DNA of 64,000 bases from Methylobacterium sp. E-065. Its GTDB lineage: Bacteria > Pseudomonadota > Alphaproteobacteria > Rhizobiales > Beijerinckiaceae. Within the stretch, counting starts at the first letter, position 1. Each line of letters starts with the position of its first letter. The stretch is from positions 1 to 64,000 of the forward strand of contig NZ_JAKSYD010000112.1 of the NCBI RefSeq assembly GCF_022829605.1. Reading direction: 5' to 3'. The notes under the pieces were generated by a model. That model was not told where the DNA came from. It did not search any database and saw nothing but the letters and a program-made list of their open reading frames with translations. The translations under genes and the position numbers were made by a program. Below, piece after piece: positions 1 to 64,000 of this stretch.

Positions 1-1191
<1,191 letters not shown>

Positions 1192-1218
1192 ACTCGAGCA
1201 AGCATCCTTAGCAGGGCG

Positions 1219-1249
1219 CGGCGGGGCCAAGGTCCCGCACACCCCGCCG
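1219..1249 (+). terminator. Possible attenuator or terminator hairpin between tuf and rpsJ
   Basis: CGGCGGGG at 1219-1226 can pair with CCCCGCCG at 1242-1249 around a 15-base loop. There is no T-run after the stem, so it is a weak candidate for partial termination or RNA processing between tuf and the S10 operon rather than a clear intrinsic terminator. Confidence 0.35.
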
Positions 1250-1271
1250 TCCCTCTGTAGGTTCTAGGAAC

Positions 1272-1580
<309 letters not shown>

Positions 1581-1631
1581 GTCCGCTGAGGACTTAGAGC
1601 TTACCGTTTCATCGCGCGAGGGAGAGAACCT

Positions 1632-2357
1632 ATGCGCTCAGGCGTCATCGCACAGAAGGTCGGCATGACCCGCGTCTTTACGGACGCGGGGGAGCATGTC
1701 CCCGTCACAGTGCTTAAGATCGATCAGTGCCAGGTGGTTGCCCACCGCACCGTCGAGAAGAACGGCTACGTTGCGCTGCAGGTCGGCGTCGGCAAGGCCA
1801 AGGTCAAGAACGTCTCGGCTGCCGAGCGGGGCCGCTTCGCGGTCGCCAAGGTCGAGCCGAAGAAGAAGCTCGCCGAGTTCCGCGTGTCCGAGGACGCGCT
1901 GATCCCGGTCGGTGCTGAGATCACGGCGGACCACTTCATCCCCGGCCAGTTCGTGGATGTGACCGGCACCACCACCGGTAAGGGCTTCGCGGGCGGTATC
2001 AAGCGCTGGAACTTCGGCGGTCTGCGCGCCACCCACGGCGTGTCGATCTCGCACCGTTCGATCGGTTCGACCGGTGGCCGTCAGGATCCGGGCAAGACCT
2101 TCAAGAACAAGAAGATGCCGGGTCACCTCGGTGTCGAGCGGGTCACCACCCAAAACCTGCGCGTCGTGCGCACCGATCCCGAGCGTGGGCTGATCCTGGT
2201 CGAGGGCGCGGTGCCGGGTGTCGCCGGCGGCTGGATCCAGATCCGCGATGCGGTGAAGCGCAAGCTCCCCGCTGACGTTCCGCTGCCGGGCAAGTTCCGT
2301 GAGAACGGCGCGCCCATCCCGGCTCCCGAAGCCGCTGCGGCTGAGGAGACCGCGTGA
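1632..2357 (+). CDS. rplC: 50S ribosomal protein L3
   Basis: L3 is an early-assembling large-subunit protein whose long loop reaches the peptidyl-transferase centre. The protein has 241 residues and begins [16 protein letters not shown] after a GAGGGAGAG ribosome-binding region. The signature loop [20 protein letters not shown], followed by [14 protein letters not shown], is present in the middle third. The C-terminus carries a short Ala/Glu-rich extension after the conserved [11 protein letters not shown] segment, as is common in alphaproteobacteria. Its TGA overlaps the start of rplD by one base, so translation of the two is probably coupled. Confidence 0.98.
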
Positions 2358-2977
2358 TGAAGCTCGATATCAAAACCCTCGACGGCGCTGGCGCCGGCTC
2401 GGTTGAGCTGAACGAAGAGATCTTCGGCCTGGAGCCCCGCGCTGACCTGCTTCAGCGTATGGTTCGCTGGCAGCTCGCCAAGCGGCGCGCCGGTACCCAT
2501 GCCGTTCAGAACCGCTCGGACGTGAACCGGACCCGCAAGAAGCTGTACAAGCAGAAGGGCACCGGTAACGCCCGCCACGGCGCAGCCTCCGCACCGCAGT
2601 TCCGCGGTGGTGGCCGGGCCTTCGGTCCGGTGGTTCGTGACCACAGCCACGACCTTCCCAAGAAGGTCCGCGCTCTGGCCCTGCGCCACGCCCTGTCGGC
2701 CAAGGCCAAGGCTTCGACCCTGATCGTCGTGGACGACATCAAGATCGAGGATCACAAGACCAAGGGGCTCGTCGAGCGTTTCGGCAAGATGGGCCTCTCC
2801 AACGCGCTGATCATCGGCGGTGCCGAGGTCGACGTGAATTTCGGCCGTGCCGCCCGCGCCATCCCGCAGATCGACGTGCTGCCCGTGCAGGGCATCAACG
2901 TCTATGACATCCTGCGCCGCGACACGCTCGTCCTGACGAAGGCTGCCGTCGACGCGCTGGAGGAGCGTTTCAAATGA
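2357..2977 (+). CDS. rplD: 50S ribosomal protein L4
   Basis: L4 binds 23S rRNA and lines the peptide exit tunnel; in enterobacteria it also represses the S10 operon, a role not demonstrated here. I place the start at ATG 2357 ([10 protein letters not shown]), which overlaps the rplC stop as TGATG; an in-frame GTG one codon earlier is less likely. The 206-residue protein has the conserved tunnel-loop region [17 protein letters not shown] near residue 60 and [20 protein letters not shown] after it. The stop overlaps the rplW start by four bases (ATGA). Confidence 0.97.
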
Positions 2978-3270
2978 GTGCCGATCCGCGCCACTACGAC
3001 ATCGTTGTCTCCCCGGTGATCACCGAGAAGGCGACGAACCTGACCGAGCAGAACAAGGTTGTCTTCCGCGTCGCCCCCAAGGCGACGAAGCCTCAGATCA
3101 AAGAGGCGGTCGAGAAGCTGTTCGACGTGAAGGTCACGGCCGTGAACACCCTTGTCACCAAGGGAAAGAAGAAGATTTTCCGCGGCCTCCGCGGACAGCG
3201 CTCCGACGTGAAGAAGGCGATCGTGACCCTGGCCGAGGGCCACTCGATCGACGTCACGACCGGGCTCTGA
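2974..3270 (+). CDS. rplW: 50S ribosomal protein L23
   Basis: L23 sits beside the exit tunnel and is a docking site for trigger factor and SRP. The protein has 98 residues, a normal length. Typical family sequence includes [17 protein letters not shown] near the N-terminus, [19 protein letters not shown] in the centre and [17 protein letters not shown] towards the end. Its ATG overlaps the rplD TGA by four bases, which indicates translational coupling within the operon. Confidence 0.97.
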
Positions 3271-3295
3271 GGACGGGTTTTAGGGATCCAAGCCG

Positions 3296-4132
3296 ATGGC
3301 CTTGAAGACATTCAAACCGGTCACGCCGAGCCTGCGCCAGCTCGTACTCGTCGACCGCCGTGAGCTCTACAAGGGCAAGCCGGTGAAGGCGCTGACGGAG
3401 GGCAAGTCGTCCTCCGGCGGCCGCAACAACCTGGGTCGCATCACTGTCCGCTTCCGCGGCGGCGGCCACAAGCGTGTACTGCGCAACGTCGACTTCAAGC
3501 GTCGCGAGCAGCTGGGCGTGTCTGCCACCGTGGAGCGGATCGAGTACGATCCGAACCGCACGGCGTTCATCGCGCTGATCAACTTCCCCGACGGGAAGCA
3601 GAGCTACATCCTGGCCCCCCAGCGCCTTCAGCCGGGCGACAAGGTGGTGGCCGGCGAGAGCGTCGACATCAAGCCGGGCAATGCTGCCCCGGTCGGCTCG
3701 ATGCCGGTGGGCACGATCGTCCACAACGTGGAGCTGAAGATCGGCAAGGGCGGCGCGATCGCCCGCTCGGCTGGCAACTACGCGCAGATCGTTGGCCGCG
3801 ATCAGGGCTACGTGACGCTCCGTCTGAACTCGGGCGAGCAGCGGCTGGTCCACGGCCAGTGCTTCGCCAGCGTCGGTGCGGTCTCGAACCCGGATCACAT
3901 GAACATCTCGCTCGGTAAGGCCGGGCGTAACCGTTGGCTCGGCAAGCGCCCGCACGTCCGCGGCGTGGCGATGAACCCGGTCGACCATCCGCACGGCGGC
4001 GGCGAGGGTCGTACCTCGGGCGGCCGCAACCCGGTCACGCCCTGGGGCGTGCCCACCAAGGGGAAGAAGACCCGGTCCAACAAGCGGACCGACGTGTTCA
4101 TCCTGTCCAGCCGCCACAACCGCAAGAAGTAA
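3296..4132 (+). CDS. rplB: 50S ribosomal protein L2
   Basis: L2 is one of the most conserved ribosomal proteins and is needed for subunit association and peptidyl-transferase activity. The 278-residue length is typical. It begins [17 protein letters not shown], contains the RNA-binding core, and carries the conserved C-terminal stretch [18 protein letters not shown], including the histidine important for activity, followed by [15 protein letters not shown]. It lies 25 bases after rplW and five bases before rpsS. Confident. Confidence 0.98.
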
Positions 4133-4137
4133 TCGCT

Positions 4138-4416
4138 ATGGCACGCTCTCTCTGGAAGGGGCCGTTCGTCGACGGCTACCTCTTCAAGAAGGCCGAAGCG
4201 GCGCGGGGTTCCTCGCGCTCCGAGGTCATAAAGATCTGGAGCCGCCGCTCCACGATCCTTCCGCAGTTCGTCGGGCTCACCTTCGGTGTTCACAACGGGC
4301 AGAAGCACATCCCGGTCTACGTGTCCGAGGAGATGGTCGGTCACAAGTTCGGCGAGTTCTCGCCGACCCGCACCTTCCCGGGCCATGCGGCCGACAAGAA
4401 GGCGAAGAGGCGCTGA
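4138..4416 (+). CDS. rpsS: 30S ribosomal protein S19
   Basis: S19 forms a complex with S13 in the head of the small subunit. The open frame extends far upstream inside rplB, but the real start is ATG 4138, five bases after the rplB stop, giving the expected 92-residue protein [20 protein letters not shown]. The motif [19 protein letters not shown] and the ending [19 protein letters not shown] are diagnostic. It is separated from rplV by one base. Confidence 0.97.
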
Positions 4417-4417
4417 G

Positions 4418-4804
4418 ATGGGCAAGCAAGCCACCCCCCGCGCGCTCCCCGAGAACGAGGCGAAGGCCGTTGCGCGCATGCTGCGCGTCAGCCCGCAGAA
4501 GCTCAACCTCGTGGCGCAGATGATCCGCGGCAAAAAGGTCGACACGGCCCTTGCCGAGCTCGAGTTCTCGCGCAAGCGGATCTCGACCGAGGTCAAGAAG
4601 TGCCTCGAGAGCGCCATTGCCAACGCCGAGAACAACCACGATCTGGATGTCGACGATCTCGTCGTCTCCGAGGCCTTTGTGGGCAAGGCGCTGGTTCTCA
4701 AGCGCTTCCACGCTCGCGCCCGCGGTCGCGGTGCGCGTATTCTGAAGCCCTTCTCGAACCTCACCATCGTGGTTCGTGAAGTCCGCCAGGCCGAAGCGGC
4801 TTGA
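4418..4804 (+). CDS. rplV: 50S ribosomal protein L22
   Basis: L22 lines the exit tunnel, and its beta-hairpin is a site of macrolide resistance mutations in other bacteria. The start at ATG 4418 follows the rpsS stop by a single base and gives a 128-residue protein beginning [21 protein letters not shown]. The core [20 protein letters not shown] and the hairpin [25 protein letters not shown] (split here for length) are conserved. The N-terminal extension of about 18 residues before the core resembles other alphaproteobacterial L22 proteins. Confidence 0.96.
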
Positions 4805-4814
4805 GGAGGAACTG

Positions 4815-5555
4815 ATGGGCCAGAAAGTCAACCCGATCGGTCTTCGGCTCGGCATCAACCGGACCTGGGATTCCCGCTGGTTCGCCAACAAGGGCGACTA
4901 CGCGAAGCTCATGCACGAGGACGTCGCGATCCGCGCCGCCCTCATGAAGCAGCTCAAGCAGGCGGCGGTCTCCAAGATCGTCATCGAGCGTCCGCACCGG
5001 AAGTGCCGCGTCACCATCCACTCGGGTCGTCCGGGCGTGGTGATCGGCAAGAAGGGCGCGGATATCGAGAAGCTGCGCAAGCTCGTCGGCACGATGACCA
5101 AGGCCGACGTGACCATCAACATCGTGGAGGTGCGCAAGCCCGAGATCGATGCCACCCTGGTGGCCGACTCGATCGCGCAGCAGCTCGAGCGCCGCGTCGC
5201 CTTCCGGCGCGCCATGAAGCGGGCCGTTCAGTCGGCCATGCGTCTGGGCGCCGAGGGCATCCGGATCAACTGCTCGGGCCGTCTCGGCGGCGCCGAGATC
5301 GCCCGCCAGGAATGGTACCGTGAGGGACGCGTCCCGCTGCACACGCTGCGCGCCGACGTCGATTACGGCACTGCCACGGCGTTCACGACGTATGGTACTT
5401 GCGGCATCAAGGTTTGGGTGTTCAAGGGCGAGATCCTTGAGCATGACCCGATGGCCCAGGATAAGAAGGCCCAGGAAGAGGGTGGCCGCTCCGGCGGACG
5501 CCGTGAGCGCGATGGCGAGGGCGGCCGCGAGCGCGGACGCCGCGAGCACGCGTAA
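4815..5555 (+). CDS. rpsC: 30S ribosomal protein S3
   Basis: S3 binds at the mRNA entry pore of the small subunit and contributes to mRNA helicase activity. The start is ATG 4815 with the strong site GAGGAGG-type sequence just upstream; the open frame continues 13 codons further but lacks support. The 246-residue protein begins [20 protein letters not shown], has a KH-type RNA-binding loop [15 protein letters not shown] around residue 75, and ends in an Arg/Gly-rich tail ([20 protein letters not shown]) typical of alphaproteobacteria. The next gene, rplP, starts 11 bases later. Confidence 0.97.
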
Positions 5556-5566
5556 GGTAGGAAGCC

Positions 5567-5980
5567 ATGCTGCAACCGAAAAAGACTCGCTTCCGTAAGC
5601 AGTTCAAGGGCCGCATCCACGGTGCGGCCAAGGGCGGCTTCGAGCTGAACTTCGGCCAGTTCGGTCTGAAGGCGGTGGAGCCCGAGCGCGTCACTGCTCG
5701 CCAGATCGAGGCGGCCCGCCGCGCGATCACCCGCGAGATGAAGCGCCAGGGCCGCGTTTGGATCCGGGTGTTCCCGGACGTGCCGGTCTCCTCGAAGCCG
5801 ACCGAAGTCCGCATGGGCTCCGGTAAGGGCGCTCCGGATTACTGGGCTGCCCGCGTGCATCCCGGCCGGATCATGTTTGAGGTCGACGGCGTTGCCGAGG
5901 CCATCGCCAAGGAGGCGCTCCGCCTCGGCGCCGCGAAGCTCCCGATCCGTACGCGGGTCGTCCAACGCATCGCCGACTGA
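5567..5980 (+). CDS. rplP: 50S ribosomal protein L16
   Basis: L16 organises the tRNA-binding region of the large subunit. It has the family length of 137 residues and begins [19 protein letters not shown]. The motif [19 protein letters not shown] near residue 84 is the family signature. GGTAGGAAGCC before the ATG gives a plausible ribosome-binding site. The gene lies between rpsC and rpmC in the standard order. Confidence 0.98.
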
Positions 5981-5992
5981 ACGGAGGCTATC

Positions 5993-6208
5993 GTGAAGTC
6001 GACCCAGAGAGTGTCTGATCTCAAGGCGTTGTCGCCGGATCAGTTGAATGACGAGTTGCTGAACCTCAAGAAAGAGCAGTTCAACCTGCGCTTCCAGGGG
6101 GCCACTGGCCAGCTCGAGAACGTCGCCCGCGTCCGTGAGGTCCGCCGCGACATCGCCCGTGTCCGGACTCTGCAGCGTTCCAAGACGCTGCAGCAGGCCA
6201 AGGCCTGA
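5993..6208 (+). CDS. rpmC: 50S ribosomal protein L29
   Basis: L29 is a small helical protein at the exit-tunnel rim beside L23. The 71-residue protein starts with GTG at 5993, preceded by CGGAGG, a strong ribosome-binding site at a good distance. It reads [20 protein letters not shown], with the conserved segment [18 protein letters not shown] in the middle. Use of GTG rather than ATG is the only unusual feature. It is followed by rpsQ after 21 bases. Confidence 0.96.
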
Positions 6209-6229
6209 GGCGGGTTTTAGGAGACAACC

Positions 6230-6496
6230 ATGCCGAAGCGCATCCTGCAGGGCACCGTCGTCAGCGACAAGGGTGAGAAGACCATCGTGGTGAAGGTGGA
6301 GCGTCGCTTCACGCACCCGGTGATGAAGAAGACCGTCCGCCGGTCGAAGAACTACCATGCGCATGACGAGGCGAATGTCGCCAAGGTCGGGCAGACGGTG
6401 TTCATCGAGGAGTGCCGTCCGTTCTCGAAGACCAAGACCTGGAAGCTGGTCGAGGGCGAGGCGGCGGTTCAGGCCGAGGCTGGCGAGGCCGCTTGA
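6230..6496 (+). CDS. rpsQ: 30S ribosomal protein S17
   Basis: S17 is a primary 16S rRNA-binding protein with an OB fold. The 88-residue protein begins [20 protein letters not shown], after a TAGGAG ribosome-binding site, and contains [19 protein letters not shown] and [19 protein letters not shown]. It is the last gene of this S10 cluster. In most bacteria rplN and rplX of the spc operon follow directly, but here a hairpin and then the convergent recA gene follow, so the cluster is split at this point. Confidence 0.97.
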
Positions 6497-6552
6497 TCTG
6501 ATGGCTTGGCGGCTGCGGGCGACCGCATTCGCCAGATCGTTTCTATTCGAAT

Positions 6553-6610
6553 CGACGAAAGCCCGGGCAAGGCCGACCTTCATTGGTCGGACTCGCACCG
6601 GGCTTCGTCG
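6553..6610 (+). terminator. Composite stem-loop after rpsQ, probable S10 operon terminator
   Basis: CGACGAAAGCCCGG at 6553-6566 pairs with CCGGGCTTCGTCG at 6598-6610 (13 pairs, one bulged A). Inside it, CCGACC at 6573-6578 pairs with GGTCGG at 6585-6590. Only three Ts follow the stem (6611-6613). Its position 56 bases after the last S10 gene suggests termination or 3'-end stabilisation. The rest of the 350-base gap between rpsQ and recA holds the recA terminator and no supported gene. Confidence 0.65.
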
Positions 6611-6760
6611 TTTGAGGATTGCGTTCGGCCTTGGTGCCGATGGTTGTACCTATGCGCATCAGATCAAGCCTAGCCTGTGCGATCGTCCTTGAGCCTCCGG
6701 CATTATGCGGCGGTCGGTTTCGACGGGCATCTCGACCTTCGGCGTTGGCACGGCGCTCGG

Positions 6761-6795
6761 AAAGAAAAACGGCCCCGGAGATGCCCCGGGGCCGT
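6761..6795 (-). terminator. Rho-independent terminator of recA
   Basis: ACGGCCCCGG (6769-6778) and CCGGGGCCGT (6786-6795) form a perfect 10-base-pair stem with a 7-base loop. Read on the minus strand it is followed by TTTTCTTT (6768-6761), the T-tract of a classic intrinsic terminator. It lies about 58 bases beyond the recA stop codon. Confidence 0.9.
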
Positions 6796-6852
6796 TCTAC
6801 GTCTCTTGCGAAGAATGCCGCCGCAAACCCTCTCAGATTGCGGCAGCGCCGA

Positions 6853-7944
6853 TCAGGCCTCGCCCTCGTCGAGATCGTCCGCGCTCGGCGTCGCGGTCTC
6901 CAAAATCTTCTCGGCCACCAGCCCTGAGTTCTGCCGGATCGAGCCTTCGATCTCGGCGGCGATCTTCGGGTTGTCGCGCAGGAAGCCCTTCGAGTTCTCG
7001 CGGCCCTGGCCGAGGCGCTGGCTGTTGTACGAGAACCAGGCGCCCGACTTCTCGACGATCCCGGCCTTCACGCCGAGATCGATCAGCTCGCCGACCTTCG
7101 ACACGCCCTCGCCGAACATGATGTCGAACTCGACCTGCTTGAACGGTGGCGCGACCTTGTTCTTCACCACCTTGACGCGGACCTGATTGCCGATCGCCTC
7201 GTCCCGGTCCTTCAGGGTCGAGATACGGCGGATGTCGAGGCGCACCGAGGCGTAGAACTTCAGGGCGTTGCCGCCCGTGGTGGTTTCGGGGCTGCCGTAC
7301 ATCACGCCGATCTTCATCCGGATCTGGTTGATGAAGATGACCATGCAGTTCGACCGCGAGATCGAGCCGGTCAGCTTGCGCAGGGCTTGGCTCATCAGGC
7401 GCGCCTGCAGGCCGGGCTGGCTCTCGCCCATCTCGCCTTCGATCTCGGCCCGCGGGGTCAGCGCGGCGACCGAATCGACCACCAGCACGTCAATGGCGCC
7501 GGAGCGCACCAGCGTGTCCGTGATCTCCAGGGCCTGCTCCCCGGTGTCGGGCTGCGAGATCAGCAGGTCGTCGAGATTGACCCCGAGCTTGCGGGCATAG
7601 ACCGGATCCAGCGCATGCTCGGCGTCGATGAAGGCGCAGACCCCGCCCTTCTTCTGGGCTTCCGCGATGGTGTGAAGGGCGAGCGTCGTCTTGCCCGATG
7701 ATTCAGGGCCGTAGATTTCCACGACGCGACCGCGCGGAAGGCCGCCGACGCCGAGCGCGATGTCGAGCCCGATCGAGCCGGTGGAGACGGTTTCGACCTC
7801 CTGCACCTTGTCGTTCTTGCCAAGCCGCATGATCGAGCCCTTGCCGAAGGCACGCTCGATCTGAGACAGGGCGGCGTCGATCGCCTTGGACTTGTCCTTG
7901 TCCGCGGGGGGCATGTCGACCACTTTCAATGCGGGCTGGGCCAT
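6853..7944 (-). CDS. recA: Recombinase RecA
   Basis: RecA forms ATP-dependent filaments on single-stranded DNA for homologous recombination and stimulates LexA self-cleavage in the SOS response. The 363-residue length is normal. Walker A GPESSGKT is at residues 79-86; [19 protein letters not shown] (Walker B and loop 1 region) and [20 protein letters not shown] (loop 2 region) are present, and the C-terminus is acidic (DDLDEGEA). The gene is monocistronic: it has its own hairpin terminator and a LexA-type box 63 bases or more upstream of the ATG. It converges on the S10 operon. Confidence 0.98.
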
Positions 7945-8006
7945 CTGGCGGCATCCTTATGAAGGGGTTGAGCGCCGTTCACAACGCGCGTCAACGTCGG
8001 TCTTGT

Positions 8007-8021
8007 GTACCTGTTTTGTTC
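8007..8021 (-). promoter_or_regulatory. LexA (SOS) box upstream of recA
   Basis: On the minus strand the sequence reads GAAC-AAAACAG-GTAC, which matches the alphaproteobacterial LexA consensus GAAC-N7-GAAC with one mismatch in the second half-site. It lies about 63-77 bases before the recA start codon, where a promoter operator is expected. The operator role is inferred from the family consensus. Confidence 0.7.
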
Positions 8022-8151
8022 TCAATCGGCAAGGGCGCGCGGGTGTTCTGACCGGGCGTTGTGCCCGTCAATTTGCATTGCATGCGTTGCGGGAGCGTGG
8101 CTGGTCCGTCTCGCGCTGTGGGATCCGGCGTTGTGCGATGGCCGCGCCGCC

Positions 8152-8178
8152 CCTCATACCCGGCGTGCCGGGATGAGG
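8152..8178 (-). terminator. Hairpin downstream of cckA
   Basis: CCTCATACCCGGC (8152-8164) and GCCGGGATGAGG (8167-8178) form an inverted repeat with a single bulged A and a very short loop. It begins about 40 bases after the cckA stop. No T-run follows on the minus strand, so it may stabilise the transcript end or act in factor-dependent termination. Confidence 0.45.
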
Positions 8179-8218
8179 CTGTTTGCGCCGGTGCCTGAAG
8201 GGTCGGTGGCCCAGCCCC

Positions 8219-10990
8219 TCAGCTTGCCATCGTCTTTTTCACGGTCTCGACGAGCTGCTTCAGGCTGAAGGGTTTTGGCAGGAAGTTGAAGGTCTCGCCC
8301 TCCGGCAGGTTCTTGCGGAAGGCGTCCTCGGCGTAGCCGGAGACGAAGATCACCTTCAGGTCCGGCTGGTGCTTGCGCACTTCCCGCAGCAGGGTCGGAC
8401 CGTCCATCTCCGGCATGACGACGTCGGAGACCACGAGGTCGATCGGCTGGGCGTTCTCACGCACGATCGCCAGCGCCTCGAGACCAGAGGCCGCCTCTAG
8501 GACCGTATAACCGCGGGCCGAGAGGGCCCGGCTGTTGACCGCGCGGACCGGATCCTCGTCCTCCACCAGCAGAATCGTACCCTGGCCAGTATGGTCGGCG
8601 GCGGGCTGGCGCGGCGGCGTCCGCTCGACCGGGGTCGCAGGCCCCACGGGTTCGATCTTTCCCTCGGCCTTCGACGAACCAGGCAGCCGTGCGGCGTCCG
8701 TCCGCGGTAAGGCTGGTGCGGGGGCCGGGAGCGGCACCTCCTCGGGTTCCGCCACCGGTATGTGGCGCGGCAGGTAGATCCGGAAGGCGGTGCCCTCCCC
8801 GACCGTGGACTGCACGTCGATCGTGCCGCCGGACTGCTTGACGATACCGAACACCGTCGAAAGCCCGAGGCCCGTGCCCTTGCCGATCTCCTTGGTGGTG
8901 AAGAACGGCTCGAAGATCTTCTCCATCAGCTCGGGCGGGATGCCCTGTCCGGTGTCGCGGACCTCGATCAGCACGTGATCGCCCGCAGGCGCACCGCCCC
9001 GCCCTTCGGCCACCGCTGCGGGACCCGGATCGGTGACGTTCTCGGTGCGGATCACCAGTTTGCCGCCCTCCGGCATCGCGTCGCGGGCGTTGACCGCGAG
9101 GTTCACGATCACCTGCTCGAACTGGTTGACGTCGGCCTTCACGGGCCAAACCTCGCGGCCGTGCTTCAACTCCAGGGCGACTCGCTCGCCGAGCAGCCGC
9201 TTCAGCAGGAGCGTGAGCTCCGACAGCGCCTCGCCGACACTCATCACCTCAGGCCGCAGGGTTTGGCGGCGGGAGAACGCCAGGAGCTGGCGGACGAGGC
9301 CCGCCGCCCGATTGGCGTTCTGCTTGATCTGCATGATGTCTTGGAAGGCCGGATCGGTCGGCCGGTGGCTCGCCAGCAGCAGGTCCGAGTAGCCGATGAT
9401 CGCCTGCAGCACGTTGTTGAAGTCGTGCGCGATGCCGCCCGCGAGCTGACCCACGGCGTTCATCTTCTGGGCCTGGGCGACCTGCTGCTCCAGCTGGCGC
9501 TGCGCCGTCGTGTCGAGGGCGTACAGGATGACGCGCTCGGCCTCGTCGGTCTGCTGCCCGGGATCGCCGCCGTCGGCGGGGCTCAGCCAGACCCGCGCGG
9601 AGCGGCCACCGGGTCCGGTCAGCTGAACCTCGATCGGCTCGGGATCGGTCATCCCGCGCGATGCCCGGGCGAGCCCGGCTTCGAGGCTGGTGCGGTCGGT
9701 CACCGAGTCGCCGACGTTGGGCTCGGCCCGGTGCGTGCCGTCCCCGTCGATGGCGCCGTCCTCGGCCTGCCGCGGCACCGTACCGAACAGCCGGGTGAAG
9801 GAGGCGTTGGCCCGGGCGATCCGCCCCGTGCTGTCGAGGGTCGCGATGGCAATCGGCGAGTTGTTGAGGAACCTGGCGAGGCGGACCTCGGCGGCGCGCT
9901 GCGGCTCGTCGGTCTCGGCCCCGGCGGAGCGGTTGATCACGAAGGTCCGCGAGGAGCCGGGCTTGCCGTCCTTGCCGAAGGCGATCCGGTGGTAGAGCCG
10001 CACCGGCAGGGTGTGGCCGTTCCGGCGGCGCAGGTCGAGGTCGAAGCGGTCGGTCCGCACCTCGCCGGGCATTCCGGCGGCGCGCACGAGGACGTCGGCC
10101 TCGGGGGCGATCTCGGTGAGGTGTGGGCCACCGGGGCCGACGCTCGCGAGGTCGTAGCCGAGCCAGGCCGCCAGCGTGGCGTTCATGTACACGATGGCGC
10201 CGGCCGGATCGATCGACAGGAAGCCGGCCGGGGCGTGGTCGAGATAATCGATCGCGTGCTGGAGTTCCTGGAAGACGTTCTCCTGGCGCTCGCGTTCGGC
10301 GGTGATGTCGGCGACCGTCCAGAGGGCGGCGGCCCGGCGCGCGCGGGCCAACGGCCGGACCGAGACCCGGTACCAGCCGAAGCTGCGCTCGCCGGCGAGC
10401 GGGCCGAGCGGCGGCGACATCCGCACCTCTTCGGTGTGCGCCCGGGCGTCGCGCGAGGCCTGCGACAGGCGGTAGACCGCCTCGGAGACCTCCGGCGGCC
10501 CGACCAGGATGCGCTCCACCGGCACGAGGTTCGAGAAGGTGTCGCCCCCGGCGATCCGCAGATAGGCCTCGTTGGCGTAGATCAGCCGGCCGCCATCCTC
10601 GACCACCAGTGCGCCGTCCGGCGAAGCGTCGACGATGCCCTTGGTGATGTCGTCCCGGGCGGCGCTGCCGCTGAGCTGAAGCGCGCCGATGGCGAGGGCG
10701 AACAGGAAGAACACGCCCGCCATGGCGAGCAGGGCGAGCAGCCACACGATCAGCGACTGGGCCTGCTCGTTGGCCACGAAGGACAGGCCGATGGCGGCTC
10801 CGACCAGAAGGCCCGCCAGGACGAGCAGCAGCCCGACCCGGCCCGGCTGCTCCGAGCGGTCGATCGAGCCGGTCGCCTGCGGCGCAGCCGGCTGCGATCC
10901 CGCACCCTGAGCGGCGACGACCGGCAATCCTGCATTCGGCGCGCCTGCGGCGGGTGCCGGAGGTCCAGTCACGTCGGCCATCGGCTTCAT
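8219..10990 (-). CDS. cckA: Cell-cycle hybrid histidine kinase CckA
   Basis: CckA is the membrane hybrid kinase that sends phosphate through ChpT to the master regulator CtrA in alphaproteobacteria. The 923-residue protein has two transmembrane segments (about 52-72 and 80-104), PAS-type regions, a dimerisation helix with GGIAHDFNNVLQAIIGYSDL carrying the phospho-accepting His, and an HATPase domain with the N box VNLAVNARDAMPEGG and GKGTGLGLSTVFGIVKQSGG. A C-terminal receiver has LVVEDE-type ILLVEDEDPVRAV, phospho-Asp in VVSDVVMPEMDG and the Lys of FLPKPFS. An alternative start (ATG 10981) shortens it by three residues. CtrA-type sites at 17.5-19.2 kb fit the presence of this pathway. It is separated from recA by 274 bases. 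Confidence 0.93.
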   Translation of the reverse strand: MKPMADVTGPPAPAAGAPNAGLPVVAAQGAGSQPAAPQATGSIDRSEQPGRVGLLLVLAGLLVGAAIGLSFVANEQAQSLIVWLLALLAMAGVFFLFALAIGALQLSGSAARDDITKGIVDASPDGALVVEDGGRLIYANEAYLRIAGGDTFSNLVPVERILVGPPEVSEAVYRLSQASRDARAHTEEVRMSPPLGPLAGERSFGWYRVSVRPLARARRAAALWTVADITAERERQENVFQELQHAIDYLDHAPAGFLSIDPAGAIVYMNATLAAWLGYDLASVGPGGPHLTEIAPEADVLVRAAGMPGEVRTDRFDLDLRRRNGHTLPVRLYHRIAFGKDGKPGSSRTFVINRSAGAETDEPQRAAEVRLARFLNNSPIAIATLDSTGRIARANASFTRLFGTVPRQAEDGAIDGDGTHRAEPNVGDSVTDRTSLEAGLARASRGMTDPEPIEVQLTGPGGRSARVWLSPADGGDPGQQTDEAERVILYALDTTAQRQLEQQVAQAQKMNAVGQLAGGIAHDFNNVLQAIIGYSDLLLASHRPTDPAFQDIMQIKQNANRAAGLVRQLLAFSRRQTLRPEVMSVGEALSELTLLLKRLLGERVALELKHGREVWPVKADVNQFEQVIVNLAVNARDAMPEGGKLVIRTENVTDPGPAAVAEGRGGAPAGDHVLIEVRDTGQGIPPELMEKIFEPFFTTKEIGKGTGLGLSTVFGIVKQSGGTIDVQSTVGEGTAFRIYLPRHIPVAEPEEVPLPAPAPALPRTDAARLPGSSKAEGKIEPVGPATPVERTPPRQPAADHTGQGTILLVEDEDPVRAVNSRALSARGYTVLEAASGLEALAIVRENAQPIDLVVSDVVMPEMDGPTLLREVRKHQPDLKVIFVSGYAEDAFRKNLPEGETFNFLPKPFSLKQLVETVKKTMAS

Positions 10991-11028
10991 TTCCAGAACG
11001 TTCCCCCCGGTTAGGCCGGCCGGCCATA

Positions 11029-11600
11029 TCAGGGCAAGGGCCGCGCGGCATCACGCGCATCGCGCCAAGCCTCGGCCCAGCCTCGCGAAAAAAGGTGGAC
11101 GAAGCGTGGCTTTCGCGCGGTTTCACGCGCTGACGCAATGCCATCCGGGGATTGGGAGCTTCTTCCGGCCGCCGATGACCGTGGCGTCACGACGCCGGAC
11201 GCCGACAAACGCGACAGATCCAAGAGCGCGGCCGCCGCGCCGGCCAACGCGAAGGAGGATTGCTCGCCGCGCATATCCGAGCTGGGGTTTGTCGCGTTCG
11301 ACCATGAGCCTCATCCGTCTTCGCCCTCGCGCGTCGGGCAGATCGACCGGACCGACGCGGCACGCCGGGTGTCGCGGCCCGCACCACTGGGCGAATTGAT
11401 CACGAAAGCGTGATCGACTGGCTGCTCGGACCTCGCATCTCGTTACAGTCCGCATTGATATTCGAGACGTTCATGCAGACGAAACCCATGTCCAAGCGGC
11501 GACAGCCGCTCAACCGTGTGGATCCGGGCGCGTATGCGCGCCGCGTCGAACCGGCTCGATCACGCGGCGCTGCCGAACCGGTCACCGCCTGACTCCGCGC
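11029..11600. other. Intergenic region between cckA and the AraC-family gene
   Basis: About 570 bases upstream of both divergent genes. I see no open frame with a convincing ribosome-binding site or recognisable product. It should hold both promoters, but no clear -35/-10 pair or operator stands out by eye. Confidence 0.5.
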
Positions 11601-12605
11601 GTGGAAAAACTCTCCTTTGCGGCTCGGGGGACGGACGGCGCCGGCTTCGAGAGCTATCGGCGCCTCTACGGCATCGGCGCCGATGTCGAGCCCGCCGATG
11701 GGCCGTTCCGCGCCGAGGTTCGGATCCGGCGTTTCCGGCGGATGATCCTGTTCGAGCGGGAACTCGGCGGCCTGCTGCACATGCGTGGTCCCGGGCGCGT
11801 GCGCCATGATGGCTTCGACCACATCACGCTGCACCTCCTGTTGTCCGGCGATCTCAGCGGCGGCCCCCTCGGCGCCGGCCATCGCCTGCGGCCGGGCGAG
11901 ATCATGGTGGTGGATACGCGCCGACCGCACTGGACGCGGGTCGAACGGGCCCGATTGATCACCGTCCAGCTCGCCCGCGAGGTGGTCGAGGCCTCGGTCA
12001 GCGATCTGGAACCGGTGCACGGGATCGTCCTGCCCGCGGCCGCTGCCGGGCTGCTGGCCGATTTCACTGCGTCCCTGGTCCGCCGGGCGGACGATCTGCC
12101 CCCGGTCGCGGTGGAGCGTGCGGCTGCCACGGCGGCCGAACTCCTCGGCCTGGGCTTGAGCGTCGCGACGGCCGCGCCGTTGGCGCGCCTCCTCTCGACC
12201 GAGGCGTCGCAGCCGCTGCGGCGGATCCGAGGCGAAGCCTATATCGATGCGCATTTGGCCGACCCGGGCCTGAACAGTTCGGCGATCGCGGCTGGGATCG
12301 GAGCCTCCCGGAGCAGCCTGTACGCGGTCTTTGCCGATGAGGGTGGCATTGCCCGCTTCATCCAGAGGCGACGGCTCGAGCGTCTGCGCGCGGACCTGCG
12401 CCGTTCCGAGGACGGCCGGACCGTGTCGGCCCTCGCCCACGCGCATGGCTTCGCGGACGAGAGCGGGTTCAACCGCGCGTTCCGGGCTGCCTTCGGCATG
12501 CCCCCCGGCCGGTACCGCGCCGCTATGCGGGAGGCCCGGGAGGACCGGTCCGGAGACGGGCCGACCGACGCCGTCCTGGTCCGCTGGACGAGCGAACTGT
12601 ATTGA
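11601..12605 (+). CDS. AraC-family transcriptional regulator
   Basis: A 334-residue DNA-binding regulator starting with GTG at 11601. The last ~100 residues form the double helix-turn-helix of the AraC/XylS family: YIDAHLADPGLNSSAIAAGI and SRSSLYAVFADEGGIARFIQ, then RRRLERLRADLRR and AHAHGFADESGFNRAFRAAF-GMPPGRYR. The N-terminal half resembles the AraC-type ligand-binding region, with RRFRRMILFERELGGLLHM and RPGEIMVVDTRRPHWTRV. It overlaps the MFS gene behind it by one base, so it probably controls or responds to a substrate of that exporter. The ligand is unknown. Confidence 0.9.
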   Translation: MEKLSFAARGTDGAGFESYRRLYGIGADVEPADGPFRAEVRIRRFRRMILFERELGGLLHMRGPGRVRHDGFDHITLHLLLSGDLSGGPLGAGHRLRPGEIMVVDTRRPHWTRVERARLITVQLAREVVEASVSDLEPVHGIVLPAAAAGLLADFTASLVRRADDLPPVAVERAAATAAELLGLGLSVATAAPLARLLSTEASQPLRRIRGEAYIDAHLADPGLNSSAIAAGIGASRSSLYAVFADEGGIARFIQRRRLERLRADLRRSEDGRTVSALAHAHGFADESGFNRAFRAAFGMPPGRYRAAMREAREDRSGDGPTDAVLVRWTSELY

Positions 12606-13903
12606 TGGCCGATCTGGAACGTCGTTACGCGTCGTTCGGCCTGTCGGAGCGGCGGCTGGTGATCCTGCTCGCGGCGACGCAGCTGCTGGCGTTCAGCGAC
12701 CGCTTCCTGATCACCCTGGTGGCACAGCCGCTGAAGCTGGACCTCGCCCTCTCGGACGCGCAGCTCGGTATCCTCCAGGGATCGGCCTTCGCCCTCCTCA
12801 ACGCGGCCGCCATGCCGTGGGCCGGGGGCGTCGCGGATGCCGGGCACCGCAGGATCCTGCTGATGGCCAGCGTTCTGGTCTGGAGCGTAGCCACCCTCGC
12901 GTGCGGGCTCGCGACCAGCTTCGCGATTCTGCTCGCCGCCCGGGCCTTCCTTGGACTCGGGCAGGCCGCGGTCGCGCCCGCGGCGCTGTCGCTGATGGCG
13001 CATCGCTTGCCGCGGCGCAGACTGGGGCGGTCGGTGGCGCTCCTGACCGCCGGAGCCAGTCTCGGCCGCAGTCTCGCCCTCCTGGCAGGCGGGGCGGTTC
13101 TGGCCTTGCTGACGGCGGCGCACGACCTGAATCTGCCCGGCTACGGAACGCTCCATCCCTGGCAGGCGCTCTTCCTGCTGGCCTGCCTGCCGAACATCGC
13201 GCTCCTGATCGGGCTCCGGCGGGTGGTCGAGCCGCCCGCGGCGCCGCAGCGCGAGGGGCGGCCGGCCCTCGCCTGGGTCGTCCGGCACCGCGCCGCCTAT
13301 GGGCCGCATTTCGGCGCCGCCGCGGCGGCTGTCCTGATCGGGCAGACCCTGACCGCCTGGGCGCCGACCTTCTACGTGCGCGTCCACGGCCTGACGCCCG
13401 CCGAGGCTGGCTTACGGCTCGGGCTTCTGGTGCTCATCGCGGCGCCGGTCGGGCACCTCGCGGGTGGGCGCTGGCTCGACCGCGCCCGGGCTTTCGCGCC
13501 CCGGCGGGCGGCCTCGTACGGACTCGCGATGGGCCTGGCGGCTGCACCGGCCTGCACGGCCGCGATGGTCCTCACGGCCGACCGCGCGATGTCGCTGGCG
13601 GCGTTCGCAGGGCTCGTGGCTGTGCTTGGCTTCACTTCCCCATCCGCTCTGGCGGGCCTCCAGCTCCTCACGCCGCGGGCGCTCCGCGGCCGCGTGAGCG
13701 CCGCCTTCGTGGCCGGGGTGACCCTGGTCGCCTTCGGGGCGGGCCCGGCCCTCGTCGGGCTGATCAACGACCGGATGGTCGGCCCGGCGCAAGTCGGGAC
13801 GGCGATGCTGGCCGTGTTCGGCGTCGCCTCCCTGATCGGGATCGCCTTCGCCCTGGCGACACGCCCTCTCGCAGGCCGTCGGCGGGCCGTGTCTGAGAGC
13901 TGA
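12605..13903 (+). CDS. MFS transporter
   Basis: A 432-residue inner-membrane carrier with about 12 hydrophobic segments. The start at ATG 12605 overlaps the TGA of the AraC gene (TGATG); a TTG one codon earlier is less likely. The loop between helices 2 and 3 has WAGGVADAGHRRILL, a variant of the MFS motif GxxaDrxGrr, and ARAFLGLGQAAVAPAALSLM matches helix 4-5 of major facilitator exporters. Coupling to an AraC regulator suggests inducible efflux or uptake of a small molecule, identity unknown. The TGA stop lies inside a dispersed repeat that fills the gap to flhB. Confidence 0.88.
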   Translation: MADLERRYASFGLSERRLVILLAATQLLAFSDRFLITLVAQPLKLDLALSDAQLGILQGSAFALLNAAAMPWAGGVADAGHRRILLMASVLVWSVATLACGLATSFAILLAARAFLGLGQAAVAPAALSLMAHRLPRRRLGRSVALLTAGASLGRSLALLAGGAVLALLTAAHDLNLPGYGTLHPWQALFLLACLPNIALLIGLRRVVEPPAAPQREGRPALAWVVRHRAAYGPHFGAAAAAVLIGQTLTAWAPTFYVRVHGLTPAEAGLRLGLLVLIAAPVGHLAGGRWLDRARAFAPRRAASYGLAMGLAAAPACTAAMVLTADRAMSLAAFAGLVAVLGFTSPSALAGLQLLTPRALRGRVSAAFVAGVTLVAFGAGPALVGLINDRMVGPAQVGTAMLAVFGVASLIGIAFALATRPLAGRRRAVSES

Positions 13904-13999
13904 GCCCGATCGCGTCGCAATCGTGCGCGGCTCTAAGCTCTCGTCGTGACGCGCTTTCTGACGCCGACCCGGCGTCCCTTTCGTCGGAGAGCGCTCTAA
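13895..13999 (+). repeat. Dispersed two-hairpin element, copy A
   Basis: About 105 bp between convergent genes. The first hairpin has outer arms AGAGC and GCTCT; the second region has GACGCCG-ACC-CGGCGTC. It shares GTGACGCGCT and the ends AGAGC...GCTCTA with copies at 19409 and 51484. The MFS stop TGA lies in its left end, and the CTA at its right end is the flhB stop (TAG on the minus strand). Confidence 0.75.
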
Positions 14000-15063
14000 G
14001 CCGCCCGACGCCGCAGACGCAGCACGAAGCCGATCACCTCAGCCACCGCGCGGAAATGCTCGGCGGGGATCTCGCCGTCGATCTCCACGGTGGCGTGCAG
14101 CGCCCGGGCCAGCGGCGGGTTCTCGATCACCGCGACGCCGTGCTCGGCCGCCATCGCGCGGATGCGCAGGGCCAGCGAGTCGACGCCCTTGGCAACGCAG
14201 ATCGGCGCCGCCATGCCGGTCTCGTAGCGTAGGGCCACCGCGTAGTGGGTCGGGTTGGTGACCACCACGGTGGCGGTCGGCACGGCGGCCATCATCCGCT
14301 TCCGCACCCGGGCCATGCGGAGCTGTCGCATGCGGCCCTTCACCTCCGGGTTGCCGTCCGACTCCTTCATCTCCTGCTTCATCTCCTCCTTCGACATGCG
14401 GTGGCGCTTGCGCCAGCGGAACCGCGCGTAGAGGGCATCGCCCAGGGTGATCGCGAGATGCACGCACAGCATGCCGGCGAGCAGCCGCAGGCTCAAGGAG
14501 AGGATCGCCGGCAGGGCCGCAGCGGGATCGAGCTGGACGAACACCTCCAGCCGGTCGCGGTCGTTCCACAGGACCACGCCGCCCACCACGCCGACGGTGC
14601 AGATCTTGGCCAGCCCCTTGCCGAACTGGAACCACGCCTCGATGCCGAGCAGGCGCTTCACCCCGGCCATGGGCGAGAGCCGCTCGAATTTCGGCATCAG
14701 CGTCTCGGCGGTGAACACCAACGGGTGCTGGAGCAGCCCGGCGGCGAGCCCGGCAACCACGGCGAGGCCCACCGGGACGGCCACCGCCTGCAGCCACAGC
14801 CAGAGCGCCCGCACGGCTGCGGCCCGCATCGCGGTGGCGTCGTCCGGCAGGGTGTGGGCGTTGGCGAGGTAGGCCCTGAGCCCGTACAGCAGGTTCTGCG
14901 CGATGCTGGGCGCCGCGAGCAGCAGCGCGAGGGTGAAGGCCGCCAGGATCGCGAAGGTGTTGATCTCGGTGCTGGTCGCGACGTCGCCGCGCTCGATCGC
15001 CTGATCCAGCCGCCGTTGGGACGGCTCCTCGGTCTTGTCCTCGTCGTCCGCGCCTTCGGCCAT
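13996..15063 (-). CDS. flhB: Flagellar type III export protein FlhB
   Basis: FlhB is the membrane component of the flagellar export gate that switches substrate specificity from rod/hook to filament. The 355-residue protein starts MAEGADDEDKTEEPSQRRLD, the family signature, and has four hydrophobic segments (for example ILAAFTLALLLAAPSIAQNL). The autocleavage motif NPTH lies in VVVTNPTHYAVALRYETGM in the cytoplasmic domain. It is the last gene of the minus-strand flagellar run and starts 12 bases after the fliR stop. Its stop codon is provided by the end of a dispersed repeat. Confidence 0.96.
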   Translation of the reverse strand: MAEGADDEDKTEEPSQRRLDQAIERGDVATSTEINTFAILAAFTLALLLAAPSIAQNLLYGLRAYLANAHTLPDDATAMRAAAVRALWLWLQAVAVPVGLAVVAGLAAGLLQHPLVFTAETLMPKFERLSPMAGVKRLLGIEAWFQFGKGLAKICTVGVVGGVVLWNDRDRLEVFVQLDPAAALPAILSLSLRLLAGMLCVHLAITLGDALYARFRWRKRHRMSKEEMKQEMKESDGNPEVKGRMRQLRMARVRKRMMAAVPTATVVVTNPTHYAVALRYETGMAAPICVAKGVDSLALRIRAMAAEHGVAVIENPPLARALHATVEIDGEIPAEHFRAVAEVIGFVLRLRRRAA

Positions 15064-15075
15064 CCCGCGACTACC

Positions 15076-15837
15076 TCAGCGCCCGATCGATTCGGCGAGG
15101 TATCGGCCCATATCGTCCAGGAAGACGCCCATCATCACGCCGAGGCAGCCCATCAGGATCACGACGCCCACCAGCACCGAGGCCGGGACCGCCAGGGCGA
15201 ACACCTGCAATTGCGGCATCAGGCGCGACAGCACGCCGAGGCCCAGATTGAACAGGATCCCGAACGCGATGAACGGCCCGGAGATCTGCATCGCCAGGGT
15301 GAAGCCGCGGGCGAGCGCCCGGGTCGCCAGCGTGAGCGCGTCCGAGAAGGCCGGGACCCCATCCGGCGGCAGGACGTCGTAGCTCCGCGCCAAGCCCTCG
15401 ATGGCGAGGTGGTGCAGATCGGTGGTGAAGATCAGCGTGATGCCCAGCAGCGACAGGAAGTTGCCGATCGCCACCTGCTGGCCGCCCTGGCTCGGATCCA
15501 CGGTCATCGCGTAGGACAGGCCGATCTGCGCTGCGATGATCGTCCCGGCGGTCTGGAGGGCCGCAAGCACCATCCGCACCGAGAGGCCGAGGACCAGCCC
15601 CACGATCGTCTCGCCGAACAAAAGCCCGATCAGCCGCGGCCCGGCGAGACCCTCCGTGCCGCCGAGCAAAGGACGAACGGTCGGGAACAGCACCAGGGTG
15701 GTCAGCACCGCGAAGGCCAGCCGCAGGCGCGGCGAGACCGACTGTTCGCCGATCCCGGGCATCAGCATGATCAGCGTGCCGACGCGCGCGAAGGTGATCA
15801 GGGAGGCCGAGGCGATCCCGGGCAGGAGGAGGTTCAT
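15076..15837 (-). CDS. fliR: Flagellar export protein FliR
   Basis: FliR is an integral membrane part of the flagellar type III export gate with FliP and FliQ. The 253-residue protein begins MNLLLPGIASASLITFARVG, followed by LMPGIGEQSVSPRLRLAFAV, the conserved first-loop region of FliR/SctT. It has about six membrane segments, including GVPAFSDALTLATRALARGF before the fourth or fifth helix. It lies between fliQ and flhB with short gaps and so is probably co-transcribed. Confidence 0.95.
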   Translation of the reverse strand: MNLLLPGIASASLITFARVGTLIMLMPGIGEQSVSPRLRLAFAVLTTLVLFPTVRPLLGGTEGLAGPRLIGLLFGETIVGLVLGLSVRMVLAALQTAGTIIAAQIGLSYAMTVDPSQGGQQVAIGNFLSLLGITLIFTTDLHHLAIEGLARSYDVLPPDGVPAFSDALTLATRALARGFTLAMQISGPFIAFGILFNLGLGVLSRLMPQLQVFALAVPASVLVGVVILMGCLGVMMGVFLDDMGRYLAESIGR

Positions 15838-15888
15838 CGCCGCCCCCCTGACACGCGGATTGCGCCGCTGTCGTGGCCGGGACGGACC

Positions 15889-16155
15889 TCACCCGCCCAT
15901 CGCGATGCGGGCGGCGATGCGGGTCATGTAGCCCGCCATGGCGTCGCCGATGAAGGGCAGCATCAGGAGCAGCACGGCGAAGACTGCCACGACCTTGGGG
16001 ACGTAGATCAGGGTCTGCTCTTGGATCTGGGTCAGGGCCTGGACCAGCGAGACCGCGAGGCCCACCGCCAGGGAGACGAGCATCAGCGGTCCGGCGATCT
16101 TCAGGAACACGAAGATGCCGTCGCGGGCGACGTCGAGGATGGCGAGTCCGGTCAT
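15889..16155 (-). CDS. fliQ: Flagellar export protein FliQ
   Basis: FliQ is a small two-helix protein of the flagellar export gate. The 88-residue length is typical. Two hydrophobic hairpins are clear: IFVFLKIAGPLMLVSLAVGL and PKVVAVFAVLLLMLPFIGDA, separated by VSLVQALTQIQEQTLIYVPK, the conserved QA.TQIQEQTL.fvPK loop of FliQ/SctS. It is 51 bases upstream of fliR. The gap to fliE (109 bases) contains a dispersed hairpin repeat, so coupling with fliE may be weaker. Confidence 0.95.
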   Translation of the reverse strand: MTGLAILDVARDGIFVFLKIAGPLMLVSLAVGLAVSLVQALTQIQEQTLIYVPKVVAVFAVLLLMLPFIGDAMAGYMTRIAARIAMGG

Positions 16156-16188
16156 GGCAAGGACGGATCCGAAGGAAAACAGGTCATA

Positions 16189-16258
16189 GTTTCAAAAGGT
16201 CGTCGACCTTTTGCGGGTGCAGGGCGGAGCCCTGCCAAAGGGCGGAGCCCTTTGGGAT
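16189..16258 (-). repeat. Nested-hairpin repeat, type B copy 1 (fliE-fliQ gap)
   Basis: Consists of AAAAGGTCgtCGACCTTTT, then AGGGCGGAGCCCT and AAAGGGCGGAGCCCTTT. It shares GTTTC-AAAGGTC...GACCTTT-GCGGGTGCAGGGC with a copy at 44691. It sits inside the flagellar gene run, upstream of fliQ. Confidence 0.65.
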
Positions 16259-16264
16259 CCCCGG

Positions 16265-16579
16265 TCAGATCTGCATCCGCATGATCTCCTCGTAGGCGGA
16301 GATCATGCGGTCGCGCACGGCGACCATGGTCTGGAGGGCGGTCTCGCTCTCGGCGACCGCGGTGACCACGTCCACGACGTTGGCCTTGCCGGATGCGGCC
16401 GAGACCGCCTGGGCATCGGCCCGGCGCCCGGCATCGCCGACGTTCTCCAGCGTCTTGCCGAGGAACTGCATGAAGTCGGTGCCGGTCTCGGCCGTCGACT
16501 GCACCTTGGGGACGGGCCGGCCGGAGGCGATGCCCTGGACGGCGGCGTAGGCGCCCGCCGCGAAGTTGCTCGAAGCCAT
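16265..16579 (-). CDS. fliE: Flagellar hook-basal body protein FliE
   Basis: FliE forms the junction between the MS ring and the proximal rod. The 104-residue protein has the family C-terminus: ANVVDVVTAVAESETALQTM followed by VAVRDRMISAYEEIMRMQI. The N-terminal part with FMQFLGKTLENVG resembles the central helix of FliE. It follows flgC by about 19 bases. The order flgB-flgC-fliE is the standard proximal-rod block. Confidence 0.94.
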   Translation of the reverse strand: MASSNFAAGAYAAVQGIASGRPVPKVQSTAETGTDFMQFLGKTLENVGDAGRRADAQAVSAASGKANVVDVVTAVAESETALQTMVAVRDRMISAYEEIMRMQI

Positions 16580-16598
16580 CGCTATCGCTCCTGACCGA

Positions 16599-17006
16599 TC
16601 ACTTCAGGATGCCGAGTGTCTGGGACAGCATCTTGCGCGTGGCGGTGATCATGTTGAGGTTCGCCTCGTAGGAGCGCTGGGCCTCGCGCAGGTCCATGTT
16701 TTCGACCAGCGCGTTGACGTTGGGCATCTGCACCTCGCCCCGTGCGTTGGCAGCGGGGTTGCCGGGCTCGAACTTGGTCCGGAAGGCGGACGGGTCGCGC
16801 CGGACGCGGCCCGCTTCCACGAGCCGGGCGCCGGTCTCGTCGTCGAGGTGGCTGGTGAAGCTCGGAATCTTGCGGCGATAGGGCTCCGCCCCAACCGAAG
16901 GCGGCGCGGAATCGGCATTGGCGATGTTCTCGGCGATGATCCGCATCCGGCCCGACTGGGCCTTGAGGCCGGCCGCCGCCACCGCCATCGACTTGCTGAA
17001 TTCCAT
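16599..17006 (-). CDS. flgC: Flagellar basal-body rod protein FlgC
   Basis: FlgC is a proximal-rod subunit exported by the flagellar type III system. The 135-residue protein carries the rod signature near its N-terminus: AVAAAGLKAQSGRMRIIAEN followed by IANADSA. The C-terminus, VNALVENMDLREAQRSYEAN then LNMITATRKMLSQTLGILK, is the conserved polymerising helix. It lies between flgB and fliE on the minus strand. Confident. Confidence 0.95.
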   Translation of the reverse strand: MEFSKSMAVAAAGLKAQSGRMRIIAENIANADSAPPSVGAEPYRRKIPSFTSHLDDETGARLVEAGRVRRDPSAFRTKFEPGNPAANARGEVQMPNVNALVENMDLREAQRSYEANLNMITATRKMLSQTLGILK

Positions 17007-17046
17007 GGCTCAACGCCCTCCTCTCGCCACGTCCGGTCGGCCGACG

Positions 17047-17448
17047 TCAGCTCTTGCCGATGGCGATCTTCAGGGTGGTCAGACTGTGCTGGTAGAGCGA
17101 GGCGGCGAGCTGATAGTCCGACTGGTTGTCGCCGGCCTTCATCATCTCGTCTTCGAGATTGACCCCGTTGCCGCTCGGGCGGATCTCGAAACCCTTGGCG
17201 CGCTTGGCTTCGGCCCCGCCGCCCTGCCCCGCGGGCGCCAGATGGGCCGGACTCGTCAGGGCGAGGCTGGTCGAGCCGGAAGCCAGGGCGCCGGTCGCCC
17301 GATCGAAGCGCGGCTCGACGAGGTCGCGGGGCTTAAACCCCGGCATGTCGGCGTTGGCCACGTTCTCCGAGATCAGTCCCTGGCGCGCCTGGGCCCATTG
17401 CATCCGGGTGCGCAGCATGCCGAGCACGGGCAGATCGGTGAGGGCCAT
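17047..17448 (-). CDS. flgB: Flagellar basal-body rod protein FlgB
   Basis: FlgB is a proximal-rod subunit. The 133-residue protein has the rod motif RTRMQWAQARQGLISENVAN-ADMPGFKPRDL at residues 14-44 and the C-terminal EMMKAGDNQSDYQLAASLYQ then HSLTTLKIAIGKS. It is the first gene of the minus-strand flagellar run and is divergent from the FliO-like gene. The shared upstream region contains two perfect TTAA-N7-TTAA sites, suggesting CtrA control as in Caulobacter class II flagellar genes. Confidence 0.95.
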   Translation of the reverse strand: MALTDLPVLGMLRTRMQWAQARQGLISENVANADMPGFKPRDLVEPRFDRATGALASGSTSLALTSPAHLAPAGQGGGAEAKRAKGFEIRPSGNGVNLEDEMMKAGDNQSDYQLAASLYQHSLTTLKIAIGKS

Positions 17449-17515
17449 GGTCGCCTTCGGTCGGGCATCGCCGCGCCGGAACGAGCGCGCTCGGCAAAAA
17501 CTGCCGCGCGCATGG

Positions 17516-17530
17516 TTAACGCTGCGTTAA
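17516..17530. promoter_or_regulatory. CtrA-type binding site, flgB side
   Basis: TTAA-CGCTGCG-TTAA is a perfect match to the alphaproteobacterial CtrA consensus TTAA-N7-TTAA. It lies about 70 bases upstream of the flgB start codon. Binding is inferred. Confidence 0.75.
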
Positions 17531-17692
17531 ACCCAGGATCGATGCCGCTGCGGTAGACGCGCCTAAGTCCGGATTCGACGCGTCGAGACGTGGCGACGGG
17601 CCCGGGGAAGTCCGTTCTTCCACAGCCGATACGGCGGCAGTGCGCTTCATTTCACGCCGTATTGTGTTGATGGCGTTGGTCTAAAAGGTCTG

Positions 17693-17707
17693 TTAACGAC
17701 CCCTTAA
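17693..17707. promoter_or_regulatory. CtrA-type binding site, FliO side
   Basis: TTAA-CGACCCC-TTAA is a second perfect TTAA-N7-TTAA site, about 92 bases upstream of the FliO-like start codon. Two perfect copies in one 350-base region make chance matching unlikely in this GC-rich DNA. Confidence 0.75.
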
Positions 17708-17798
17708 CGCCGTTTGCCTTGCAGCCCCTCCGGCGTGGTATGGACTCGTCCTTGCCGGGCGCGGACCAGCGGCGGCCGGAACGTGCGAGTGCGTAACC

Positions 17799-19112
17799 TT
17801 GCGATGGCTGCAATCCGTGTTCGGTTCTGACGGCTCCCCCATCGTTCAATATGTCGTGATCTTCGCCGTCATCTTTACGGCGCTGGCGGCAATCGTCTTC
17901 ACGGTGCGGCGGCTCACGGGGCGGAACCTTGCGCTGCCGGGGCGGAACGGCGGCCGCGGGCGGCAGCCGCGGCTCGGCATCGTCGACGTGTACGAGCTCG
18001 ATCGCGCCCGCCAGCTGATCCTGCTGCGTCGGGACAATGTCGAGCATCTGCTCCTCGTCGGCGGGCCCAACGACGTCGTGGTCGAGCGCAACATCCAGCG
18101 CAGCCAGCGTCCCCTGACGGAGGCGTCCCTGAGGGCGGATACCGCAGCGGACGCCCTCGACGAACCGCTGTCGGATCCTCTGGTCCAAGGCGGGCGCCTG
18201 TCCGAGCCGTCACGCGCTCTGCCCGAGATGTCCGGGCTGCGCGCCGAGCCGCTGTTCGATCCCGGCTTCGAGATGCCCGTGATCGTGCCCTCGCCCGTGC
18301 CGCGCTCCGGGGCGGGGCCGACCGTGAACCTGCCGCTTGATCCTGCGCTGCTCGGCGGCGACGAGCCCGGGCAGGACGTCTCCGAACCGCTGTTGCCGCT
18401 GGCGCCTGCGCCTCCTCAGAAATTCACCGAACCGCTGCGCGCTCCGGTTCGCGAGCCGGCCGCTCCGCGCCGGGTCATGAGCCGGACTGCGCCGCCGCTG
18501 GTCGATCCGCGGCCCGGCCCGGCCTCGGAGCGCGCCGCCGATCCGGCGCCCGCCGTGGATCAGACGGCCCGGCCGGCGCCGAGCCTCGCGGTCCCGTCCG
18601 AGCGCCGGAGCGTCGATCCGGCGATCCTCTCCGACATGGCCCGGCAGCTACAGGCGGCTTTGTCGCGTCCCTCGTCGGCGGTGACCCCGGCCCCGCCGCC
18701 CATCGCGGCCTCGGCCCCGGACGACGGCGTCGATCCGATCGCCGCCGCGATGGCGACCACTCCGCCGGTCTCCGCGACGCCGCCCGAACCGGTGCTGCCC
18801 TCAACCGTCGACATGCCTGTCGACGAGCCTGCACCGCCGAGCGTTGTGGCCGCAGCTCCGTCGGTCGCGGAGGTAGAGCCTCCGGAGGTGCCGGCTCCCG
18901 CACCGCCTCCGCCTGCACCCCCTCCTCCTGCGCCGGCCGTGGCCCGGCCCGAGCCGAAGGCGCCGCCCACGTTCCGGCCTCCGCCTCCGCCCGAGCCGTC
19001 CTCACCCCCGACACGCCCCGACGCGAAGACGTCGGGAAATCCCTTCTCCGTGGAGGAGATCGAGGCCGAATTCGCCCGGCTGCTGGGACGCCCGCTCGAC
19101 AAGCGGAGCTGA
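17799..19112 (+). CDS. fliO: FliO-like flagellar biosynthesis protein with long Pro/Ala-rich tail
   Basis: FliO is a membrane protein that assists assembly of the FliP export-gate ring. The first ~105 residues match the family: a transmembrane helix at about 15-37 (VQYVVIFAVIFTALAAIVFT), then a small beta domain GIVDVYELDRARQLILLRRD and NVEHLLLVGGPNDVVVERNI. The remaining ~330 residues are a low-complexity Pro/Ala/Val-rich tail, far longer than the usual 100-150-residue FliO. The C-terminal ~25 residues (NPFSVEEIEAEFARLLGRPL) look helical. It is divergent from flgB and shares CtrA-type sites with it. The FliO call is good; the tail has no assigned role. Confidence 0.78.
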   Translation: MRWLQSVFGSDGSPIVQYVVIFAVIFTALAAIVFTVRRLTGRNLALPGRNGGRGRQPRLGIVDVYELDRARQLILLRRDNVEHLLLVGGPNDVVVERNIQRSQRPLTEASLRADTAADALDEPLSDPLVQGGRLSEPSRALPEMSGLRAEPLFDPGFEMPVIVPSPVPRSGAGPTVNLPLDPALLGGDEPGQDVSEPLLPLAPAPPQKFTEPLRAPVREPAAPRRVMSRTAPPLVDPRPGPASERAADPAPAVDQTARPAPSLAVPSERRSVDPAILSDMARQLQAALSRPSSAVTPAPPPIAASAPDDGVDPIAAAMATTPPVSATPPEPVLPSTVDMPVDEPAPPSVVAAAPSVAEVEPPEVPAPAPPPPAPPPPAPAVARPEPKAPPTFRPPPPPEPSSPPTRPDAKTSGNPFSVEEIEAEFARLLGRPLDKRS

Positions 19113-19138
19113 CCCCGATTCTTCGTGACCACACGGCG

Positions 19139-19153
19139 GTAACGCGGCGTTAA
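19139..19153 (+). promoter_or_regulatory. CtrA-like site before the 73-residue gene
   Basis: GTAA-CGCGGCG-TTAA matches TTAA-N7-TTAA with one mismatch, and the second half extends to TTAACCAT, the preferred extended CtrA half-site. It ends 37 bases before the start codon at 19191. Confidence 0.5.
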
Positions 19154-19190
19154 CCATCTGCTGGAACGCTCGGGTCTGGAGGATGACCCG

Positions 19191-19412
19191 ATGCTCTCTC
19201 TGAACGCCGAGACCGCCCGCCGCAGCCGCGCCTACCGCGCGTTCAAGCTCGATCGTGCCGGCCGCGTAGCCTCGGCCGAGATCGTTGCGGCCGAGGACGA
19301 TGGCCATGCGCGTCGACAGGTGCGTGCCATGGCGGAGCGCAGCACGATCGAACTCTGGGAGCGGACGCGGTTCCTCGGCCGCTTCGAGCCCGCCGGGCCG
19401 GGACGGAACTAG
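19191..19412 (+). CDS. Small conserved-looking protein of unknown function
   Basis: A 73-residue protein I do not recognise. A good ribosome-binding site (CTGGAGG) lies nine bases or so before the ATG, and codon use is like that of neighbouring genes. The sequence is basic and helical in appearance, with SRAYRAFKLDRAGRVASAEI, then an acidic patch AAEDDGHARRQ and ERSTIELWERTRFLGRFEP. No signal peptide or membrane segment is visible. A CtrA-like site lies directly upstream. Its TAG stop falls in the left end of a dispersed repeat. Confidence 0.6.
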   Translation: MLSLNAETARRSRAYRAFKLDRAGRVASAEIVAAEDDGHARRQVRAMAERSTIELWERTRFLGRFEPAGPGRN

Positions 19413-19514
19413 AGCCGTGCCCGATCGCACTGCGATCGCGACTGGCTCCAAACCCCTGTTGTGACGCGCTCTCTCGCGCTGAACCGATACCCACGGCGGC
19501 GGTGCACGCTTTAG
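19409..19514 (+). repeat. Dispersed two-hairpin element, copy B
   Basis: About 106 bp filling the gap between convergent genes. The outer arms GAGCC and GGCTC enclose CGATCGCA-C-TGCGATCG. It shares TTGTGACGCGCTCTCT with copies A and C. The CTAG at its left end contains the TAG of the plus-strand gene; the TTA at its right end is the stop (TAA) of the minus-strand transporter gene. Confidence 0.75.
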
Positions 19515-20815
19515 CGGCCCGCCGTCTCCGGCATTGCCAGCACGGCGAGGAAGCTGAGGACCGCCGCGACCCCCAGGTAGATCCCGACGAAGCCGATCCC
19601 GCCGATGTTGACAAGTTCCTGGGCGATGTAGGGCGCTCCGGAGGCGCCCAGGATTCCCGCTAGGTTGTAGGTGACCGAGGCGCCCGTGTAGCGGACCCGG
19701 GTCGGGAACAGTTCGGGCAGGACGGCGCCCATCGGGCCGAACACCCAACCCATGGACAGCAGCGCAAGGCACAGGAAGCCAAGGACCGGCGGCCATGTGC
19801 CGGTGCCGGCGGCATGGCCGAGCATCGGCCCCATCAGGAAGCCGAGCCCGAATACCGCGGCCATCCCGGAGAGCAGCACCGGCCGGCGGCCGAACCGGTC
19901 CGCGGCGGCGCCCGAGATCACGATGCCGAGCGCCATGAAGCAGACCGCGATGCACTCGAACAGCAGGAAGGTCGGCCGCGCGTAGCCGAGCGTGCCGGTG
20001 CCGTAGCCCAGCGCGAACACGGTCGAGAGGTAGAACACCGCGTAGACCGCCACCATGGCGAAGGTGCCCATGACGACCGCGCGCCCATGCTGCGTCAGCA
20101 TGGTGGCGAAGGGCACGCGCTCCGGCCGGGCCTGGCTCAGCGCAGCCTTGAAAGCCGGCGTCTCGGTGAGCTTCAGGCGGACATAGAGCCCGACGCCCAC
20201 GAGGGCTGCCGAAGCCAGGAACGGCAGGCGCCAGCCCCAGCTCTGGAAGCTCTCGGGCGTCAGGCCGAAGCTCAGCGCCAGGAAGCCGAGATTGGCCAGG
20301 ATGAATCCGACCGGCGCGCCGAGCTGCGGAAAGATCCCGTACCAGGCCCGCCGGCCGGGCGGCGCGTTCTCGACCGCCAACAGGGCCGCGCCGCCCCACT
20401 CGCCGCCGAACCCGATGCCCTGGCCGCAGCGCAGGATGCAGAGCGCCGCCGGTGCCCACCAGCCGGCGGTGGCGTAGCTCGGCAGGCAGCCGATCAGGAC
20501 CGTGGACAGCCCCATGATCAGGAGCGAGGCCACCAGGGTCGCCTTGCGGCCGACCCGGTCGCCGAAATGCCCGAACAGGGCTGCGCCCACCGGCCGGGCG
20601 ACGAACGCGATCGCGAAGGTCGCGAAGGCGCTCAGCTGCTGCACGCCGGGCGCCCCGGCCGGGAAGAAGACCGGGCCGATCACGAGCGCGGCGGCGGTGG
20701 CGTAGATGTAGAAATCGAAGAACTCGATCGCCGTGCCGACGAAGCTCGCGGCCAGGATGCGCCCGGCGCTGGGCGGGGTGGCGGTCGCGTCGGCGCTTTC
20801 GACGGTCTGTAGCAT
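19511..20815 (-). CDS. MHS-family MFS transporter (metabolite:proton symporter)
   Basis: A 434-residue inner-membrane carrier of the metabolite:H+ symporter branch of the MFS (relatives of ShiA, ProP and KgtP). Signature segments are GTAIEFFDFYIYATAAALVI in helix 1, the loop ALFGHFGDRVGRKATLVASL between helices 2 and 3, and LRCGQGIGFGGEWGGAALLA near helix 4-5. Twelve hydrophobic segments are visible. The substrate (an organic acid, osmolyte or similar) cannot be read from sequence. It is divergent from dnaN with a 214-base gap. Confidence 0.9.
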   Translation of the reverse strand: MLQTVESADATATPPSAGRILAASFVGTAIEFFDFYIYATAAALVIGPVFFPAGAPGVQQLSAFATFAIAFVARPVGAALFGHFGDRVGRKATLVASLLIMGLSTVLIGCLPSYATAGWWAPAALCILRCGQGIGFGGEWGGAALLAVENAPPGRRAWYGIFPQLGAPVGFILANLGFLALSFGLTPESFQSWGWRLPFLASAALVGVGLYVRLKLTETPAFKAALSQARPERVPFATMLTQHGRAVVMGTFAMVAVYAVFYLSTVFALGYGTGTLGYARPTFLLFECIAVCFMALGIVISGAAADRFGRRPVLLSGMAAVFGLGFLMGPMLGHAAGTGTWPPVLGFLCLALLSMGWVFGPMGAVLPELFPTRVRYTGASVTYNLAGILGASGAPYIAQELVNIGGIGFVGIYLGVAAVLSFLAVLAMPETAGR

Positions 20816-21029
20816 GGCGGCGTTGCGATTTATCTTGACGGCAAACAGGATTGCGGCGCTTTCGCACGGGGCGGCGCCCGCGGGAACCCCGAAAGCGCGT
20901 CCGGTGCAGGTCGCCTGTGCGATGCACCGGCGCCGGTCTTGCGTTCGCCGGCCCCCTTCGCCAAGCTAATCGGCCCTAATCCGCGCGGGACGCCGGCCGC
21001 CGCGCCGTCCCTACCAGTCGAGTTTTGCG

Positions 21030-22151
21030 ATGAGAGTCACTGTCGAGCGCGCGGCCCTACTCAGGTCGCTCGGCCACGTGCACCGGGTCGTCGAGCGCCG
21101 CAACACGATCCCGATCCTGTCGAACGTGCTGCTGCGCTCGGAAGGGTCCGGTCTCCAGCTGCGTGCGACCGACCTCGACATCGAGGTCACCGAGAGCGTG
21201 CCGGCGGATGTCGCCGATCCGGGCGCCACCACTGTCCCGGCGCACGTGATCTACGACATCGTGCGCAAGCTGCCCGACGGCGCGCAGGTCTCGCTGGAGA
21301 CCGGCGGTGAATCCGGCCAGATGACGATACGCTCCGGCCGCTCGCGCTTCGCGCTGGGCGCCTTGCCGGAGGGCGACTTCCCGGATCTGGCCGCCGGCGA
21401 GATGCCCCACGGCTTCGAGATCGCCAGCGCGGACCTCAAGCGCCTGATCGACAAGACGCAGTTCGCGATCTCCACCGAGGAGACACGCTACTACCTGAAC
21501 GGCATCTACCTGCACACGCTGGAGACCGAGAACGGCCCGGTGATGCGGGCGGTGGCAACCGACGGGCACCGGCTCGCGCGGGTCGAGATCTCCGCCCCCC
21601 AGGGCAGCGTCGGCATGCCGGGCGTGATCGTGCCCCGCAAGGCGGTGGCCGAGATCCAGAAGCTGCTCGACGACGGCGGCGATTCCGTCGCGGTCGATCT
21701 GTCGCCGGCCAAGATCCGCCTGCGCTTCGCGGGCGGCCTGACGCTGATCTCCAAGCTGATCGACGGCACCTTCCCGGATTACCAGCGGGTGATCCCGGCC
21801 AACAACGACAAGCGACTCATCGTCCAGCGCGACACCTTCGCCAAGGCGGTGGACCGCGTCTCCACGATCTCATCGGAGCGCGGGCGCGCCGTGAAGCTCG
21901 GCCTCGCCGAGGGCCGCCTCGCCCTCTCGGTGAACAACCCGGATTCCGGCAGCGCCACCGAAGAGCTTGACGTCGATTACGAGGCCGCCAGCCTCGATAT
22001 CGGCTTCAACGCCCGCTACCTGCTCGACATCACGGCGCAGCTTGAAGGCGACACCGCCCTGTTCAAGCTCGCCGACCCGGGCTCGCCGACCCTGATCCAG
22101 GACCGCGAGGGCGCCCCGGCGCTTTACGTGCTGATGCCGATGCGGGTGTAA
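21030..22151 (+). CDS. dnaN: DNA polymerase III beta sliding clamp
   Basis: The beta clamp is a ring-shaped dimer that tethers DNA polymerase III to DNA. The 373-residue protein begins MRVTVERAALLRSLGHVHRV and shows the three-domain clamp pattern: RRNTIPILSNVLLRSEGSGL in domain 1, QFAISTEETRYYLNGIYLHT and ATDGHRLARVE in domain 2, GTFPDYQRVIPANNDKRL in domain 3, and the ending ALYVLMPMRV. It is followed 10 bases later by parD and then parE and recF in the same orientation. dnaA is not in this window. Confidence 0.97.
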   Translation: MRVTVERAALLRSLGHVHRVVERRNTIPILSNVLLRSEGSGLQLRATDLDIEVTESVPADVADPGATTVPAHVIYDIVRKLPDGAQVSLETGGESGQMTIRSGRSRFALGALPEGDFPDLAAGEMPHGFEIASADLKRLIDKTQFAISTEETRYYLNGIYLHTLETENGPVMRAVATDGHRLARVEISAPQGSVGMPGVIVPRKAVAEIQKLLDDGGDSVAVDLSPAKIRLRFAGGLTLISKLIDGTFPDYQRVIPANNDKRLIVQRDTFAKAVDRVSTISSERGRAVKLGLAEGRLALSVNNPDSGSATEELDVDYEAASLDIGFNARYLLDITAQLEGDTALFKLADPGSPTLIQDREGAPALYVLMPMRV

Positions 22152-22161
22152 GCACGCTGCC

Positions 22162-22413
22162 ATGCCAAGAACCGTCGTCCTTGACCCAGTGCAGGAGGCT
22201 TCGCTCGATCGCCTGGTTGCGGCTGGCCGTTATGGCTCGTCCGAAGAGGCGATCGCCGCCGGTGTGGCGTTGCTGCTCCGGCATGAGGACCGCCTCGCGA
22301 CCCTCCATCAGTCTTGGCACGAGGGCGTCGAGAGTGGCGACTATCAACCCCTCGATGCCACGTTGGACGCTTTGGAAGCGCGCTACGGCGCCCTGGAAAA
22401 GGCCAGTCCTTGA
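22162..22413 (+). CDS. parD: ParD-like antitoxin
   Basis: An 83-residue protein resembling the ribbon-helix-helix antitoxins of the ParD/CopG type: MPRTVVLDPVQEASLDRLVA followed by SGRYGSSEEAIAAGV-like sequence (AAGRYGSSEEAIAAGVALLL), the pattern of ParD N-termini. The C-terminal part HQSWHEGVESGDYQPLDATL would wrap the toxin. Its TGA overlaps the TTG start of the downstream ParE-like toxin. It lies 10 bases after dnaN, so it may also be read from the dnaN promoter. Confidence 0.82.
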   Translation: MPRTVVLDPVQEASLDRLVAAGRYGSSEEAIAAGVALLLRHEDRLATLHQSWHEGVESGDYQPLDATLDALEARYGALEKASP

Positions 22414-22706
22414 CGCCTGTCGTGGTGTCGTGGCGAGTCCGGGCGAACCCGCGCGAGATTGGTGATTTCATCGCCGCCGAGAATCCATCCCGTGCCCGCA
22501 GCTTCGTCTCGGAGCTGCGCACCCGGTGTCAGGCCCTCGGCCGGCAGCCCATGATGGGAAGACCCGCGCCGGAGGTTGCGCCAGACGTCCGGATCCTCGT
22601 ATTCCGGTCTTTCCTCATCCTCCATCGCGTCTTCGACGACCGAATTTCGATCGATCGCGTCGTGCATTCAGCCCGTGATCGCTCCACCTTGCCATCCAAT
22701 GAGTGA
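22410..22706 (+). CDS. parE: ParE-like toxin of the RelE/ParE superfamily
   Basis: Toxins of this family inhibit DNA gyrase (ParE) or translation (RelE). I place the start at TTG 22410, which overlaps the parD stop as TTGA and gives a 98-residue protein MTPVVVSWRVRANPREIGDF. Typical ParE features are the N-terminal strand plus helix, ENPSRARSFVSELRTRCQAL, a Gly-Arg turn MMGRPAPEVAPDVRILVFRS and the strand FLILHRVFDDRISIDRVVHS. The end overlaps the recF start by eight bases. The exact start codon is uncertain because no ATG is available. Confidence 0.82.
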   Translation: MTPVVVSWRVRANPREIGDFIAAENPSRARSFVSELRTRCQALGRQPMMGRPAPEVAPDVRILVFRSFLILHRVFDDRISIDRVVHSARDRSTLPSNE

Positions 22707-23835
22707 CTCCGACACGGCCGGCAGCGCGCGCGTCACGCGCCTGATCGCCCGCGATTTCCGCAACCACGCCGATCTCGAACTGAACCCTGCTGCCCGCTTC
22801 GTCGCGCTGGTCGGGGAGAACGGGGCGGGCAAGACCAACCTGCTCGAAGCGCTCTCGCTGTTCGTGCCGGGCCGGGGCCTGCGCCGGGCCGAGTTCGCCA
22901 CCATGGCGCGTGCCGGGGGCCCAGGGGGCTTTGCCGTGTCCCTCACTCTGGACCGGGACGGGGCCGAGCACCGGCTCGGCACCGGCTTGGAGCCGCCGGG
23001 CCCGGACGGGCGCTCGAGCCGGCTCTGCCGGATCGACGGCGCCCCCGCATCTTCGCCCGTCGCGTTCTGCGAGTTCCTTCGGGTGGTCTGGCTGACGCCG
23101 GATCTCGACGGGCTGTTCCGCGGCGCGGCCGGCGACCGGCGCCGGTTCCTCGACCGTCTCGTGCTGGCGGTCGATGCCGGCCACGGGGCGCGGGTCTCCG
23201 CGATGGAGCGCGCCCTGCGCTCGCGCAACCGCCTGCTGGAGGACCGGCCCGACGACGACCGTTGGCTCGACGCGGTGGAGCGGGAGGTGGCCGAACTCGG
23301 CGTCGCCGTGGCTCTCGCCCGCCGGGAGACCGCGGAGCGCCTGGACCGGCTGATCGCCGAGACCCGGGACGACGCGCAGCCCTTCCCCTGGGCGTCGATC
23401 CGCCTGGAGGGCGACCTCGACGACCTCGTGGCGGTCTGGCCGGCCATCGAGGCGGAGGACCGCTTCCGCCTCGCCCTGCGCAACGGCCGCAACCGGGACC
23501 GCGCGGCTGGACGGACGTTGATGGGGCCGCAGACCAGCGACCTCGTGGTCCGCCACGGCCCCAAGGACGTGCCGGCGGGCACCGCCTCGACCGGTGAGCA
23601 GAAGGCCCTGCTGATCGGTCTTGTGCTGGCCCATGCGCGCTTGGTGCGTGCCATGAGCGGTATCGCCCCCGTGATCCTCCTCGACGAGGTGGCGGCGCAT
23701 CTCGATCCGCGCCGCCGCGCTGGCTTGTTCGAGGCGCTGGAGGCCCTGCCCGGTCAGGTCTGGATGACCGGCGCCGACCCAAGCGCCTTCGCGCAGGCCG
23801 GCGACCGGACCGAGGTGCTGCGGATCGGAGCCTGA
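22699..23835 (+). CDS. recF: DNA replication and repair protein RecF
   Basis: RecF is an SMC-like ATPase that, with RecO and RecR, loads RecA at gapped DNA. The start at ATG 22699 gives 378 residues beginning MSDSDTAGSARVTRLIARDF, matching the RecF N-terminus (rLxLxdFRNh); the open frame continues upstream inside parE but without family similarity. Walker A GENGAGKTN lies near residue 36; the signature STGEQKALLIGLVLAHARLV and Walker B PVILLDEVAAHLDPRRR are near the C-terminus. It overlaps parE by eight bases and converges on the chemoreceptor gene with a three-base gap. Confidence 0.95.
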   Translation: MSDSDTAGSARVTRLIARDFRNHADLELNPAARFVALVGENGAGKTNLLEALSLFVPGRGLRRAEFATMARAGGPGGFAVSLTLDRDGAEHRLGTGLEPPGPDGRSSRLCRIDGAPASSPVAFCEFLRVVWLTPDLDGLFRGAAGDRRRFLDRLVLAVDAGHGARVSAMERALRSRNRLLEDRPDDDRWLDAVEREVAELGVAVALARRETAERLDRLIAETRDDAQPFPWASIRLEGDLDDLVAVWPAIEAEDRFRLALRNGRNRDRAAGRTLMGPQTSDLVVRHGPKDVPAGTASTGEQKALLIGLVLAHARLVRAMSGIAPVILLDEVAAHLDPRRRAGLFEALEALPGQVWMTGADPSAFAQAGDRTEVLRIGA

Positions 23836-23838
23836 GCC

Positions 23839-25554
23839 TCAGGCCGCGCGGATCGTGCTTAGGAAGCGGGACACTTCCGCCCCGAGCTGTTCGGACTGCC
23901 GCGACAATTCGCTTGCCGCGCCGAGCACCTGCGTGGCGGCCGCGCCGGTCGCCTCGGACGCCTGCGCCACGCCCACGATGTTGCTGGTCACCTGATCCGT
24001 CCCGGTCGCCGCCTGGGAGACATTGCGGACGATCTCCTGGGTCGCCGCGCCCTGCTGCTCGACGGCCGCGGCGATGGTGGTGGCGACGTCGTTGATCTCC
24101 CGGATGCGTGCCGTGATGGTGTCGATGGCCGAGACCGCCTGCCCGGTGACCCCCTGGATCTGGCTGATCTGCTGGCTGATCTCCTCGGTGGCCTTGGCGG
24201 TCTGGCCGGCCAGTTCCTTCACCTCTGCCGCCACCACAGCGAAGCCGCGACCCGCCTCGCCAGCCCGCGCCGCCTCGATCGTGGCATTCAGCGCCAGCAG
24301 GTTCGTCTGCCCGGCGATGTTGGAGATCAACCCGACGACCTCGCCGATGCGCGTGGCCGCCTGCACAAGCGCCTTGACGAGGTGCTGGGTCTGGTCGGCC
24401 TCACCGACCGCATTCTGGGCGAGATCGGCCGAGCCAAGCACCTGCCGGCCGATCTCCTGCACCGAAGAGCCCAACTCCTCGGCGGCGGCCGCCACGGTCT
24501 GGACGTTGGTGGAGGCCTCCTCGGCCGCCGCCGCAACGGTCGTGGACTGGTTGGCGGTCTCGGTGGCGCTGGCCGTCATGCTCTGGGCGGTAGCCTGCAA
24601 CTCGGTGGCCGAGGACGAAACCATCCCGACGATGCCGCCCACCGCTCGCTCGAACCCGTCGGCCAGCTCCAGCATGGTGCGCCGGCGCTCCGCGAGCGCC
24701 GACTCGTCGGCGCGGCGCTTGACCTCGGCCTCCTCGGTGGCCTTGCGGGCGACCATGGTCTTGATGCCTTCCACGGCCTTCCCGACCGCCCCGATCTCGT
24801 CCCGGCGGGCGGCCTCGCGGATCTCGGCGTCGATCTCACCCTGCGCCATGCGCTGCAGGACCTTGACCAGGCGATCGAGCGGCCGTGTGATGCCCACCAT
24901 CGCGATGAACACCGCTGCCAATAGGCCGGCCAGCATCCCGAGGGCGCTGACGGTCATCAGGGTCTGACGGGTGGCGTTGGTCTGGTCGGTCAGGTCGTCC
25001 GAGCCCTTCAGCATGTAGGCGGTGATCGCATCGGCAAGTTCGTTGCCCTCGGCCAGCATACCTGTGAAGGTCGGATCGATCGCCGTATGGATCAGCGCGA
25101 TGGCCTGCTCGTTCTGGTTGCTGGTGCCGAGCCGGCGAACCTCGCTCACATCCTTGACGTAGCGCTCGATTCGGACCGTCATCGCGTCGATGCGCGGCGT
25201 GAAGGTCTGGGCATGCGCCCGCAGGTTGGGGAGCAGCGCCGTCACCTTCGGCAGGACGGCCTCGAAGCCCCGATTGGCGTCCTGCATCTGGCCCGGGTCC
25301 GTCTCCGCGATGACCCGATACACCCAATAGTTGAGTTCGACCATCAAACGGTTGAGCCGGCGCGCCTCGGCGACGGCCGCCGCCTCGTTGTTGATGAAGC
25401 GGCTGTATTCATCGTCAATTTTGGTCATGCGCGACTGGGCATACCAGACGCAGCTGCCGACAATCATACTAATCAGTGCGATGACTGCTGCTATCTTCGG
25501 CAGAATTTTGACGTTGGACAGGCGTAACACGGCTTTGGGCCTCCCGATCGACAT
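23839..25554 (-). CDS. Methyl-accepting chemotaxis protein
   Basis: A 571-residue transmembrane chemoreceptor that controls the CheA kinase. It has a first membrane helix at about 18-40, a periplasmic four-helix-bundle-like domain with LMVELNYWVYRVIAETDPGQ, a second membrane helix near 203-225 (LGMLAGLLAAVFIAMVGITR), a HAMP domain (PLDRLVKVLQRMAQGEIDAE) and a cytoplasmic hairpin. The signalling tip is canonical: ISNIAGQTNLLALNATIEAA then RAGEAGRGFAVVAAEVKELA. There is no NWETF-type tether for CheR at the C-terminus. The ligand is not identifiable. Confidence 0.93.
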   Translation of the reverse strand: MSIGRPKAVLRLSNVKILPKIAAVIALISMIVGSCVWYAQSRMTKIDDEYSRFINNEAAAVAEARRLNRLMVELNYWVYRVIAETDPGQMQDANRGFEAVLPKVTALLPNLRAHAQTFTPRIDAMTVRIERYVKDVSEVRRLGTSNQNEQAIALIHTAIDPTFTGMLAEGNELADAITAYMLKGSDDLTDQTNATRQTLMTVSALGMLAGLLAAVFIAMVGITRPLDRLVKVLQRMAQGEIDAEIREAARRDEIGAVGKAVEGIKTMVARKATEEAEVKRRADESALAERRRTMLELADGFERAVGGIVGMVSSSATELQATAQSMTASATETANQSTTVAAAAEEASTNVQTVAAAAEELGSSVQEIGRQVLGSADLAQNAVGEADQTQHLVKALVQAATRIGEVVGLISNIAGQTNLLALNATIEAARAGEAGRGFAVVAAEVKELAGQTAKATEEISQQISQIQGVTGQAVSAIDTITARIREINDVATTIAAAVEQQGAATQEIVRNVSQAATGTDQVTSNIVGVAQASEATGAAATQVLGAASELSRQSEQLGAEVSRFLSTIRAA

Positions 25555-25967
25555 CGATGGCAGACGAGTGCAGGGCTGCGGCGTCGATTTCTGGATTGCT
25601 AGTAAAATGGTTTTAACAAATGGTTCTTGTCAAGGGATGATCTGCAAGCTTCGATTTGGTTCATTGTTGCGTGGCGCAACATAACTTATTGCAGCGATCG
25701 AATATGAAGACCTATGAATTAAATATTTGATTTGGAATGATCTAGTGCCCGGTATTGCGTCTTCAGCTCATATATTTGGGTTCGTGTGCTTGAATGTATA
25801 CCATCGGAAAATATCTTCGCCGTTGCACCCGGCGTTTCGCGACCATGGCAAGCGCTGCGGGCGACCGAACGACACCTCTGGGGCGTGCCGACCTTTTCTG
25901 CGGACGCCGGGGCGCCACATAGAGGTTCGGCACGCAGCAAGCGCGTGCGCTCGGAACTTTCTAACGC
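25555..25967. other. Intergenic region with an AT-rich pocket
   Basis: A 413-base divergent gap between the chemoreceptor and the glyoxalase-like gene. Bases of roughly 25600-25810 are clearly AT-richer than the surroundings. A perfect inverted repeat GTTGCG-TGG-CGCAAC is at 25666-25680. No supported gene. Confidence 0.55.
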
Positions 25968-26363
25968 ATGTCCAAGCCCGTCCACGCCATGATCCGCGTC
26001 CTCGAAGAGGATCGCGCACGCGACTACTATGCCCGCGCCTTCGGGCTCGAAGTGTCCGACCGCTTCGACTTCCCGGATTTCACCCTGATCTACCTGCGCG
26101 CCCCTGCCTCGCCGTTCGAGCTGGAGCTCACGGTCAACAAGGGGCGGGACAGGCCCTACGACCTCGGCGACGGCTACGGCCACATCGCCTTCGTGATCGA
26201 CGACGTCGAGGCTGAGCACGCGCGGCACAAGCGCGAGGGCTTCACGGCCACCGATCTGAAGACGCTCAAGCACGGCGAGGACGTGCTGGCGCGGTTCTTC
26301 TTCGCGACCGATCCGGACGGGTACAAGATCGAGGTCATCCAGCGCGGCGGGCGCTTCGCCTGA
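25968..26363 (+). CDS. VOC-family protein, glyoxalase I-like
   Basis: Glyoxalase I converts the glutathione-methylglyoxal hemithioacetal to S-lactoylglutathione. The 131-residue protein has the paired beta-alpha-beta-beta-beta fold of the vicinal oxygen chelate family: HAMIRVLEEDRARDYYARAF in module 1 and GYGHIAFVIDDVEAEHARHK in module 2. Possible metal ligands are His6, Glu53, His72 and Glu122, at nearly the same positions as in E. coli GloA. The ending FFFATDPDGYKIEVIQRG is typical. A related role on another substrate cannot be excluded. Confidence 0.82.
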   Translation: MSKPVHAMIRVLEEDRARDYYARAFGLEVSDRFDFPDFTLIYLRAPASPFELELTVNKGRDRPYDLGDGYGHIAFVIDDVEAEHARHKREGFTATDLKTLKHGEDVLARFFFATDPDGYKIEVIQRGGRFA

Positions 26364-26410
26364 CCGCATCAGACCGACCGAACCCGTCGCGGAATACACA
26401 GCCGAGATCC

Positions 26411-27010
26411 ATGCCGAACAACACCCGACACGAGACCCGTATCGTCTGCATCCGCCACGGACAGTCGACCTTCAACGCCGCCCACAAGCATGGGGGCGGC
26501 GACCCCGGCCTCCTGGACGCACGGCTGACCGAGATGGGTCAGGCCCAGGCCCGGGCCGCCCGGGATCGGCTGCGGGCGATCCCGTTCGAGCTCGTGGTGG
26601 TTTCGCCGCTCACCCGGGCGATCGAGACCGCGGCGATCCTGTTCGGCGACCATCCGAGCCAGCCGCGCGTGCTGGTCGAGGTGCTGCACCGGGAATGCCA
26701 GGAGAGCAGCTGCGATGTCGGGCGGGCGGCCTCCGAGATCGCGGCCGAGTTCCCGCATCTCGATGTCGGGCATCTCCCGGAGGTGTGGTGGCACGCCGAG
26801 CCGGGCTGTGAGGTCGGCGGCTATCCGGTCGAGCCGCGCCCCCTGTTCGACGCCCGGGTGGCGGCGTTCCGGGAGTGGCTGCGGGAGCGGCCCGAGCGGA
26901 CCATCGCGGTCGTCGGGCACGGCACGTTCTTCTACCACCTCACCGGCACGTTCCTGGAGAACTGTGCCACCATCGAGCTGGACCTGGACGCCGCGCCGGC
27001 CGCGGCCTGA
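26411..27010 (+). CDS. Histidine phosphatase (phosphoglycerate mutase-like) family protein
   Basis: A 199-residue cytoplasmic enzyme of the histidine phosphatase superfamily. The catalytic RHG is at residues 15-17 in RIVCIRHGQSTFN; further markers are LTEMGQAQARAARDRL, VVSPLTRAIETAAILF and the second active-site His in TIAVVGHGTFFYHLTGTF. The length suits a small-molecule or phosphoprotein phosphatase rather than a glycolytic mutase. It lies 47 bases after the glyoxalase-like gene. Substrate unknown. Confidence 0.85.
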   Translation: MPNNTRHETRIVCIRHGQSTFNAAHKHGGGDPGLLDARLTEMGQAQARAARDRLRAIPFELVVVSPLTRAIETAAILFGDHPSQPRVLVEVLHRECQESSCDVGRAASEIAAEFPHLDVGHLPEVWWHAEPGCEVGGYPVEPRPLFDARVAAFREWLRERPERTIAVVGHGTFFYHLTGTFLENCATIELDLDAAPAAA

Positions 27011-27727
27011 TCAAGCCAGTGCGCGCGCGCGCGCCGCATCCAGCCGCTCCCGGGCGCCCGCGAGGGCGATCTCGGGCGCCTGCCGGCCGATCGCCAGGGC
27101 CATGTCGAGGATCGCGCAGGCCTCGGTCCAGGTGCCGATGACGAAGGGCGCCGCGCCTTCGGCGACCTCGGCGGCGCAGCGCGCATCCTCCCCGGCCCGT
27201 TGCGCGGCCGTGGCGGTGCGGGCGACGGCTGCCGTCAGCGCGCCCTCGCGCCAGCGCCGCGCCCGGGACGCCGCCTGCGAGAGTGCCCCACCCCGCCACG
27301 CGGCCGAGCGCGCCGCCGCGAACGCCGTCGGCCAATCCGGTGCCCCGGCGCAGGCCTCGGCATCCTCCGCCATCGCGGCCAGGGTGCAGAGCGGCGCGAG
27401 GATGCGCCGGACGCTTTCGAGCGCCAGCCGCCGGGTCCGCGCGGCTTCGATCTCCGGTGTGTCGGCGCTGCCGGACAGGCGCAGTACGAAGGCCAGGAGC
27501 TGCGTCCGCACGACGTCCGGCATGGCGTCGTTGAGCCCGAGGGCGTAGGCGGCGATCGGCCGCGAGAAGCAGGGCGGGCAATCCGTGCTGGAGCGGATCG
27601 CCCGGTAGGGCAGACCCGCGGCCACCATCGCCGCTTCGTTGATGCAGGTTCCGCCGTCAGGGCCGGGGAAGGGATGCGATCCGGCAAGCAGGCGCCAGTT
27701 CAGGATCGTCTCGAAGTCGGGATGCAT
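27011..27727 (-). CDS. Protein of unknown function with CPPC motif
   Basis: I do not recognise this family. ATG 27727 gives 238 residues beginning MHPDFETILNWRLLAGSHPF; the open frame runs further upstream through the neighbouring transporter, without support. The N-terminal third is the most ordered, with GPDGGTCINEAAMVAAGLPY and RSSTDCPPCFSRPIAAYALG: three Cys including a CPPC pair that could bind a metal or form a disulfide. The rest is Ala/Arg-rich and helical. No signal peptide. Its end abuts the histidine phosphatase gene with no gap (convergent). Confidence 0.6.
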   Translation of the reverse strand: MHPDFETILNWRLLAGSHPFPGPDGGTCINEAAMVAAGLPYRAIRSSTDCPPCFSRPIAAYALGLNDAMPDVVRTQLLAFVLRLSGSADTPEIEAARTRRLALESVRRILAPLCTLAAMAEDAEACAGAPDWPTAFAAARSAAWRGGALSQAASRARRWREGALTAAVARTATAAQRAGEDARCAAEVAEGAAPFVIGTWTEACAILDMALAIGRQAPEIALAGARERLDAARARALA

Positions 27728-27788
27728 CGGCGCGCTCTCCGTCTCGGGCACGCAGCGTGGCACGCCGCGAGCCGGATGGCGAGGCCCC

Positions 27789-28781
27789 TCAGCCGCCCAA
27801 GGTCGGCGCGAGGCCGGAGAGCATCGCCGTGCCGAGCACCAGCACGAAGGCGGCGGCCACCAGTTCGAGGCCGCCGAGCGCCAGGAGGCCGACCCGGCCC
27901 CGCCCGCCAGCAAGGCGCAGGGCCGCGCGCTTGGCGAAGACCGCGAGGCCGGCCAGCGCCGTGGTGGTGAGCGCCGTCCCCAGCGCCATGGCGAGCACCG
28001 CCAGCACGCCCGCCCCGGGGACGCCCTGCGACACCGCGAAGACCAGGACCAGCACAGCCCCCGCGCAGGGGCGCGAACCGGCAGCCAAGACAACCCCGGC
28101 CCGCTCGCGCCACGTATCCATCGTCTCAAGCGCCTCCGGTCCGGGCAGGTGGCTGCAGCCGGGCCCGCATGGGGCGTCGAGATGGACCAGGCGCCCGGCC
28201 TTGCGCCATGTCAGCACCAGCCCGATCAGGGCGACGAGGGCGAAGCTCGCGGTTTCGATCGCGGTGCCGGCGCGGGTGATGCCGGCCGCCGTGGCGTTCA
28301 GGATCAGGCTTCCGATCCCCATGATCGCCCCGGCGACGAGCGCCTGGAGCAAAGCCGCGCAGAAGCTGAGCGTGCAGCCGCGCCGGAACGCCCGCTCGCC
28401 CGCCAGGATGTAGCCGGCGATCACCGCCTTGCCGTGCCCCGGGCCGGCGGCGTGGAACACGCCGTACGCGAAGGCGAGTCCGACCAGCGGGCTCCAGCTG
28501 CCGCCGCCGCGCAGCGCCATGACGGCCGCGTTGAGGCTGCGCGAAAAGCTGGCTTGCAGCGCCAGGATGATCCCCCCGAGGCCGGTCGCCGCCGGGGCCG
28601 CTTCGCGAAACCCGATGCCGAAGGGCGAGCGCGGCGGCGGGGCGGTGAAGCCGGGCGCCACGAGCCACGCGATCCCGGCCGCCAGGAGCGCTGCGAGACC
28701 GATGGCCAGCGCCATGAGGCCGAGCCTCAGGCCCAGCCGTCCAGCCCCGGCGGGGGCGGCGATCCCGATGCCTACGGACAC
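27789..28781 (-). CDS. NicO/RcnA-family nickel-cobalt transporter
   Basis: A 330-residue membrane protein of the NicO family (relatives of E. coli RcnA), which moves Ni2+ or Co2+. The family motif is in AYGVFHAAGPGHGKAVIAGY, with His and Asp/Gly positions typical for the first conserved region; six or more hydrophobic segments follow. A soluble loop with HLDAPCGPGCSHLPG, rich in Cys and His, may bind metal. The gene overlaps its upstream partner, the DUF1007 protein, by 10 bases, a pairing seen in many proteobacteria. Direction of transport and the metal are not shown by sequence. Confidence 0.83.
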   Translation of the reverse strand: MSVGIGIAAPAGAGRLGLRLGLMALAIGLAALLAAGIAWLVAPGFTAPPPRSPFGIGFREAAPAATGLGGIILALQASFSRSLNAAVMALRGGGSWSPLVGLAFAYGVFHAAGPGHGKAVIAGYILAGERAFRRGCTLSFCAALLQALVAGAIMGIGSLILNATAAGITRAGTAIETASFALVALIGLVLTWRKAGRLVHLDAPCGPGCSHLPGPEALETMDTWRERAGVVLAAGSRPCAGAVLVLVFAVSQGVPGAGVLAVLAMALGTALTTTALAGLAVFAKRAALRLAGGRGRVGLLALGGLELVAAAFVLVLGTAMLSGLAPTLGG

Positions 28782-29446
28782 GCGACGAGCACCCGGCTGG
28801 AGAACTGAACCCCGTAGGAGGATGCGGCGGTCAGCGCCTCGAAGAAGGCCTCGGTCATGCCCGGGGATCCAGCCTCGGCGGTCTTCGGCTGCTCGGTCTT
28901 CGGGCGGGTGACGGTGGCGGCGCAGCCCTGCGGCGCGCCGGCCAGCGTCGCGGCTTCGGGCCCTTCGGCGAACGAGAAGGCGACGAAGTAGGTCGGGTCA
29001 TAGACCTCCAGGGCGGCAACCCCCCGCCCCTGCTGGACCGGACTCTTCAGCGGCAGCAGGAAGGTCATGACCAGGGCCTTGTCCTCCATGCGGGCCGCCG
29101 GCTCCTTCGGATCGGCGAAGGCCTGCTCCCTGCCGCCGACCTTCAGCTTCGTGAAGTAGCCGAACTCGGCGAGGTTGGCGGTGTTCTCGGCGGCGAGCCC
29201 GGCGAGTTCGTCGGGGCTGAGTTTGCCGTCCTTGTTGGTGTCGAGGCCCTGCGTGACGAAGGCGGTGTATTCGGGGTCGAAGCTCCATGTGTCGCGCACG
29301 CCCACGAGCTTGCCGTTCTCGTAGACGAGCTGCGCCTTCGCGGTCACCCAGACGTGTGGGTGCGCGGAAGCTCCGGTGGCCGCGCAGGCGAGGATGGCGG
29401 CCAAAGCGGCGGCGCGAAGGGTCTGGCAATGCGCGGCGATCGGCAT
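28772..29446 (-). CDS. DUF1007-family periplasmic protein
   Basis: A 224-residue exported protein with a signal peptide (LRAAALAAILACAATGASAH, cleaved near residue 28) followed at once by HPHVWV, the hallmark of DUF1007 proteins. The segment DTNKDGKLSPDEL at about residues 69-81 is a canonical EF-hand-like calcium loop. The C-terminus carries two Cys. Coupling to the NicO transporter by a 10-base overlap suggests a metal-binding partner in the periplasm. Function of the family is not established. Confidence 0.8.
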   Translation of the reverse strand: MPIAAHCQTLRAAALAAILACAATGASAHPHVWVTAKAQLVYENGKLVGVRDTWSFDPEYTAFVTQGLDTNKDGKLSPDELAGLAAENTANLAEFGYFTKLKVGGREQAFADPKEPAARMEDKALVMTFLLPLKSPVQQGRGVAALEVYDPTYFVAFSFAEGPEAATLAGAPQGCAATVTRPKTEQPKTAEAGSPGMTEAFFEALTAASSYGVQFSSRVLVACP

Positions 29447-29526
29447 GGACGGTTGGCGCTCGCGACAGGAAGGGACCGGTGGTCCTTCCTCGCGCTCCGG
29501 TTGGGCAAAAGCGAGGCGAGTGCCGC

Positions 29527-30435
29527 CTACTCGCCCGCGTCGAGGCCCATCAGCTGGAAGCTCACCCGCAGGTCGTTCGACATCGGGATGTCGAGGCGCT
29601 CGCCGTTGGGCAGGCGCTTGAGGAACCAGCGCTCGTAGGTCCAGCGTAAGGCCCGGGACTCGGCCAGCCGCGTGAAGGTCTGCTGCACGATTCCAGCAAG
29701 CTCCGGATCGTCCTTGCGGAACATGATGCCATAGGGCTCGTAGGAGAGCTTGTCGGGCAGGACCGCGTAGTTCGCCCCGTCCTGCGCGTCGGTGGCGATC
29801 AGCCCGTAGAGCAGCACGTCGTCGGTGGCGAAGGCGTCGGCCTTACCGGCCTTCACCATCGCGTAGGATGCGGCGTGGTCAGGGGCGGTCACCACCTGCG
29901 CGGCGATCTTCAGCCGGGCAAGCTGGTCGCGCACGGCCTTCTCGTTGGTGGTGCCGGCGGTGACCACCACGGTCCTCCCGGCGAGGTCGCGATAGGAGGC
30001 GATCCCGGAGCCCCGCTTCACCAGCAATTGCGTCGCGCTGATGTAGTCCACCGGCGAGAAGGCGACCTGCTTGCGCCGCTCGGCGTTGGCGGTGGTCGAG
30101 CCGCATTCGAGGTCGATCTTGCCGGAGGTCACCGCCTCGATGCGGGTCTCGGCGCTGACCGGTGCGTAGCGGATCTTCACGGGCCGGCCGATCGCAGTCT
30201 GGACGTCGTCCGCGATCTCGCCGCAAAGATCGAGGGCGTAGCCGATCGCCCTCGGGCTGCTGTCCGGGTTCTTGCCGGCCACGAAGGAGAACGGCACCGA
30301 GCTTTCCCGGTAGCCGAGCACGATCTCGCCGCGCTCGGCGACGCTCTTGAGCGTGCCGGTGAGCACCTCCACGGCATAAGCCGGGGTCGCGCCCGTCAGC
30401 GCCAGAACAATCGCTGCCACGAGCCGCATCGTCAT
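29527..30435 (-). CDS. Orphan amino-acid ABC transporter substrate-binding protein (GltI-like)
   Basis: A 302-residue periplasmic binding protein of the glutamate/aspartate type. ATG 30435 follows AAGGAGCG at good spacing; the signal peptide MTMRLVAAIVLALTGATPAYA follows. Family sequence includes ERGEIVLGYRESSVPFSFVA, KIDLECGSTTANAERRKQVA and RTVVVTAGTTNEKAVRDQLA. No permease or ATPase gene is adjacent; it lies 157 bases downstream of the DctA-like gene on the same strand. A clear paralogue is the first gene of the complete Glt system at 38066, whose permeases it may use. Confidence 0.88.
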   Translation of the reverse strand: MTMRLVAAIVLALTGATPAYAVEVLTGTLKSVAERGEIVLGYRESSVPFSFVAGKNPDSSPRAIGYALDLCGEIADDVQTAIGRPVKIRYAPVSAETRIEAVTSGKIDLECGSTTANAERRKQVAFSPVDYISATQLLVKRGSGIASYRDLAGRTVVVTAGTTNEKAVRDQLARLKIAAQVVTAPDHAASYAMVKAGKADAFATDDVLLYGLIATDAQDGANYAVLPDKLSYEPYGIMFRKDDPELAGIVQQTFTRLAESRALRWTYERWFLKRLPNGERLDIPMSNDLRVSFQLMGLDAGE

Positions 30436-30592
30436 CGTCCGCTCCTTCGAAGCGTATCTTTGGCTGCCAGCAGCGTCACATATCGCGATCTTGCGCCAAC
30501 CCCTCCACACAGGAGGTAGGAGAGAGCCCTGCGTCCCGCGATGTGCGAGAACCGGAGCCTCTGGATCAGGCCCCGCTGGCAAATCTCTGCAA

Positions 30593-31873
30593 CTACTCCG
30601 CCGGCGACGGCACGGTCCCCACATGGTCGAGCCGCTGATCCGTGGCGGTGAGCTGCCCCTCCCACTTGGCCACCGCCACCGTGGCGACGCTGTTGCCGAG
30701 CACGTTGGTGGCCGAGCGGCCCATGTCGAGGAACTGGTCGATGCCGATGATCAGCAGCAGCCCGGCCTCCGGGATGTTGAAGTGCGACAGCGTCGCCGAG
30801 ATCACCACCAGCGAGGCGCGCGGCACACCGGCCATGCCCTTCGAGGTCACCATCAGCAGGAGCAGCATCGTGAGCTGCTGCCCATAGGTCAGCGGGATGT
30901 TGTAGGCCTGGGCGATGAACATCACCGCGAAGGTGCAGTACATCATCGAGCCGTCGAGGTTGAACGAGTAGCCCATCGGCAGAACGAACGAGGTGATGCG
31001 GTTCGGTACGCCGAATGTCTCGAGGTTGGTCAGCATCTTCGGGTAGGCCGCCTCGCTCGACGCGGTCGAGAAGGCGAGCACGAAGGGCTCCTTGATCAGG
31101 TTGAACAGGCGCACGATGCCGCCGCCGCCGAGCAGCAGGAAGCCGACGCCCATCAACAGAGCCCAGAGCACGCCGAGACCGATGTAGAACTCGACGAGGA
31201 ACTTGCCGTAGGTCACCAGCACGCCGATGCCCTGCGTGGTGATCGTGGCCGCGATGGCGGCGAACACCGCCACGGGGGCGAACATCATCACGTAGCCCGT
31301 CACCTTCAACATGACGTCGGCCACGCCCTCGATGCCCTTCGCCAGGAGTTGCCCCTTCTCGCCGAGCGCCGCGAGGCCCACGCCGAAGAAGATCGAGAAG
31401 ACGACGATCTGCAGGATCTCGTTGTTGGCCATCGCCTCGACGGCGCTCTTCGGCACGAGGTGCGTGACGAACTCCTTGAGCGACAGCGAAGCCGCTTTGA
31501 GACCCGTGCCGGCGCCGGCATCGGGCAGCGGCAGGTTCAGGTTCACGCCCGGCTGCATGAGGTTGACCAGGATCAGCCCCAGCATCAGCGAGCAGAACGA
31601 CGCGCCGACGAACCAGAGCAGCGCCTTGCCGCCGACCCGACCCACTGAGGCGGTGTCCCCGAGATGCGCAATGCCGACCACCAGGGTGGAGAATACCAGC
31701 GGCGCGATGATCATCTTGATCAGCCGCAGGAACACGTCGGAAATCAGCGCGATGTAGCCGGCGATCTCCTTCGCCGTCTGTGGATCCGGCCAGGTGATGC
31801 TGCAGGCATAGCCCACCGCGATCCCGAGGAGCATGCCGATGAAGATCATCGTCGTGAGTCGTGAACCCTTCAT
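30593..31873 (-). CDS. dctA: Dicarboxylate/amino acid:cation symporter (DctA/GltP family)
   Basis: A 426-residue secondary transporter of the DAACS family that takes up C4-dicarboxylates or glutamate/aspartate with protons or sodium. ATG 31873 follows GAGGAGC. The protein shows eight membrane helices with two re-entrant loops: ASSEAAYPKMLTNLETFGVP (serine-rich HP1 region), SFVLPMGYSFNLDGSMMYCT (NMDGT-like motif) and GIDQFLDMGRSATNVLGNSV (NxxD-like region of helix 8). The family is certain; dicarboxylate versus acidic amino acid is not. It is divergent from livH. Confidence 0.9.
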   Translation of the reverse strand: MKGSRLTTMIFIGMLLGIAVGYACSITWPDPQTAKEIAGYIALISDVFLRLIKMIIAPLVFSTLVVGIAHLGDTASVGRVGGKALLWFVGASFCSLMLGLILVNLMQPGVNLNLPLPDAGAGTGLKAASLSLKEFVTHLVPKSAVEAMANNEILQIVVFSIFFGVGLAALGEKGQLLAKGIEGVADVMLKVTGYVMMFAPVAVFAAIAATITTQGIGVLVTYGKFLVEFYIGLGVLWALLMGVGFLLLGGGGIVRLFNLIKEPFVLAFSTASSEAAYPKMLTNLETFGVPNRITSFVLPMGYSFNLDGSMMYCTFAVMFIAQAYNIPLTYGQQLTMLLLLMVTSKGMAGVPRASLVVISATLSHFNIPEAGLLLIIGIDQFLDMGRSATNVLGNSVATVAVAKWEGQLTATDQRLDHVGTVPSPAE

Positions 31874-31937
31874 CGGACGGCTCCTCGCCTTGGCCCGGGA
31901 TGAACGCATCTTAAAGTTCGTTAACGTGACGCAGGAA

Positions 31938-31952
31938 TTGCGCCATGCGCAA
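31938..31952. promoter_or_regulatory. Inverted repeat in the dctA-livH divergent region
   Basis: TTGCGC-CAT-GCGCAA is a perfect 6-3-6 inverted repeat in the 239-base gap between the divergent dctA-like and livH genes. It resembles GTTGCG-TGG-CGCAAC at 25666-25680. A regulator is not identifiable. Confidence 0.35.
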
Positions 31953-32112
31953 GCCCAATCGGGGGGCGTGACTCGGGTCTTCGACTGTTTTCGCGCGACG
32001 CTTCCACGGGGATGAAACCAGTGGCCCACGTGCTACGGCTGCGGTACGGGACTTGCCCTGCCAAGCTGCCTGCTGTTTCAACAGGCGGCCCGGAACCTGC
32101 GCGCGAGAGTAC

Positions 32113-33030
32113 ATGGACGTCTTCGTACAGCAGCTCATCAATGGGCTGACGCTCGGCTCGATCTATGGCCTGATCGCCATCGGCTACACGATGGTGTTCG
32201 GCATCATCGGCATGGTGAACTTCGCCCATGGCGACGTCTTCATGGTCTCGTGCTTCATCGCGCTGATCACCTTCCTGCTGTTGACCACTTGGCTCGGCAT
32301 CAGCTCGATCGCGCTGGCCTTCCTAGTCGTGCTGGTGGTCGCCATGGTGCTGACTGCCCTCTGGGGCTGGGCGATCGAGCGCATCGCCTACCGCCCCTTG
32401 CGCGGCTCGTTCCGGCTGGCGCCGCTGATCTCGGCGATCGGCGTGTCGATCTTCCTGTCGAACTTCGTGCAGGTGGTGCAGGGCGCGCGCAACAAGCCGA
32501 CGCCACCGATGTTCTCGGGCGGCATCACCCTGTTCGAGCGCGATGGTTACGCGGTGTTCCTGGCCTGGAAGCAGGTGCTGATCATGGCGGTGACCGCCGT
32601 GCTGCTCACCGGCTTCTGGTATCTCGTGCAGCGCACGCCGTTCGGCCGGGCGCAGCGCGCCTGCGAGCAGGACCGCAAGATGGCGGCGCTCCTCGGGATC
32701 GACGTCGACCGCACGATCTCGCTGACCTTCGTGCTCGGCGCCGCGCTGGCAGCGGTCGCGGGCGTCCTCTACCTCATGTATTACGGCGTCGTGTCGTTCT
32801 CTGACGGGTTCGTGCCCGGCGTGAAGGCGTTCACCGCGGCGGTGCTGGGCGGCATCGGCTCGCTCCCCGGGGCTGTGCTCGGCGGCCTGATCATCGGGTT
32901 GATCGAGACCTTCTGGTCGGCCTATTTCTCCATCGAGTACAAGGACGTGGCGGCTTTCTCGATCCTCGCGATCGTGCTGATCTTCATGCCCTCGGGCATC
33001 CTGGGCCGGCCCGAGGTCGAGAAGGTCTGA
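32113..33030 (+). CDS. livH: Branched-chain amino acid ABC transporter permease LivH
   Basis: LivH is one of two membrane subunits of the high-affinity leucine/isoleucine/valine importer. ATG 32113 gives 305 residues beginning [20 protein letters not shown], the family N-terminus; [20 protein letters not shown] is the diagnostic helix. The C-terminal cytoplasmic-loop motif region [20 protein letters not shown] is conserved. It is the first gene of a tightly packed liv operon; its stop overlaps livM by one base. Confidence 0.94.
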
Positions 33031-34424
33031 TGGCTGCCTCGCAGACTGCCCTTCCCGGCTCCGTCATGGCCGGCATCCTGCGCGACTGCGCCCTCTACGC
33101 CCTCGTGGCCTTCGGCCTGTGCGTGCCGATCATCGCCTACCGCACTGATCCCGGGCCGGGGACCGACCTCGTGCTCGTTCCGCGCTGGGGGCTGGTGGCG
33201 GCGCTCTGCGCGGCGGTCTTCGTCCTTCGCCTCGTCCAACGGCTCGTGCTGCTGCGCCGGGACGCCCGGCGGGCGCTGACCCCCGCCCCGACCCAGGCGA
33301 CCGAGGCGGTGCACGGTGAGCCCGATGCGGGTCAGAAGAACTCGAAGCTCGGTCTCTGGCTGTTCATTGCCGTCGCGCTGACCCTGCCGATTCTCTCCAC
33401 GCTCGCGACCGGCGGCCTGTCTTCGGCGCGCTACTGGATCGATCTCGGCATCCTGATCCTGACCTACGTGATGCTCGGCTGGGGCCTGAACATCGTCGTC
33501 GGCCTCGCGGGGCTGCTCGACCTCGGCTACGTCGCCTTCTACGCGGTCGGTGCCTATTCCTACGCGCTGCTCTCGACCACCTTCGGCCTGTCGTTCTGGA
33601 TCTGCCTGCCGCTGGCCGGCCTGTTCGCTGGCCTGTGGGGCATGATCCTGGGCTTCCCCGTCCTGCGTCTGCGCGGCGATTACCTCGCGATCGTGACCCT
33701 GGCGTTCGGCGAGATCATCCGCCTCGTGCTGATCAACTGGACCGACGTGACCGGGGGGGGCGCCGGCATTTCGTCGATCCCCCGGGCGACCTTCTTCGGG
33801 ATTCCGTTCACGGCGGGCGATGATGGGTTCGCCGCGACCTTCGGCATCCCGTACGATTCGATGCACCGGCTCGTGTTCCTGTACTACCTGATCCTGGGGC
33901 TCGCCCTGATCACCAACTTCGTCACCCTGCGCCTGCGCCGGCTGCCGATCGGGCGGGCCTGGGAGGCCCTGCGCGAGGACGAGATCGCCTGCCGGTCGCT
34001 CGGGATCGACACGACGGCGACCAAGCTCACGGCCTTCGCGCTGGGCGCGGCCTTCGGGGGCATCGCCGGGTCGTTCTTCGCCGTGCGCCAGGGCTTCATC
34101 AGCCCGGAGAGCTTCAACTTCCTGGAGAGCGCCATCATCCTGGCGATCGTCGTGCTCGGCGGCATGGGCAGCCAGGTCGGCGTCGCCATCGCGGCGGTGG
34201 CGATGGTCGGTGGGCCCGAGATGCTGCGCAACCTCGGCTTCCTGAAGGCCGTGTTCGGAGAGGGCTTCGATCCGAACGAGTACCGCCTGCTGCTGTTCGG
34301 GCTCGCCATGGTGGCCATGATGGTCTGGCGACCGCGCGGGCTGATCTCGGAGCGCCTGCCCTCGGTGTCGCTGGGCAAGCGCCGTGCCGTCTCGGGCGCG
34401 CATGTAAGCGAGGGGCACGGCTGA
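33030..34424 (+). CDS. livM: Branched-chain amino acid ABC transporter permease LivM
   Basis: The second permease subunit, 464 residues. An N-terminal region with two or three membrane segments (residues ~12-75) precedes the conserved core, as in E. coli LivM. Core markers are [40 protein letters not shown] and [20 protein letters not shown], then [20 protein letters not shown]. Start and stop each overlap the neighbouring gene by one base (TGATG), which indicates translational coupling. Confidence 0.94.
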
Positions 34425-35325
34425 TGGCGGCCCATCCGGATAGCCGGGCGGCTGCCGCCCCGCCGGTGCTCGCGGTCGAGCACCTGACCATGCGATTCGG
34501 CGGCCTGGTCGCCGTCTCCGACCTGTCCTTCGAGGCCCGGCGCGGCGACATCACCGCGCTGATCGGCCCGAACGGGGCCGGCAAGACCACGGTGTTCAAC
34601 TGCATCACCGGCTTCTACAAGCCGACCGAGGGCATGCTGACCCTGTCTCATGCGGACGGCACCACGCACCTGCTGGAGCGGCTGCCGAACCATCAGGTCA
34701 ACCGCACCGCCCGGGTGGCCCGGACCTTCCAGAACATCCGCCTGTTCCAGGGCATGACCGTGCTGGAGAACCTGCTGGTCGCCCAGCACGCGCCGCTGAT
34801 GCGCGCCTCGGGCTATACGATCCTGGGCCTGCTCGGCCTCAAGACCTACCGGGACGCGCAAGCCGCCGCGATCGAGCGCGCCAAGGCGTGGCTCACCCGC
34901 ATCGACCTGATGGACCGGGCCGACGACCCGGCCGGCGCCCTGCCGTATGGCGCCCAGAGGCGTCTGGAGATCGCCCGGGCGATGTGCACCGATCCGGTGC
35001 TGCTCTGCCTGGACGAGCCGGCGGCGGGCCTCAACCCGCGCGAATCGGCCGAGCTGAACACGCTGCTGCGCCACATCCGGGACGAGCACGACACCTCGGT
35101 CCTGCTGATCGAGCACGACATGTCGGTGGTGATGGAGATCTCCGACCACGTGGTGGTGCTCGATTACGGCCAGAAGATCGCCGACGGCACCCCCGCCGAG
35201 GTGCGCTCCGACCCGAAGGTGATCGCCGCCTATCTCGGCGTTGAGGACGAGGAGGTGGAGGCCGTGGAGGCCGAGGTCGGGATCAGCGTGCCGCACGGGC
35301 ACGACGTTCAGACGGGGCAATCGGC

Positions 35326-35329
<4 letters not shown>
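34424..35329 (+). CDS. livG: Branched-chain amino acid ABC transporter ATP-binding protein LivG
   Basis: A 301-residue ATPase subunit. After a short Ala-rich leader it reads [20 protein letters not shown]. Walker [10 protein letters not shown] is near residue 47; the LivG-specific insertion [20 protein letters not shown] and the signature-like [15 protein letters not shown] follow, with Walker [16 protein letters not shown] and the switch His in [15 protein letters not shown]. It overlaps livM by one base and livF by four. Confidence 0.95.
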
Positions 35330-36119
<790 letters not shown>

Positions 36120-36123
<4 letters not shown>

Positions 36124-36497
36124 GCATGCTGCAGGAGATCCTGTACGAGGAGCCGTCAGCCTGGCTGTTCCTGCTCGTCACCGTGGTGATGGGCGGCTGG
36201 GCCGGCTGGATGGCGGCCCGCGGCATCGCCCGGGGCTGGCGGCCGTTCTGGCAATGCGCCCTTGCGCTTCTGCTCGTGGCGGCTGCCGTGCGCTTCATCC
36301 ACTACGCCCTGTTTTCGGGCACGCTGCTGTCGCTGCACTACTATGCGGTCGACGCTGTCGTGGTCATGATCATCGGCGCGGCGGGCTTCCGCTACACGCG
36401 GACGCGCCAGATGACGAGCCAGTACCGCTGGCTCTACGAGAAGACCTCACCGCTGACATGGCGCGAACGCGCGCCCGCAGCGGGCGGGGTCCGATGA
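36120..36497 (+). CDS. DUF6867-like small membrane protein of the liv operon
   Basis: A 125-residue protein with three hydrophobic segments (about residues 14-34, 45-65 and 75-92, including FLLVTVVMGGWAGWMAARGI). The C-terminus is cytoplasmic-looking and basic. It starts within the livF stop (ATGA) and lies 49 bases before livK, so it is an integral part of this transporter operon. Similar small proteins occur in liv operons of Rhizobiales and I assign DUF6867 from recall. Its role is unknown; an accessory subunit is possible. Confidence 0.7.
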
Positions 36498-36546
36498 GTG
36501 CGGCCGGATCCGCACGTGCGGTCCTGACGATAAGGGGAAGTACGCG

Positions 36547-37668
<1,122 letters not shown>

Positions 37669-37701
37669 GACCGGACGGTTCTTCGATCCCGTAAGTCAGT
37701 C

Positions 37702-37740
37702 CGACGCCGCTCCGCATCCTATCTGTGGGGCGGCGTCGTC
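37702..37740 (+). terminator. Terminator of the liv operon
   Basis: GACGCCGCTCC and GGGGCGGCGTC pair across an ~11-base loop, with one G-T wobble, followed by CGTCGTTTG. It lies about 35 bases after the livK stop. The T-run is short. End coordinates are accurate to a few bases only. Confidence 0.7.
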
Positions 37741-38065
37741 GTTTGAGATGCGGTGCATTCGTCAGTCTTGATGGCGGATACGCCGTCGAGCCCCCGTGCG
37801 TACGCCTAAGAAGTGTGCATGATGCCGCTGGCACGAGCGGCAGGCCGGCTCGACGTCTTGGAGGCGTTCATGAGGGGGGTAGGTATCGCGTCTGCGCGTA
37901 TGCATACGAGCGTGGCCGCGCCCTATCCGCATTCAGCCGCGTTCGCGCGCGGAGACTCGATCCTCCTCCCGGCACCATCATTGCAAAGGCGTCGCCCGAG
38001 CGGGCGGGCCTGTAGGCTCAGCCGCCTGCCGACACCGTTCGGCCCGATCCAGGAGTTCCGTACCG
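37740..38065. other. Intergenic region upstream of gltI
   Basis: About 325 bases after the liv terminator with no supported gene. It contains a perfect 12-base palindrome CGTATGCATACG at 37897-37908, a possible operator for the glt operon. No clear promoter hexamers seen by eye. Confidence 0.5.
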
Positions 38066-38989
38066 ATGCAGTCTGATATCGCTCGCCGCGGCGTTGCCGC
38101 GGCGCTGGGTCTGACCCTCGCCCTCGCCCCCATGAGTCTCCGGGCGCAGGAGCTGACCGGCACCCTCAAGAAGGTCAAGGATTCCAACGCCATCGTCATC
38201 GGCTACCGCGATGCGTCCGTGCCGTTCTCGTATCTCGGAGGCGACCAGAAGCCGGTCGGCTACGCGCTCGAGATCTGCAACAAGATCGCCGACGCCGTGA
38301 AGACCAAGCTCAACCTCCCGAACCTCGAGGTGAAGCTCAACCCGGTCACCTCCGCCACCCGCATCCCGCTGATGGCGAACGGCACGATCGACTTGGAGTG
38401 CGGCTCGACCACCAACAATGCCGAGCGCGAGAAGCAGGTGTGGTTCACCAACTCGCACTTCCTGACCGCCACGCGCTACGTCTCGAAGAAGTCGGCCAAC
38501 CTGCACACGATCGAGGACCTGAAGGGCAAGACCGTCGTGTCGACCTCGGGCACCACGAACATCAAGCAGATCAACGAGGCCAACACGGAGCGTAAGCTCG
38601 GCCTGACGATCCTGCCGGCCAAGGACCATGCCGAGGCGTTCCTAATGGTCGAGACCGGCCGCGCCGCCGCCTTCGTGATGGACGACGTGCTGCTCGCCTC
38701 GCTCGCCGCGTCCTCCAAGGACCCGTCAGCCTACGAGATCTCCACCGAGGCCCTGTCGAAGCCTGAGCCCTACGGCATCATGCTGCGCAAGGACGACACG
38801 GAGTTCAAGAAGGTCGCGGACGACGCCACCGCCAAGCTCTACACGAGCCCCGAGGGCAAGGCGCTCTACGACACGTGGTTCACGAAGCCGATCCCGCCGC
38901 GCAACATCAACCTCAACCTGCCGATGAGCGCGGAGATGAAGAAGCAGTTCACGACGCCGATCTCGAGCCCCGATCCGGCGGCCTACTGA
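38066..38989 (+). CDS. gltI: Glutamate/aspartate-type ABC transporter substrate-binding protein
   Basis: A 307-residue periplasmic binding protein with a signal peptide ending near LAPMSLRAQE. The mature part reads LTGTLKKVKDSNAIVIGYRD and ASVPFSYLGGDQKPVGYALE, with MANGTIDLECGSTTNNAERE and VVSTSGTTNIKQINEAN, all typical of GltI. It heads a complete operon: two permeases and an ATPase follow. It is paralogous to the orphan binding protein at 29527. Exact specificity (Glu, Asp, or both) is inferred from family. Confidence 0.92.
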   Translation: MQSDIARRGVAAALGLTLALAPMSLRAQELTGTLKKVKDSNAIVIGYRDASVPFSYLGGDQKPVGYALEICNKIADAVKTKLNLPNLEVKLNPVTSATRIPLMANGTIDLECGSTTNNAEREKQVWFTNSHFLTATRYVSKKSANLHTIEDLKGKTVVSTSGTTNIKQINEANTERKLGLTILPAKDHAEAFLMVETGRAAAFVMDDVLLASLAASSKDPSAYEISTEALSKPEPYGIMLRKDDTEFKKVADDATAKLYTSPEGKALYDTWFTKPIPPRNINLNLPMSAEMKKQFTTPISSPDPAAY

Positions 38990-39008
38990 GATCCAGCGAT
39001 ACGATGAT

Positions 39009-39038
39009 GCGCACCGCGGGCAAAGGCTTGCGGTGCGC
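39009..39038 (+). terminator. Intercistronic hairpin between gltI and gltJ
   Basis: GCGCACCGC (39009-39017) and GCGGTGCGC (39030-39038) form a 9-base-pair stem 20 bases after the gltI stop, without a T-run. Such hairpins behind binding-protein genes commonly protect the upstream message and lower permease expression. Confidence 0.6.
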
Positions 39039-39067
39039 CTCTGTAAGTTCACAGTAGAAGCGGCGCG

Positions 39068-39790
39068 ATGAACTACAACTGGAACTGGCGAATCTTCTTC
39101 GATGCCTCGCCGGAGGGCAATGGCACCTACCTCGACATGCTCTTGTCGGGGCTCCTGTGGACGATCGCCACCGCGCTCTGCTCGTGGATCATCGCGTTCT
39201 TCCTCGGGTCGCTGGTCGGCGTGCTGCGCACCCTGCCGTCGAAGCCCGCCAACGCGATCGGCACGGCCTATGTCGAGCTGTTCCGCAACATCCCGCTGCT
39301 GGTGCAGATGTTCCTCTGGTACTTCGTAATGCCGGAGGTTGTGCCGACACGGATCGGTGACGCGATCAAGCAATTGCCCGACGCGCCGTTCTACACCGCG
39401 GTGGTGTGCCTCGGCTTCTTCACCGCCTCGCGGGTGGCCGAGCAGGTCCGGGCCGGCATCCAGGCGCTGCCGCGGGGCCAGCGGATGGCCGGCACCGCCA
39501 TGGGCTTCACCACCTATCAGACCTACCGCTACGTGCTGCTGCCCAACGCCTACCGGATCATCCTGCCGCCGATGACCTCGGAGTTCCTCAACAACCTGAA
39601 GAACACGTCGGTGGCGCTGACCATCGGTCTCTTGGAGCTGACCGCGCGAGCCCGGTCGATGCAGGAATTCTCCTTCCAGGTGTTCGAGGCGTTCACGGCG
39701 GCCACGATCCTCTACGTGATCATCAACCTCGTGGTCGTCACGGCGGCGACCTTCCTGGAAAAGGCGGTTGCCATACCCGGCCAGCGCTGA
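39068..39790 (+). CDS. gltJ: Glutamate/aspartate ABC transporter permease GltJ
   Basis: A 240-residue membrane subunit of the polar amino acid permease family. It begins MNYNWNWRIFFDASPEGNGT, as GltJ proteins do. Markers are VELFRNIPLLVQMFLWYFVM and the cytoplasmic EAA loop ALPRGQRMAGTAMGFTTYQT with YRYVLLPNAYRIILPPMTSE. About five membrane helices. It is followed by gltK after 51 bases. Confidence 0.93.
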   Translation: MNYNWNWRIFFDASPEGNGTYLDMLLSGLLWTIATALCSWIIAFFLGSLVGVLRTLPSKPANAIGTAYVELFRNIPLLVQMFLWYFVMPEVVPTRIGDAIKQLPDAPFYTAVVCLGFFTASRVAEQVRAGIQALPRGQRMAGTAMGFTTYQTYRYVLLPNAYRIILPPMTSEFLNNLKNTSVALTIGLLELTARARSMQEFSFQVFEAFTAATILYVIINLVVVTAATFLEKAVAIPGQR

Positions 39791-39841
39791 GGATAGCCCG
39801 CCCCCGACCACCCGCCCGACGGCCACCGCGAACAGGCGCCG

Positions 39842-40534
39842 ATGCTCTCGAATTTCGACTTCTCCGTCATCGTCTCCTCCCTGCCCTACCTGTTCGGGCA
39901 GGGCATGGTCTTCACCGTGACGCTCACCGCCATGGCGGCCGTCGGTGGCGTGATCATCGGCACCTTGCTGGCCATGGCCCGGCTCTCGGGCGTGCCGGGA
40001 CTCACCCAGGTCGCGAAGGGCTATGTCGAGTTGTGCCGCTCGCTGCCGCTGGTGCTGGTGATCTTCTGGTTTTACTTCCTGGTGCCGTATATCGGCGCCT
40101 ATCTGACCGGGGGCTCGACCCCGATCCAGGTCGGCGCCTTCCCGTCGGCGCTGATCACCTTCATGGCCTTCGAGGCAGCCTATTTCTCGGAGATCATGCG
40201 GGCGGGCATCCAATCGATCCCCAAGGGTCAGACCGCTGCTGCGCAGGCTTTGGGGATGAATTACTGGCAGACCATGGGCAACGTCGTCCTGCCCCAGGCT
40301 TTCCGCAACATGCTGCCGCTGCTGCTGACCCAGACCATCGTGCTGTTCCAGGACACCTCGCTGGTCTACGTGCTGTCGCTCACGGATTTCATGGGCGCCG
40401 CCTCGAAGGTGGCCCAGCGCGACGGCCGCCTCGTCGAGATGTATATTTTTGCGGCGGTCGTTTACTTTGCGATCTGCTTCTCGGCCTCGTTCCTGGTGCG
40501 CCGCCTGCAGCGCCGCGTGGCCATCATCCGCTGA
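39842..40534 (+). CDS. gltK: Glutamate/aspartate ABC transporter permease GltK
   Basis: The second membrane subunit, 230 residues, beginning [20 protein letters not shown]. It has [20 protein letters not shown] and the EAA loop [20 protein letters not shown] followed by [40 protein letters not shown] is the conserved helix before the loop. It lies 19 bases before the ATPase gene. Confidence 0.93.
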
Positions 40535-40553
40535 CCGACACTGGAGACTGCCT

Positions 40554-41414
40554 ATGACCTCGTCCCCGATGCCGGCTCCACACGCCACAGAACCCGCCGC
40601 CGAGGCCGCCTACGCGCCGACGGATGCGGGCCTCCAGCCCGGCCACCTGATCTCCGGCGCCCCCGCGGCGGCGCCCGGCGAGACGATGATTTCCATCGAC
40701 AACATCAGCAAATGGTACGGCGACTTCCAGGTGCTGACCAATTGCACCACTAAGGTCGCCAAGGGCGAGGTCGTGGTGGTCTGCGGGCCTTCGGGCTCGG
40801 GCAAGTCGACCCTGATCAAATGCGTCAATGCCCTGGAGCCCTTTCAGAAGGGCCAGGTCACGGTGGCGGGTACCAAGGTGGTCGACAAGGCGACCAACCT
40901 GCCCAAGCTTCGCTCGCGGGTCGGCATGGTGTTCCAGCATTTCGAGCTGTTTCCGCACCTGTCGATCACCGACAACCTGACCATTGCTCAGCGCAAGGTG
41001 CTCGGCCGCAGCGCCGAGGACGCCAAGAAGCGCGGGCTGGATCTGCTCGCCCGGGTCGGCCTCGGCGCGCACGCCACCAAGTTCCCGGGTCAGCTCTCGG
41101 GCGGCCAGCAGCAGCGGGTGGCCATCGCCCGGGCGCTCGCCATGAACCCGGTGGTGATGCTGTTCGATGAGCCGACCTCGGCGCTCGACCCCGAGATGGT
41201 CGGCGAGGTGCTCGACGTGATGGTGGAACTTGCCAAGGAAGGCATGACCATGATGGTCGTGACCCACGAGATGGGCTTCGCCCGCAAGGTCGCCGACCGG
41301 GTGATCTTCATGGATCGCGGCGAGATCGTCGAAGACGCGAGGAAGGAAGACTTTTTCGGCAGCCCCCGGTCGGAGCGGGCACAGACCTTCCTGTCGAAGA
41401 TCCTGCAGCACTGA
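40554..41414 (+). CDS. gltL: Glutamate/aspartate ABC transporter ATP-binding protein GltL
   Basis: The ATPase subunit. ATG 40554, behind CTGGAGACTG, gives 286 residues. The first ~44 are a Pro/Ala-rich extension absent from most family members; the family core starts at [20 protein letters not shown] (ATG 40686 is an alternative start). Walker [11 protein letters not shown], signature [20 protein letters not shown], Walker [20 protein letters not shown] and [20 protein letters not shown] are intact. It ends the operon. Confidence 0.93.
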
Positions 41415-41500
41415 TTGGGACACGTGACGCGTAGGATCCCGAACGCTCCAACATCCTGATTTTTCAGAGCAAAGCTTAGGGCTCTAGCGAGGGAGGCTGT

Positions 41501-41518
41501 CCGCATCTCAGGATGCGG
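41501..41518. terminator. Hairpin in the gltL convergent gap
   Basis: CCGCATC-TCAG-GATGCGG is a perfect 7-base-pair stem in the 133-base gap between gltL and the convergent hexapeptide-repeat gene. No adjacent T-run is present. Weak candidate. Confidence 0.35.
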
Positions 41519-41547
41519 TCGAGGGTGGGAGAAGCGAAGCGCGGTTG

Positions 41548-42606
41548 CTAACCCAACGCTTCCTGAGCCACCCGGTATTCCCGCCCGTGCCGGCAATAGC
41601 CCTCGACGATTCGGATCATCGTGGCGCGCTTCTCGGCGTCGAGAGGCGCGAGGATCCGCGCCGGGCGGCCCCCCCAGAGATAGCCGGCCTCCAGGATCTG
41701 GCCGGGATCCGTGGTGGCGCCGGCGGCCAGCATCACATCGTCGGCGATCAGAGTGCCGGGCGCGATCGCCGCGCCAATTCCGATGAGCGAGCGGGCGCCG
41801 ATTCGGCAGTCGGCGATCCGCACGTTGTGGGCGATCGTCGTGTCGCGCCCAATCACCACGCCCTCTCCGCGGGTCCGTATGAGGGTGTTGTCCTGAATGT
41901 TGGTGTCGGCGCCGATCACGATCGGCCCGGCCTCGGCGTTGAGGTCGCAGCAGAACAGCACGCTCGATCCCGCGCCCAAGCTCACCCGCCCGCGCACGGT
42001 CGCGGTGCGGGCCACGAAAACGCTGGCCTCGACCTCGGGCGGATCTCCGGCGGGCGGCGTGGATCCTTCGCCCATCCGCTCGCGCAGGCGCTCGGCACGC
42101 TCGGCGACGTCTTCGAGTGTCACCGGCTGCTTCGGCCGCGCCGGGCTGCCCGCGTAGGCGAAGCCGCCGGTCAGCTGCGCCCTCGGGAAGACGGTGGAGC
42201 CCGCCTCGATCACCACGCCGTCGCCGATCTCCGCCCCGTCGAGGATCACCACGTCGTCCTCGATCACGACATCGGAGCCGACCGTGCAGGCATGCACGAC
42301 GCTGTTGCGCCCGACGGTGACCCGGTCGCCGACCTGCGTGCCCCGCGCCTGGGTGGCGATGTGGACGGTGGAGCGCGGTCCGAGCCAGAATCGCTCGCCC
42401 AGGATGACGCTCTGCCCGTCCGCGCGGATGACGGCGTCGTCACCGATCCAGGACTGGGCGCCGATGCGGGCCGCGCCGATCACGGTGCTGCCGCGGCCGC
42501 ACCAGACGGGCCGGCTCGCGAAGTCCGGCAGGACGCCTTCGTAGGGCAGGATGAGCTCGGGGGTCACGTGGATATCCTTCTCCACCGCCGGCCCGGGGCA
42601 AAGCAC
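41548..42606 (-). CDS. Duplicated gamma-carbonic-anhydrase-like (left-handed beta-helix) protein
   Basis: A 352-residue protein with two tandem hexapeptide-repeat domains of the gamma-carbonic anhydrase/PaaY type, at about residues 30-160 and 195-335. Domain 1 reads SRPVWCGRGSTVIGAARIGA to VVHACTVGSDVVIEDDVVIL; domain 2 reads GADTNIQDNTLIRTRGEGVV to IAHNVRIADCRIGARSLIGI. Family members normally have one domain (~170-180 residues) and trimerise. Of the usual three zinc-binding His, domain 1 keeps two (STVHI and VVHAC) and has Arg where GH is expected; domain 2 keeps only the AHN His. Catalysis is therefore doubtful. Divergent from moaE. Confidence 0.82.
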   Translation of the reverse strand: MLCPGPAVEKDIHVTPELILPYEGVLPDFASRPVWCGRGSTVIGAARIGAQSWIGDDAVIRADGQSVILGERFWLGPRSTVHIATQARGTQVGDRVTVGRNSVVHACTVGSDVVIEDDVVILDGAEIGDGVVIEAGSTVFPRAQLTGGFAYAGSPARPKQPVTLEDVAERAERLRERMGEGSTPPAGDPPEVEASVFVARTATVRGRVSLGAGSSVLFCCDLNAEAGPIVIGADTNIQDNTLIRTRGEGVVIGRDTTIAHNVRIADCRIGARSLIGIGAAIAPGTLIADDVMLAAGATTDPGQILEAGYLWGGRPARILAPLDAEKRATMIRIVEGYCRHGREYRVAQEALG

Positions 42607-42698
42607 CCCGGCGCCGGCAGGGCGCGGTAGACCGTGTCATATAGAGGCATCGACCGGTGTGACAGGCAGAGGGCTGGCCGGAGCCGTCCCAGACCCCT

Positions 42699-43178
42699 AT
42701 GGACCGAAGCATGAGCGCGCCCGTCCCGAGCATCGCCATCCAGGCCGAGCCCTTCGATACCGCGGCCGAGATCGCCCGCATCACCGCCGATCTCGGGGGT
42801 CGAGCCGGCGCCGTCGTCACCTTCTCTGGCTTGTGCCGGGACGAGGACGGCCGCCTGGCGGCGCTTGAACTCGAACATTACCCCGGCATGGCCGAGGCGG
42901 AGTTGGCTCGCGTCGCCGCGGAGGCGTCGTCGCGCTGGCCGCTCCAGGCCGTGCGGATGATCCACCGCTACGGGCGTGTGCGCCCGGGCGATGGAATCGT
43001 TCTGGTGATCACGGTCTCGAGCCACCGGATCGCCGCCTTCGAGGCGGCGAGCTTCCTGATGGATTATCTCAAGACCCGCGCGCCGTTCTGGAAGCGCGAG
43101 CACCTCGCAGACGGCACCACCGGCGCCTGGGTCGAGGCGACCGCGCAGGACGACGCCGCGGCCGGGCGCTGGGGCTGA
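42699..43178 (+). CDS. moaE: Molybdopterin synthase catalytic subunit MoaE
   Basis: MoaE converts cyclic pyranopterin monophosphate to molybdopterin using sulfur from the MoaD thiocarboxylate. The 159-residue protein has GAVVTFSGLCRDEDGRLAAL near the N-terminus, MIHRYGRVRPGDGIVLVITV in the centre, and the catalytic-Lys region KTRAPFWKREHLADGTTGAW. ATG 42711 (MSAPVPS) is an alternative start. moaD, normally next to it, is not in the neighbourhood, so it must be elsewhere. Confidence 0.92.
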   Translation: MDRSMSAPVPSIAIQAEPFDTAAEIARITADLGGRAGAVVTFSGLCRDEDGRLAALELEHYPGMAEAELARVAAEASSRWPLQAVRMIHRYGRVRPGDGIVLVITVSSHRIAAFEAASFLMDYLKTRAPFWKREHLADGTTGAWVEATAQDDAAAGRWG

Positions 43179-43184
43179 GCCGGC

Positions 43185-43334
43185 CTACACGATCAGCGCG
43201 TTGAGCAGCACGGCCAGGATGCCCCCGGCGATGGCGATGCCCATCAGGACCACGCTGCTGAGCTGATCGGCGGAATCGACCGTGTGGCCAGGGCCGAGGG
43301 AACGGATCTGCGTCTCGCCGTAATGATCGCTCAT
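43185..43334 (-). CDS. 49-residue single-pass membrane protein
   Basis: A short gene. The minus-strand frame from ATG 43334 reads MSDHYGETQIRSLGPGHTVD followed by SADQLSSVV and the hydrophobic helix LMGIAIAGGILAVLLNALIV at the C-terminus. CAGGAAACACGCG before the ATG is a good ribosome-binding site. A polar N-terminus and one C-terminal helix suggest a tail-anchored inner-membrane microprotein. It converges with moaE (seven-base gap) and is divergent from the AI-2E family gene. Function unknown. Confidence 0.6.
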   Translation of the reverse strand: MSDHYGETQIRSLGPGHTVDSADQLSSVVLMGIAIAGGILAVLLNALIV

Positions 43335-43535
43335 CGCGTGTTTCCTGCTTGTGCCTCCGCCGGAATCGGTTGGGCGGCCGCAACCAACGCGCGAACGACC
43401 TTTCGGTCCCCGGTCTCGGGATGCCCGCGTCGGTCATCAGCACGGAAACGCGCGTTCGCGAATCGCACATACCGCGCCGCGCGCACTTGACCCCGGGTGG
43501 TACCGCGGCGTTCGTGGAGCCGCACTGCGGGAGCG

Positions 43536-44684
43536 ATGATGTTGGACAGGAAGCTTCAGGACGTCGAGGGCCCGGCCAGGCCGTGGCGCGGTGCGGCGCC
43601 GCTCGCCGCCTCGGGTATTGCGGTCGTCTGCTTCGCGGCGGCGCTTGCGCTGGCCTGGATGTCGGTGGGGACGCTGCTGCTGATTTTCGCCGGCGTGCTG
43701 TTAGGCGTCTTCCTCGACGGTCTGACGCGCGGGCTCGGCCATGTCGTGCCCCTGCCCCGGGGTTTGCGGCTGACCATCGCCAGTCTCGCCGTCGCGATCG
43801 CGGTTCTGGCCTTCGGATCCTACGGCGGCGCCACGATCGTGCAGCAGGGACGCGACCTGGGCACCACGATCAAGGATCAAGCCGGAACGGTGACCGGCTG
43901 GCTCTCCGCGCGCGGCATCGATGTGCCGTCTTTCGCGCCACAGGGCGGCGGCAAGGACGGCTCGACCGAATCCGGCCAGCGAGAGGGCGGGCTCGGCGGT
44001 CTCGCCAACGGCCTCCTGAAGGGAAGCGGCTCGATCGTCTCGGATGCCGGCAGCGTGCTGGGACCGGCGGCCGCGGTGATCCTCGGGCTGTTCGACGCGC
44101 TGGGCAATGTCCTGGTGATCGCCTTCCTGGGGCTCGCCTTCGCGGCCGACCCGAAAGCCTACCGGGACGGCGTCGTCCGTTTCGTCCCGCCGCAGAAGCG
44201 CTGGCGGGCGAGCCAGGTCCTCGATGGGGCGGGCGAGACCCTGCGGCACTGGCTGTTCGGCCAGCTGATCATCATGGCGGTGATCTTCCTGTGCACCTGG
44301 GCTGGGCTGGCCTTCCTGGGGATCGGCGGTGCGCTGATTCTCGGCCTCCAGGCCGGCCTGCTCGCCTTCGTGCCCACTGTCGGCCCCCTCGTGGCGGGGC
44401 TCGTGATCGTGCTGGCTGCGCTGGCCTCCGGCACCAAGGCGGTGATCGGTGCGATCGGCGTCTACCTCGCCGTGCAGTGCCTGGAGAGCTACGGCCTGAC
44501 GCCGTTCATCCAGAAGCGCGCCCTCGACATCCCCCCAGCCACGATCTTCGCCGGGCAGCTGATCCTCGGCGTGATCTTCGGCCTCTGGGGCATCGCCCTG
44601 GCCCTGCCGCTGATGGCGGTGATCAAGGTGCTGCTGGAGCAGCTCTACGTCGAGGACACCCTCCACGAGCAGCCGAGCACGTAA
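43536..44684 (+). CDS. AI-2E family transporter (PerM/YdiK type)
   Basis: A 382-residue membrane protein of the autoinducer-2 exporter-like family; most members are of unknown substrate, and some are sodium/proton antiporters. ATG 43536 or 43539 follows GGGAG. Seven or eight helices are seen. Family motifs are HWLFGQLIIMAVIFLCTWAG, LGIGGALILGLQAGLLAFVP-TVGPLVAG and PFIQKRALDIPPATIFAGQL, with FGLWGIALALPLMAVIKVLL. The name does not imply AI-2 transport here. Confidence 0.88.
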   Translation: MMLDRKLQDVEGPARPWRGAAPLAASGIAVVCFAAALALAWMSVGTLLLIFAGVLLGVFLDGLTRGLGHVVPLPRGLRLTIASLAVAIAVLAFGSYGGATIVQQGRDLGTTIKDQAGTVTGWLSARGIDVPSFAPQGGGKDGSTESGQREGGLGGLANGLLKGSGSIVSDAGSVLGPAAAVILGLFDALGNVLVIAFLGLAFAADPKAYRDGVVRFVPPQKRWRASQVLDGAGETLRHWLFGQLIIMAVIFLCTWAGLAFLGIGGALILGLQAGLLAFVPTVGPLVAGLVIVLAALASGTKAVIGAIGVYLAVQCLESYGLTPFIQKRALDIPPATIFAGQLILGVIFGLWGIALALPLMAVIKVLLEQLYVEDTLHEQPST

Positions 44685-44690
44685 ACTTCT

Positions 44691-44813
44691 GGTTTCGAAA
44701 GGTCCGTGACCTTTCGCGGGTGCAGGGCAGAGCCTTGCCGGGTTCGGGCGAAGCCCGATCGTCTGGGCTCCACCCCGACACCCCGCCGAAGGGCTCAGCC
44801 CTTCGGGAGCCCT
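44691..44813 (+). repeat. Nested-hairpin repeat, type B copy 2
   Basis: Starts GGTTTCGAAAGGTCCGTGAC and continues CTTTCGCGGGTGCAGGGC, matching the fliE-fliQ copy at 16189. Later hairpins are GGGCTTCGCCC-like (GTTCGGGCGAAGCCC) and GAAGGGCTCAGCCCTTC. It lies between convergent genes and may act in termination for both. Confidence 0.6.
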
Positions 44814-44825
44814 TGGTATGCCGTG

Positions 44826-46055
44826 CTAGCGCAGGGCGTCCTCGAGCATCCGGGCCACGGCCAGGGCGCGCCCGTCGTCGCCGAAGCGGCCGATGACCTG
44901 GACGCCGATCGGAAGCCGGTCGCCCGGTACCGGTACGTTCACGCAGGGCACGCCCATCAGCGTCCAGAGCTGGTTGAAGCGCGGATCGCCGGTCGCGGCG
45001 AGCGTCGCGGGGGCCGGTCCCGGGGCCGAGAAGGTCAGGATCGCGTCGTAATTCGCGAACAGGTCCTTCAGCACCCTTCGGGCCCGGTGGGCATGGCGGC
45101 GGGCATCGTCATACGCGGCCGGCGCGATCGCGGCGCCGGCATAGAGATGCGCCCGGACGAGCGGCGGGAGGGCTTCGGCCTGTGTGTCGTACTCCCAGGC
45201 CAGCGCCAGCCGACCTTCGTAGTTCTGGATGATCCGATGGCGCTCCCAGGCCTCGGCCAGCTCCGGCGGCAGAGCAAGGTCGGTGACGTGCGCGCCGGCG
45301 CGCTCGGCCGCCTGTCGGGCCCGCGCCAGGGCGGCCTCGGCCTCCGGCTCCGGCGCTTCGGCGAAATCCTGTCGGACGAGGCCGATGCGGGGCGCGGATC
45401 CCGTCTCCGCCCCCTCGATCTGCGGTCGGCCGGTCACCAGCGCCAGGGCGTGCGCGACATCCGCGACGCCGGCAGCGAACAGGCCGACCGTATCGAGCGC
45501 CCAGGAATAGGTCTTCACCCCCACGGTCGGGATCAGCCGGAACGAGGGCTTCACCGCCGCGCAGCCGCAATAGCTCGCGGGCCGGATCACCGAACCCGCC
45601 GTCTGGGTGCCCAGCGCCAGCGGCAGCAGCCCGGCGCCGACCGCCGCAGCCGACCCGGCCGAGGATCCCCCGGGCGTGTGGCCGGGATCGTGCGGGTTGA
45701 CGGTTTCCGTCGGATCGCTGCTGGCGAAGGCCGTGGTGGTGGTCTTGGCAAGCGCCACCGCGCCGAGGCCTTTTAGCCGTGCCACCACGGCGGAATCCCC
45801 CCGCGGGTGCCAGCCCTGGTAGATCGGCGAGCCCATCTGGGTCGGCAGGCCGGCGCTGTCGATGATGTCCTTCACGCCCACCGCGATCCCGGCGAGCGGC
45901 CCCATCTCCGGGACCGTGGGTGCCGCGTCGAGGGTGACGAAGGCGCGCAATTCCGGCTCCCGGGCAGCGATCGCCGCCCGGCAGAGATCGATCGCGCCCG
46001 CGGGCGTCAGGGTGCCGGCAGCGATGCGGGCGCGGAGATCGAGGAGCGAGAGCAT
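44826..46055 (-). CDS. Amidase (amidase signature family)
   Basis: A 409-residue enzyme of the Ser-cisSer-Lys hydrolase family, relatives of GatA and AtzF. Catalytic Lys62 is in IAVGVKDIIDSAG, the cis-Ser is in TPGGSSAGSAAAVGAG (Ser131/132) and the nucleophile is Ser155 in TQTAGSVIRPAS. The C-terminal segment FNQLWTLMGVPCVNVPVPGD matches family substrate-binding regions. The gatB and gatC partners are absent, so it is more likely a catabolic or detoxifying amidase than a GatA subunit. Substrate unknown. Divergent from the extensin-like gene. Confidence 0.9.
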   Translation of the reverse strand: MLSLLDLRARIAAGTLTPAGAIDLCRAAIAAREPELRAFVTLDAAPTVPEMGPLAGIAVGVKDIIDSAGLPTQMGSPIYQGWHPRGDSAVVARLKGLGAVALAKTTTTAFASSDPTETVNPHDPGHTPGGSSAGSAAAVGAGLLPLALGTQTAGSVIRPASYCGCAAVKPSFRLIPTVGVKTYSWALDTVGLFAAGVADVAHALALVTGRPQIEGAETGSAPRIGLVRQDFAEAPEPEAEAALARARQAAERAGAHVTDLALPPELAEAWERHRIIQNYEGRLALAWEYDTQAEALPPLVRAHLYAGAAIAPAAYDDARRHAHRARRVLKDLFANYDAILTFSAPGPAPATLAATGDPRFNQLWTLMGVPCVNVPVPGDRLPIGVQVIGRFGDDGRALAVARMLEDALR

Positions 46056-46146
46056 TTTGTATTCAGTGCTCTGGACGGGGCCTCTGTCAACTCAGTCACG
46101 GGTCCCGGCATTCGGGAAACGGCGTTGACGAACGCTTTACGGGACC

Positions 46147-47154
46147 ATGCGCATCGTCCGTGTCATGTGGCGTGGCGTATCCCTGATTTCGGCCCTGGCG
46201 CTGTTCGGCGCAGGGCTCACCGCGTGCTCGATCAATCATTTCGAGCGGCGCGAGCCGTGGCGCGACCAGGCGGAGCAGGTCTGCCTGGCCAAGAAGCTGG
46301 TGGAGCCCACCGAGTTCATCACGCCGGTGGCGGCGATGGACGGTCCGGGTCCCTGCGGCATGCAGCAGCCGTTCCGGGTGACGCGGCTCGGCGGCGGCTC
46401 CGTGCTGATGAAGCAGCGCATGACCCTTGGATGCCCGGCGCTCGCCGAGGCCGAAGCTTGGCTCGCCGACACGATCCAGCCCGCCGCCAACCTGTATTTC
46501 GGCGTGCCGGTGGCCGAGATCAACGCGGGCTCCTACTCCTGCCGAGGCCGCAACAATCAGCCCGGGGCGAAGCTTTCCGAGCACGGGTTCGGCAACGCCA
46601 TCGACGTCATGTCGGTCAAGCTCGCCGACGGCCACGTGATCACCGTCAAGGGCGGGTGGCGCGGTACGGAGGCCGAGCAGGCCTTCCTGCGCGAAATTTT
46701 TCTGGGCGCCTGCCAGCGCTTCTCGACGGTGCTGGCGCCTGGCTCGAACGTGTTCCACTACGACCACATCCACGTGGACCTCGCCCGGCACGACCCGCGG
46801 GGCCTGAGGCGGATCTGCCAGCCCCTGATCAAGTTCACGCCGCAGCTCGGCACGGGCGCCGAACGGCCCCTGTCGCGCCCGGTGCCGCCGCCGCACCAGC
46901 CCGCCGCCCCGCAGGCCCCGGTGGATATCGAGGAGGACGATCCCTACGGCGTCGCGCCGATGTCGAAAGCGGCAAGCCCGACGCAGGTCGCCCGCGCTCC
47001 GGCACGCCTGCCGGCGGCGACGGCCTACACGTCGGCGCCGCCGGTCCGATCCGCGCCCCGTGTCGCAACCGCCGCTCCGGAGGAGCCCACAGGGGCCTAC
47101 GACGAGCCGCTCCAGCTCGGGGCGCCGTCGCCCGGCACCGGGCCGATCTACTGA
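46147..47154 (+). CDS. Extensin-like C-terminal domain lipoprotein
   Basis: A 335-residue exported protein. The N-terminus has a lipobox (GAGLTACS, lipidated Cys at about residue 27). Residues ~60-225 match the bacterial extensin-like domain: GPGPCGMQQPFRVTRLGGGS, SYSCRGRNNQPGAKLSEHGF and GNAIDV, with HYDHIHVDLARHDPRGLRRI at the end. The Ser-Glu-His and His-x-His pattern recalls peptidoglycan LAS-type peptidases, which suggests cell-wall hydrolysis, but this is inference. The last ~100 residues are a Pro/Ala-rich linker. Confidence 0.82.
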   Translation: MRIVRVMWRGVSLISALALFGAGLTACSINHFERREPWRDQAEQVCLAKKLVEPTEFITPVAAMDGPGPCGMQQPFRVTRLGGGSVLMKQRMTLGCPALAEAEAWLADTIQPAANLYFGVPVAEINAGSYSCRGRNNQPGAKLSEHGFGNAIDVMSVKLADGHVITVKGGWRGTEAEQAFLREIFLGACQRFSTVLAPGSNVFHYDHIHVDLARHDPRGLRRICQPLIKFTPQLGTGAERPLSRPVPPPHQPAAPQAPVDIEEDDPYGVAPMSKAASPTQVARAPARLPAATAYTSAPPVRSAPRVATAAPEEPTGAYDEPLQLGAPSPGTGPIY

Positions 47155-47324
47155 GGTTGCTTCTTGCTGCACGGGGGATCGTCGGCATAGCCGTCGACTC
47201 ACTGTAGCGGCGACGCCGCACCGCCCGTCAAAAGGGCTTTTCTGGCGCAGCGAGAGCTTGACTGGCGGGCCTGCCGAGTCATCGTCCTGGGATGCAGGAC
47301 CGTACATCCGCCGAGGCTCGCGCC

Positions 47325-47786
47325 ATGCGTTCGATCCGTCACGGCCTCGCCCTCGGGCTGGCCCTCATCGCGCTGGCGCAGCCGGCGCTCGCCCGCTCGG
47401 CGCGCGAAGATATCGAGCCCGCCGAGGAGCGGGTCTTCCCGTTCGATGCGCAGATCCCAGCCTGTCAGGATCCCTCGGTGCTGGAGCGGGTCTCGACCAA
47501 CTTCGCCGAGAAGGAGGCGAAGTTCTGGAACTCGTCGATGACGATCCTGTCGTTCGACACGATCGAGCGCACCGCGTGGCGGCCCTGGGGGCTGGACACC
47601 TATCCGCGCCGGTTCTGCACCGCGACCGTGACAACGTCCGACGGTATGCGCCGCAAGGTCGATTACTCCGTGCGCGAGAGCCTCGGCATCATCGGCGCAA
47701 CCTGGGGCGTCGAGTTCTGCGTCCACGGGCTGGACCGCGAACTTGCCTACGCCTACGCCACCGCCTGCCGGATGGCGCGTCCCTGA
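47325..47786 (+). CDS. Secreted protein of unknown function
   Basis: ATG 47325 gives 153 residues with a signal peptide (LALGLALIALAQPALARSAR). The open frame has an earlier ATG at 47292 but the signal peptide fits the later one. The mature part has Cys in AQIPACQDPSVL, YPRRFCTATVTTSDG, WGVEFCVHGLDREL and ATACRMARP, a four-Cys pattern suggesting two disulfides. Tryptophan-rich segment KFWNSSMTILSFDTIERTAW. It lies two bases before the RNase T2 gene. Family not recognised. Confidence 0.72.
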   Translation: MRSIRHGLALGLALIALAQPALARSAREDIEPAEERVFPFDAQIPACQDPSVLERVSTNFAEKEAKFWNSSMTILSFDTIERTAWRPWGLDTYPRRFCTATVTTSDGMRRKVDYSVRESLGIIGATWGVEFCVHGLDRELAYAYATACRMARP

Positions 47787-47788
47787 CC

Positions 47789-48451
47789 ATGCGGGGGCTC
47801 GCAGCCTGCCTCGCCGGCCTGCTGATCGCCGGGCCGGCCCTCGCTCAGGATTACGGCGGCTTCGCCCGACGTGGCAGCCCCGGCGAATTCGACTTCTACG
47901 TGCTGGCCCTGTCGTGGTCCCCGACCTACTGCGCGGGCACCGGCGAGCGCCGGGACGACGTCCAGTGCGCGCCGGGCCGCGGGCTCGGCTTCGTGGTCCA
48001 CGGGTTGTGGCCGCAATACAGCCGAGGCTACCCCGAGAACTGTTCCGCCGTGGTGCGCGCACCGACCCGGCAGGCGATCGAGGTGGCCGGGCAGGTCTAT
48101 CCGAGCGAGGGCCTTGCCCGCTACGAGTGGCGCAAGCACGGGACCTGCTCGGGCCTCGATCCGGCGGCCTATTTCGCCGCCGCCCGGGACGCGCGGCTGA
48201 CCGTGACGATCCCGGATGGCCTCAAGGGCGGTGGCCCGTCGCAGACGCTGGCGCCGATCGAGATCGCCCGCCAGTTCGTCGCCGCCAATCGCGGCCTGCG
48301 CCCCGACATGATGGCGGTCACCTGCACCCGGGGGCAGTTGCAGGAGGTGCGGATCTGCTTCGGCGAGGATCTTAAGGGGTTCACCTCCTGCCCCGAGGTC
48401 GCCCGCAGCAATTGCCGTGCGCCTGAAATCTCCCTCGACGCCGCACGCTGA
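47789..48451 (+). CDS. Ribonuclease T2 family protein
   Basis: RNase T2 enzymes are secreted endoribonucleases that cleave via 2',3'-cyclic phosphates. ATG 47789 gives 220 residues with a signal peptide (GLAACLAGLLIAGPALAQDY). Both catalytic segments are intact: CAS I in FVVHGLWPQYSRGYPENC and CAS II in ARYEWRKHGTCSGLDP, with the His residues and Glu-x-x-Lys-His. LALSWSPTYC is the family N-terminal strand. Six or more Cys suggest disulfides in the periplasm. It is coupled to the secreted unknown protein just upstream. Confidence 0.92.
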   Translation: MRGLAACLAGLLIAGPALAQDYGGFARRGSPGEFDFYVLALSWSPTYCAGTGERRDDVQCAPGRGLGFVVHGLWPQYSRGYPENCSAVVRAPTRQAIEVAGQVYPSEGLARYEWRKHGTCSGLDPAAYFAAARDARLTVTIPDGLKGGGPSQTLAPIEIARQFVAANRGLRPDMMAVTCTRGQLQEVRICFGEDLKGFTSCPEVARSNCRAPEISLDAAR

Positions 48452-48508
48452 CTTTTTTCGACCGCAGGCGCTGGACCCGGGCCGCCGGATCCGCTTCACC
48501 GCGACCTC

Positions 48509-49357
48509 ATGAATTATCGGCACGCCTTCCACGCCGGCAACCATGCCGACGTGCTCAAGCATCTCGTCCTGGCGCGGGTGCTCGATCATCTGCGCCTCAA
48601 GGACAAGCCGTTCCGGGCGCTCGACGCCTTCGCGGGGCTCGGCGTCTACGACCTCACGGCCGACGAGGCATCCCGCACCGGCGAGTGGCGGGACGGCTGG
48701 GGCCGCATGGAAGAGTCCTTTCCGCCCGCCGTCGAGGCGCTGCTCGCGCCCTATCGGGCCGCGGTGGCGGCGGTGCAGGCGCGCCACGGCGCAACCGCCT
48801 ATCCCGGCTCGCCCGCCGTGATCCGCGAGGCCCTGAGGCCCGGCGACAAGGGTGTGTTCGTCGAACTGCATCCGGCCGATGCCGCGACCCTGCGGGCGCG
48901 CTACGAGCGCGATCCGCGCACGAAGGTGATGAGCCTCGACGGCTGGACCGCCGTCAACGCCCAGATCCCGCCCCCCGAGCGGCGCGGTCTCGTGCTGATC
49001 GACCCGCCCTACGAGGTGCCCGGCGAAATCGAACGGCTCGGTTCCCACGTCGCCCGGGCGGTGGCGAAGTGGCCGACCGGCGTGTTCCTGGCGTGGTACC
49101 CGATCAAGGATGCGGCCGCCCTCGATCGCATGGTCGGCGAGCTCGATGCCGCCCTGCCCCGCCCGGCGCTCCGCCTCGACCTGCTGATCGACCGGCCGGA
49201 CGATCCGACCCGACTCACCGGCAGCGGCTTGATCGTCGTCAATCCGCCTTGGCGCCTCGCCGAAGAGGCTCTGCTGTTCCTGCCAGCGCTCGCCGAACGT
49301 CTGGCTCGACAGGACTTCGGAGGGTTTCGCTGTGATTCGATCGGCGCGCGGAGCTGA
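48509..49357 (+). CDS. rlmJ: 23S rRNA (adenine-2030-N6)-methyltransferase RlmJ
   Basis: RlmJ methylates A2030 of 23S rRNA. The 282-residue length is normal. The N-terminus MNYRHAFHAGNHADVLKHLV is diagnostic for the family; the catalytic motif IV DPPY is in GLVLIDPPYEVPGEIERL and LDAFAGLGVYDL contributes to SAM binding. TGVFLAWYPIKD and GLIVVNPPWRLAEEA are conserved further on. Single gene, not obviously in an operon. Confidence 0.93.
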   Translation: MNYRHAFHAGNHADVLKHLVLARVLDHLRLKDKPFRALDAFAGLGVYDLTADEASRTGEWRDGWGRMEESFPPAVEALLAPYRAAVAAVQARHGATAYPGSPAVIREALRPGDKGVFVELHPADAATLRARYERDPRTKVMSLDGWTAVNAQIPPPERRGLVLIDPPYEVPGEIERLGSHVARAVAKWPTGVFLAWYPIKDAAALDRMVGELDAALPRPALRLDLLIDRPDDPTRLTGSGLIVVNPPWRLAEEALLFLPALAERLARQDFGGFRCDSIGARS

Positions 49358-49580
49358 AGCCGCAGAATTCGCGCGACTTTTATGAGGTGCTGATCCGGGC
49401 CCGCAGGCTAAGGGACCTGCCGATCCCGTTTTTGTTGCGTCAAAGACACATTTGAGCGGTATCGGTCCGCCGCGATGTTAAAATGCTCAAAAAATATGCA
49501 ACTGCCGTATGTTTGATTTTGTGTCATTTGCTGGTCGATGTCAGCTTGACCGTAGACGAACCACAACGAGCGGCGACATC

Positions 49581-50858
49581 ATGCTGACCCGATCCACCCT
49601 GTCCGGCCTTGCCGCTGTCCTGCTGTCCTCGACCAGTCTCCTGGCGGCCGATCTGGCTGCGCCGGCTCCCGTGCCCGTGGCGCCCCCGGCCGAGCCATGC
49701 AAGGCGACGCTCCTCGGCCCGACCTACGGCGGCGTGATCAAGGCGAACCCGAACCCGACCTGCTTCGCCGCGGGCCCGCTGGGCGACCTCTATGTCGGCG
49801 GCGCCGTGACGGGTTACGGCTACACGCAGACCAATCCGTTCAAGTCGTTCGCGACGCCGGCGGCGCCCGATGATCGCGATCGCTCCGCGCGGTTCGACTT
49901 CTCGAACATCCAGGGCGTCATCCAGAAGCCTGAGGGCGCGTTCCAGTTCTACATCCAGGCCGGCGGCTACTCGATCCCGCAGCTCGGCTTCCCGACCCTC
50001 GGCACCTTCACGCAGACCGACCTGCTGTTCGGCCCGGTCCCGGTCGCCTTCGGCAAGATCCAGATCAACGACGAGTGGTCGATCCAGGGCGGCCGGCTGT
50101 TCACCTTGATTGGCAGCGAGTTGCTGTTCACCTACCAGAACCTGAACATCAACCGCGGCCTCCTGTTCGTGCAGGAGAACTTCATCAACCAGGGCGTTCA
50201 GGTGAACTACAGCAGCGGCCCGCTCTCGGTGTCGCTGGCCGGGACGGATGGGTTCTTCTCCAACGAGATCACGTGGTTCACCGGAAACGTCGCCTACAAG
50301 CTCGACGACTACAACACGATCGGCGTGAACGGCGGCCTCAACCTCGGCCGGACGAACTCCTTCGCCCGGAGCGCGCGCTACCAGTTCGCGACGCCCGGCT
50401 TCCAGCAGAACAGCGGCATCTTCGACATCAACTACACCTACGCGAATGGTCCGTGGATCATCTCGCCGTACTTCCAGTTCACCAACGTCGAGCGCGATCC
50501 GCGCGTGGGCATCAACGCCTCCGCGTCGACCTACGGCGGCGCCCTGCTGGCGGCCTACTCGTTCACCGACAACTTTTCTCTGGCGGGCCGCGTCGAATAC
50601 ACGGAGCAGACCGGCGTGCGGGGCGGATCGACCCCGAACCTCCTGGGCTTCGGCGCGGGCAGCAACGCCTTCTCGGTGACCGTGACGCCGACCTTCACGT
50701 TCGACCGGTACTTCTTCCGGGTCGAGTACGCGCATGTCGAACTCGGCAACATCACCCGCGGCAACCTCGCGGAGGGGAGCCTGGGCACCGGTTTCGGCCG
50801 GACCGGTAACCGCACCTCCCAGGACCGCTACATGGTCGAGACCGGCATCACCTTCTGA
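49581..50858 (+). CDS. Outer-membrane beta-barrel porin-like protein
   Basis: A 425-residue exported protein; ATG 49581 gives a signal peptide (LSGLAAVLLSSTSLLAADLA), then a Pro-rich stretch with two Cys, then alternating hydrophobic/aromatic strands such as GAFQFYIQAGGYSIPQLGFP and NYTYANGPWIISPYFQFTNV. It ends in ...YMVETGITF with the terminal Phe typical of barrel proteins recognised by BamA. It resembles the BBP2/Gcw_chp-like porin families of Methylobacterium. The 150 bases before it are AT-rich and a strong terminator follows, as expected for a highly expressed gene. Confidence 0.83.
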   Translation: MLTRSTLSGLAAVLLSSTSLLAADLAAPAPVPVAPPAEPCKATLLGPTYGGVIKANPNPTCFAAGPLGDLYVGGAVTGYGYTQTNPFKSFATPAAPDDRDRSARFDFSNIQGVIQKPEGAFQFYIQAGGYSIPQLGFPTLGTFTQTDLLFGPVPVAFGKIQINDEWSIQGGRLFTLIGSELLFTYQNLNINRGLLFVQENFINQGVQVNYSSGPLSVSLAGTDGFFSNEITWFTGNVAYKLDDYNTIGVNGGLNLGRTNSFARSARYQFATPGFQQNSGIFDINYTYANGPWIISPYFQFTNVERDPRVGINASASTYGGALLAAYSFTDNFSLAGRVEYTEQTGVRGGSTPNLLGFGAGSNAFSVTVTPTFTFDRYFFRVEYAHVELGNITRGNLAEGSLGTGFGRTGNRTSQDRYMVETGITF

Positions 50859-50895
50859 TCCGCGACCTAGACCGGCCGCTTCGGCGGCCGCAAGA

Positions 50896-50925
50896 AGCCC
50901 CCGTCCACGAGACGGGGGCTTTTTT
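50896..50925 (+). terminator. Rho-independent terminator of the porin gene
   Basis: AGCCCCCGTC-CACGA-GACGGGGGCT forms a perfect 10-base-pair stem with a 5-base loop, immediately followed by TTTTT (T-run continuing from the last stem base). It starts 38 bases after the stop codon. Textbook intrinsic terminator. Confidence 0.95.
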
Positions 50926-50971
50926 AATTTAATATGTTGTGGTTTTTCGCATGTGGCTACCAATACGCGGC

Positions 50972-51015
50972 GTATTTCATCCATATTATCGTAGATTATG
51001 AGATGTATTTCATCC
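50972..51015 (+). repeat. Pair of 11-base direct repeats in an AT-rich gap
   Basis: GTATTTCATCC occurs at 50972-50982 and 51005-51015, 33 bases apart start to start (about three helical turns), in an AT-rich stretch upstream of the 99-residue gene. Possible operator pair; no regulator is evident. Confidence 0.4.
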
Positions 51016-51142
51016 GGTATTGCATTTTTGCGCTTAGTAAAAAAACGATGTGTGGATGATCACTTGAACGCCCATGCCGATGTCATGTACTTCTCCTCGC
51101 TGTCGGGCTGCGGCCGGATCAGGAAACTTGGAGATGTTCGTG

Positions 51143-51442
51143 ATGGAGGCTTTGTCCGCCACCCTTTGGAGCTTGGCTGTGCCGGGCATGACGCCGAAGG
51201 CGCTGCGCGCGGCCGTCCGCGAAAAGCATCCCGAGGCTTCGAAGAAGGATATCGTGCGCGCGGCCTTCTATGCGCTGATCGAGGCGCGGTCTCAGGACAA
51301 CCAGACCGTAGACGCACTCCACCAGTTCGCTCTGGCCGAGCGGATACCGTCCGACGAGCCGCCCATGACGATCGGCAAGCGGCGGAAGAACAAGCAGCGC
51401 CAGGCCGTCGAATCAGCCGTCGCCGAGGCCGCCGCGGCTTGA
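51143..51442 (+). CDS. Small protein of unknown function with basic C-terminus
   Basis: ATG 51143 with TTGGAG nine bases upstream gives 99 residues; earlier in-frame ATGs lack a ribosome-binding site at the right distance. The N-terminal part, GMTPKALRAAVREKHPEASK then KDIVRAAFYALIEARSQDN, looks like a small helical DNA- or protein-binding fold. The C-terminus is Lys/Arg-rich (GKRRKNKQRQ) followed by poly-Ala. I do not recognise the family. Preceded by an AT-rich region with direct repeats and followed by dispersed element copy C. Confidence 0.6.
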   Translation: MEALSATLWSLAVPGMTPKALRAAVREKHPEASKKDIVRAAFYALIEARSQDNQTVDALHQFALAERIPSDEPPMTIGKRRKNKQRQAVESAVAEAAAA

Positions 51443-51483
51443 GCAGCCCGCACATTGAAGCGCCCGGTCTTGTGACCGAGTGC

Positions 51484-51574
51484 GAGAGCCGTGCTTGATC
51501 TCGTACGGCTCTCAGTTCCCGATGTGACGCGCTCTCCGCCGTACCGATGGCCGCGTCGTTGCAGAGCGGTCTAG
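51484..51574 (+). repeat. Dispersed two-hairpin element, copy C
   Basis: About 91 bp between convergent genes. First hairpin AGAGCCGT/ACGGCTCT is perfect; the second has CGCTCT pairing with AGAGCG. It shares GTGACGCGCTCT with copies A and B. CTAG at its right end contains the TAG stop of the minus-strand acetyltransferase gene; the left end lies about 40 bases beyond the plus-strand stop. Confidence 0.7.
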
Positions 51575-52221
51575 GTCCGCCGGAGCAGCCGCCGGCCTGG
51601 CCGATGGCCCTCCTCACCCGTGTCGCGGAAGCCGAGTTTCTCCAGAAGCCCCCAGGACGCGACGTTGGCGGGGCGGCATTCCGCCACGATGGTGCGACTC
51701 GGAAAGCGTCTCACGAGGAGGTCGATGATCGCCGAGACCGCCTCGAACGCGAAGCCGCGTCCGCGCGCGGCGCCGCCGATCCAGTAGCCGATCTCGATCA
51801 CCCCGGCGCCGCGCAGATGCGTGCCGACGACGCCGACAAGGTCACCCCCGACGGACCCCGTTGCGGAGTCTGTTCCGCGCATCCAGGCTCCCAGGAAGCG
51901 GTCCTGTCCCCGCCGCCCGCTCAGGATCAGATCCTGGGCGTCCTGCAGGGTGAAGTGCGTCGGCAGAAAATCCACCGCCGCGGTGATCGCCGGATCGTCC
52001 GTGAGCCGGCGCACGGCGTCGGCATCCTCAGGCTGCAGCGCCACGATCGACAGGCGTGAAGTGTCGATCCCGGGCAGGTCGCTGAGGGTGGCGCGGGCGG
52101 CGCGGATGGTAAACATCCCACCGAGATGGGGTGCCGGACGGTGCAGAAAAGGCACGGTCAGGCCCCCCGCGATCATCCTGAAATGGGCCACGAATACAGC
52201 GCCGCCCTTGGTAAGAGGCAT
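51571..52221 (-). CDS. GNAT-family N-acetyltransferase (RimJ/RimL type)
   Basis: An acetyl-CoA-dependent transferase. The core reads LDTxRL-like DTSRLSIVALQPEDADAVRR, then GYWIGGAARGRGFAFEAVSA (the acetyl-CoA pyrophosphate loop, variant of RxxGxG/A) and CRPANVASWGLLEKLGFRDT, as in RimJ/RimL and ribosomal-protein-like acetyltransferases. The frame from 52221 encodes 216 residues; ATG 52116 (MFTIRAAR) is a likely alternative start since the family core begins just after it. Neither has a convincing ribosome-binding site. Acceptor unknown. Its stop codon lies in dispersed element copy C. Confidence 0.82.
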   Translation of the reverse strand: MPLTKGGAVFVAHFRMIAGGLTVPFLHRPAPHLGGMFTIRAARATLSDLPGIDTSRLSIVALQPEDADAVRRLTDDPAITAAVDFLPTHFTLQDAQDLILSGRRGQDRFLGAWMRGTDSATGSVGGDLVGVVGTHLRGAGVIEIGYWIGGAARGRGFAFEAVSAIIDLLVRRFPSRTIVAECRPANVASWGLLEKLGFRDTGEEGHRPGRRLLRRT

Positions 52222-52306
52222 GCAGTCGTGCGGAACGGGAACGGTTGCTTAACCTGAATCCGTCTTCATTGGGGCATCAAGTTGCGTCAGGCAAACGGGT
52301 GCGTCG

Positions 52307-53818
52307 ATGCGGGTGCGCGGTAAGGGTCGGATGTTGCGGACGCTGTCGCGGGTCGCCCTCATCGGTATCATCGGTGGGGCGGCAGCCGCCTGTTCCTCGG
52401 ACGCATCGCGCCTGAGCAACCCGTTCTCAAATCCGTTTGATTCGGAGCCCGCTGCCACCGGCAGCCTGCCGGACGGTGGCCTCAAGTCGGTGCCTCCGGT
52501 CCGCACCGGCCGGATCCAGTCGGAGGCGCTGAGTGCCCCCGGGGCACCGCGCAGCGCCAGCGTTGCGGCGCCGATCCAGCCCCATGCCTCGGCGCCCGCG
52601 ACCCGCGTCGCGTCGACCGGTCAGGTCGGCTGGAACGCCCAGGGCGGCACCCAGATCACCGTGTCGCAGAACGACAGCTTGAACCAGATGTCGACCCGCT
52701 ACGGCGTTCCCGCCTCGGCGATCCTGTCGGCCAACGGCCTGACCAGCGCGAACCAGATCACCCCCGGCCGGCAGATCGTGATTCCGGTCTACAACGCCTC
52801 GGGCATGAACCCGGCCGCCGCTCCGATGACCGCCCGCCCGGCCCGGGCGGCGGAGGAGAAGCGCGAGGATTCCAAGCAGGTCGACGGCAAGCTGGCCGCC
52901 AAGCGCGAGGAAGCGGCCCGAGAAGCGAAGCGCGAAGAGGCCAAGCGCGAAGAGGCCAAGCGCGACGAGGCTAAGCGCGAGGAGGCCAAGGAGGCCGTCA
53001 AGGAAGCGGCCAAGCGGGCCGCCGACAAGGAGACAGAGCGCAAGGAAGCGCTGGCGCGCGATGCCGCCGCCCGTAAGGTCGCCGACACCAAGTCCCGCAA
53101 GGAGACCGTGAAGGAAGCCGCAAAGGTGGACGCGAAGGCGGACGACAAGCCGCGTCACGTCCGCCCGGGGCAGGTTGCTAAGGCCGACGAGAAGAAGCCG
53201 GACCCGAAGGCCGACGCGAAGGCCAAGGCCGAAGCGAAGGCGATGGAGGCCAAGGCTGAAGCCAAGGCCGCCGCGAAGGCCGAGGCGACCCAGAAGCTCG
53301 CCGAGGCCAAGGCCGCCAAGGAGGCCGCGCAGAAGGCCGCAGCCGCCGAGAAGGTTGAGAAGGTTGCGGCCAAGGAGGCGCCGAAGGCTGCCGCGCCCGC
53401 CGCTCCGGCGAAGCCCGAGCCCGCTGCCACCGGTTCGGTCGCCGACGCCTCCGAGAGCTTCCGCTGGCCCGCGAAGGGCCGGGTGATCTCGGGCTACGGC
53501 ACCTCCGGCAACGAGGGCATCAACATCGCCGTGCCCGAGGGGACGCCGGTCAAGGCCGCCGAGGAGGGCACCGTCGCCTATGCCGGTTCGGACGTGAAGG
53601 GCTATGGCAAGCTGGTGCTGGTGCGTCACGCCAACGGCTACGTCTCGGCCTACGCCCATAACGGCGAGCTCGACGTGAAGCCGGGCGAGAAGGTCAAGCG
53701 CGGTCAGGTGATCGCCAAGTCCGGCGCATCGGGTAACGTGACCTCGCCCCAGCTGCACTTCGAGATCCGCAAGGGCGGCGCGCCGGTCGACCCGATGTCC
53801 CAGCTCGCCAGCAACTGA
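52307..53818 (+). CDS. NlpD-like LysM/M23 lipoprotein
   Basis: A 503-residue envelope lipoprotein (lipobox GGAAAAC, Cys29). A LysM peptidoglycan-binding module is at about 116-161 (ITVSQNDSLNQMSTRYGVPA), a ~200-residue Lys/Ala/Glu-rich segment with repeated KREEAKR units forms a likely coiled coil, and an M23 domain fills the last ~120 residues. The M23 site is degenerate: GINIAVPEG replaces the Hx3D metal site, as in NlpD, so it probably activates an amidase in cell separation rather than cutting peptidoglycan. LHFEIRKGGAPVDP ends the domain. In many alphaproteobacteria it lies next to surE-pcm and yajC. Confidence 0.88.
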   Translation: MRVRGKGRMLRTLSRVALIGIIGGAAAACSSDASRLSNPFSNPFDSEPAATGSLPDGGLKSVPPVRTGRIQSEALSAPGAPRSASVAAPIQPHASAPATRVASTGQVGWNAQGGTQITVSQNDSLNQMSTRYGVPASAILSANGLTSANQITPGRQIVIPVYNASGMNPAAAPMTARPARAAEEKREDSKQVDGKLAAKREEAAREAKREEAKREEAKRDEAKREEAKEAVKEAAKRAADKETERKEALARDAAARKVADTKSRKETVKEAAKVDAKADDKPRHVRPGQVAKADEKKPDPKADAKAKAEAKAMEAKAEAKAAAKAEATQKLAEAKAAKEAAQKAAAAEKVEKVAAKEAPKAAAPAAPAKPEPAATGSVADASESFRWPAKGRVISGYGTSGNEGINIAVPEGTPVKAAEEGTVAYAGSDVKGYGKLVLVRHANGYVSAYAHNGELDVKPGEKVKRGQVIAKSGASGNVTSPQLHFEIRKGGAPVDPMSQLASN

Positions 53819-53842
53819 GCGGCCCATTCCGATCACAGCGAG

Positions 53843-53868
53843 CGGCGGCCCCGAGGGGCCGCCGTTTT
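53843..53868. terminator. Bidirectional terminator between nlpD-like and yidB-like genes
   Basis: CGGCGGCCC-CGAG-GGGCCGCCG forms a 9-base-pair stem followed by TTTT on the plus strand. It lies 25 bases after the M23 gene in a 63-base convergent gap. On the minus strand the T-run is missing. Confidence 0.8.
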
Positions 53869-53881
53869 CGTTTCCGAAGGC

Positions 53882-54235
53882 TCAGGCCTTCGGAACCTGC
53901 AGCGTCCCGTCGGGGCTGTGGTGATCCACCGCCTGCGGCAACGCCTCGGCCAAGGCTGGGAACAGCTGATCGATCGGGATGCCGAGCTTCTGTGCCATCT
54001 GGCGAACCTGCTCGTTGTCCAAGACCTTGTGCAGGTCGTCCGCGGTGATCGGCTCGTTCGGGCCGCGGCCGAGCCAGGAATTCACCTGGCTCTCGTAGCC
54101 GGAGCGGCGCAGCTGATCGAGCAGCGCGTTGAGGCCGCCTGGCAGCACCTGCTGGATGAGGCCGGGCAAGGCCTTCATCGCCATCTGGCCCAGCGAGCCG
54201 CCAAACGCGCCGCCAAGTGAGTCGAGCAAGCTCAT
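53882..54235 (-). CDS. YidB-like protein (DUF937), paralogue 1
   Basis: A 117-residue protein with the YidB/DUF937 pattern: glycine-rich helix start MSLLDSLGGAFGGSLGQMAM, then LPGGLNALLDQLRRSGYESQ and VNSWLGRGPNEPITADDLHK, ending LPQAVDHHSPDGTLQVPKA. Function of the family is not known. A second, more divergent relative lies 415 bases further on at 54650 in the same orientation, with a secreted protein gene between them on the other strand. Confidence 0.82.
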   Translation of the reverse strand: MSLLDSLGGAFGGSLGQMAMKALPGLIQQVLPGGLNALLDQLRRSGYESQVNSWLGRGPNEPITADDLHKVLDNEQVRQMAQKLGIPIDQLFPALAEALPQAVDHHSPDGTLQVPKA

Positions 54236-54387
54236 GCGGGTCCCCCGTCGATCGATCGGTCCGATATCAGTCTAGGGCAGTTTGCCGACGGGGGGAGGTC
54301 GGCGCCGCGTGAACCGCAATTTAGTCGACAGCGCCAAAGGCTTGGGCCGGAATGCCGACCCGGTTCCCGCTCCCTGGTCGCCCGGTC

Positions 54388-54648
54388 ATGAGATGCCTCG
54401 CCCCGTCCCTGCTGCTCGCGCTCTGGGCAAGCGCGGCTTTGGCGTTGCCGGCCGAGACCGCCCGGCCGACAACGCACGACCGCGCCCTCACGGACGCGGT
54501 GTTCGTCCGCCCAGTTTACGGCACCTACCGGCATTGCGGTGGCGCCTGCCTCAAGAGCGGCGAGCTGTCCTGGTTCTGCTTCCAGAAGCAGAGCTGCTAC
54601 CTGAGCTGTGCGACTGCCCCGCCCCTGATGCGATGCGCCGTCCCGTAG
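54388..54648 (+). CDS. Small secreted Cys-rich protein
   Basis: ATG 54388 gives 86 residues with a signal peptide (RCLAPSLLLALWASAALALP). The ~65-residue mature part has six Cys: YRHCGGACLKSGELSWFCF, KQSCYLSCATAPPLMRC, so it is probably disulfide-rich in the periplasm or outside. An earlier ATG (54352) would add 12 residues and spoil the signal peptide. The ribosome-binding site is weak. It sits between two minus-strand YidB-like genes. No family recognised. Confidence 0.6.
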   Translation: MRCLAPSLLLALWASAALALPAETARPTTHDRALTDAVFVRPVYGTYRHCGGACLKSGELSWFCFQKQSCYLSCATAPPLMRCAVP

Positions 54649-54649
54649 C

Positions 54650-55057
54650 TCAGCGGATCTGCGTGCTGAAATTCGGCTGCGGCTTCAGCGTACCGTTCTC
54701 ACTCTGCGCCGCCACCGCGGCCGGCAGGAACTCCGCGAGGGCGGTGGCCACCCGCCCCTCGGGGATGCTGAGGTCGTAGGCCAGACGCTTGGTGACCGCG
54801 TCGGGCAGGCAGGTTGCGACGGCGGAGGCCGAAACGCCCTGCCGTTCCTCGGGCAATGCCCCCGCCTTCAGCCAGGAATCCACTGCCCCGCCGTGGCCGG
54901 TCTCGCGCAGGCGGTCGAGGAAGGCCACGAGGCCGCCGGGATAAAATTTTGCCAGCGCCAAGGTCAGCTTGCCGCTGCCGGTATCCTCCAGGGCGCGGTC
55001 CATTGCGGCCACGACATCGCCGATCAGGTTCTTCGCACCATCCAGCAGGCCCATCAT
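54650..55057 (-). CDS. YidB-like protein (DUF937), paralogue 2
   Basis: A 135-residue relative of the protein at 53882. Shared features are the N-terminal MGLLDGAKNLIGDVVAAMDR, the segment KFYPGGLVAFLDRLRETGHG (compare LPGGLNALLDQLRRSGYESQ) followed by AVDSWLKAG, and a C-terminus ending in NGTLKPQPNF (compare DGTLQVPKA). The pair probably arose by duplication. It is divergent from the alpha/beta hydrolase gene, and its stop lies one base from that of the secreted protein gene. Confidence 0.72.
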   Translation of the reverse strand: MMGLLDGAKNLIGDVVAAMDRALEDTGSGKLTLALAKFYPGGLVAFLDRLRETGHGGAVDSWLKAGALPEERQGVSASAVATCLPDAVTKRLAYDLSIPEGRVATALAEFLPAAVAAQSENGTLKPQPNFSTQIR

Positions 55058-55179
55058 CTTCCCCCGTCACGCTTGCGTTGCGTGTCGGAAGGTCGGGCGC
55101 AAAACGCTGCCGGCAAGCGCATGCAGCGGATCCACGGCGGATCACGTAAGTTACGCTGCACGAAGCAGCGAGATTCATC

Positions 55180-56061
55180 ATGAAAACCGTGTGCGCCGGC
55201 GTGCTCGAGGTCGCCTATCGAGAAGCCGGACCGCCGGACGGACCGGCTGCCGTGCTGCTCCACGGCTTCCCCTACGATGTCCACGCCTACGACGTCGTGG
55301 CCGAGCAACTCGCCGCTGCCGGCGTGTGCTGCCTGATCCCATACCTGCGCGGCTATGGTCCGACACGCTTCCTGGATGCCGCCACGCCGCGCTCGGGCGA
55401 GCAGGCTGCGCTCGGAGCGGATCTCCTCGCCTTCCTCGATGCCCTCCACATCGACCGTGCCGTGCTCGCCGGCTACGATTGGGGCGGCCGGGCGGCCTGC
55501 GTGGTCTCGGCCCTGTGGCCGGAGCGGTCCAAGGGTCTGGTGAGCTGCGGCGTCGGCTACAACATCCAGAACATCCCCGGCTCCGGGAGGCCCGTCGCGC
55601 CGGAGGCCGAGCATCGGCTCTGGTATCAATACTACCTCCACGGCGAGCGGGGCCGCGCCGGGTTGACGGCCAACCGCGACGCCTTCTGCCGCCTGCTCTG
55701 GCAGCTCTGGTCGCCGAGCTGGGCCTTTGACGCTGAGACCTTCGCGCAGACGGCCCGGTCTTTCGACAATCCCGATTTCGTGGACGTAGTGGTCCATTCC
55801 TACCGCCACCGCTTCGGCCTCGTGCCGGGTGATCCGGCCTTCGTCGAGATCGAGGCGCGGCTGGCGGCACAGCCGGAGATCGCGGTGCCGTCGATCGTGC
55901 TGCTCGGCGCCGATGACGGTGTCGGTCCGCCGCCCGCGACCGACACCGATGCTCACCACTTCACCGGCCCCTATCGGCGTGAGATCGTCGCGGGGGTGGG
56001 CCACAACTTTCCGCAGGAGGCGTCGGACGCCTTCGCGGCGGCGGTGAAGGGGCTCCTCTGA
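55180..56061 (+). CDS. Alpha/beta hydrolase with Asp nucleophile (epoxide hydrolase-like)
   Basis: A 293-residue cytoplasmic hydrolase. The oxyanion-hole motif HGFP is at 28-31 and the nucleophile elbow is GYDWGG with Asp100, as in epoxide hydrolases and haloalkane dehalogenases rather than the Ser of esterases. A lid region rich in Trp/Tyr (RLWYQYYLHGERGRAGL, WQLWSPSWAF) and the catalytic His in AGVGHNFPQEASDAF follow. The substrate is unknown; a simple esterase is less likely because of the Asp. Confidence 0.85.
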   Translation: MKTVCAGVLEVAYREAGPPDGPAAVLLHGFPYDVHAYDVVAEQLAAAGVCCLIPYLRGYGPTRFLDAATPRSGEQAALGADLLAFLDALHIDRAVLAGYDWGGRAACVVSALWPERSKGLVSCGVGYNIQNIPGSGRPVAPEAEHRLWYQYYLHGERGRAGLTANRDAFCRLLWQLWSPSWAFDAETFAQTARSFDNPDFVDVVVHSYRHRFGLVPGDPAFVEIEARLAAQPEIAVPSIVLLGADDGVGPPPATDTDAHHFTGPYRREIVAGVGHNFPQEASDAFAAAVKGLL

Positions 56062-56193
56062 GGACCGCACAGGGGTCCGTCGCTTCGACGTTGCTTTCGG
56101 GAAGCCCCTGGCTATAGTCCGCGCGCTTTTCGATAGGTCTGTCAGCGCCGAAAACCGGCGGCAGGCCCGATCGCCATTTGCAGGAGACGCTCG

Positions 56194-56526
56194 TTGATCA
56201 CCCCCGCCTTCGCGCAAGGGGCCGCTACGGCCGCTGGCGGAGCGGAGATCGCCTTTCAGGTGATCCCGTTCGTCTTGATCTTCGTGATCATGTATTTCCT
56301 GATCCTGCGACCGCAGCAGAAGCGGGTCAAGGACCACCAGACCCTGCTGAAATCCGTGCGCCGGGACGACACGGTCGTCACCAATGGCGGCCTCATCGGT
56401 CGCGTGACCAAGGCGTCGGACGACCAGCCCGAGATCGAGGTGGAGATCGCCCCGAACGTCCGCGTGCGGGTCGTCCGGTTGATGATCTCCGAGGTCCGCG
56501 CCAAGGGCACCGTGAAGGCCGCCTGA
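56194..56526 (+). CDS. yajC: Preprotein translocase subunit YajC
   Basis: YajC is a small membrane protein associated with SecDF. A TTG start at 56194, preceded by CAGGAGACGCTCG, gives 110 residues beginning MITPAFAQGAATAAGGAEIA. One membrane helix (FQVIPFVLIFVIMYFLILRP) is followed by the conserved QQKRVKDHQTLLKSVRRDDT and VVTNGGLIGRVTKASDD. It heads the yajC-secD-secF run; secD starts 57 bases later. Confidence 0.93.
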   Translation: MITPAFAQGAATAAGGAEIAFQVIPFVLIFVIMYFLILRPQQKRVKDHQTLLKSVRRDDTVVTNGGLIGRVTKASDDQPEIEVEIAPNVRVRVVRLMISEVRAKGTVKAA

Positions 56527-56583
56527 GCTCCCGGTTGAAACGGCCGGCGTAACGCGCCGGCCCATAAGAGAAAAAGACGGCCG

Positions 56584-58188
56584 ATGCTGCGCTTCTCCCG
56601 TGCGAAGATCATCGCGACGCTGGGCCTGATCCTGGTGGGGCTGATGCTCGCCGTGCCGAGCTTCTTCTCCCCCGAGCAGCGCAAGGGCTTCGTCGCCAGC
56701 CTGCCGCCGTGGTTCCCCGCCTGGATCGTGCCGACACGCGCCATCGTGCTCGGCCTCGACCTGCAGGGCGGCTCGCAACTGCTGCTTGAGGTCGATCAGA
56801 ACGAGCTGATCGCCTCCCAGGCCAAGGCCCTGCGCGACGACGTGCGCCGGGTGCTTCAGCAGGAGAACGTCCGCGCCGATGGCGGCATCGGCCTGCTTCA
56901 GCGCGGCGTGCAGGTTAAGATCGCGGATGACGCGGCTCGAGCCAAGGCGCTGCCGAAGCTGCAGGAATTATCGCTGCCGATCACCACGTCGATCGGCCAG
57001 ACCGCCGCCCGTACCCTCGACGTCACCGAGCAGCCCGGCGGCCTGATCCGCCTGACGCTGACCGATGCGGGCATCACCGATCGCACCCGGCGGGCCGTCA
57101 GCCAGGGCATCGAGGTCATCCGGCGCCGCCTGGATTCCACCGGCACCACCGAGCCGTCGATTCAGCAGCAGGGCGCCGACCGGATCCTGATCCAGGTGCC
57201 GGGCGAACAAAATCCGGAGCGCCTGGAAAAACTCCTCGGCTCCACCGCCAAGCTTGAATTTCGCATGCTCGCCGACAGCCCGTCCGGCGACGTCGACATG
57301 TTGCCCTCCAAGGACGAGAAGGGCGCCAAGGTCCCGGTCGAGCGCCGGGTGATGGCCGATGGCGGCGAGCTGACCGACGCGCAGCCGTCCTTCGACCAGC
57401 AGTCCCACGAGCCGATGGTGAGCTTCAAGTTCAACCTGCGCGGGGCGCAACGCTTCGGTCAGGCGACCTCGGAGAATGTCGGCCGGCGCATGGCGATCGT
57501 GCTCGACAACGAGGTGGTGTCGGCCCCCGTGATCCGTTCGGCGATCACCGGCGGCTCGGGCCAGATCACCGGCAACTTCACGGTCCAGCAGGCCAACGAC
57601 CTGTCGGTTCTGCTCCGGGCCGGCGCGCTGCCGGCGAAGTTCACCGTGGTCGAGCGCCGCGTCGTCGGCCCCGGCCTTGGCCGCGACTCCATCCAGGCCG
57701 GCAAGCTCGCGACCCTGGTGGCGGCAGCCCTCGTGGTCGCCTTCATGTTCGCGACCTACGGCACCTTCGGCTTCATCGCCAACATCGCCCTCATGGTCCA
57801 TGTGGGGCTGATCCTGGGCCTGATGTCGGTGCTTGAAGCTACTATGACCCTGCCCGGCATCGCCGGCATCGTGCTCACCATCGGTACCGCGGTGGACTCC
57901 AACGTGCTGATCTACGAGCGCATGCGCGAGGAGCAGAGGGCCGGCCGTTCGCTCATCTCGGCACTCCAGGCCGGATTCGACCGGGCCTTCGCCACCATCA
58001 TCGACTCGAACTCGACTATGGCGATCGCCGCCCTGATCCTGTTCTTTCTCGGCTCGGGCCCGGTGAAGGGGTTTGCGGTCGTCTTCATCCTCGGCATCCT
58101 GACCACGGTCATCACGGCGGTGACGCTGACCCGGATGATGATTGCGGTGTGGTACAAGACCTTCCGACCGAAGGCCCTGCCGTTCTGA
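56584..58188 (+). CDS. secD: Protein translocase subunit SecD
   Basis: SecD with SecF uses the proton gradient to help complete protein export through SecYEG. The 534-residue protein has an N-terminal helix, GLDLQGGSQLLLEVD (family D/EGG motif), a large periplasmic P1 domain with QGIEVIRRRLDSTGTTEPSI and QQQGADRILIQVPG, and five C-terminal helices with VGLILGLMSVLEATMTLPGI and GTAVDSNVLIYERMREEQRA, then NSTMAIAALILFFLGSGPVK. Normal length. Followed by a repeat and secF. Confidence 0.96.
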   Translation: MLRFSRAKIIATLGLILVGLMLAVPSFFSPEQRKGFVASLPPWFPAWIVPTRAIVLGLDLQGGSQLLLEVDQNELIASQAKALRDDVRRVLQQENVRADGGIGLLQRGVQVKIADDAARAKALPKLQELSLPITTSIGQTAARTLDVTEQPGGLIRLTLTDAGITDRTRRAVSQGIEVIRRRLDSTGTTEPSIQQQGADRILIQVPGEQNPERLEKLLGSTAKLEFRMLADSPSGDVDMLPSKDEKGAKVPVERRVMADGGELTDAQPSFDQQSHEPMVSFKFNLRGAQRFGQATSENVGRRMAIVLDNEVVSAPVIRSAITGGSGQITGNFTVQQANDLSVLLRAGALPAKFTVVERRVVGPGLGRDSIQAGKLATLVAAALVVAFMFATYGTFGFIANIALMVHVGLILGLMSVLEATMTLPGIAGIVLTIGTAVDSNVLIYERMREEQRAGRSLISALQAGFDRAFATIIDSNSTMAIAALILFFLGSGPVKGFAVVFILGILTTVITAVTLTRMMIAVWYKTFRPKALPF

Positions 58189-58234
58189 TTTTTTTGGAGG
58201 GTCGACGAAGGAAGCGCGGGTGGCGCGACGGACA

Positions 58235-58328
58235 GCCTCTCCCGTGCGGGAGAGGGTTGGGGCGAGGGATCAGGTCTCTTCGGAGAGGTCGCACCCCTCA
58301 CCCTGCCCCTCTCCCTCACGGGAGAAGA
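58235..58328. repeat. Inverted repeat element between secD and secF
   Basis: CCTCTCCCGTGCGGGAGAGG near 58236-58255 is itself a hairpin; GCCCCTCTCCCTCACGGGAG near 58306-58325 is its inverted partner, and GGGGCGAGGG pairs with CCCTCACCCTG-like sequence. This is the type of widespread intergenic palindrome that recurs in proteobacterial genomes. It extends the secD-secF gap to 191 bases. Confidence 0.65.
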
Positions 58329-58379
58329 GACCCGCGCCCCGGCTTCCTGCGTCGCGGCTCCTGTAGAAGAGACACGACC

Positions 58380-59321
58380 ATGCGCCTGCTCCGCCTCTGG
58401 CCCGATGAATCGCATTTCGATTTCATGCGATTCCGGCGCTTCACCTTCCCGCTCTCGGCGCTGCTCTCGCTCGCCACGGTGGCGCTGTTCCTGACGATCG
58501 GGCTGAATTTCGGCATCGACTTCAAGGGCGGCACCCTGGTGGAGCTGCAGGCGAAGTCCGGCACGGCCGATGTCGCAGGGATCCGGCATACGGCCGTCGG
58601 CTTCGGCTTCGGTGAGCCGGAGGTGCAGGAACTCGGCAACCAGGGCACCGTGCTGGTCCGCCTGCCGCTCCAGCCCGGCGAGCAGGGTCAGACCGCGGTG
58701 ATGAACAAGGCGCACGCCGCCTTCGACAAGGATTACGACTTCCGCCGCACCGAGACCGTCGGCCCGCGCGTCTCCGGCGAGCTGGTCCAATCCGGAACGC
58801 TCGGCGTCGTGCTCTCCGTCGTGGCGGTGCTGCTCTACCTCTGGTTCCGGTTCGAGCGGGAACTGGCGCTCGGCGCCATCGTGGGCACGCTCCACGACAT
58901 CGTGCTGACGGTCGGCGTGTTCATCATCACCCGCATCGAGTTCAACATGACCTCGATCGCGGCGATCCTCACCATCGTGGGCTACTCGCTGAACGAAACG
59001 GTCGTGGTGTTCGATCGGACCCGCGAGCTGATGCGCCGGTACAAGACCATCCCCACCGTCGACCTGCTCAACCTGTCGATCAACTCGACCATGTCGCGCA
59101 CGGTGATGACCTCGATCTCGTCCGGCCTGTCGCTGCTGGCGCTCGTGCTGTTCGGCGGTGAGGCGATCAAGGGCTTCGCCACCGTGATGCTCTGCGGCGT
59201 TCTGATCTGCACCTACTCGGCGATCTTCATCTCGACTCCGGTGTTGATCTATCTGGGGCTGATGCTCTCGGGGGCCCGCGCGGCGTCGGAGCGCTCCGGC
59301 GTCCCGCAACCGGCGGAGTAG
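58380..59321 (+). CDS. secF: Protein translocase subunit SecF
   Basis: The partner of SecD, 313 residues. ATG 58380 starts MRLLRLWPDESHFDFMRFRR, typical of alphaproteobacterial SecF; AGAAGAGACACGACC lies before it. Markers are the GIDFKGGTLVELQAKSGTAD region and the six-helix core with ITRIEFNMTSIAAILTIVGY, SLNETVVVFDRTRELMRRYK and LNLSINSTMSRTVMTSISSG. The open frame runs back to secD through a repeat element, which is not coding. It is followed 13 bases later by the Mth938-like gene. Confidence 0.96.
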   Translation: MRLLRLWPDESHFDFMRFRRFTFPLSALLSLATVALFLTIGLNFGIDFKGGTLVELQAKSGTADVAGIRHTAVGFGFGEPEVQELGNQGTVLVRLPLQPGEQGQTAVMNKAHAAFDKDYDFRRTETVGPRVSGELVQSGTLGVVLSVVAVLLYLWFRFERELALGAIVGTLHDIVLTVGVFIITRIEFNMTSIAAILTIVGYSLNETVVVFDRTRELMRRYKTIPTVDLLNLSINSTMSRTVMTSISSGLSLLALVLFGGEAIKGFATVMLCGVLICTYSAIFISTPVLIYLGLMLSGARAASERSGVPQPAE

Positions 59322-59334
59322 TTCGTTTTCCGCG

Positions 59335-59733
59335 ATGGCCGATCAGGCAAATCCGAAGACCTTCGACTCCGGCTTCGTGCCGGGGCGCCACATCATCGAC
59401 ACCTACGGCAATGGCGGCTTCCGCTTTGCCGGGATGTCGCATCGCGGCTCGATCCTGATGCTGCCCTCCGGCGTGCGCGCCTGGGACGTGACGGAGCCGC
59501 GGGGCATCGACCGGACGGCGCTGCGCCCGGTCCAGGCCGAGGCGGCGGGGATCGAATTGTTGCTGGTCGGCACCGGCCTCGACATCGCGGCGATCGATCC
59601 GGCCCTGCGCGGCTGGCTCAAGGATTTCGGGGTCGGCCTCGACGTGATGCAGACCGGGGCCGCGGCCCGCACCTACAACATCCTGGTGGCCGAGAACCGC
59701 AAGGTTGCCGCCGCCCTGATCGCGGTGGCCTGA
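59335..59733 (+). CDS. Mth938-like domain protein (NDUFAF3 homologue)
   Basis: A 132-residue protein of the Mth938/DUF498 family, whose human member NDUFAF3 is a complex I assembly factor. Typical sequence: IDTYGNGGFRFAGMSHRGSI, LMLPSGVRAWDVTEPR, then ELLLVGTGLDIAAIDPALRG and GVGLDVMQTGAAARTYNILV. It lies 13 bases after secF and its stop overlaps the start of the squalene-synthase-like gene by one base, so the two are co-translated. Confidence 0.87.
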   Translation: MADQANPKTFDSGFVPGRHIIDTYGNGGFRFAGMSHRGSILMLPSGVRAWDVTEPRGIDRTALRPVQAEAAGIELLLVGTGLDIAAIDPALRGWLKDFGVGLDVMQTGAAARTYNILVAENRKVAAALIAVA

Positions 59734-60611
59734 TGCCGGAGGTGGAGGGCCAGACCGCCGAGACCGGGCTCGCCTTCGCGCAGTCCCATTGCGAGGGCCT
59801 CGTGCGGGATGGTGATCCGGACCGCTACTACGCCACGCTCTTCGCCCCAGCCTCTGCCCGCCCGCACCTCTTCGCCCTCTACGCCTTCTCGCTGACCATC
59901 GCGCGGGTGCGCGAGGCCGTCTCCACCCCGATGGCCGGGGAGATCCGCCTGCAATGGTGGCGCGATGCCCTCCAGGGCGAGGCGCGGGGCGACGTCCGCG
60001 CCAACCCGGTGGCGGCGGCATTGGAAGAGGCGATCCGGGTGAACCGCCTCGGCCGCCAGCCCTTCGTCGACCTGATCGATGCCCGGGTGTTCGACCTCTA
60101 CGAGGATCCGATGCCCCGGGTGAACGACCTGGAGGGCTATTGCGGCGAGACCGCCTCGGCGCTGTTCCGGCTGGCGAGCCTCGTGATCGGCAACGGCATC
60201 GAGCCGGGCGGCGCGGGGGCTGCCGGGCATGCCGGCGTCGCGTACGGCATCACCGGCTTGCTGCGCGCCCTGCCCTGGCACGCCCGATCGGGGCAGGTCT
60301 ACCTGCCGGCCGAGATCCTCGATCGCTACGGCGTCACCCGCGAGGACATCGTCACCGGCCGTGGTGGCCCCGGCCTGCTCCGGGCCTGCGCCGACCTGCG
60401 CGCCCTCGCCCGGCAGCACCTGAAGGCCTTCGAGGCGGCGCGCCTTACCATCGCGCCCTCGGCCGGCGCCGCGTTCCTGCCGGTCGCCTTGGTGGATTTG
60501 TATCTCGCCGCCATGGAGCGGGCCTCCTACGACCCGCTCAACACGCTCGTGGAACTCCCGCGCTGGCGGAGGCTGTGGCGCTTGTGGTGGGCGGCGCGGC
60601 GGATTGGGTGA
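59733..60611 (+). CDS. Squalene/phytoene synthase-like protein (NDUFAF6-like)
   Basis: A 292-residue protein with the trans-isoprenyl diphosphate synthase fold (for example FALYAFSLTIARVREAVSTP, GEIRLQWWRDALQGEARGDV, GQVYLPAEIL). The Asp-rich DxxxD-type metal motifs of true squalene or phytoene synthases are not visible: the first position reads TIARVREAV, and the second has DLEGYCGETASALFRLAS with a single Asp. This matches NDUFAF6-type proteins, which are thought to act in complex I assembly rather than isoprenoid synthesis. It is translationally coupled to the NDUFAF3-like gene. An enzyme role is not excluded. Confidence 0.8.
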   Translation: MPEVEGQTAETGLAFAQSHCEGLVRDGDPDRYYATLFAPASARPHLFALYAFSLTIARVREAVSTPMAGEIRLQWWRDALQGEARGDVRANPVAAALEEAIRVNRLGRQPFVDLIDARVFDLYEDPMPRVNDLEGYCGETASALFRLASLVIGNGIEPGGAGAAGHAGVAYGITGLLRALPWHARSGQVYLPAEILDRYGVTREDIVTGRGGPGLLRACADLRALARQHLKAFEAARLTIAPSAGAAFLPVALVDLYLAAMERASYDPLNTLVELPRWRRLWRLWWAARRIG

Positions 60612-60628
60612 GCGGTGGCCAGTTGCGC

Positions 60629-60967
60629 TCAGGTCATCGGTACGGCCGTGACGAAATGGGCGTGCCCTTTCGCGTCTATGCGCCAGACCGTTCGGATACG
60701 CGGGGCACGCCCGTCCGGCATGATGATGGCTCCCTCGAAGATCAATTTGACGTCCCCGCGCGTCGAGACCGTCTCGCCGACGAAGGAGGTCTCGGTCGGA
60801 TGATCGAGCAGTGCTGACGAGAGCGAGAGCGGCTCGCCGAGATGGAAGCCGAAGCGCTTGAAGAACCGCGCCTTGGAGCCGCCTTCGATGTGGGATTCGT
60901 CGAGCAGATATCCGTCGATCTTGCGCGGGTCGAGCGACCAGCTCCGCGGCCAGTCCGGACGGCTCAA
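60629..60967 (-). CDS. DUF6883-like small protein
   Basis: A 112-residue protein: SLDPRKIDGYLLDESHIEGG, SKARFFKRFGFHLGEPLSLS, then SFVGETVSTRGDVKLIFEGA and RIRTVWRIDAKGHAHFVTAV. The KARFFKRFGF block and the R-x-R-T-V-W-x-I strand match what I recall of DUF6883. It starts within the stop codon of the DUF4926-like gene (4-base overlap), forming a two-gene unit. Function unknown. It converges with the squalene-synthase-like gene. Confidence 0.65.
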   Translation of the reverse strand: MSRPDWPRSWSLDPRKIDGYLLDESHIEGGSKARFFKRFGFHLGEPLSLSSALLDHPTETSFVGETVSTRGDVKLIFEGAIIMPDGRAPRIRTVWRIDAKGHAHFVTAVPMT

Positions 60968-61215
60968 GCGTTCGCCCGCTTCACGAGGCGGAGGTCTGTC
61001 GCCTCGACGGTAGCGAGCGCGCCGGCCGGCTCCGCGAACTCGACCTCGTAGGCCTCGCCATCACGCCAGATTCCGACGATCGTGCCCTCGGACCCCGCCT
61101 CCATCGTGACGCCGTCATCCGTCATCGCGGCGGCTTTCAAGGCCACCCGATCGAGGTCCCGGAGGTCCGATCGCAGCTCGTTGCGTCTGACGATGTAATG
61201 CGCGTCGACGGTCAT
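60964..61215 (-). CDS. DUF4926-like small protein
   Basis: ATG 61215 gives 83 residues: MTVDAHYIVRRNELRSDLRD, LDRVALKAAAMTDDGVTMEA, GSEGTIVGIWRDGEAYEVEF, ending LRLVKRANA. A GTG at 61257 would add 14 residues. The Leu-Asp-x-Val-Ala-Leu start, Gly-x-Gly-Thr-Ile-Val strand and AYEVEF match DUF4926, a small SH3-like beta-barrel family. It is immediately upstream of, and overlaps, the DUF6883-like gene; the pair has the layout of a toxin-antitoxin or immunity module, but no such activity is shown. Confidence 0.65.
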   Translation of the reverse strand: MTVDAHYIVRRNELRSDLRDLDRVALKAAAMTDDGVTMEAGSEGTIVGIWRDGEAYEVEFAEPAGALATVEATDLRLVKRANA

Positions 61216-61261
61216 GCCGGCAGGATGACCAGTCGGCCGCCGCGGCACAAGAGGCACTCGA

Positions 61262-61909
61262 TCAGAGAAGCCGCGCCAGCCCCGGCATCAACGCCGCGAG
61301 ACGCACCGCCGGGCCGGGCTCCGCTTCTGCCTGGGGCGAGGCCAGCACGGCGGCCCGGCACAGCTCGGCGCCGCTGAGGCCCGTCACCAACCGTCCGCCG
61401 GGTTCGAGCGCCGCGCGCCAGTGCGGCGGGATCGCCGCCACGCTGCCGTGCACGAGGATCCGGTCGAAGCCGCCATCCGGCAGCTCCGGTGCCAGCCCAT
61501 CCGCCCGCACGACATGCGCCTCCGGCAGCGCCGCGAGCCGCCGCGTTGCCTCGACGGCGAGCGTCACCGAACGCTCCAGGCTCAGCACCGCGCCGGCCCC
61601 GAGCCGGGCGAGCAACGCCGTCACGTAGCCCGAGCCGGTGCCGATCTCGAGCACGCGCTGGCCCGGCTCGATCCGCAGCAAAGCCAGCATCACCGCCACC
61701 GTCGAGGGCGCCGTCATGGAGGCGCCGCAGGGCAGCGGCAGGGCGATGTCCCGCCTTGCATGCTCCCGGTACTGCTGGGGCGCGAAGGCCTCCCGCGGCA
61801 CCTGCTCCATCGCCCGCAGCACCGCGGTGTCGCGCAGGCCCCGACCCCGGAGCGCCATCACGAAGGCCGCGTTCCCGGCAGCCGCCTCCAGGCTGCCCAG
61901 ATCGATCAC
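61262..61909 (-). CDS. pcm: Protein-L-isoaspartate O-methyltransferase
   Basis: PCMT repairs isoaspartyl residues using S-adenosylmethionine. A GTG start at 61909, overlapping the surE stop as GTGA, gives 215 residues beginning [20 protein letters not shown]. Family motifs: [38 protein letters not shown] (substrate loop), [20 protein letters not shown] (SAM-binding motif I) and [17 protein letters not shown]. It is the last gene of serS-surE-pcm. Confidence 0.92.
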
Positions 61910-62670
61910 TCGGCAAACGCCTGCGCGAAGCGGGTCAGGGTCGGCTCGTCGGTGAGATCGAGGCGCAGGGGCGTCACCGAGATCCGCTTCTCGGCGATGG
62001 CCTTGAGATCCGAGCCGTGGCCGGGCTCGAACCGGGCCTTGGCGAAGGCCAGCCAGAAATACGGGTTGCCGCGCCCGTCGACGCGCGCGTCGATCGACAG
62101 CAGCGCCTGGTTGCGGAAGCCCTGCGCCGCCACCGCGATGCCCTGCACGTCGGCCGGCTCGCAATCCGGAAAGTTCACGTTGACCAGTATGCCGGGCTCG
62201 ATCCCGGTCTCCAGGATCTTTTTGATGACTTCCGGCCCGTGCGTCCGCGCGCAATCCCACTTGAGGGCGCCGCGCCCGCCCGCCCCGTAGGCCTGGCTCA
62301 TCGCGATCGAGCGGATGCCCAGGATCGTCCCCTCCATGGCGGCCGCGATCGTGCCCGAATAGGTTACGTCCTCGGCGACATTCTGGCCGCGGTTCACCCC
62401 CGACAGGACGAGGTCCGGCCCGTGATCGGCCAGGATGTGGCGCACGCCCAGGATCACGCAGTCCGACGGCGTGCCCTTCACGGCGAAGCGCTGCTCCGAG
62501 ACCTGCCGCAGCCGCAGCGGGTCGTTGAGCGAGAGCGAGTGCGAGACGCCCGATTGGTCGCTCTCCGGCGCCACGACCCAGACGTCGTCCGAGAGTTCCC
62601 GGGCGATCTCCTCCAGGGTGGCAAGGCCCGGCGCGTGGATGCCGTCGTCGTTGGTGACCAGGATGCGCAT
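61906..62670 (-). CDS. surE: 5'/3'-nucleotidase SurE
   Basis: SurE is a metal-dependent nucleotidase and exopolyphosphatase linked to stationary-phase survival. ATG 62670 gives 254 residues starting [20 protein letters not shown], with metal-binding NDDG at 7-10; [20 protein letters not shown] and [20 protein letters not shown] are the other signature segments. The start overlaps the serS stop by one base and its end overlaps pcm by four. Confidence 0.95.
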
Positions 62671-64000
62671 CAGCGGGTGCCCTCGATCCGGTTGAGCCCG
62701 CCCATGTAGGGGTGGAGCACCGACGGGATCGTGATGCTCCCGTCCGGGTTCTGGTAGTTCTCCATCACGGCGATGAGCGCGCGGCCGACGGCGACGCCCG
62801 AACCGTTCAGGGTGTGCACGTAGGCCGGCTTGCCGTCCTTGCCGCGGTAGCGGGCATTCATCCGCCGCGCCTGGAACTCGCCGCAGACCGAGCACGAGGA
62901 AATCTCGCGGTGGGTGCGCTGGCCAGGCACCCAGACCTCGATGTCGTAGGTCTTTTGGGAGGCAAAGCCCATGTCGCCGGTGCAGAGGGTCATCACCCGG
63001 TAGGGCAGATCCAGCTTCTTCAGGACCGCCTCGGCGCAGGTCAGCATCCGCTCGTGCTCGTTGGCGGATTCTTCGGGCGTCGTGATCGAGACCAGCTCGA
63101 CCTTGTTGAACTGGTGCTGGCGCAGCATGCCGCGCGTGTCCCTCCCCGCCGCTCCGGCCTCGGCCCGGAAGCACGGGGTGAGCGCGGTGAAGCGCAGGGG
63201 GAGTTCTTCTTCGCGGAGGATCGACTCACGCACGAGGTTGGTTAGCGGCACCTCGGCGGTGGGAACGAGCCAGAAATGCTCGTCGCTGACCGGCGCGGCC
63301 TCCGCGTCGGCCTGCCCCTGCAGCGCCTTGACGTAGTCGAGGCCCTTGAAGACCGAGAACTGATCGTCCTCGAATTTCGGCAGCTGCGCGGTGCCGAACA
63401 TCGCGGCATCGCGCACCAGCACGGGTGGCGCCACCTCCAAGTACCCATGCTCCTGCGTGTGCAGGTCGAGCATGAACTGGCCGAGCGCCCGCTCCAGCCG
63501 GGCGAGCTGGCCCTTCAGCACCACGAAGCGTGAGCCGGACAGCTTGGCCGCCGCCTCGAAATCCATCAGGCCGGCCGCCTCGCCGAGTTCGAAATGCTCC
63601 TTGCCCTCGGTCAGCCGCTCGCGGGTGGAGGCGTGGCTGCGATAGAGGACGTTGCCGTGCTCGTCGGCGCCCTCTGGCACGTCGGCTTTCGGCCGGTTCG
63701 GGATCGCGGCAAGCCGGTCCGCCAGCGCCGTGTCGGCCGCGTCCTGTGCCGCCTTCAGCTCCGGCTCGGCCGCCTTCAGCGCAGCGACCTCCGCCATCAG
63801 TGCGGCCGCGCGCGCCTCATCCTTGGCCTTCTTGGCGCCGCCGATTTCCTTGGCCAGCGCGTTGCGCCGCTCCTGGTTGGCCTGCGCGGCCGAGACCGAT
63901 GATTTCCGCGCCTCGTCCAACGCGATCAACGCGGCCGAGAGCGGCGCGAGGCCCCGGCGGGCGAGGTCGCGGTCGAAAGCGTCCGGGTTCTCCCGGAGGG
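62670..64000 (-). CDS. serS: Seryl-tRNA synthetase (5' end beyond window)
   Basis: SerS charges tRNA-Ser (and starts selenocysteine formation where present). About 443 codons are visible; the frame is open to the window edge, where it reads [20 protein letters not shown], the family N-terminal region, so only about 7-10 residues plus the start are missing. A long N-terminal antiparallel coiled coil (Ala/Lys/Glu-rich) precedes the class II core with motif 2 [20 protein letters not shown] and motif 3 [20 protein letters not shown]. It ends overlapping surE by one base. Confidence 0.96.

Follow-up and report, generated by a model that had tools for sequence, protein, structure and literature searches.

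The two genes that directly follow secF in the Methylobacterium window (the whole stretch of DNA analyzed here, 64,000 nucleotides) are probably alphaproteobacterial counterparts of the complex I assembly factors NDUFAF3 and NDUFAF6, located in an old yajC-secDF neighbourhood. We refer to them as AF3 and AF6. In the reading that we favour, AF6 would be a non-catalytic protein that aids a membrane-arm subunit of mitochondrial-type complex I, and AF3 would serve the same stage while being losable. Eukaryotic NDUFAF3 and NDUFAF6 are known to act in complex I assembly. Saada et al. 2009 reportedly used gene conservation to connect NDUFAF3 with the SecF/SecD/YajC cluster and with C8ORF38 (NDUFAF6), so the central linkage claim has most likely been published already. 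What we add is a count of how widespread the arrangement is, together with a family in which AF3 alone is lost and a suggestive tie of AF6 to complex I with a separate NuoD.

The locus in the Methylobacterium window

The features of the locus are:

56194..56526, + strand: yajC (TIGR00739, 86.7 bits, cut-off 44.2)
56584..58188, + strand: secD (TIGR01129, 452.3 bits, cut-off 244.4)
58238..58325, no strand: imperfect 42-nt inverted repeat in the secD/secF gap, found in the sequence
58380..59321, + strand: secF (TIGR00966, 278.1 bits, cut-off 160)
59335..59733, + strand: AF3, Mth938/DUF498 gene, homologue of the NDUFAF3 family (132 aa; PF04430, 1.1e-30)
59731..59735, + strand: TGATG stop/start overlap of AF3 and AF6, found in the sequence
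59733..60611, + strand: AF6, squalene/phytoene-synthase fold, NDUFAF6-like, without the metal-binding Asp residues (292 aa; PF00494 SQS_PSY, 3.1e-60)

A preliminary description of this DNA had an Mth938-family gene and a squalene-synthase-like gene overlapping by one base right behind secF, and this is what the sequence contains. The A at 59733 is common to the TGA stop of AF3 and the ATG start of AF6, and the last base of secF is 59321, which leaves a gap of 13 bases ahead of AF3. The secF start at 58380 was picked by conservation (the block 58369-58400 is kept in relatives); the longest open reading frame begins at 58149. Stretches similar to the inverted repeat occur elsewhere in L204 and L227, so this repeat may be a mobile palindromic element. 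Two short minus-strand ORFs downstream of AF6 (60629-61257), with matches to DUF6883 and DUF4926, face it.

AF3 matches the PF04430 (DUF498) profile over its full length (positions 1-109 of 109) with 106.2 bits against a cut-off of 33, and its closest solved chains by sequence search are 2fvt (1.3e-33) and 2fi9 (1.7e-29). The AF6 protein is 95% identical over its length to the AF6 of Methylobacterium sp. 2A, among the matches listed. It is one of four SQS_PSY genes in the genome of the window, the others being an adjacent HpnC and HpnD pair, which scores over the curated cut-offs, and a CrtB-like gene below its cut-off.

Gene neighbourhood across Alphaproteobacteria

The neighbourhood census covered 80 chosen alphaproteobacterial genomes, 45 with NuoD and 35 without. 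DUF498 was found over cut-off in 28 of them, twice in one (G014). The gene immediately upstream on the same strand is secF in 27 of these 28 genomes; in the exception, G031, yajC takes that place, and the second copy in G014 has no adjoining sec gene. This linkage of secF and DUF498 exceeds chance. AF6 shares the strand of DUF498 and lies less than 7 kb from it in 24 of the 28 genomes, namely the window, G045 (at 6.8 kb) and, by flank, 22 of the 27 others. In G018 it is far off, G035 and G028 carry it on another contig, and in G010, which keeps secD, secF and AF3, a profile search did not find it. Four AF6-bearing genomes have no DUF498 (G002, G003, G048 and G328), and G021, whose AF6 the A2 profile recognizes, is a further case; in G002, AF6 directly follows secF. 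The neighbourhood behind yajC-secD-secF is therefore old and widespread in Alphaproteobacteria.

The close coupling of AF3 and AF6 has a narrower distribution. Among the 24 genomes with the pair within 7 kb, adjacency is confined to the window and to G034, whose two genes are 8 bases apart; the spacing ranges from about 0.66 to 4.2 kb in the other 21 loci examined. Within the best 80 of 586 confirmed named loci, mostly near relatives and mostly Hyphomicrobiales, AF3 stands beside AF6 in 78, SecF is present in 77 and a PF06181-like gene in none. Tight adjacency hence looks like a trait of this group. An ancestral unit with YajC-SecDF, as proposed earlier, survives as a widespread neighbourhood; the one-base coupling itself is local.

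Other genes intervene elsewhere. In several families a gene of roughly 170-210 codons, partially matching PF06181 (urate oxidase N-terminal), lies between AF3 and AF6, mostly on the opposite strand (L035, L043, L045, L047, L050, L055 and others). All six such intervening proteins tested gave the partial match, and the gene adjoins AF6 in 16 of 30 loci, on the opposite strand in 15. In L042, L044 and L058, HpnC/HpnD-type genes, some below curated cut-offs, occupy the space between DUF498 and AF6, together with ORFs that resemble hpnE and superoxide dismutase by eye; L058 has HpnC and HpnD parts in a single ORF. A further SQS_PSY gene stands beside AF6 in L050.

AF3 can also be lost alone. In the family of G021 (f24), which we infer from its complex I types to be Acetobacteraceae, NuoD scored over cut-off in 70 of 80 sampled genomes and DUF498 in one, with one more match below cut-off. 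A family-specific profile gave AF6 at 127 bits or more in 62 of the 80, the next match being at 73.5 bits. An obligate AF3-AF6 unit, as first envisaged, does not fit these counts.

The position beside sec genes invites an explanation in terms of export and not respiration. AF3 and AF6 could be general accessory factors of SecDF-YajC, concerned with membrane insertion or lipid handling, with complex I as one client among others. Their position near sec genes is steadier than their co-occurrence with complex I, in the family of G021 the distance from AF6 to yajC is at most 1.5 kb at 21 of 30 loci, and that family has dispensed with DUF498 while keeping complex I. However, AF6 absence in the same family coincides with loss of the separate-NuoD complex I, the single genome G010 retains the sec genes and AF3 with no AF6 detected, and the role of the eukaryotic relatives is in complex I assembly. 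We regard this explanation as unlikely, though it is the strongest of the alternatives.

The AF6 protein

The absence of visible Asp-rich catalytic motifs from the squalene-synthase-like protein, noted in the preliminary description, extends to the AF6 family. In our alignment, Asp occupies the five metal-binding positions in 0, 0, 4, 1 and 2 of 27 AF6 rows, whereas all 12 catalytic-type paralogue domains have it there; neither the first nor the second Asp of DDxxD is kept in any AF6 row. The second of these is replaced by Arg or Lys in 26 of 27 rows. The family has A (24/27) and E or D (22/27) in the first motif, and A or S (22/27) and H (13/27) in the second. The window protein reads ARVRE in the first motif and ALPWH in the second, with A, R and E at the metal-binding positions of the first site and A and H at those of the second. 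An alignment that restores both DxxxD motifs was looked for and not found, the window AF6 being without all five Asp residues.

Published descriptions of NDUFAF6 are in part similar. In PMC12470011, the motifs printed for human and Arabidopsis NDUFAF6 are AxxxD and AxxxH/SxxxH, and those printed for Drosophila depart from this pattern. The AxxxE and AxxxH of the window AF6 are near the human and Arabidopsis motifs printed there, with Glu for Asp. PMC8007014 describes DxxxD motifs as absent from NDUFAF6 orthologues and presents a tree in which prokaryotic proteins join the NDUFAF6 type, apart from squalene and phytoene synthases.

Our synthase tree was built from bacterial sequences only and holds 27 AF6 rows (21 from the A1 set and 6 of the 28 from A2) with 12 paralogue domains. 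All AF6 rows fall on one side of a branch with support 100/100, apart from HpnC, HpnD and CrtB; a grouping with any of these enzymes was sought and did not appear. HpnD is the nearest group (90/76). Long branches are the AF6 stem (1.53) and, above all, the L050 row (3.13). HpnD is also the NCBIfam model on which AF6 scores highest, yet AF6 is under the curated cut-off of every NCBIfam synthase model matched: 128.6 bits for HpnD (cut-off 278.6), 73.6 for HpnC (250.45) and 24.4-42.5 for the CrtB models (480-550). The A1 profile was made from the window and 20 of 22 ORFs (the short L038 and L053 were left out, and the starts of L037 and L052 were trimmed, which leaves the L052 row without a start codon), and the A2 profile from 28 of 30 loci, without L103 and L117.

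By its sequence AF6 is not a synthase, and the exchanged residues suggest a loss of catalysis and hence a non-catalytic protein. The predicted structure (pLDDT 93) compares well with the CrtM-like chain 8isa in a fold comparison (Z 29.9, rmsd 2.7 A over 271 residues). No NDUFAF6 structure was among the matches listed in the sequence or fold searches, which excludes nothing. The C-terminal helix is rich in Trp and Arg; the last 25 residues, which include the last helix of the model, hold six Lys or Arg and one Asp or Glu. AF6 would probably dock on the membrane through this basic, Trp-rich helix. The relatedness of the pair to complex I factors, suggested at the outset, stands in this form: AF3 belongs to the DUF498 family, and AF6 combines the NDUFAF6 fold with the lost motifs.

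The same fold raises another possibility, that AF6 is still an enzyme or a lipid carrier of isoprenoid metabolism, for instance of hopanoids or quinones, with an altered active site and only indirect effects on complex I. The fold appears intact in the model and near that of CrtM-like enzymes, and HpnC/HpnD-type genes (L042, L044, L058) or an SQS_PSY gene (L050) can stand beside AF6. Against this, the metal-binding Asp residues are lost, and the genome of the window is already equipped with HpnC, HpnD and a CrtB-like gene. A nematode NDUFAF6-like protein is moreover described in PMC12470011 as having neither squalene nor phytoene synthase activity. We consider an isoprenoid role quite improbable.

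Complex I and AF6 across the class

NuoD matches were obtained by profile search in 352 of 387 alphaproteobacterial genomes, 332 of them over cut-off. In the 80 chosen genomes, DUF498 occurs in 27 of 45 with NuoD vs 1 of 35 without; AF6, at 159 bits or more, occurs in 29 of 45 vs 2 of 35 (30 of 45 counting G021, which was recognized by the A2 profile). Fisher's p for AF6 against NuoD is 4e-9, which we do not take as support since the genomes that lack complex I are nearly all small, and these genes are mostly missing as well from the small genomes that do have NuoD. Of the 34 genomes with neither NuoD nor NuoH, 32 are at most 1.8 Mb in size, G328 being the one NuoD-less genome with NuoH. Among genomes of up to 2.0 Mb that have NuoD, 12 of 13 are without DUF498 and without a clear AF6; the matches in G015 and G016, at 102 and 112 bits, are unclear. 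The draft genome G324 has AF3 and AF6, and neither NuoD nor NuoH was found in it.

Across the class, gene absence follows genome reduction, and the test against complex I is confounded. The AF6 profile search of all 387 genomes left no clean gap between AF6 and its paralogues (about 1e-20 to 1e-45), so no AF6 count was drawn from it; G271 and G335, which have NuoD, gave best matches of only about 1e-25 and so speak against a strict link. Fused NuoCD was over cut-off in none of the 387 genomes at an E limit of 1e-180, and further independent NuoCD replacements could thus not be counted.

Complex I types in the family of G021

The family of G021 allows a comparison between types of complex I. 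Ten of its sampled genomes have only a long NuoD, and all ten proteins are NuoC-NuoD fusions (ten checked by Pfam, seven by NCBIfam). AF6 is present in 61 of 65 genomes with a separate-NuoD complex I, in none of 9 with fused NuoCD only and in none of 5 with no complex I (0 of 14 together). It is also present in all five genomes with both types (G407, G423, G439, G450, G460). Fisher's p for AF6 against the separate type is 2e-12, a value that ignores kinship. Loci L164-L177 carry fused NuoCD, alone or beside the separate type.

The separate type was recognized from the score of NuoD, its start in the profile and its open frame, with NCBIfam models used in addition for G441, G452 and G423, and NuoH was checked in 51 genomes. 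The 65 genomes comprise 60 with a full NuoD, three with NuoD fragments only (G388, G401, G403), G407 by its NuoH and G410 by a NuoH fragment. G407 was classed as having both types from two NuoH sets (434.5 and 387.6 bits). G410 was included by judgement, having no true NuoD and, at the beginning of a contig, only part of a NuoH (75.8 bits). G403 was scored as lacking AF6 despite a small AF6-like fragment (44 bits). The draft genome G458, with AF6 and no true NuoD or NuoH, was set aside; including it would turn 0 of 14 into 1 of 15.

An rpoB tree was computed for 40 of the 80 genomes, hand-chosen to hold all fused-only and both-types genomes and the complete genomes with no complex I, with others as neighbours. 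On this tree there are two changes of the separate type, one in a 13-genome clade and one in the long-branch genome G420; AF6 is absent in both. There are three further AF6 absences: G441 and G411, which have a separate NuoD with no AF6 detected, and G452. In the last, AF6 appears broken into two pieces with stops (L183, G452:C1:289809-290130), and separate NuoD and NuoH are present. The pair test found two independent pairs (median p 0.5), fewer than the six or more that significance would require. Genome size does not explain the AF6 pattern, since rpoB-tree genomes of up to 2.9 Mb have AF6 in 6 of 6 cases with the separate type vs 0 of 8 without.

With two independent losses behind it, the tie to complex I is suggestive, and for AF6 only. 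Co-occurrence with nuo genes, proposed as a check in the preliminary description, is accordingly seen for AF6 and the separate NuoD in this one family, with two losses only, and is confounded at the level of the class. That there is no functional link, the order having been inherited by chance and the losses following genome reduction and the history of one clade, would agree with the small size of most complex I-less genomes, the lack of the genes in most small NuoD genomes and the mere two losses here, but is very unlikely given a gene order kept across many families despite inserted genes and the split among genomes of up to 2.9 Mb.

On the NuoC/D model the NuoCD of G413 reached 1168.9 bits, far above the 900 to 1016 of six others tested, which suggests more than one NuoCD acquisition. 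PMC4596401 describes acetic acid bacteria as varying in their nuo operons: Ga. diazotrophicus has two, Go. oxydans has none, and horizontal gain is proposed. A narrow literature search found no paper tying these nuo differences to NDUFAF6.

A possible role in complex I assembly

According to work cited in PMC8007014, human NDUFAF6 is reported to act via ND1 biogenesis. By our favoured explanation, AF6 would be placed at the membrane close to where SecDF-YajC inserts proteins, and there would most likely hold or guide a subunit of the membrane arm, NuoH (ND1) for example, while complex I is assembled. By analogy with NDUFAF3, AF3 would probably aid the same early stage, and it may act on the cytoplasmic side. 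The small genomes that have NuoD without AF3 or AF6 count against this explanation; complex I evidently occurs without these genes. So do G441, G411 and G452, with a separate NuoD and no intact AF6 detected, the drafts G324 and G458, with AF6 and no true NuoD or NuoH found, the near-complete lack of DUF498 in the family of G021, and the deviating Drosophila motifs. In a more specific form, which we hold only tentatively, AF6 would serve specifically the alphaproteobacterial, mitochondrial-type complex I, in which NuoC and NuoD are separate, and would be dropped when this enzyme is exchanged for the fused-NuoCD type or when complex I is lost, with AF3 as an optional partner.

If this is true, bacteria with both types of complex I would allow the specificity of NDUFAF6 to be tested in one cell. 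An AF6 gene beside secDF, together with AF6-less relatives that lack one complex I type, makes a simple genetic system for asking whether such proteins serve NuoH/ND1, lipids or insertion in general.

Comparison with known systems

AF3 resembles NDUFAF3 (C3orf60) and other Mth938/DUF498 proteins in its PF04430 domain, which scores over cut-off. Its position beside secF is also shared with what Saada et al. 2009 are said to have described for NDUFAF3. It differs in being bacterial, and in the family of G021, where complex I is mostly kept, 79 of the 80 sampled genomes have no DUF498 match over cut-off.

AF6 shares with HpnD, HpnC, CrtB and CrtM the fold and the PF00494 family, but differs from them in scoring below curated cut-offs, in having lost the metal-binding Asp residues and in forming a separate clade. 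Its likeness to NDUFAF6 (C8orf38, Sicily, fungal NDU1), as drawn from the published motifs and text, consists of a head-to-head synthase fold in which both DxxxD motifs are lost, with AxxxE and AxxxH in the window AF6 instead. For fungal NDU1, a basic C-terminal helix is predicted to be a membrane anchor, and the C-terminal helix of AF6 is possibly alike.
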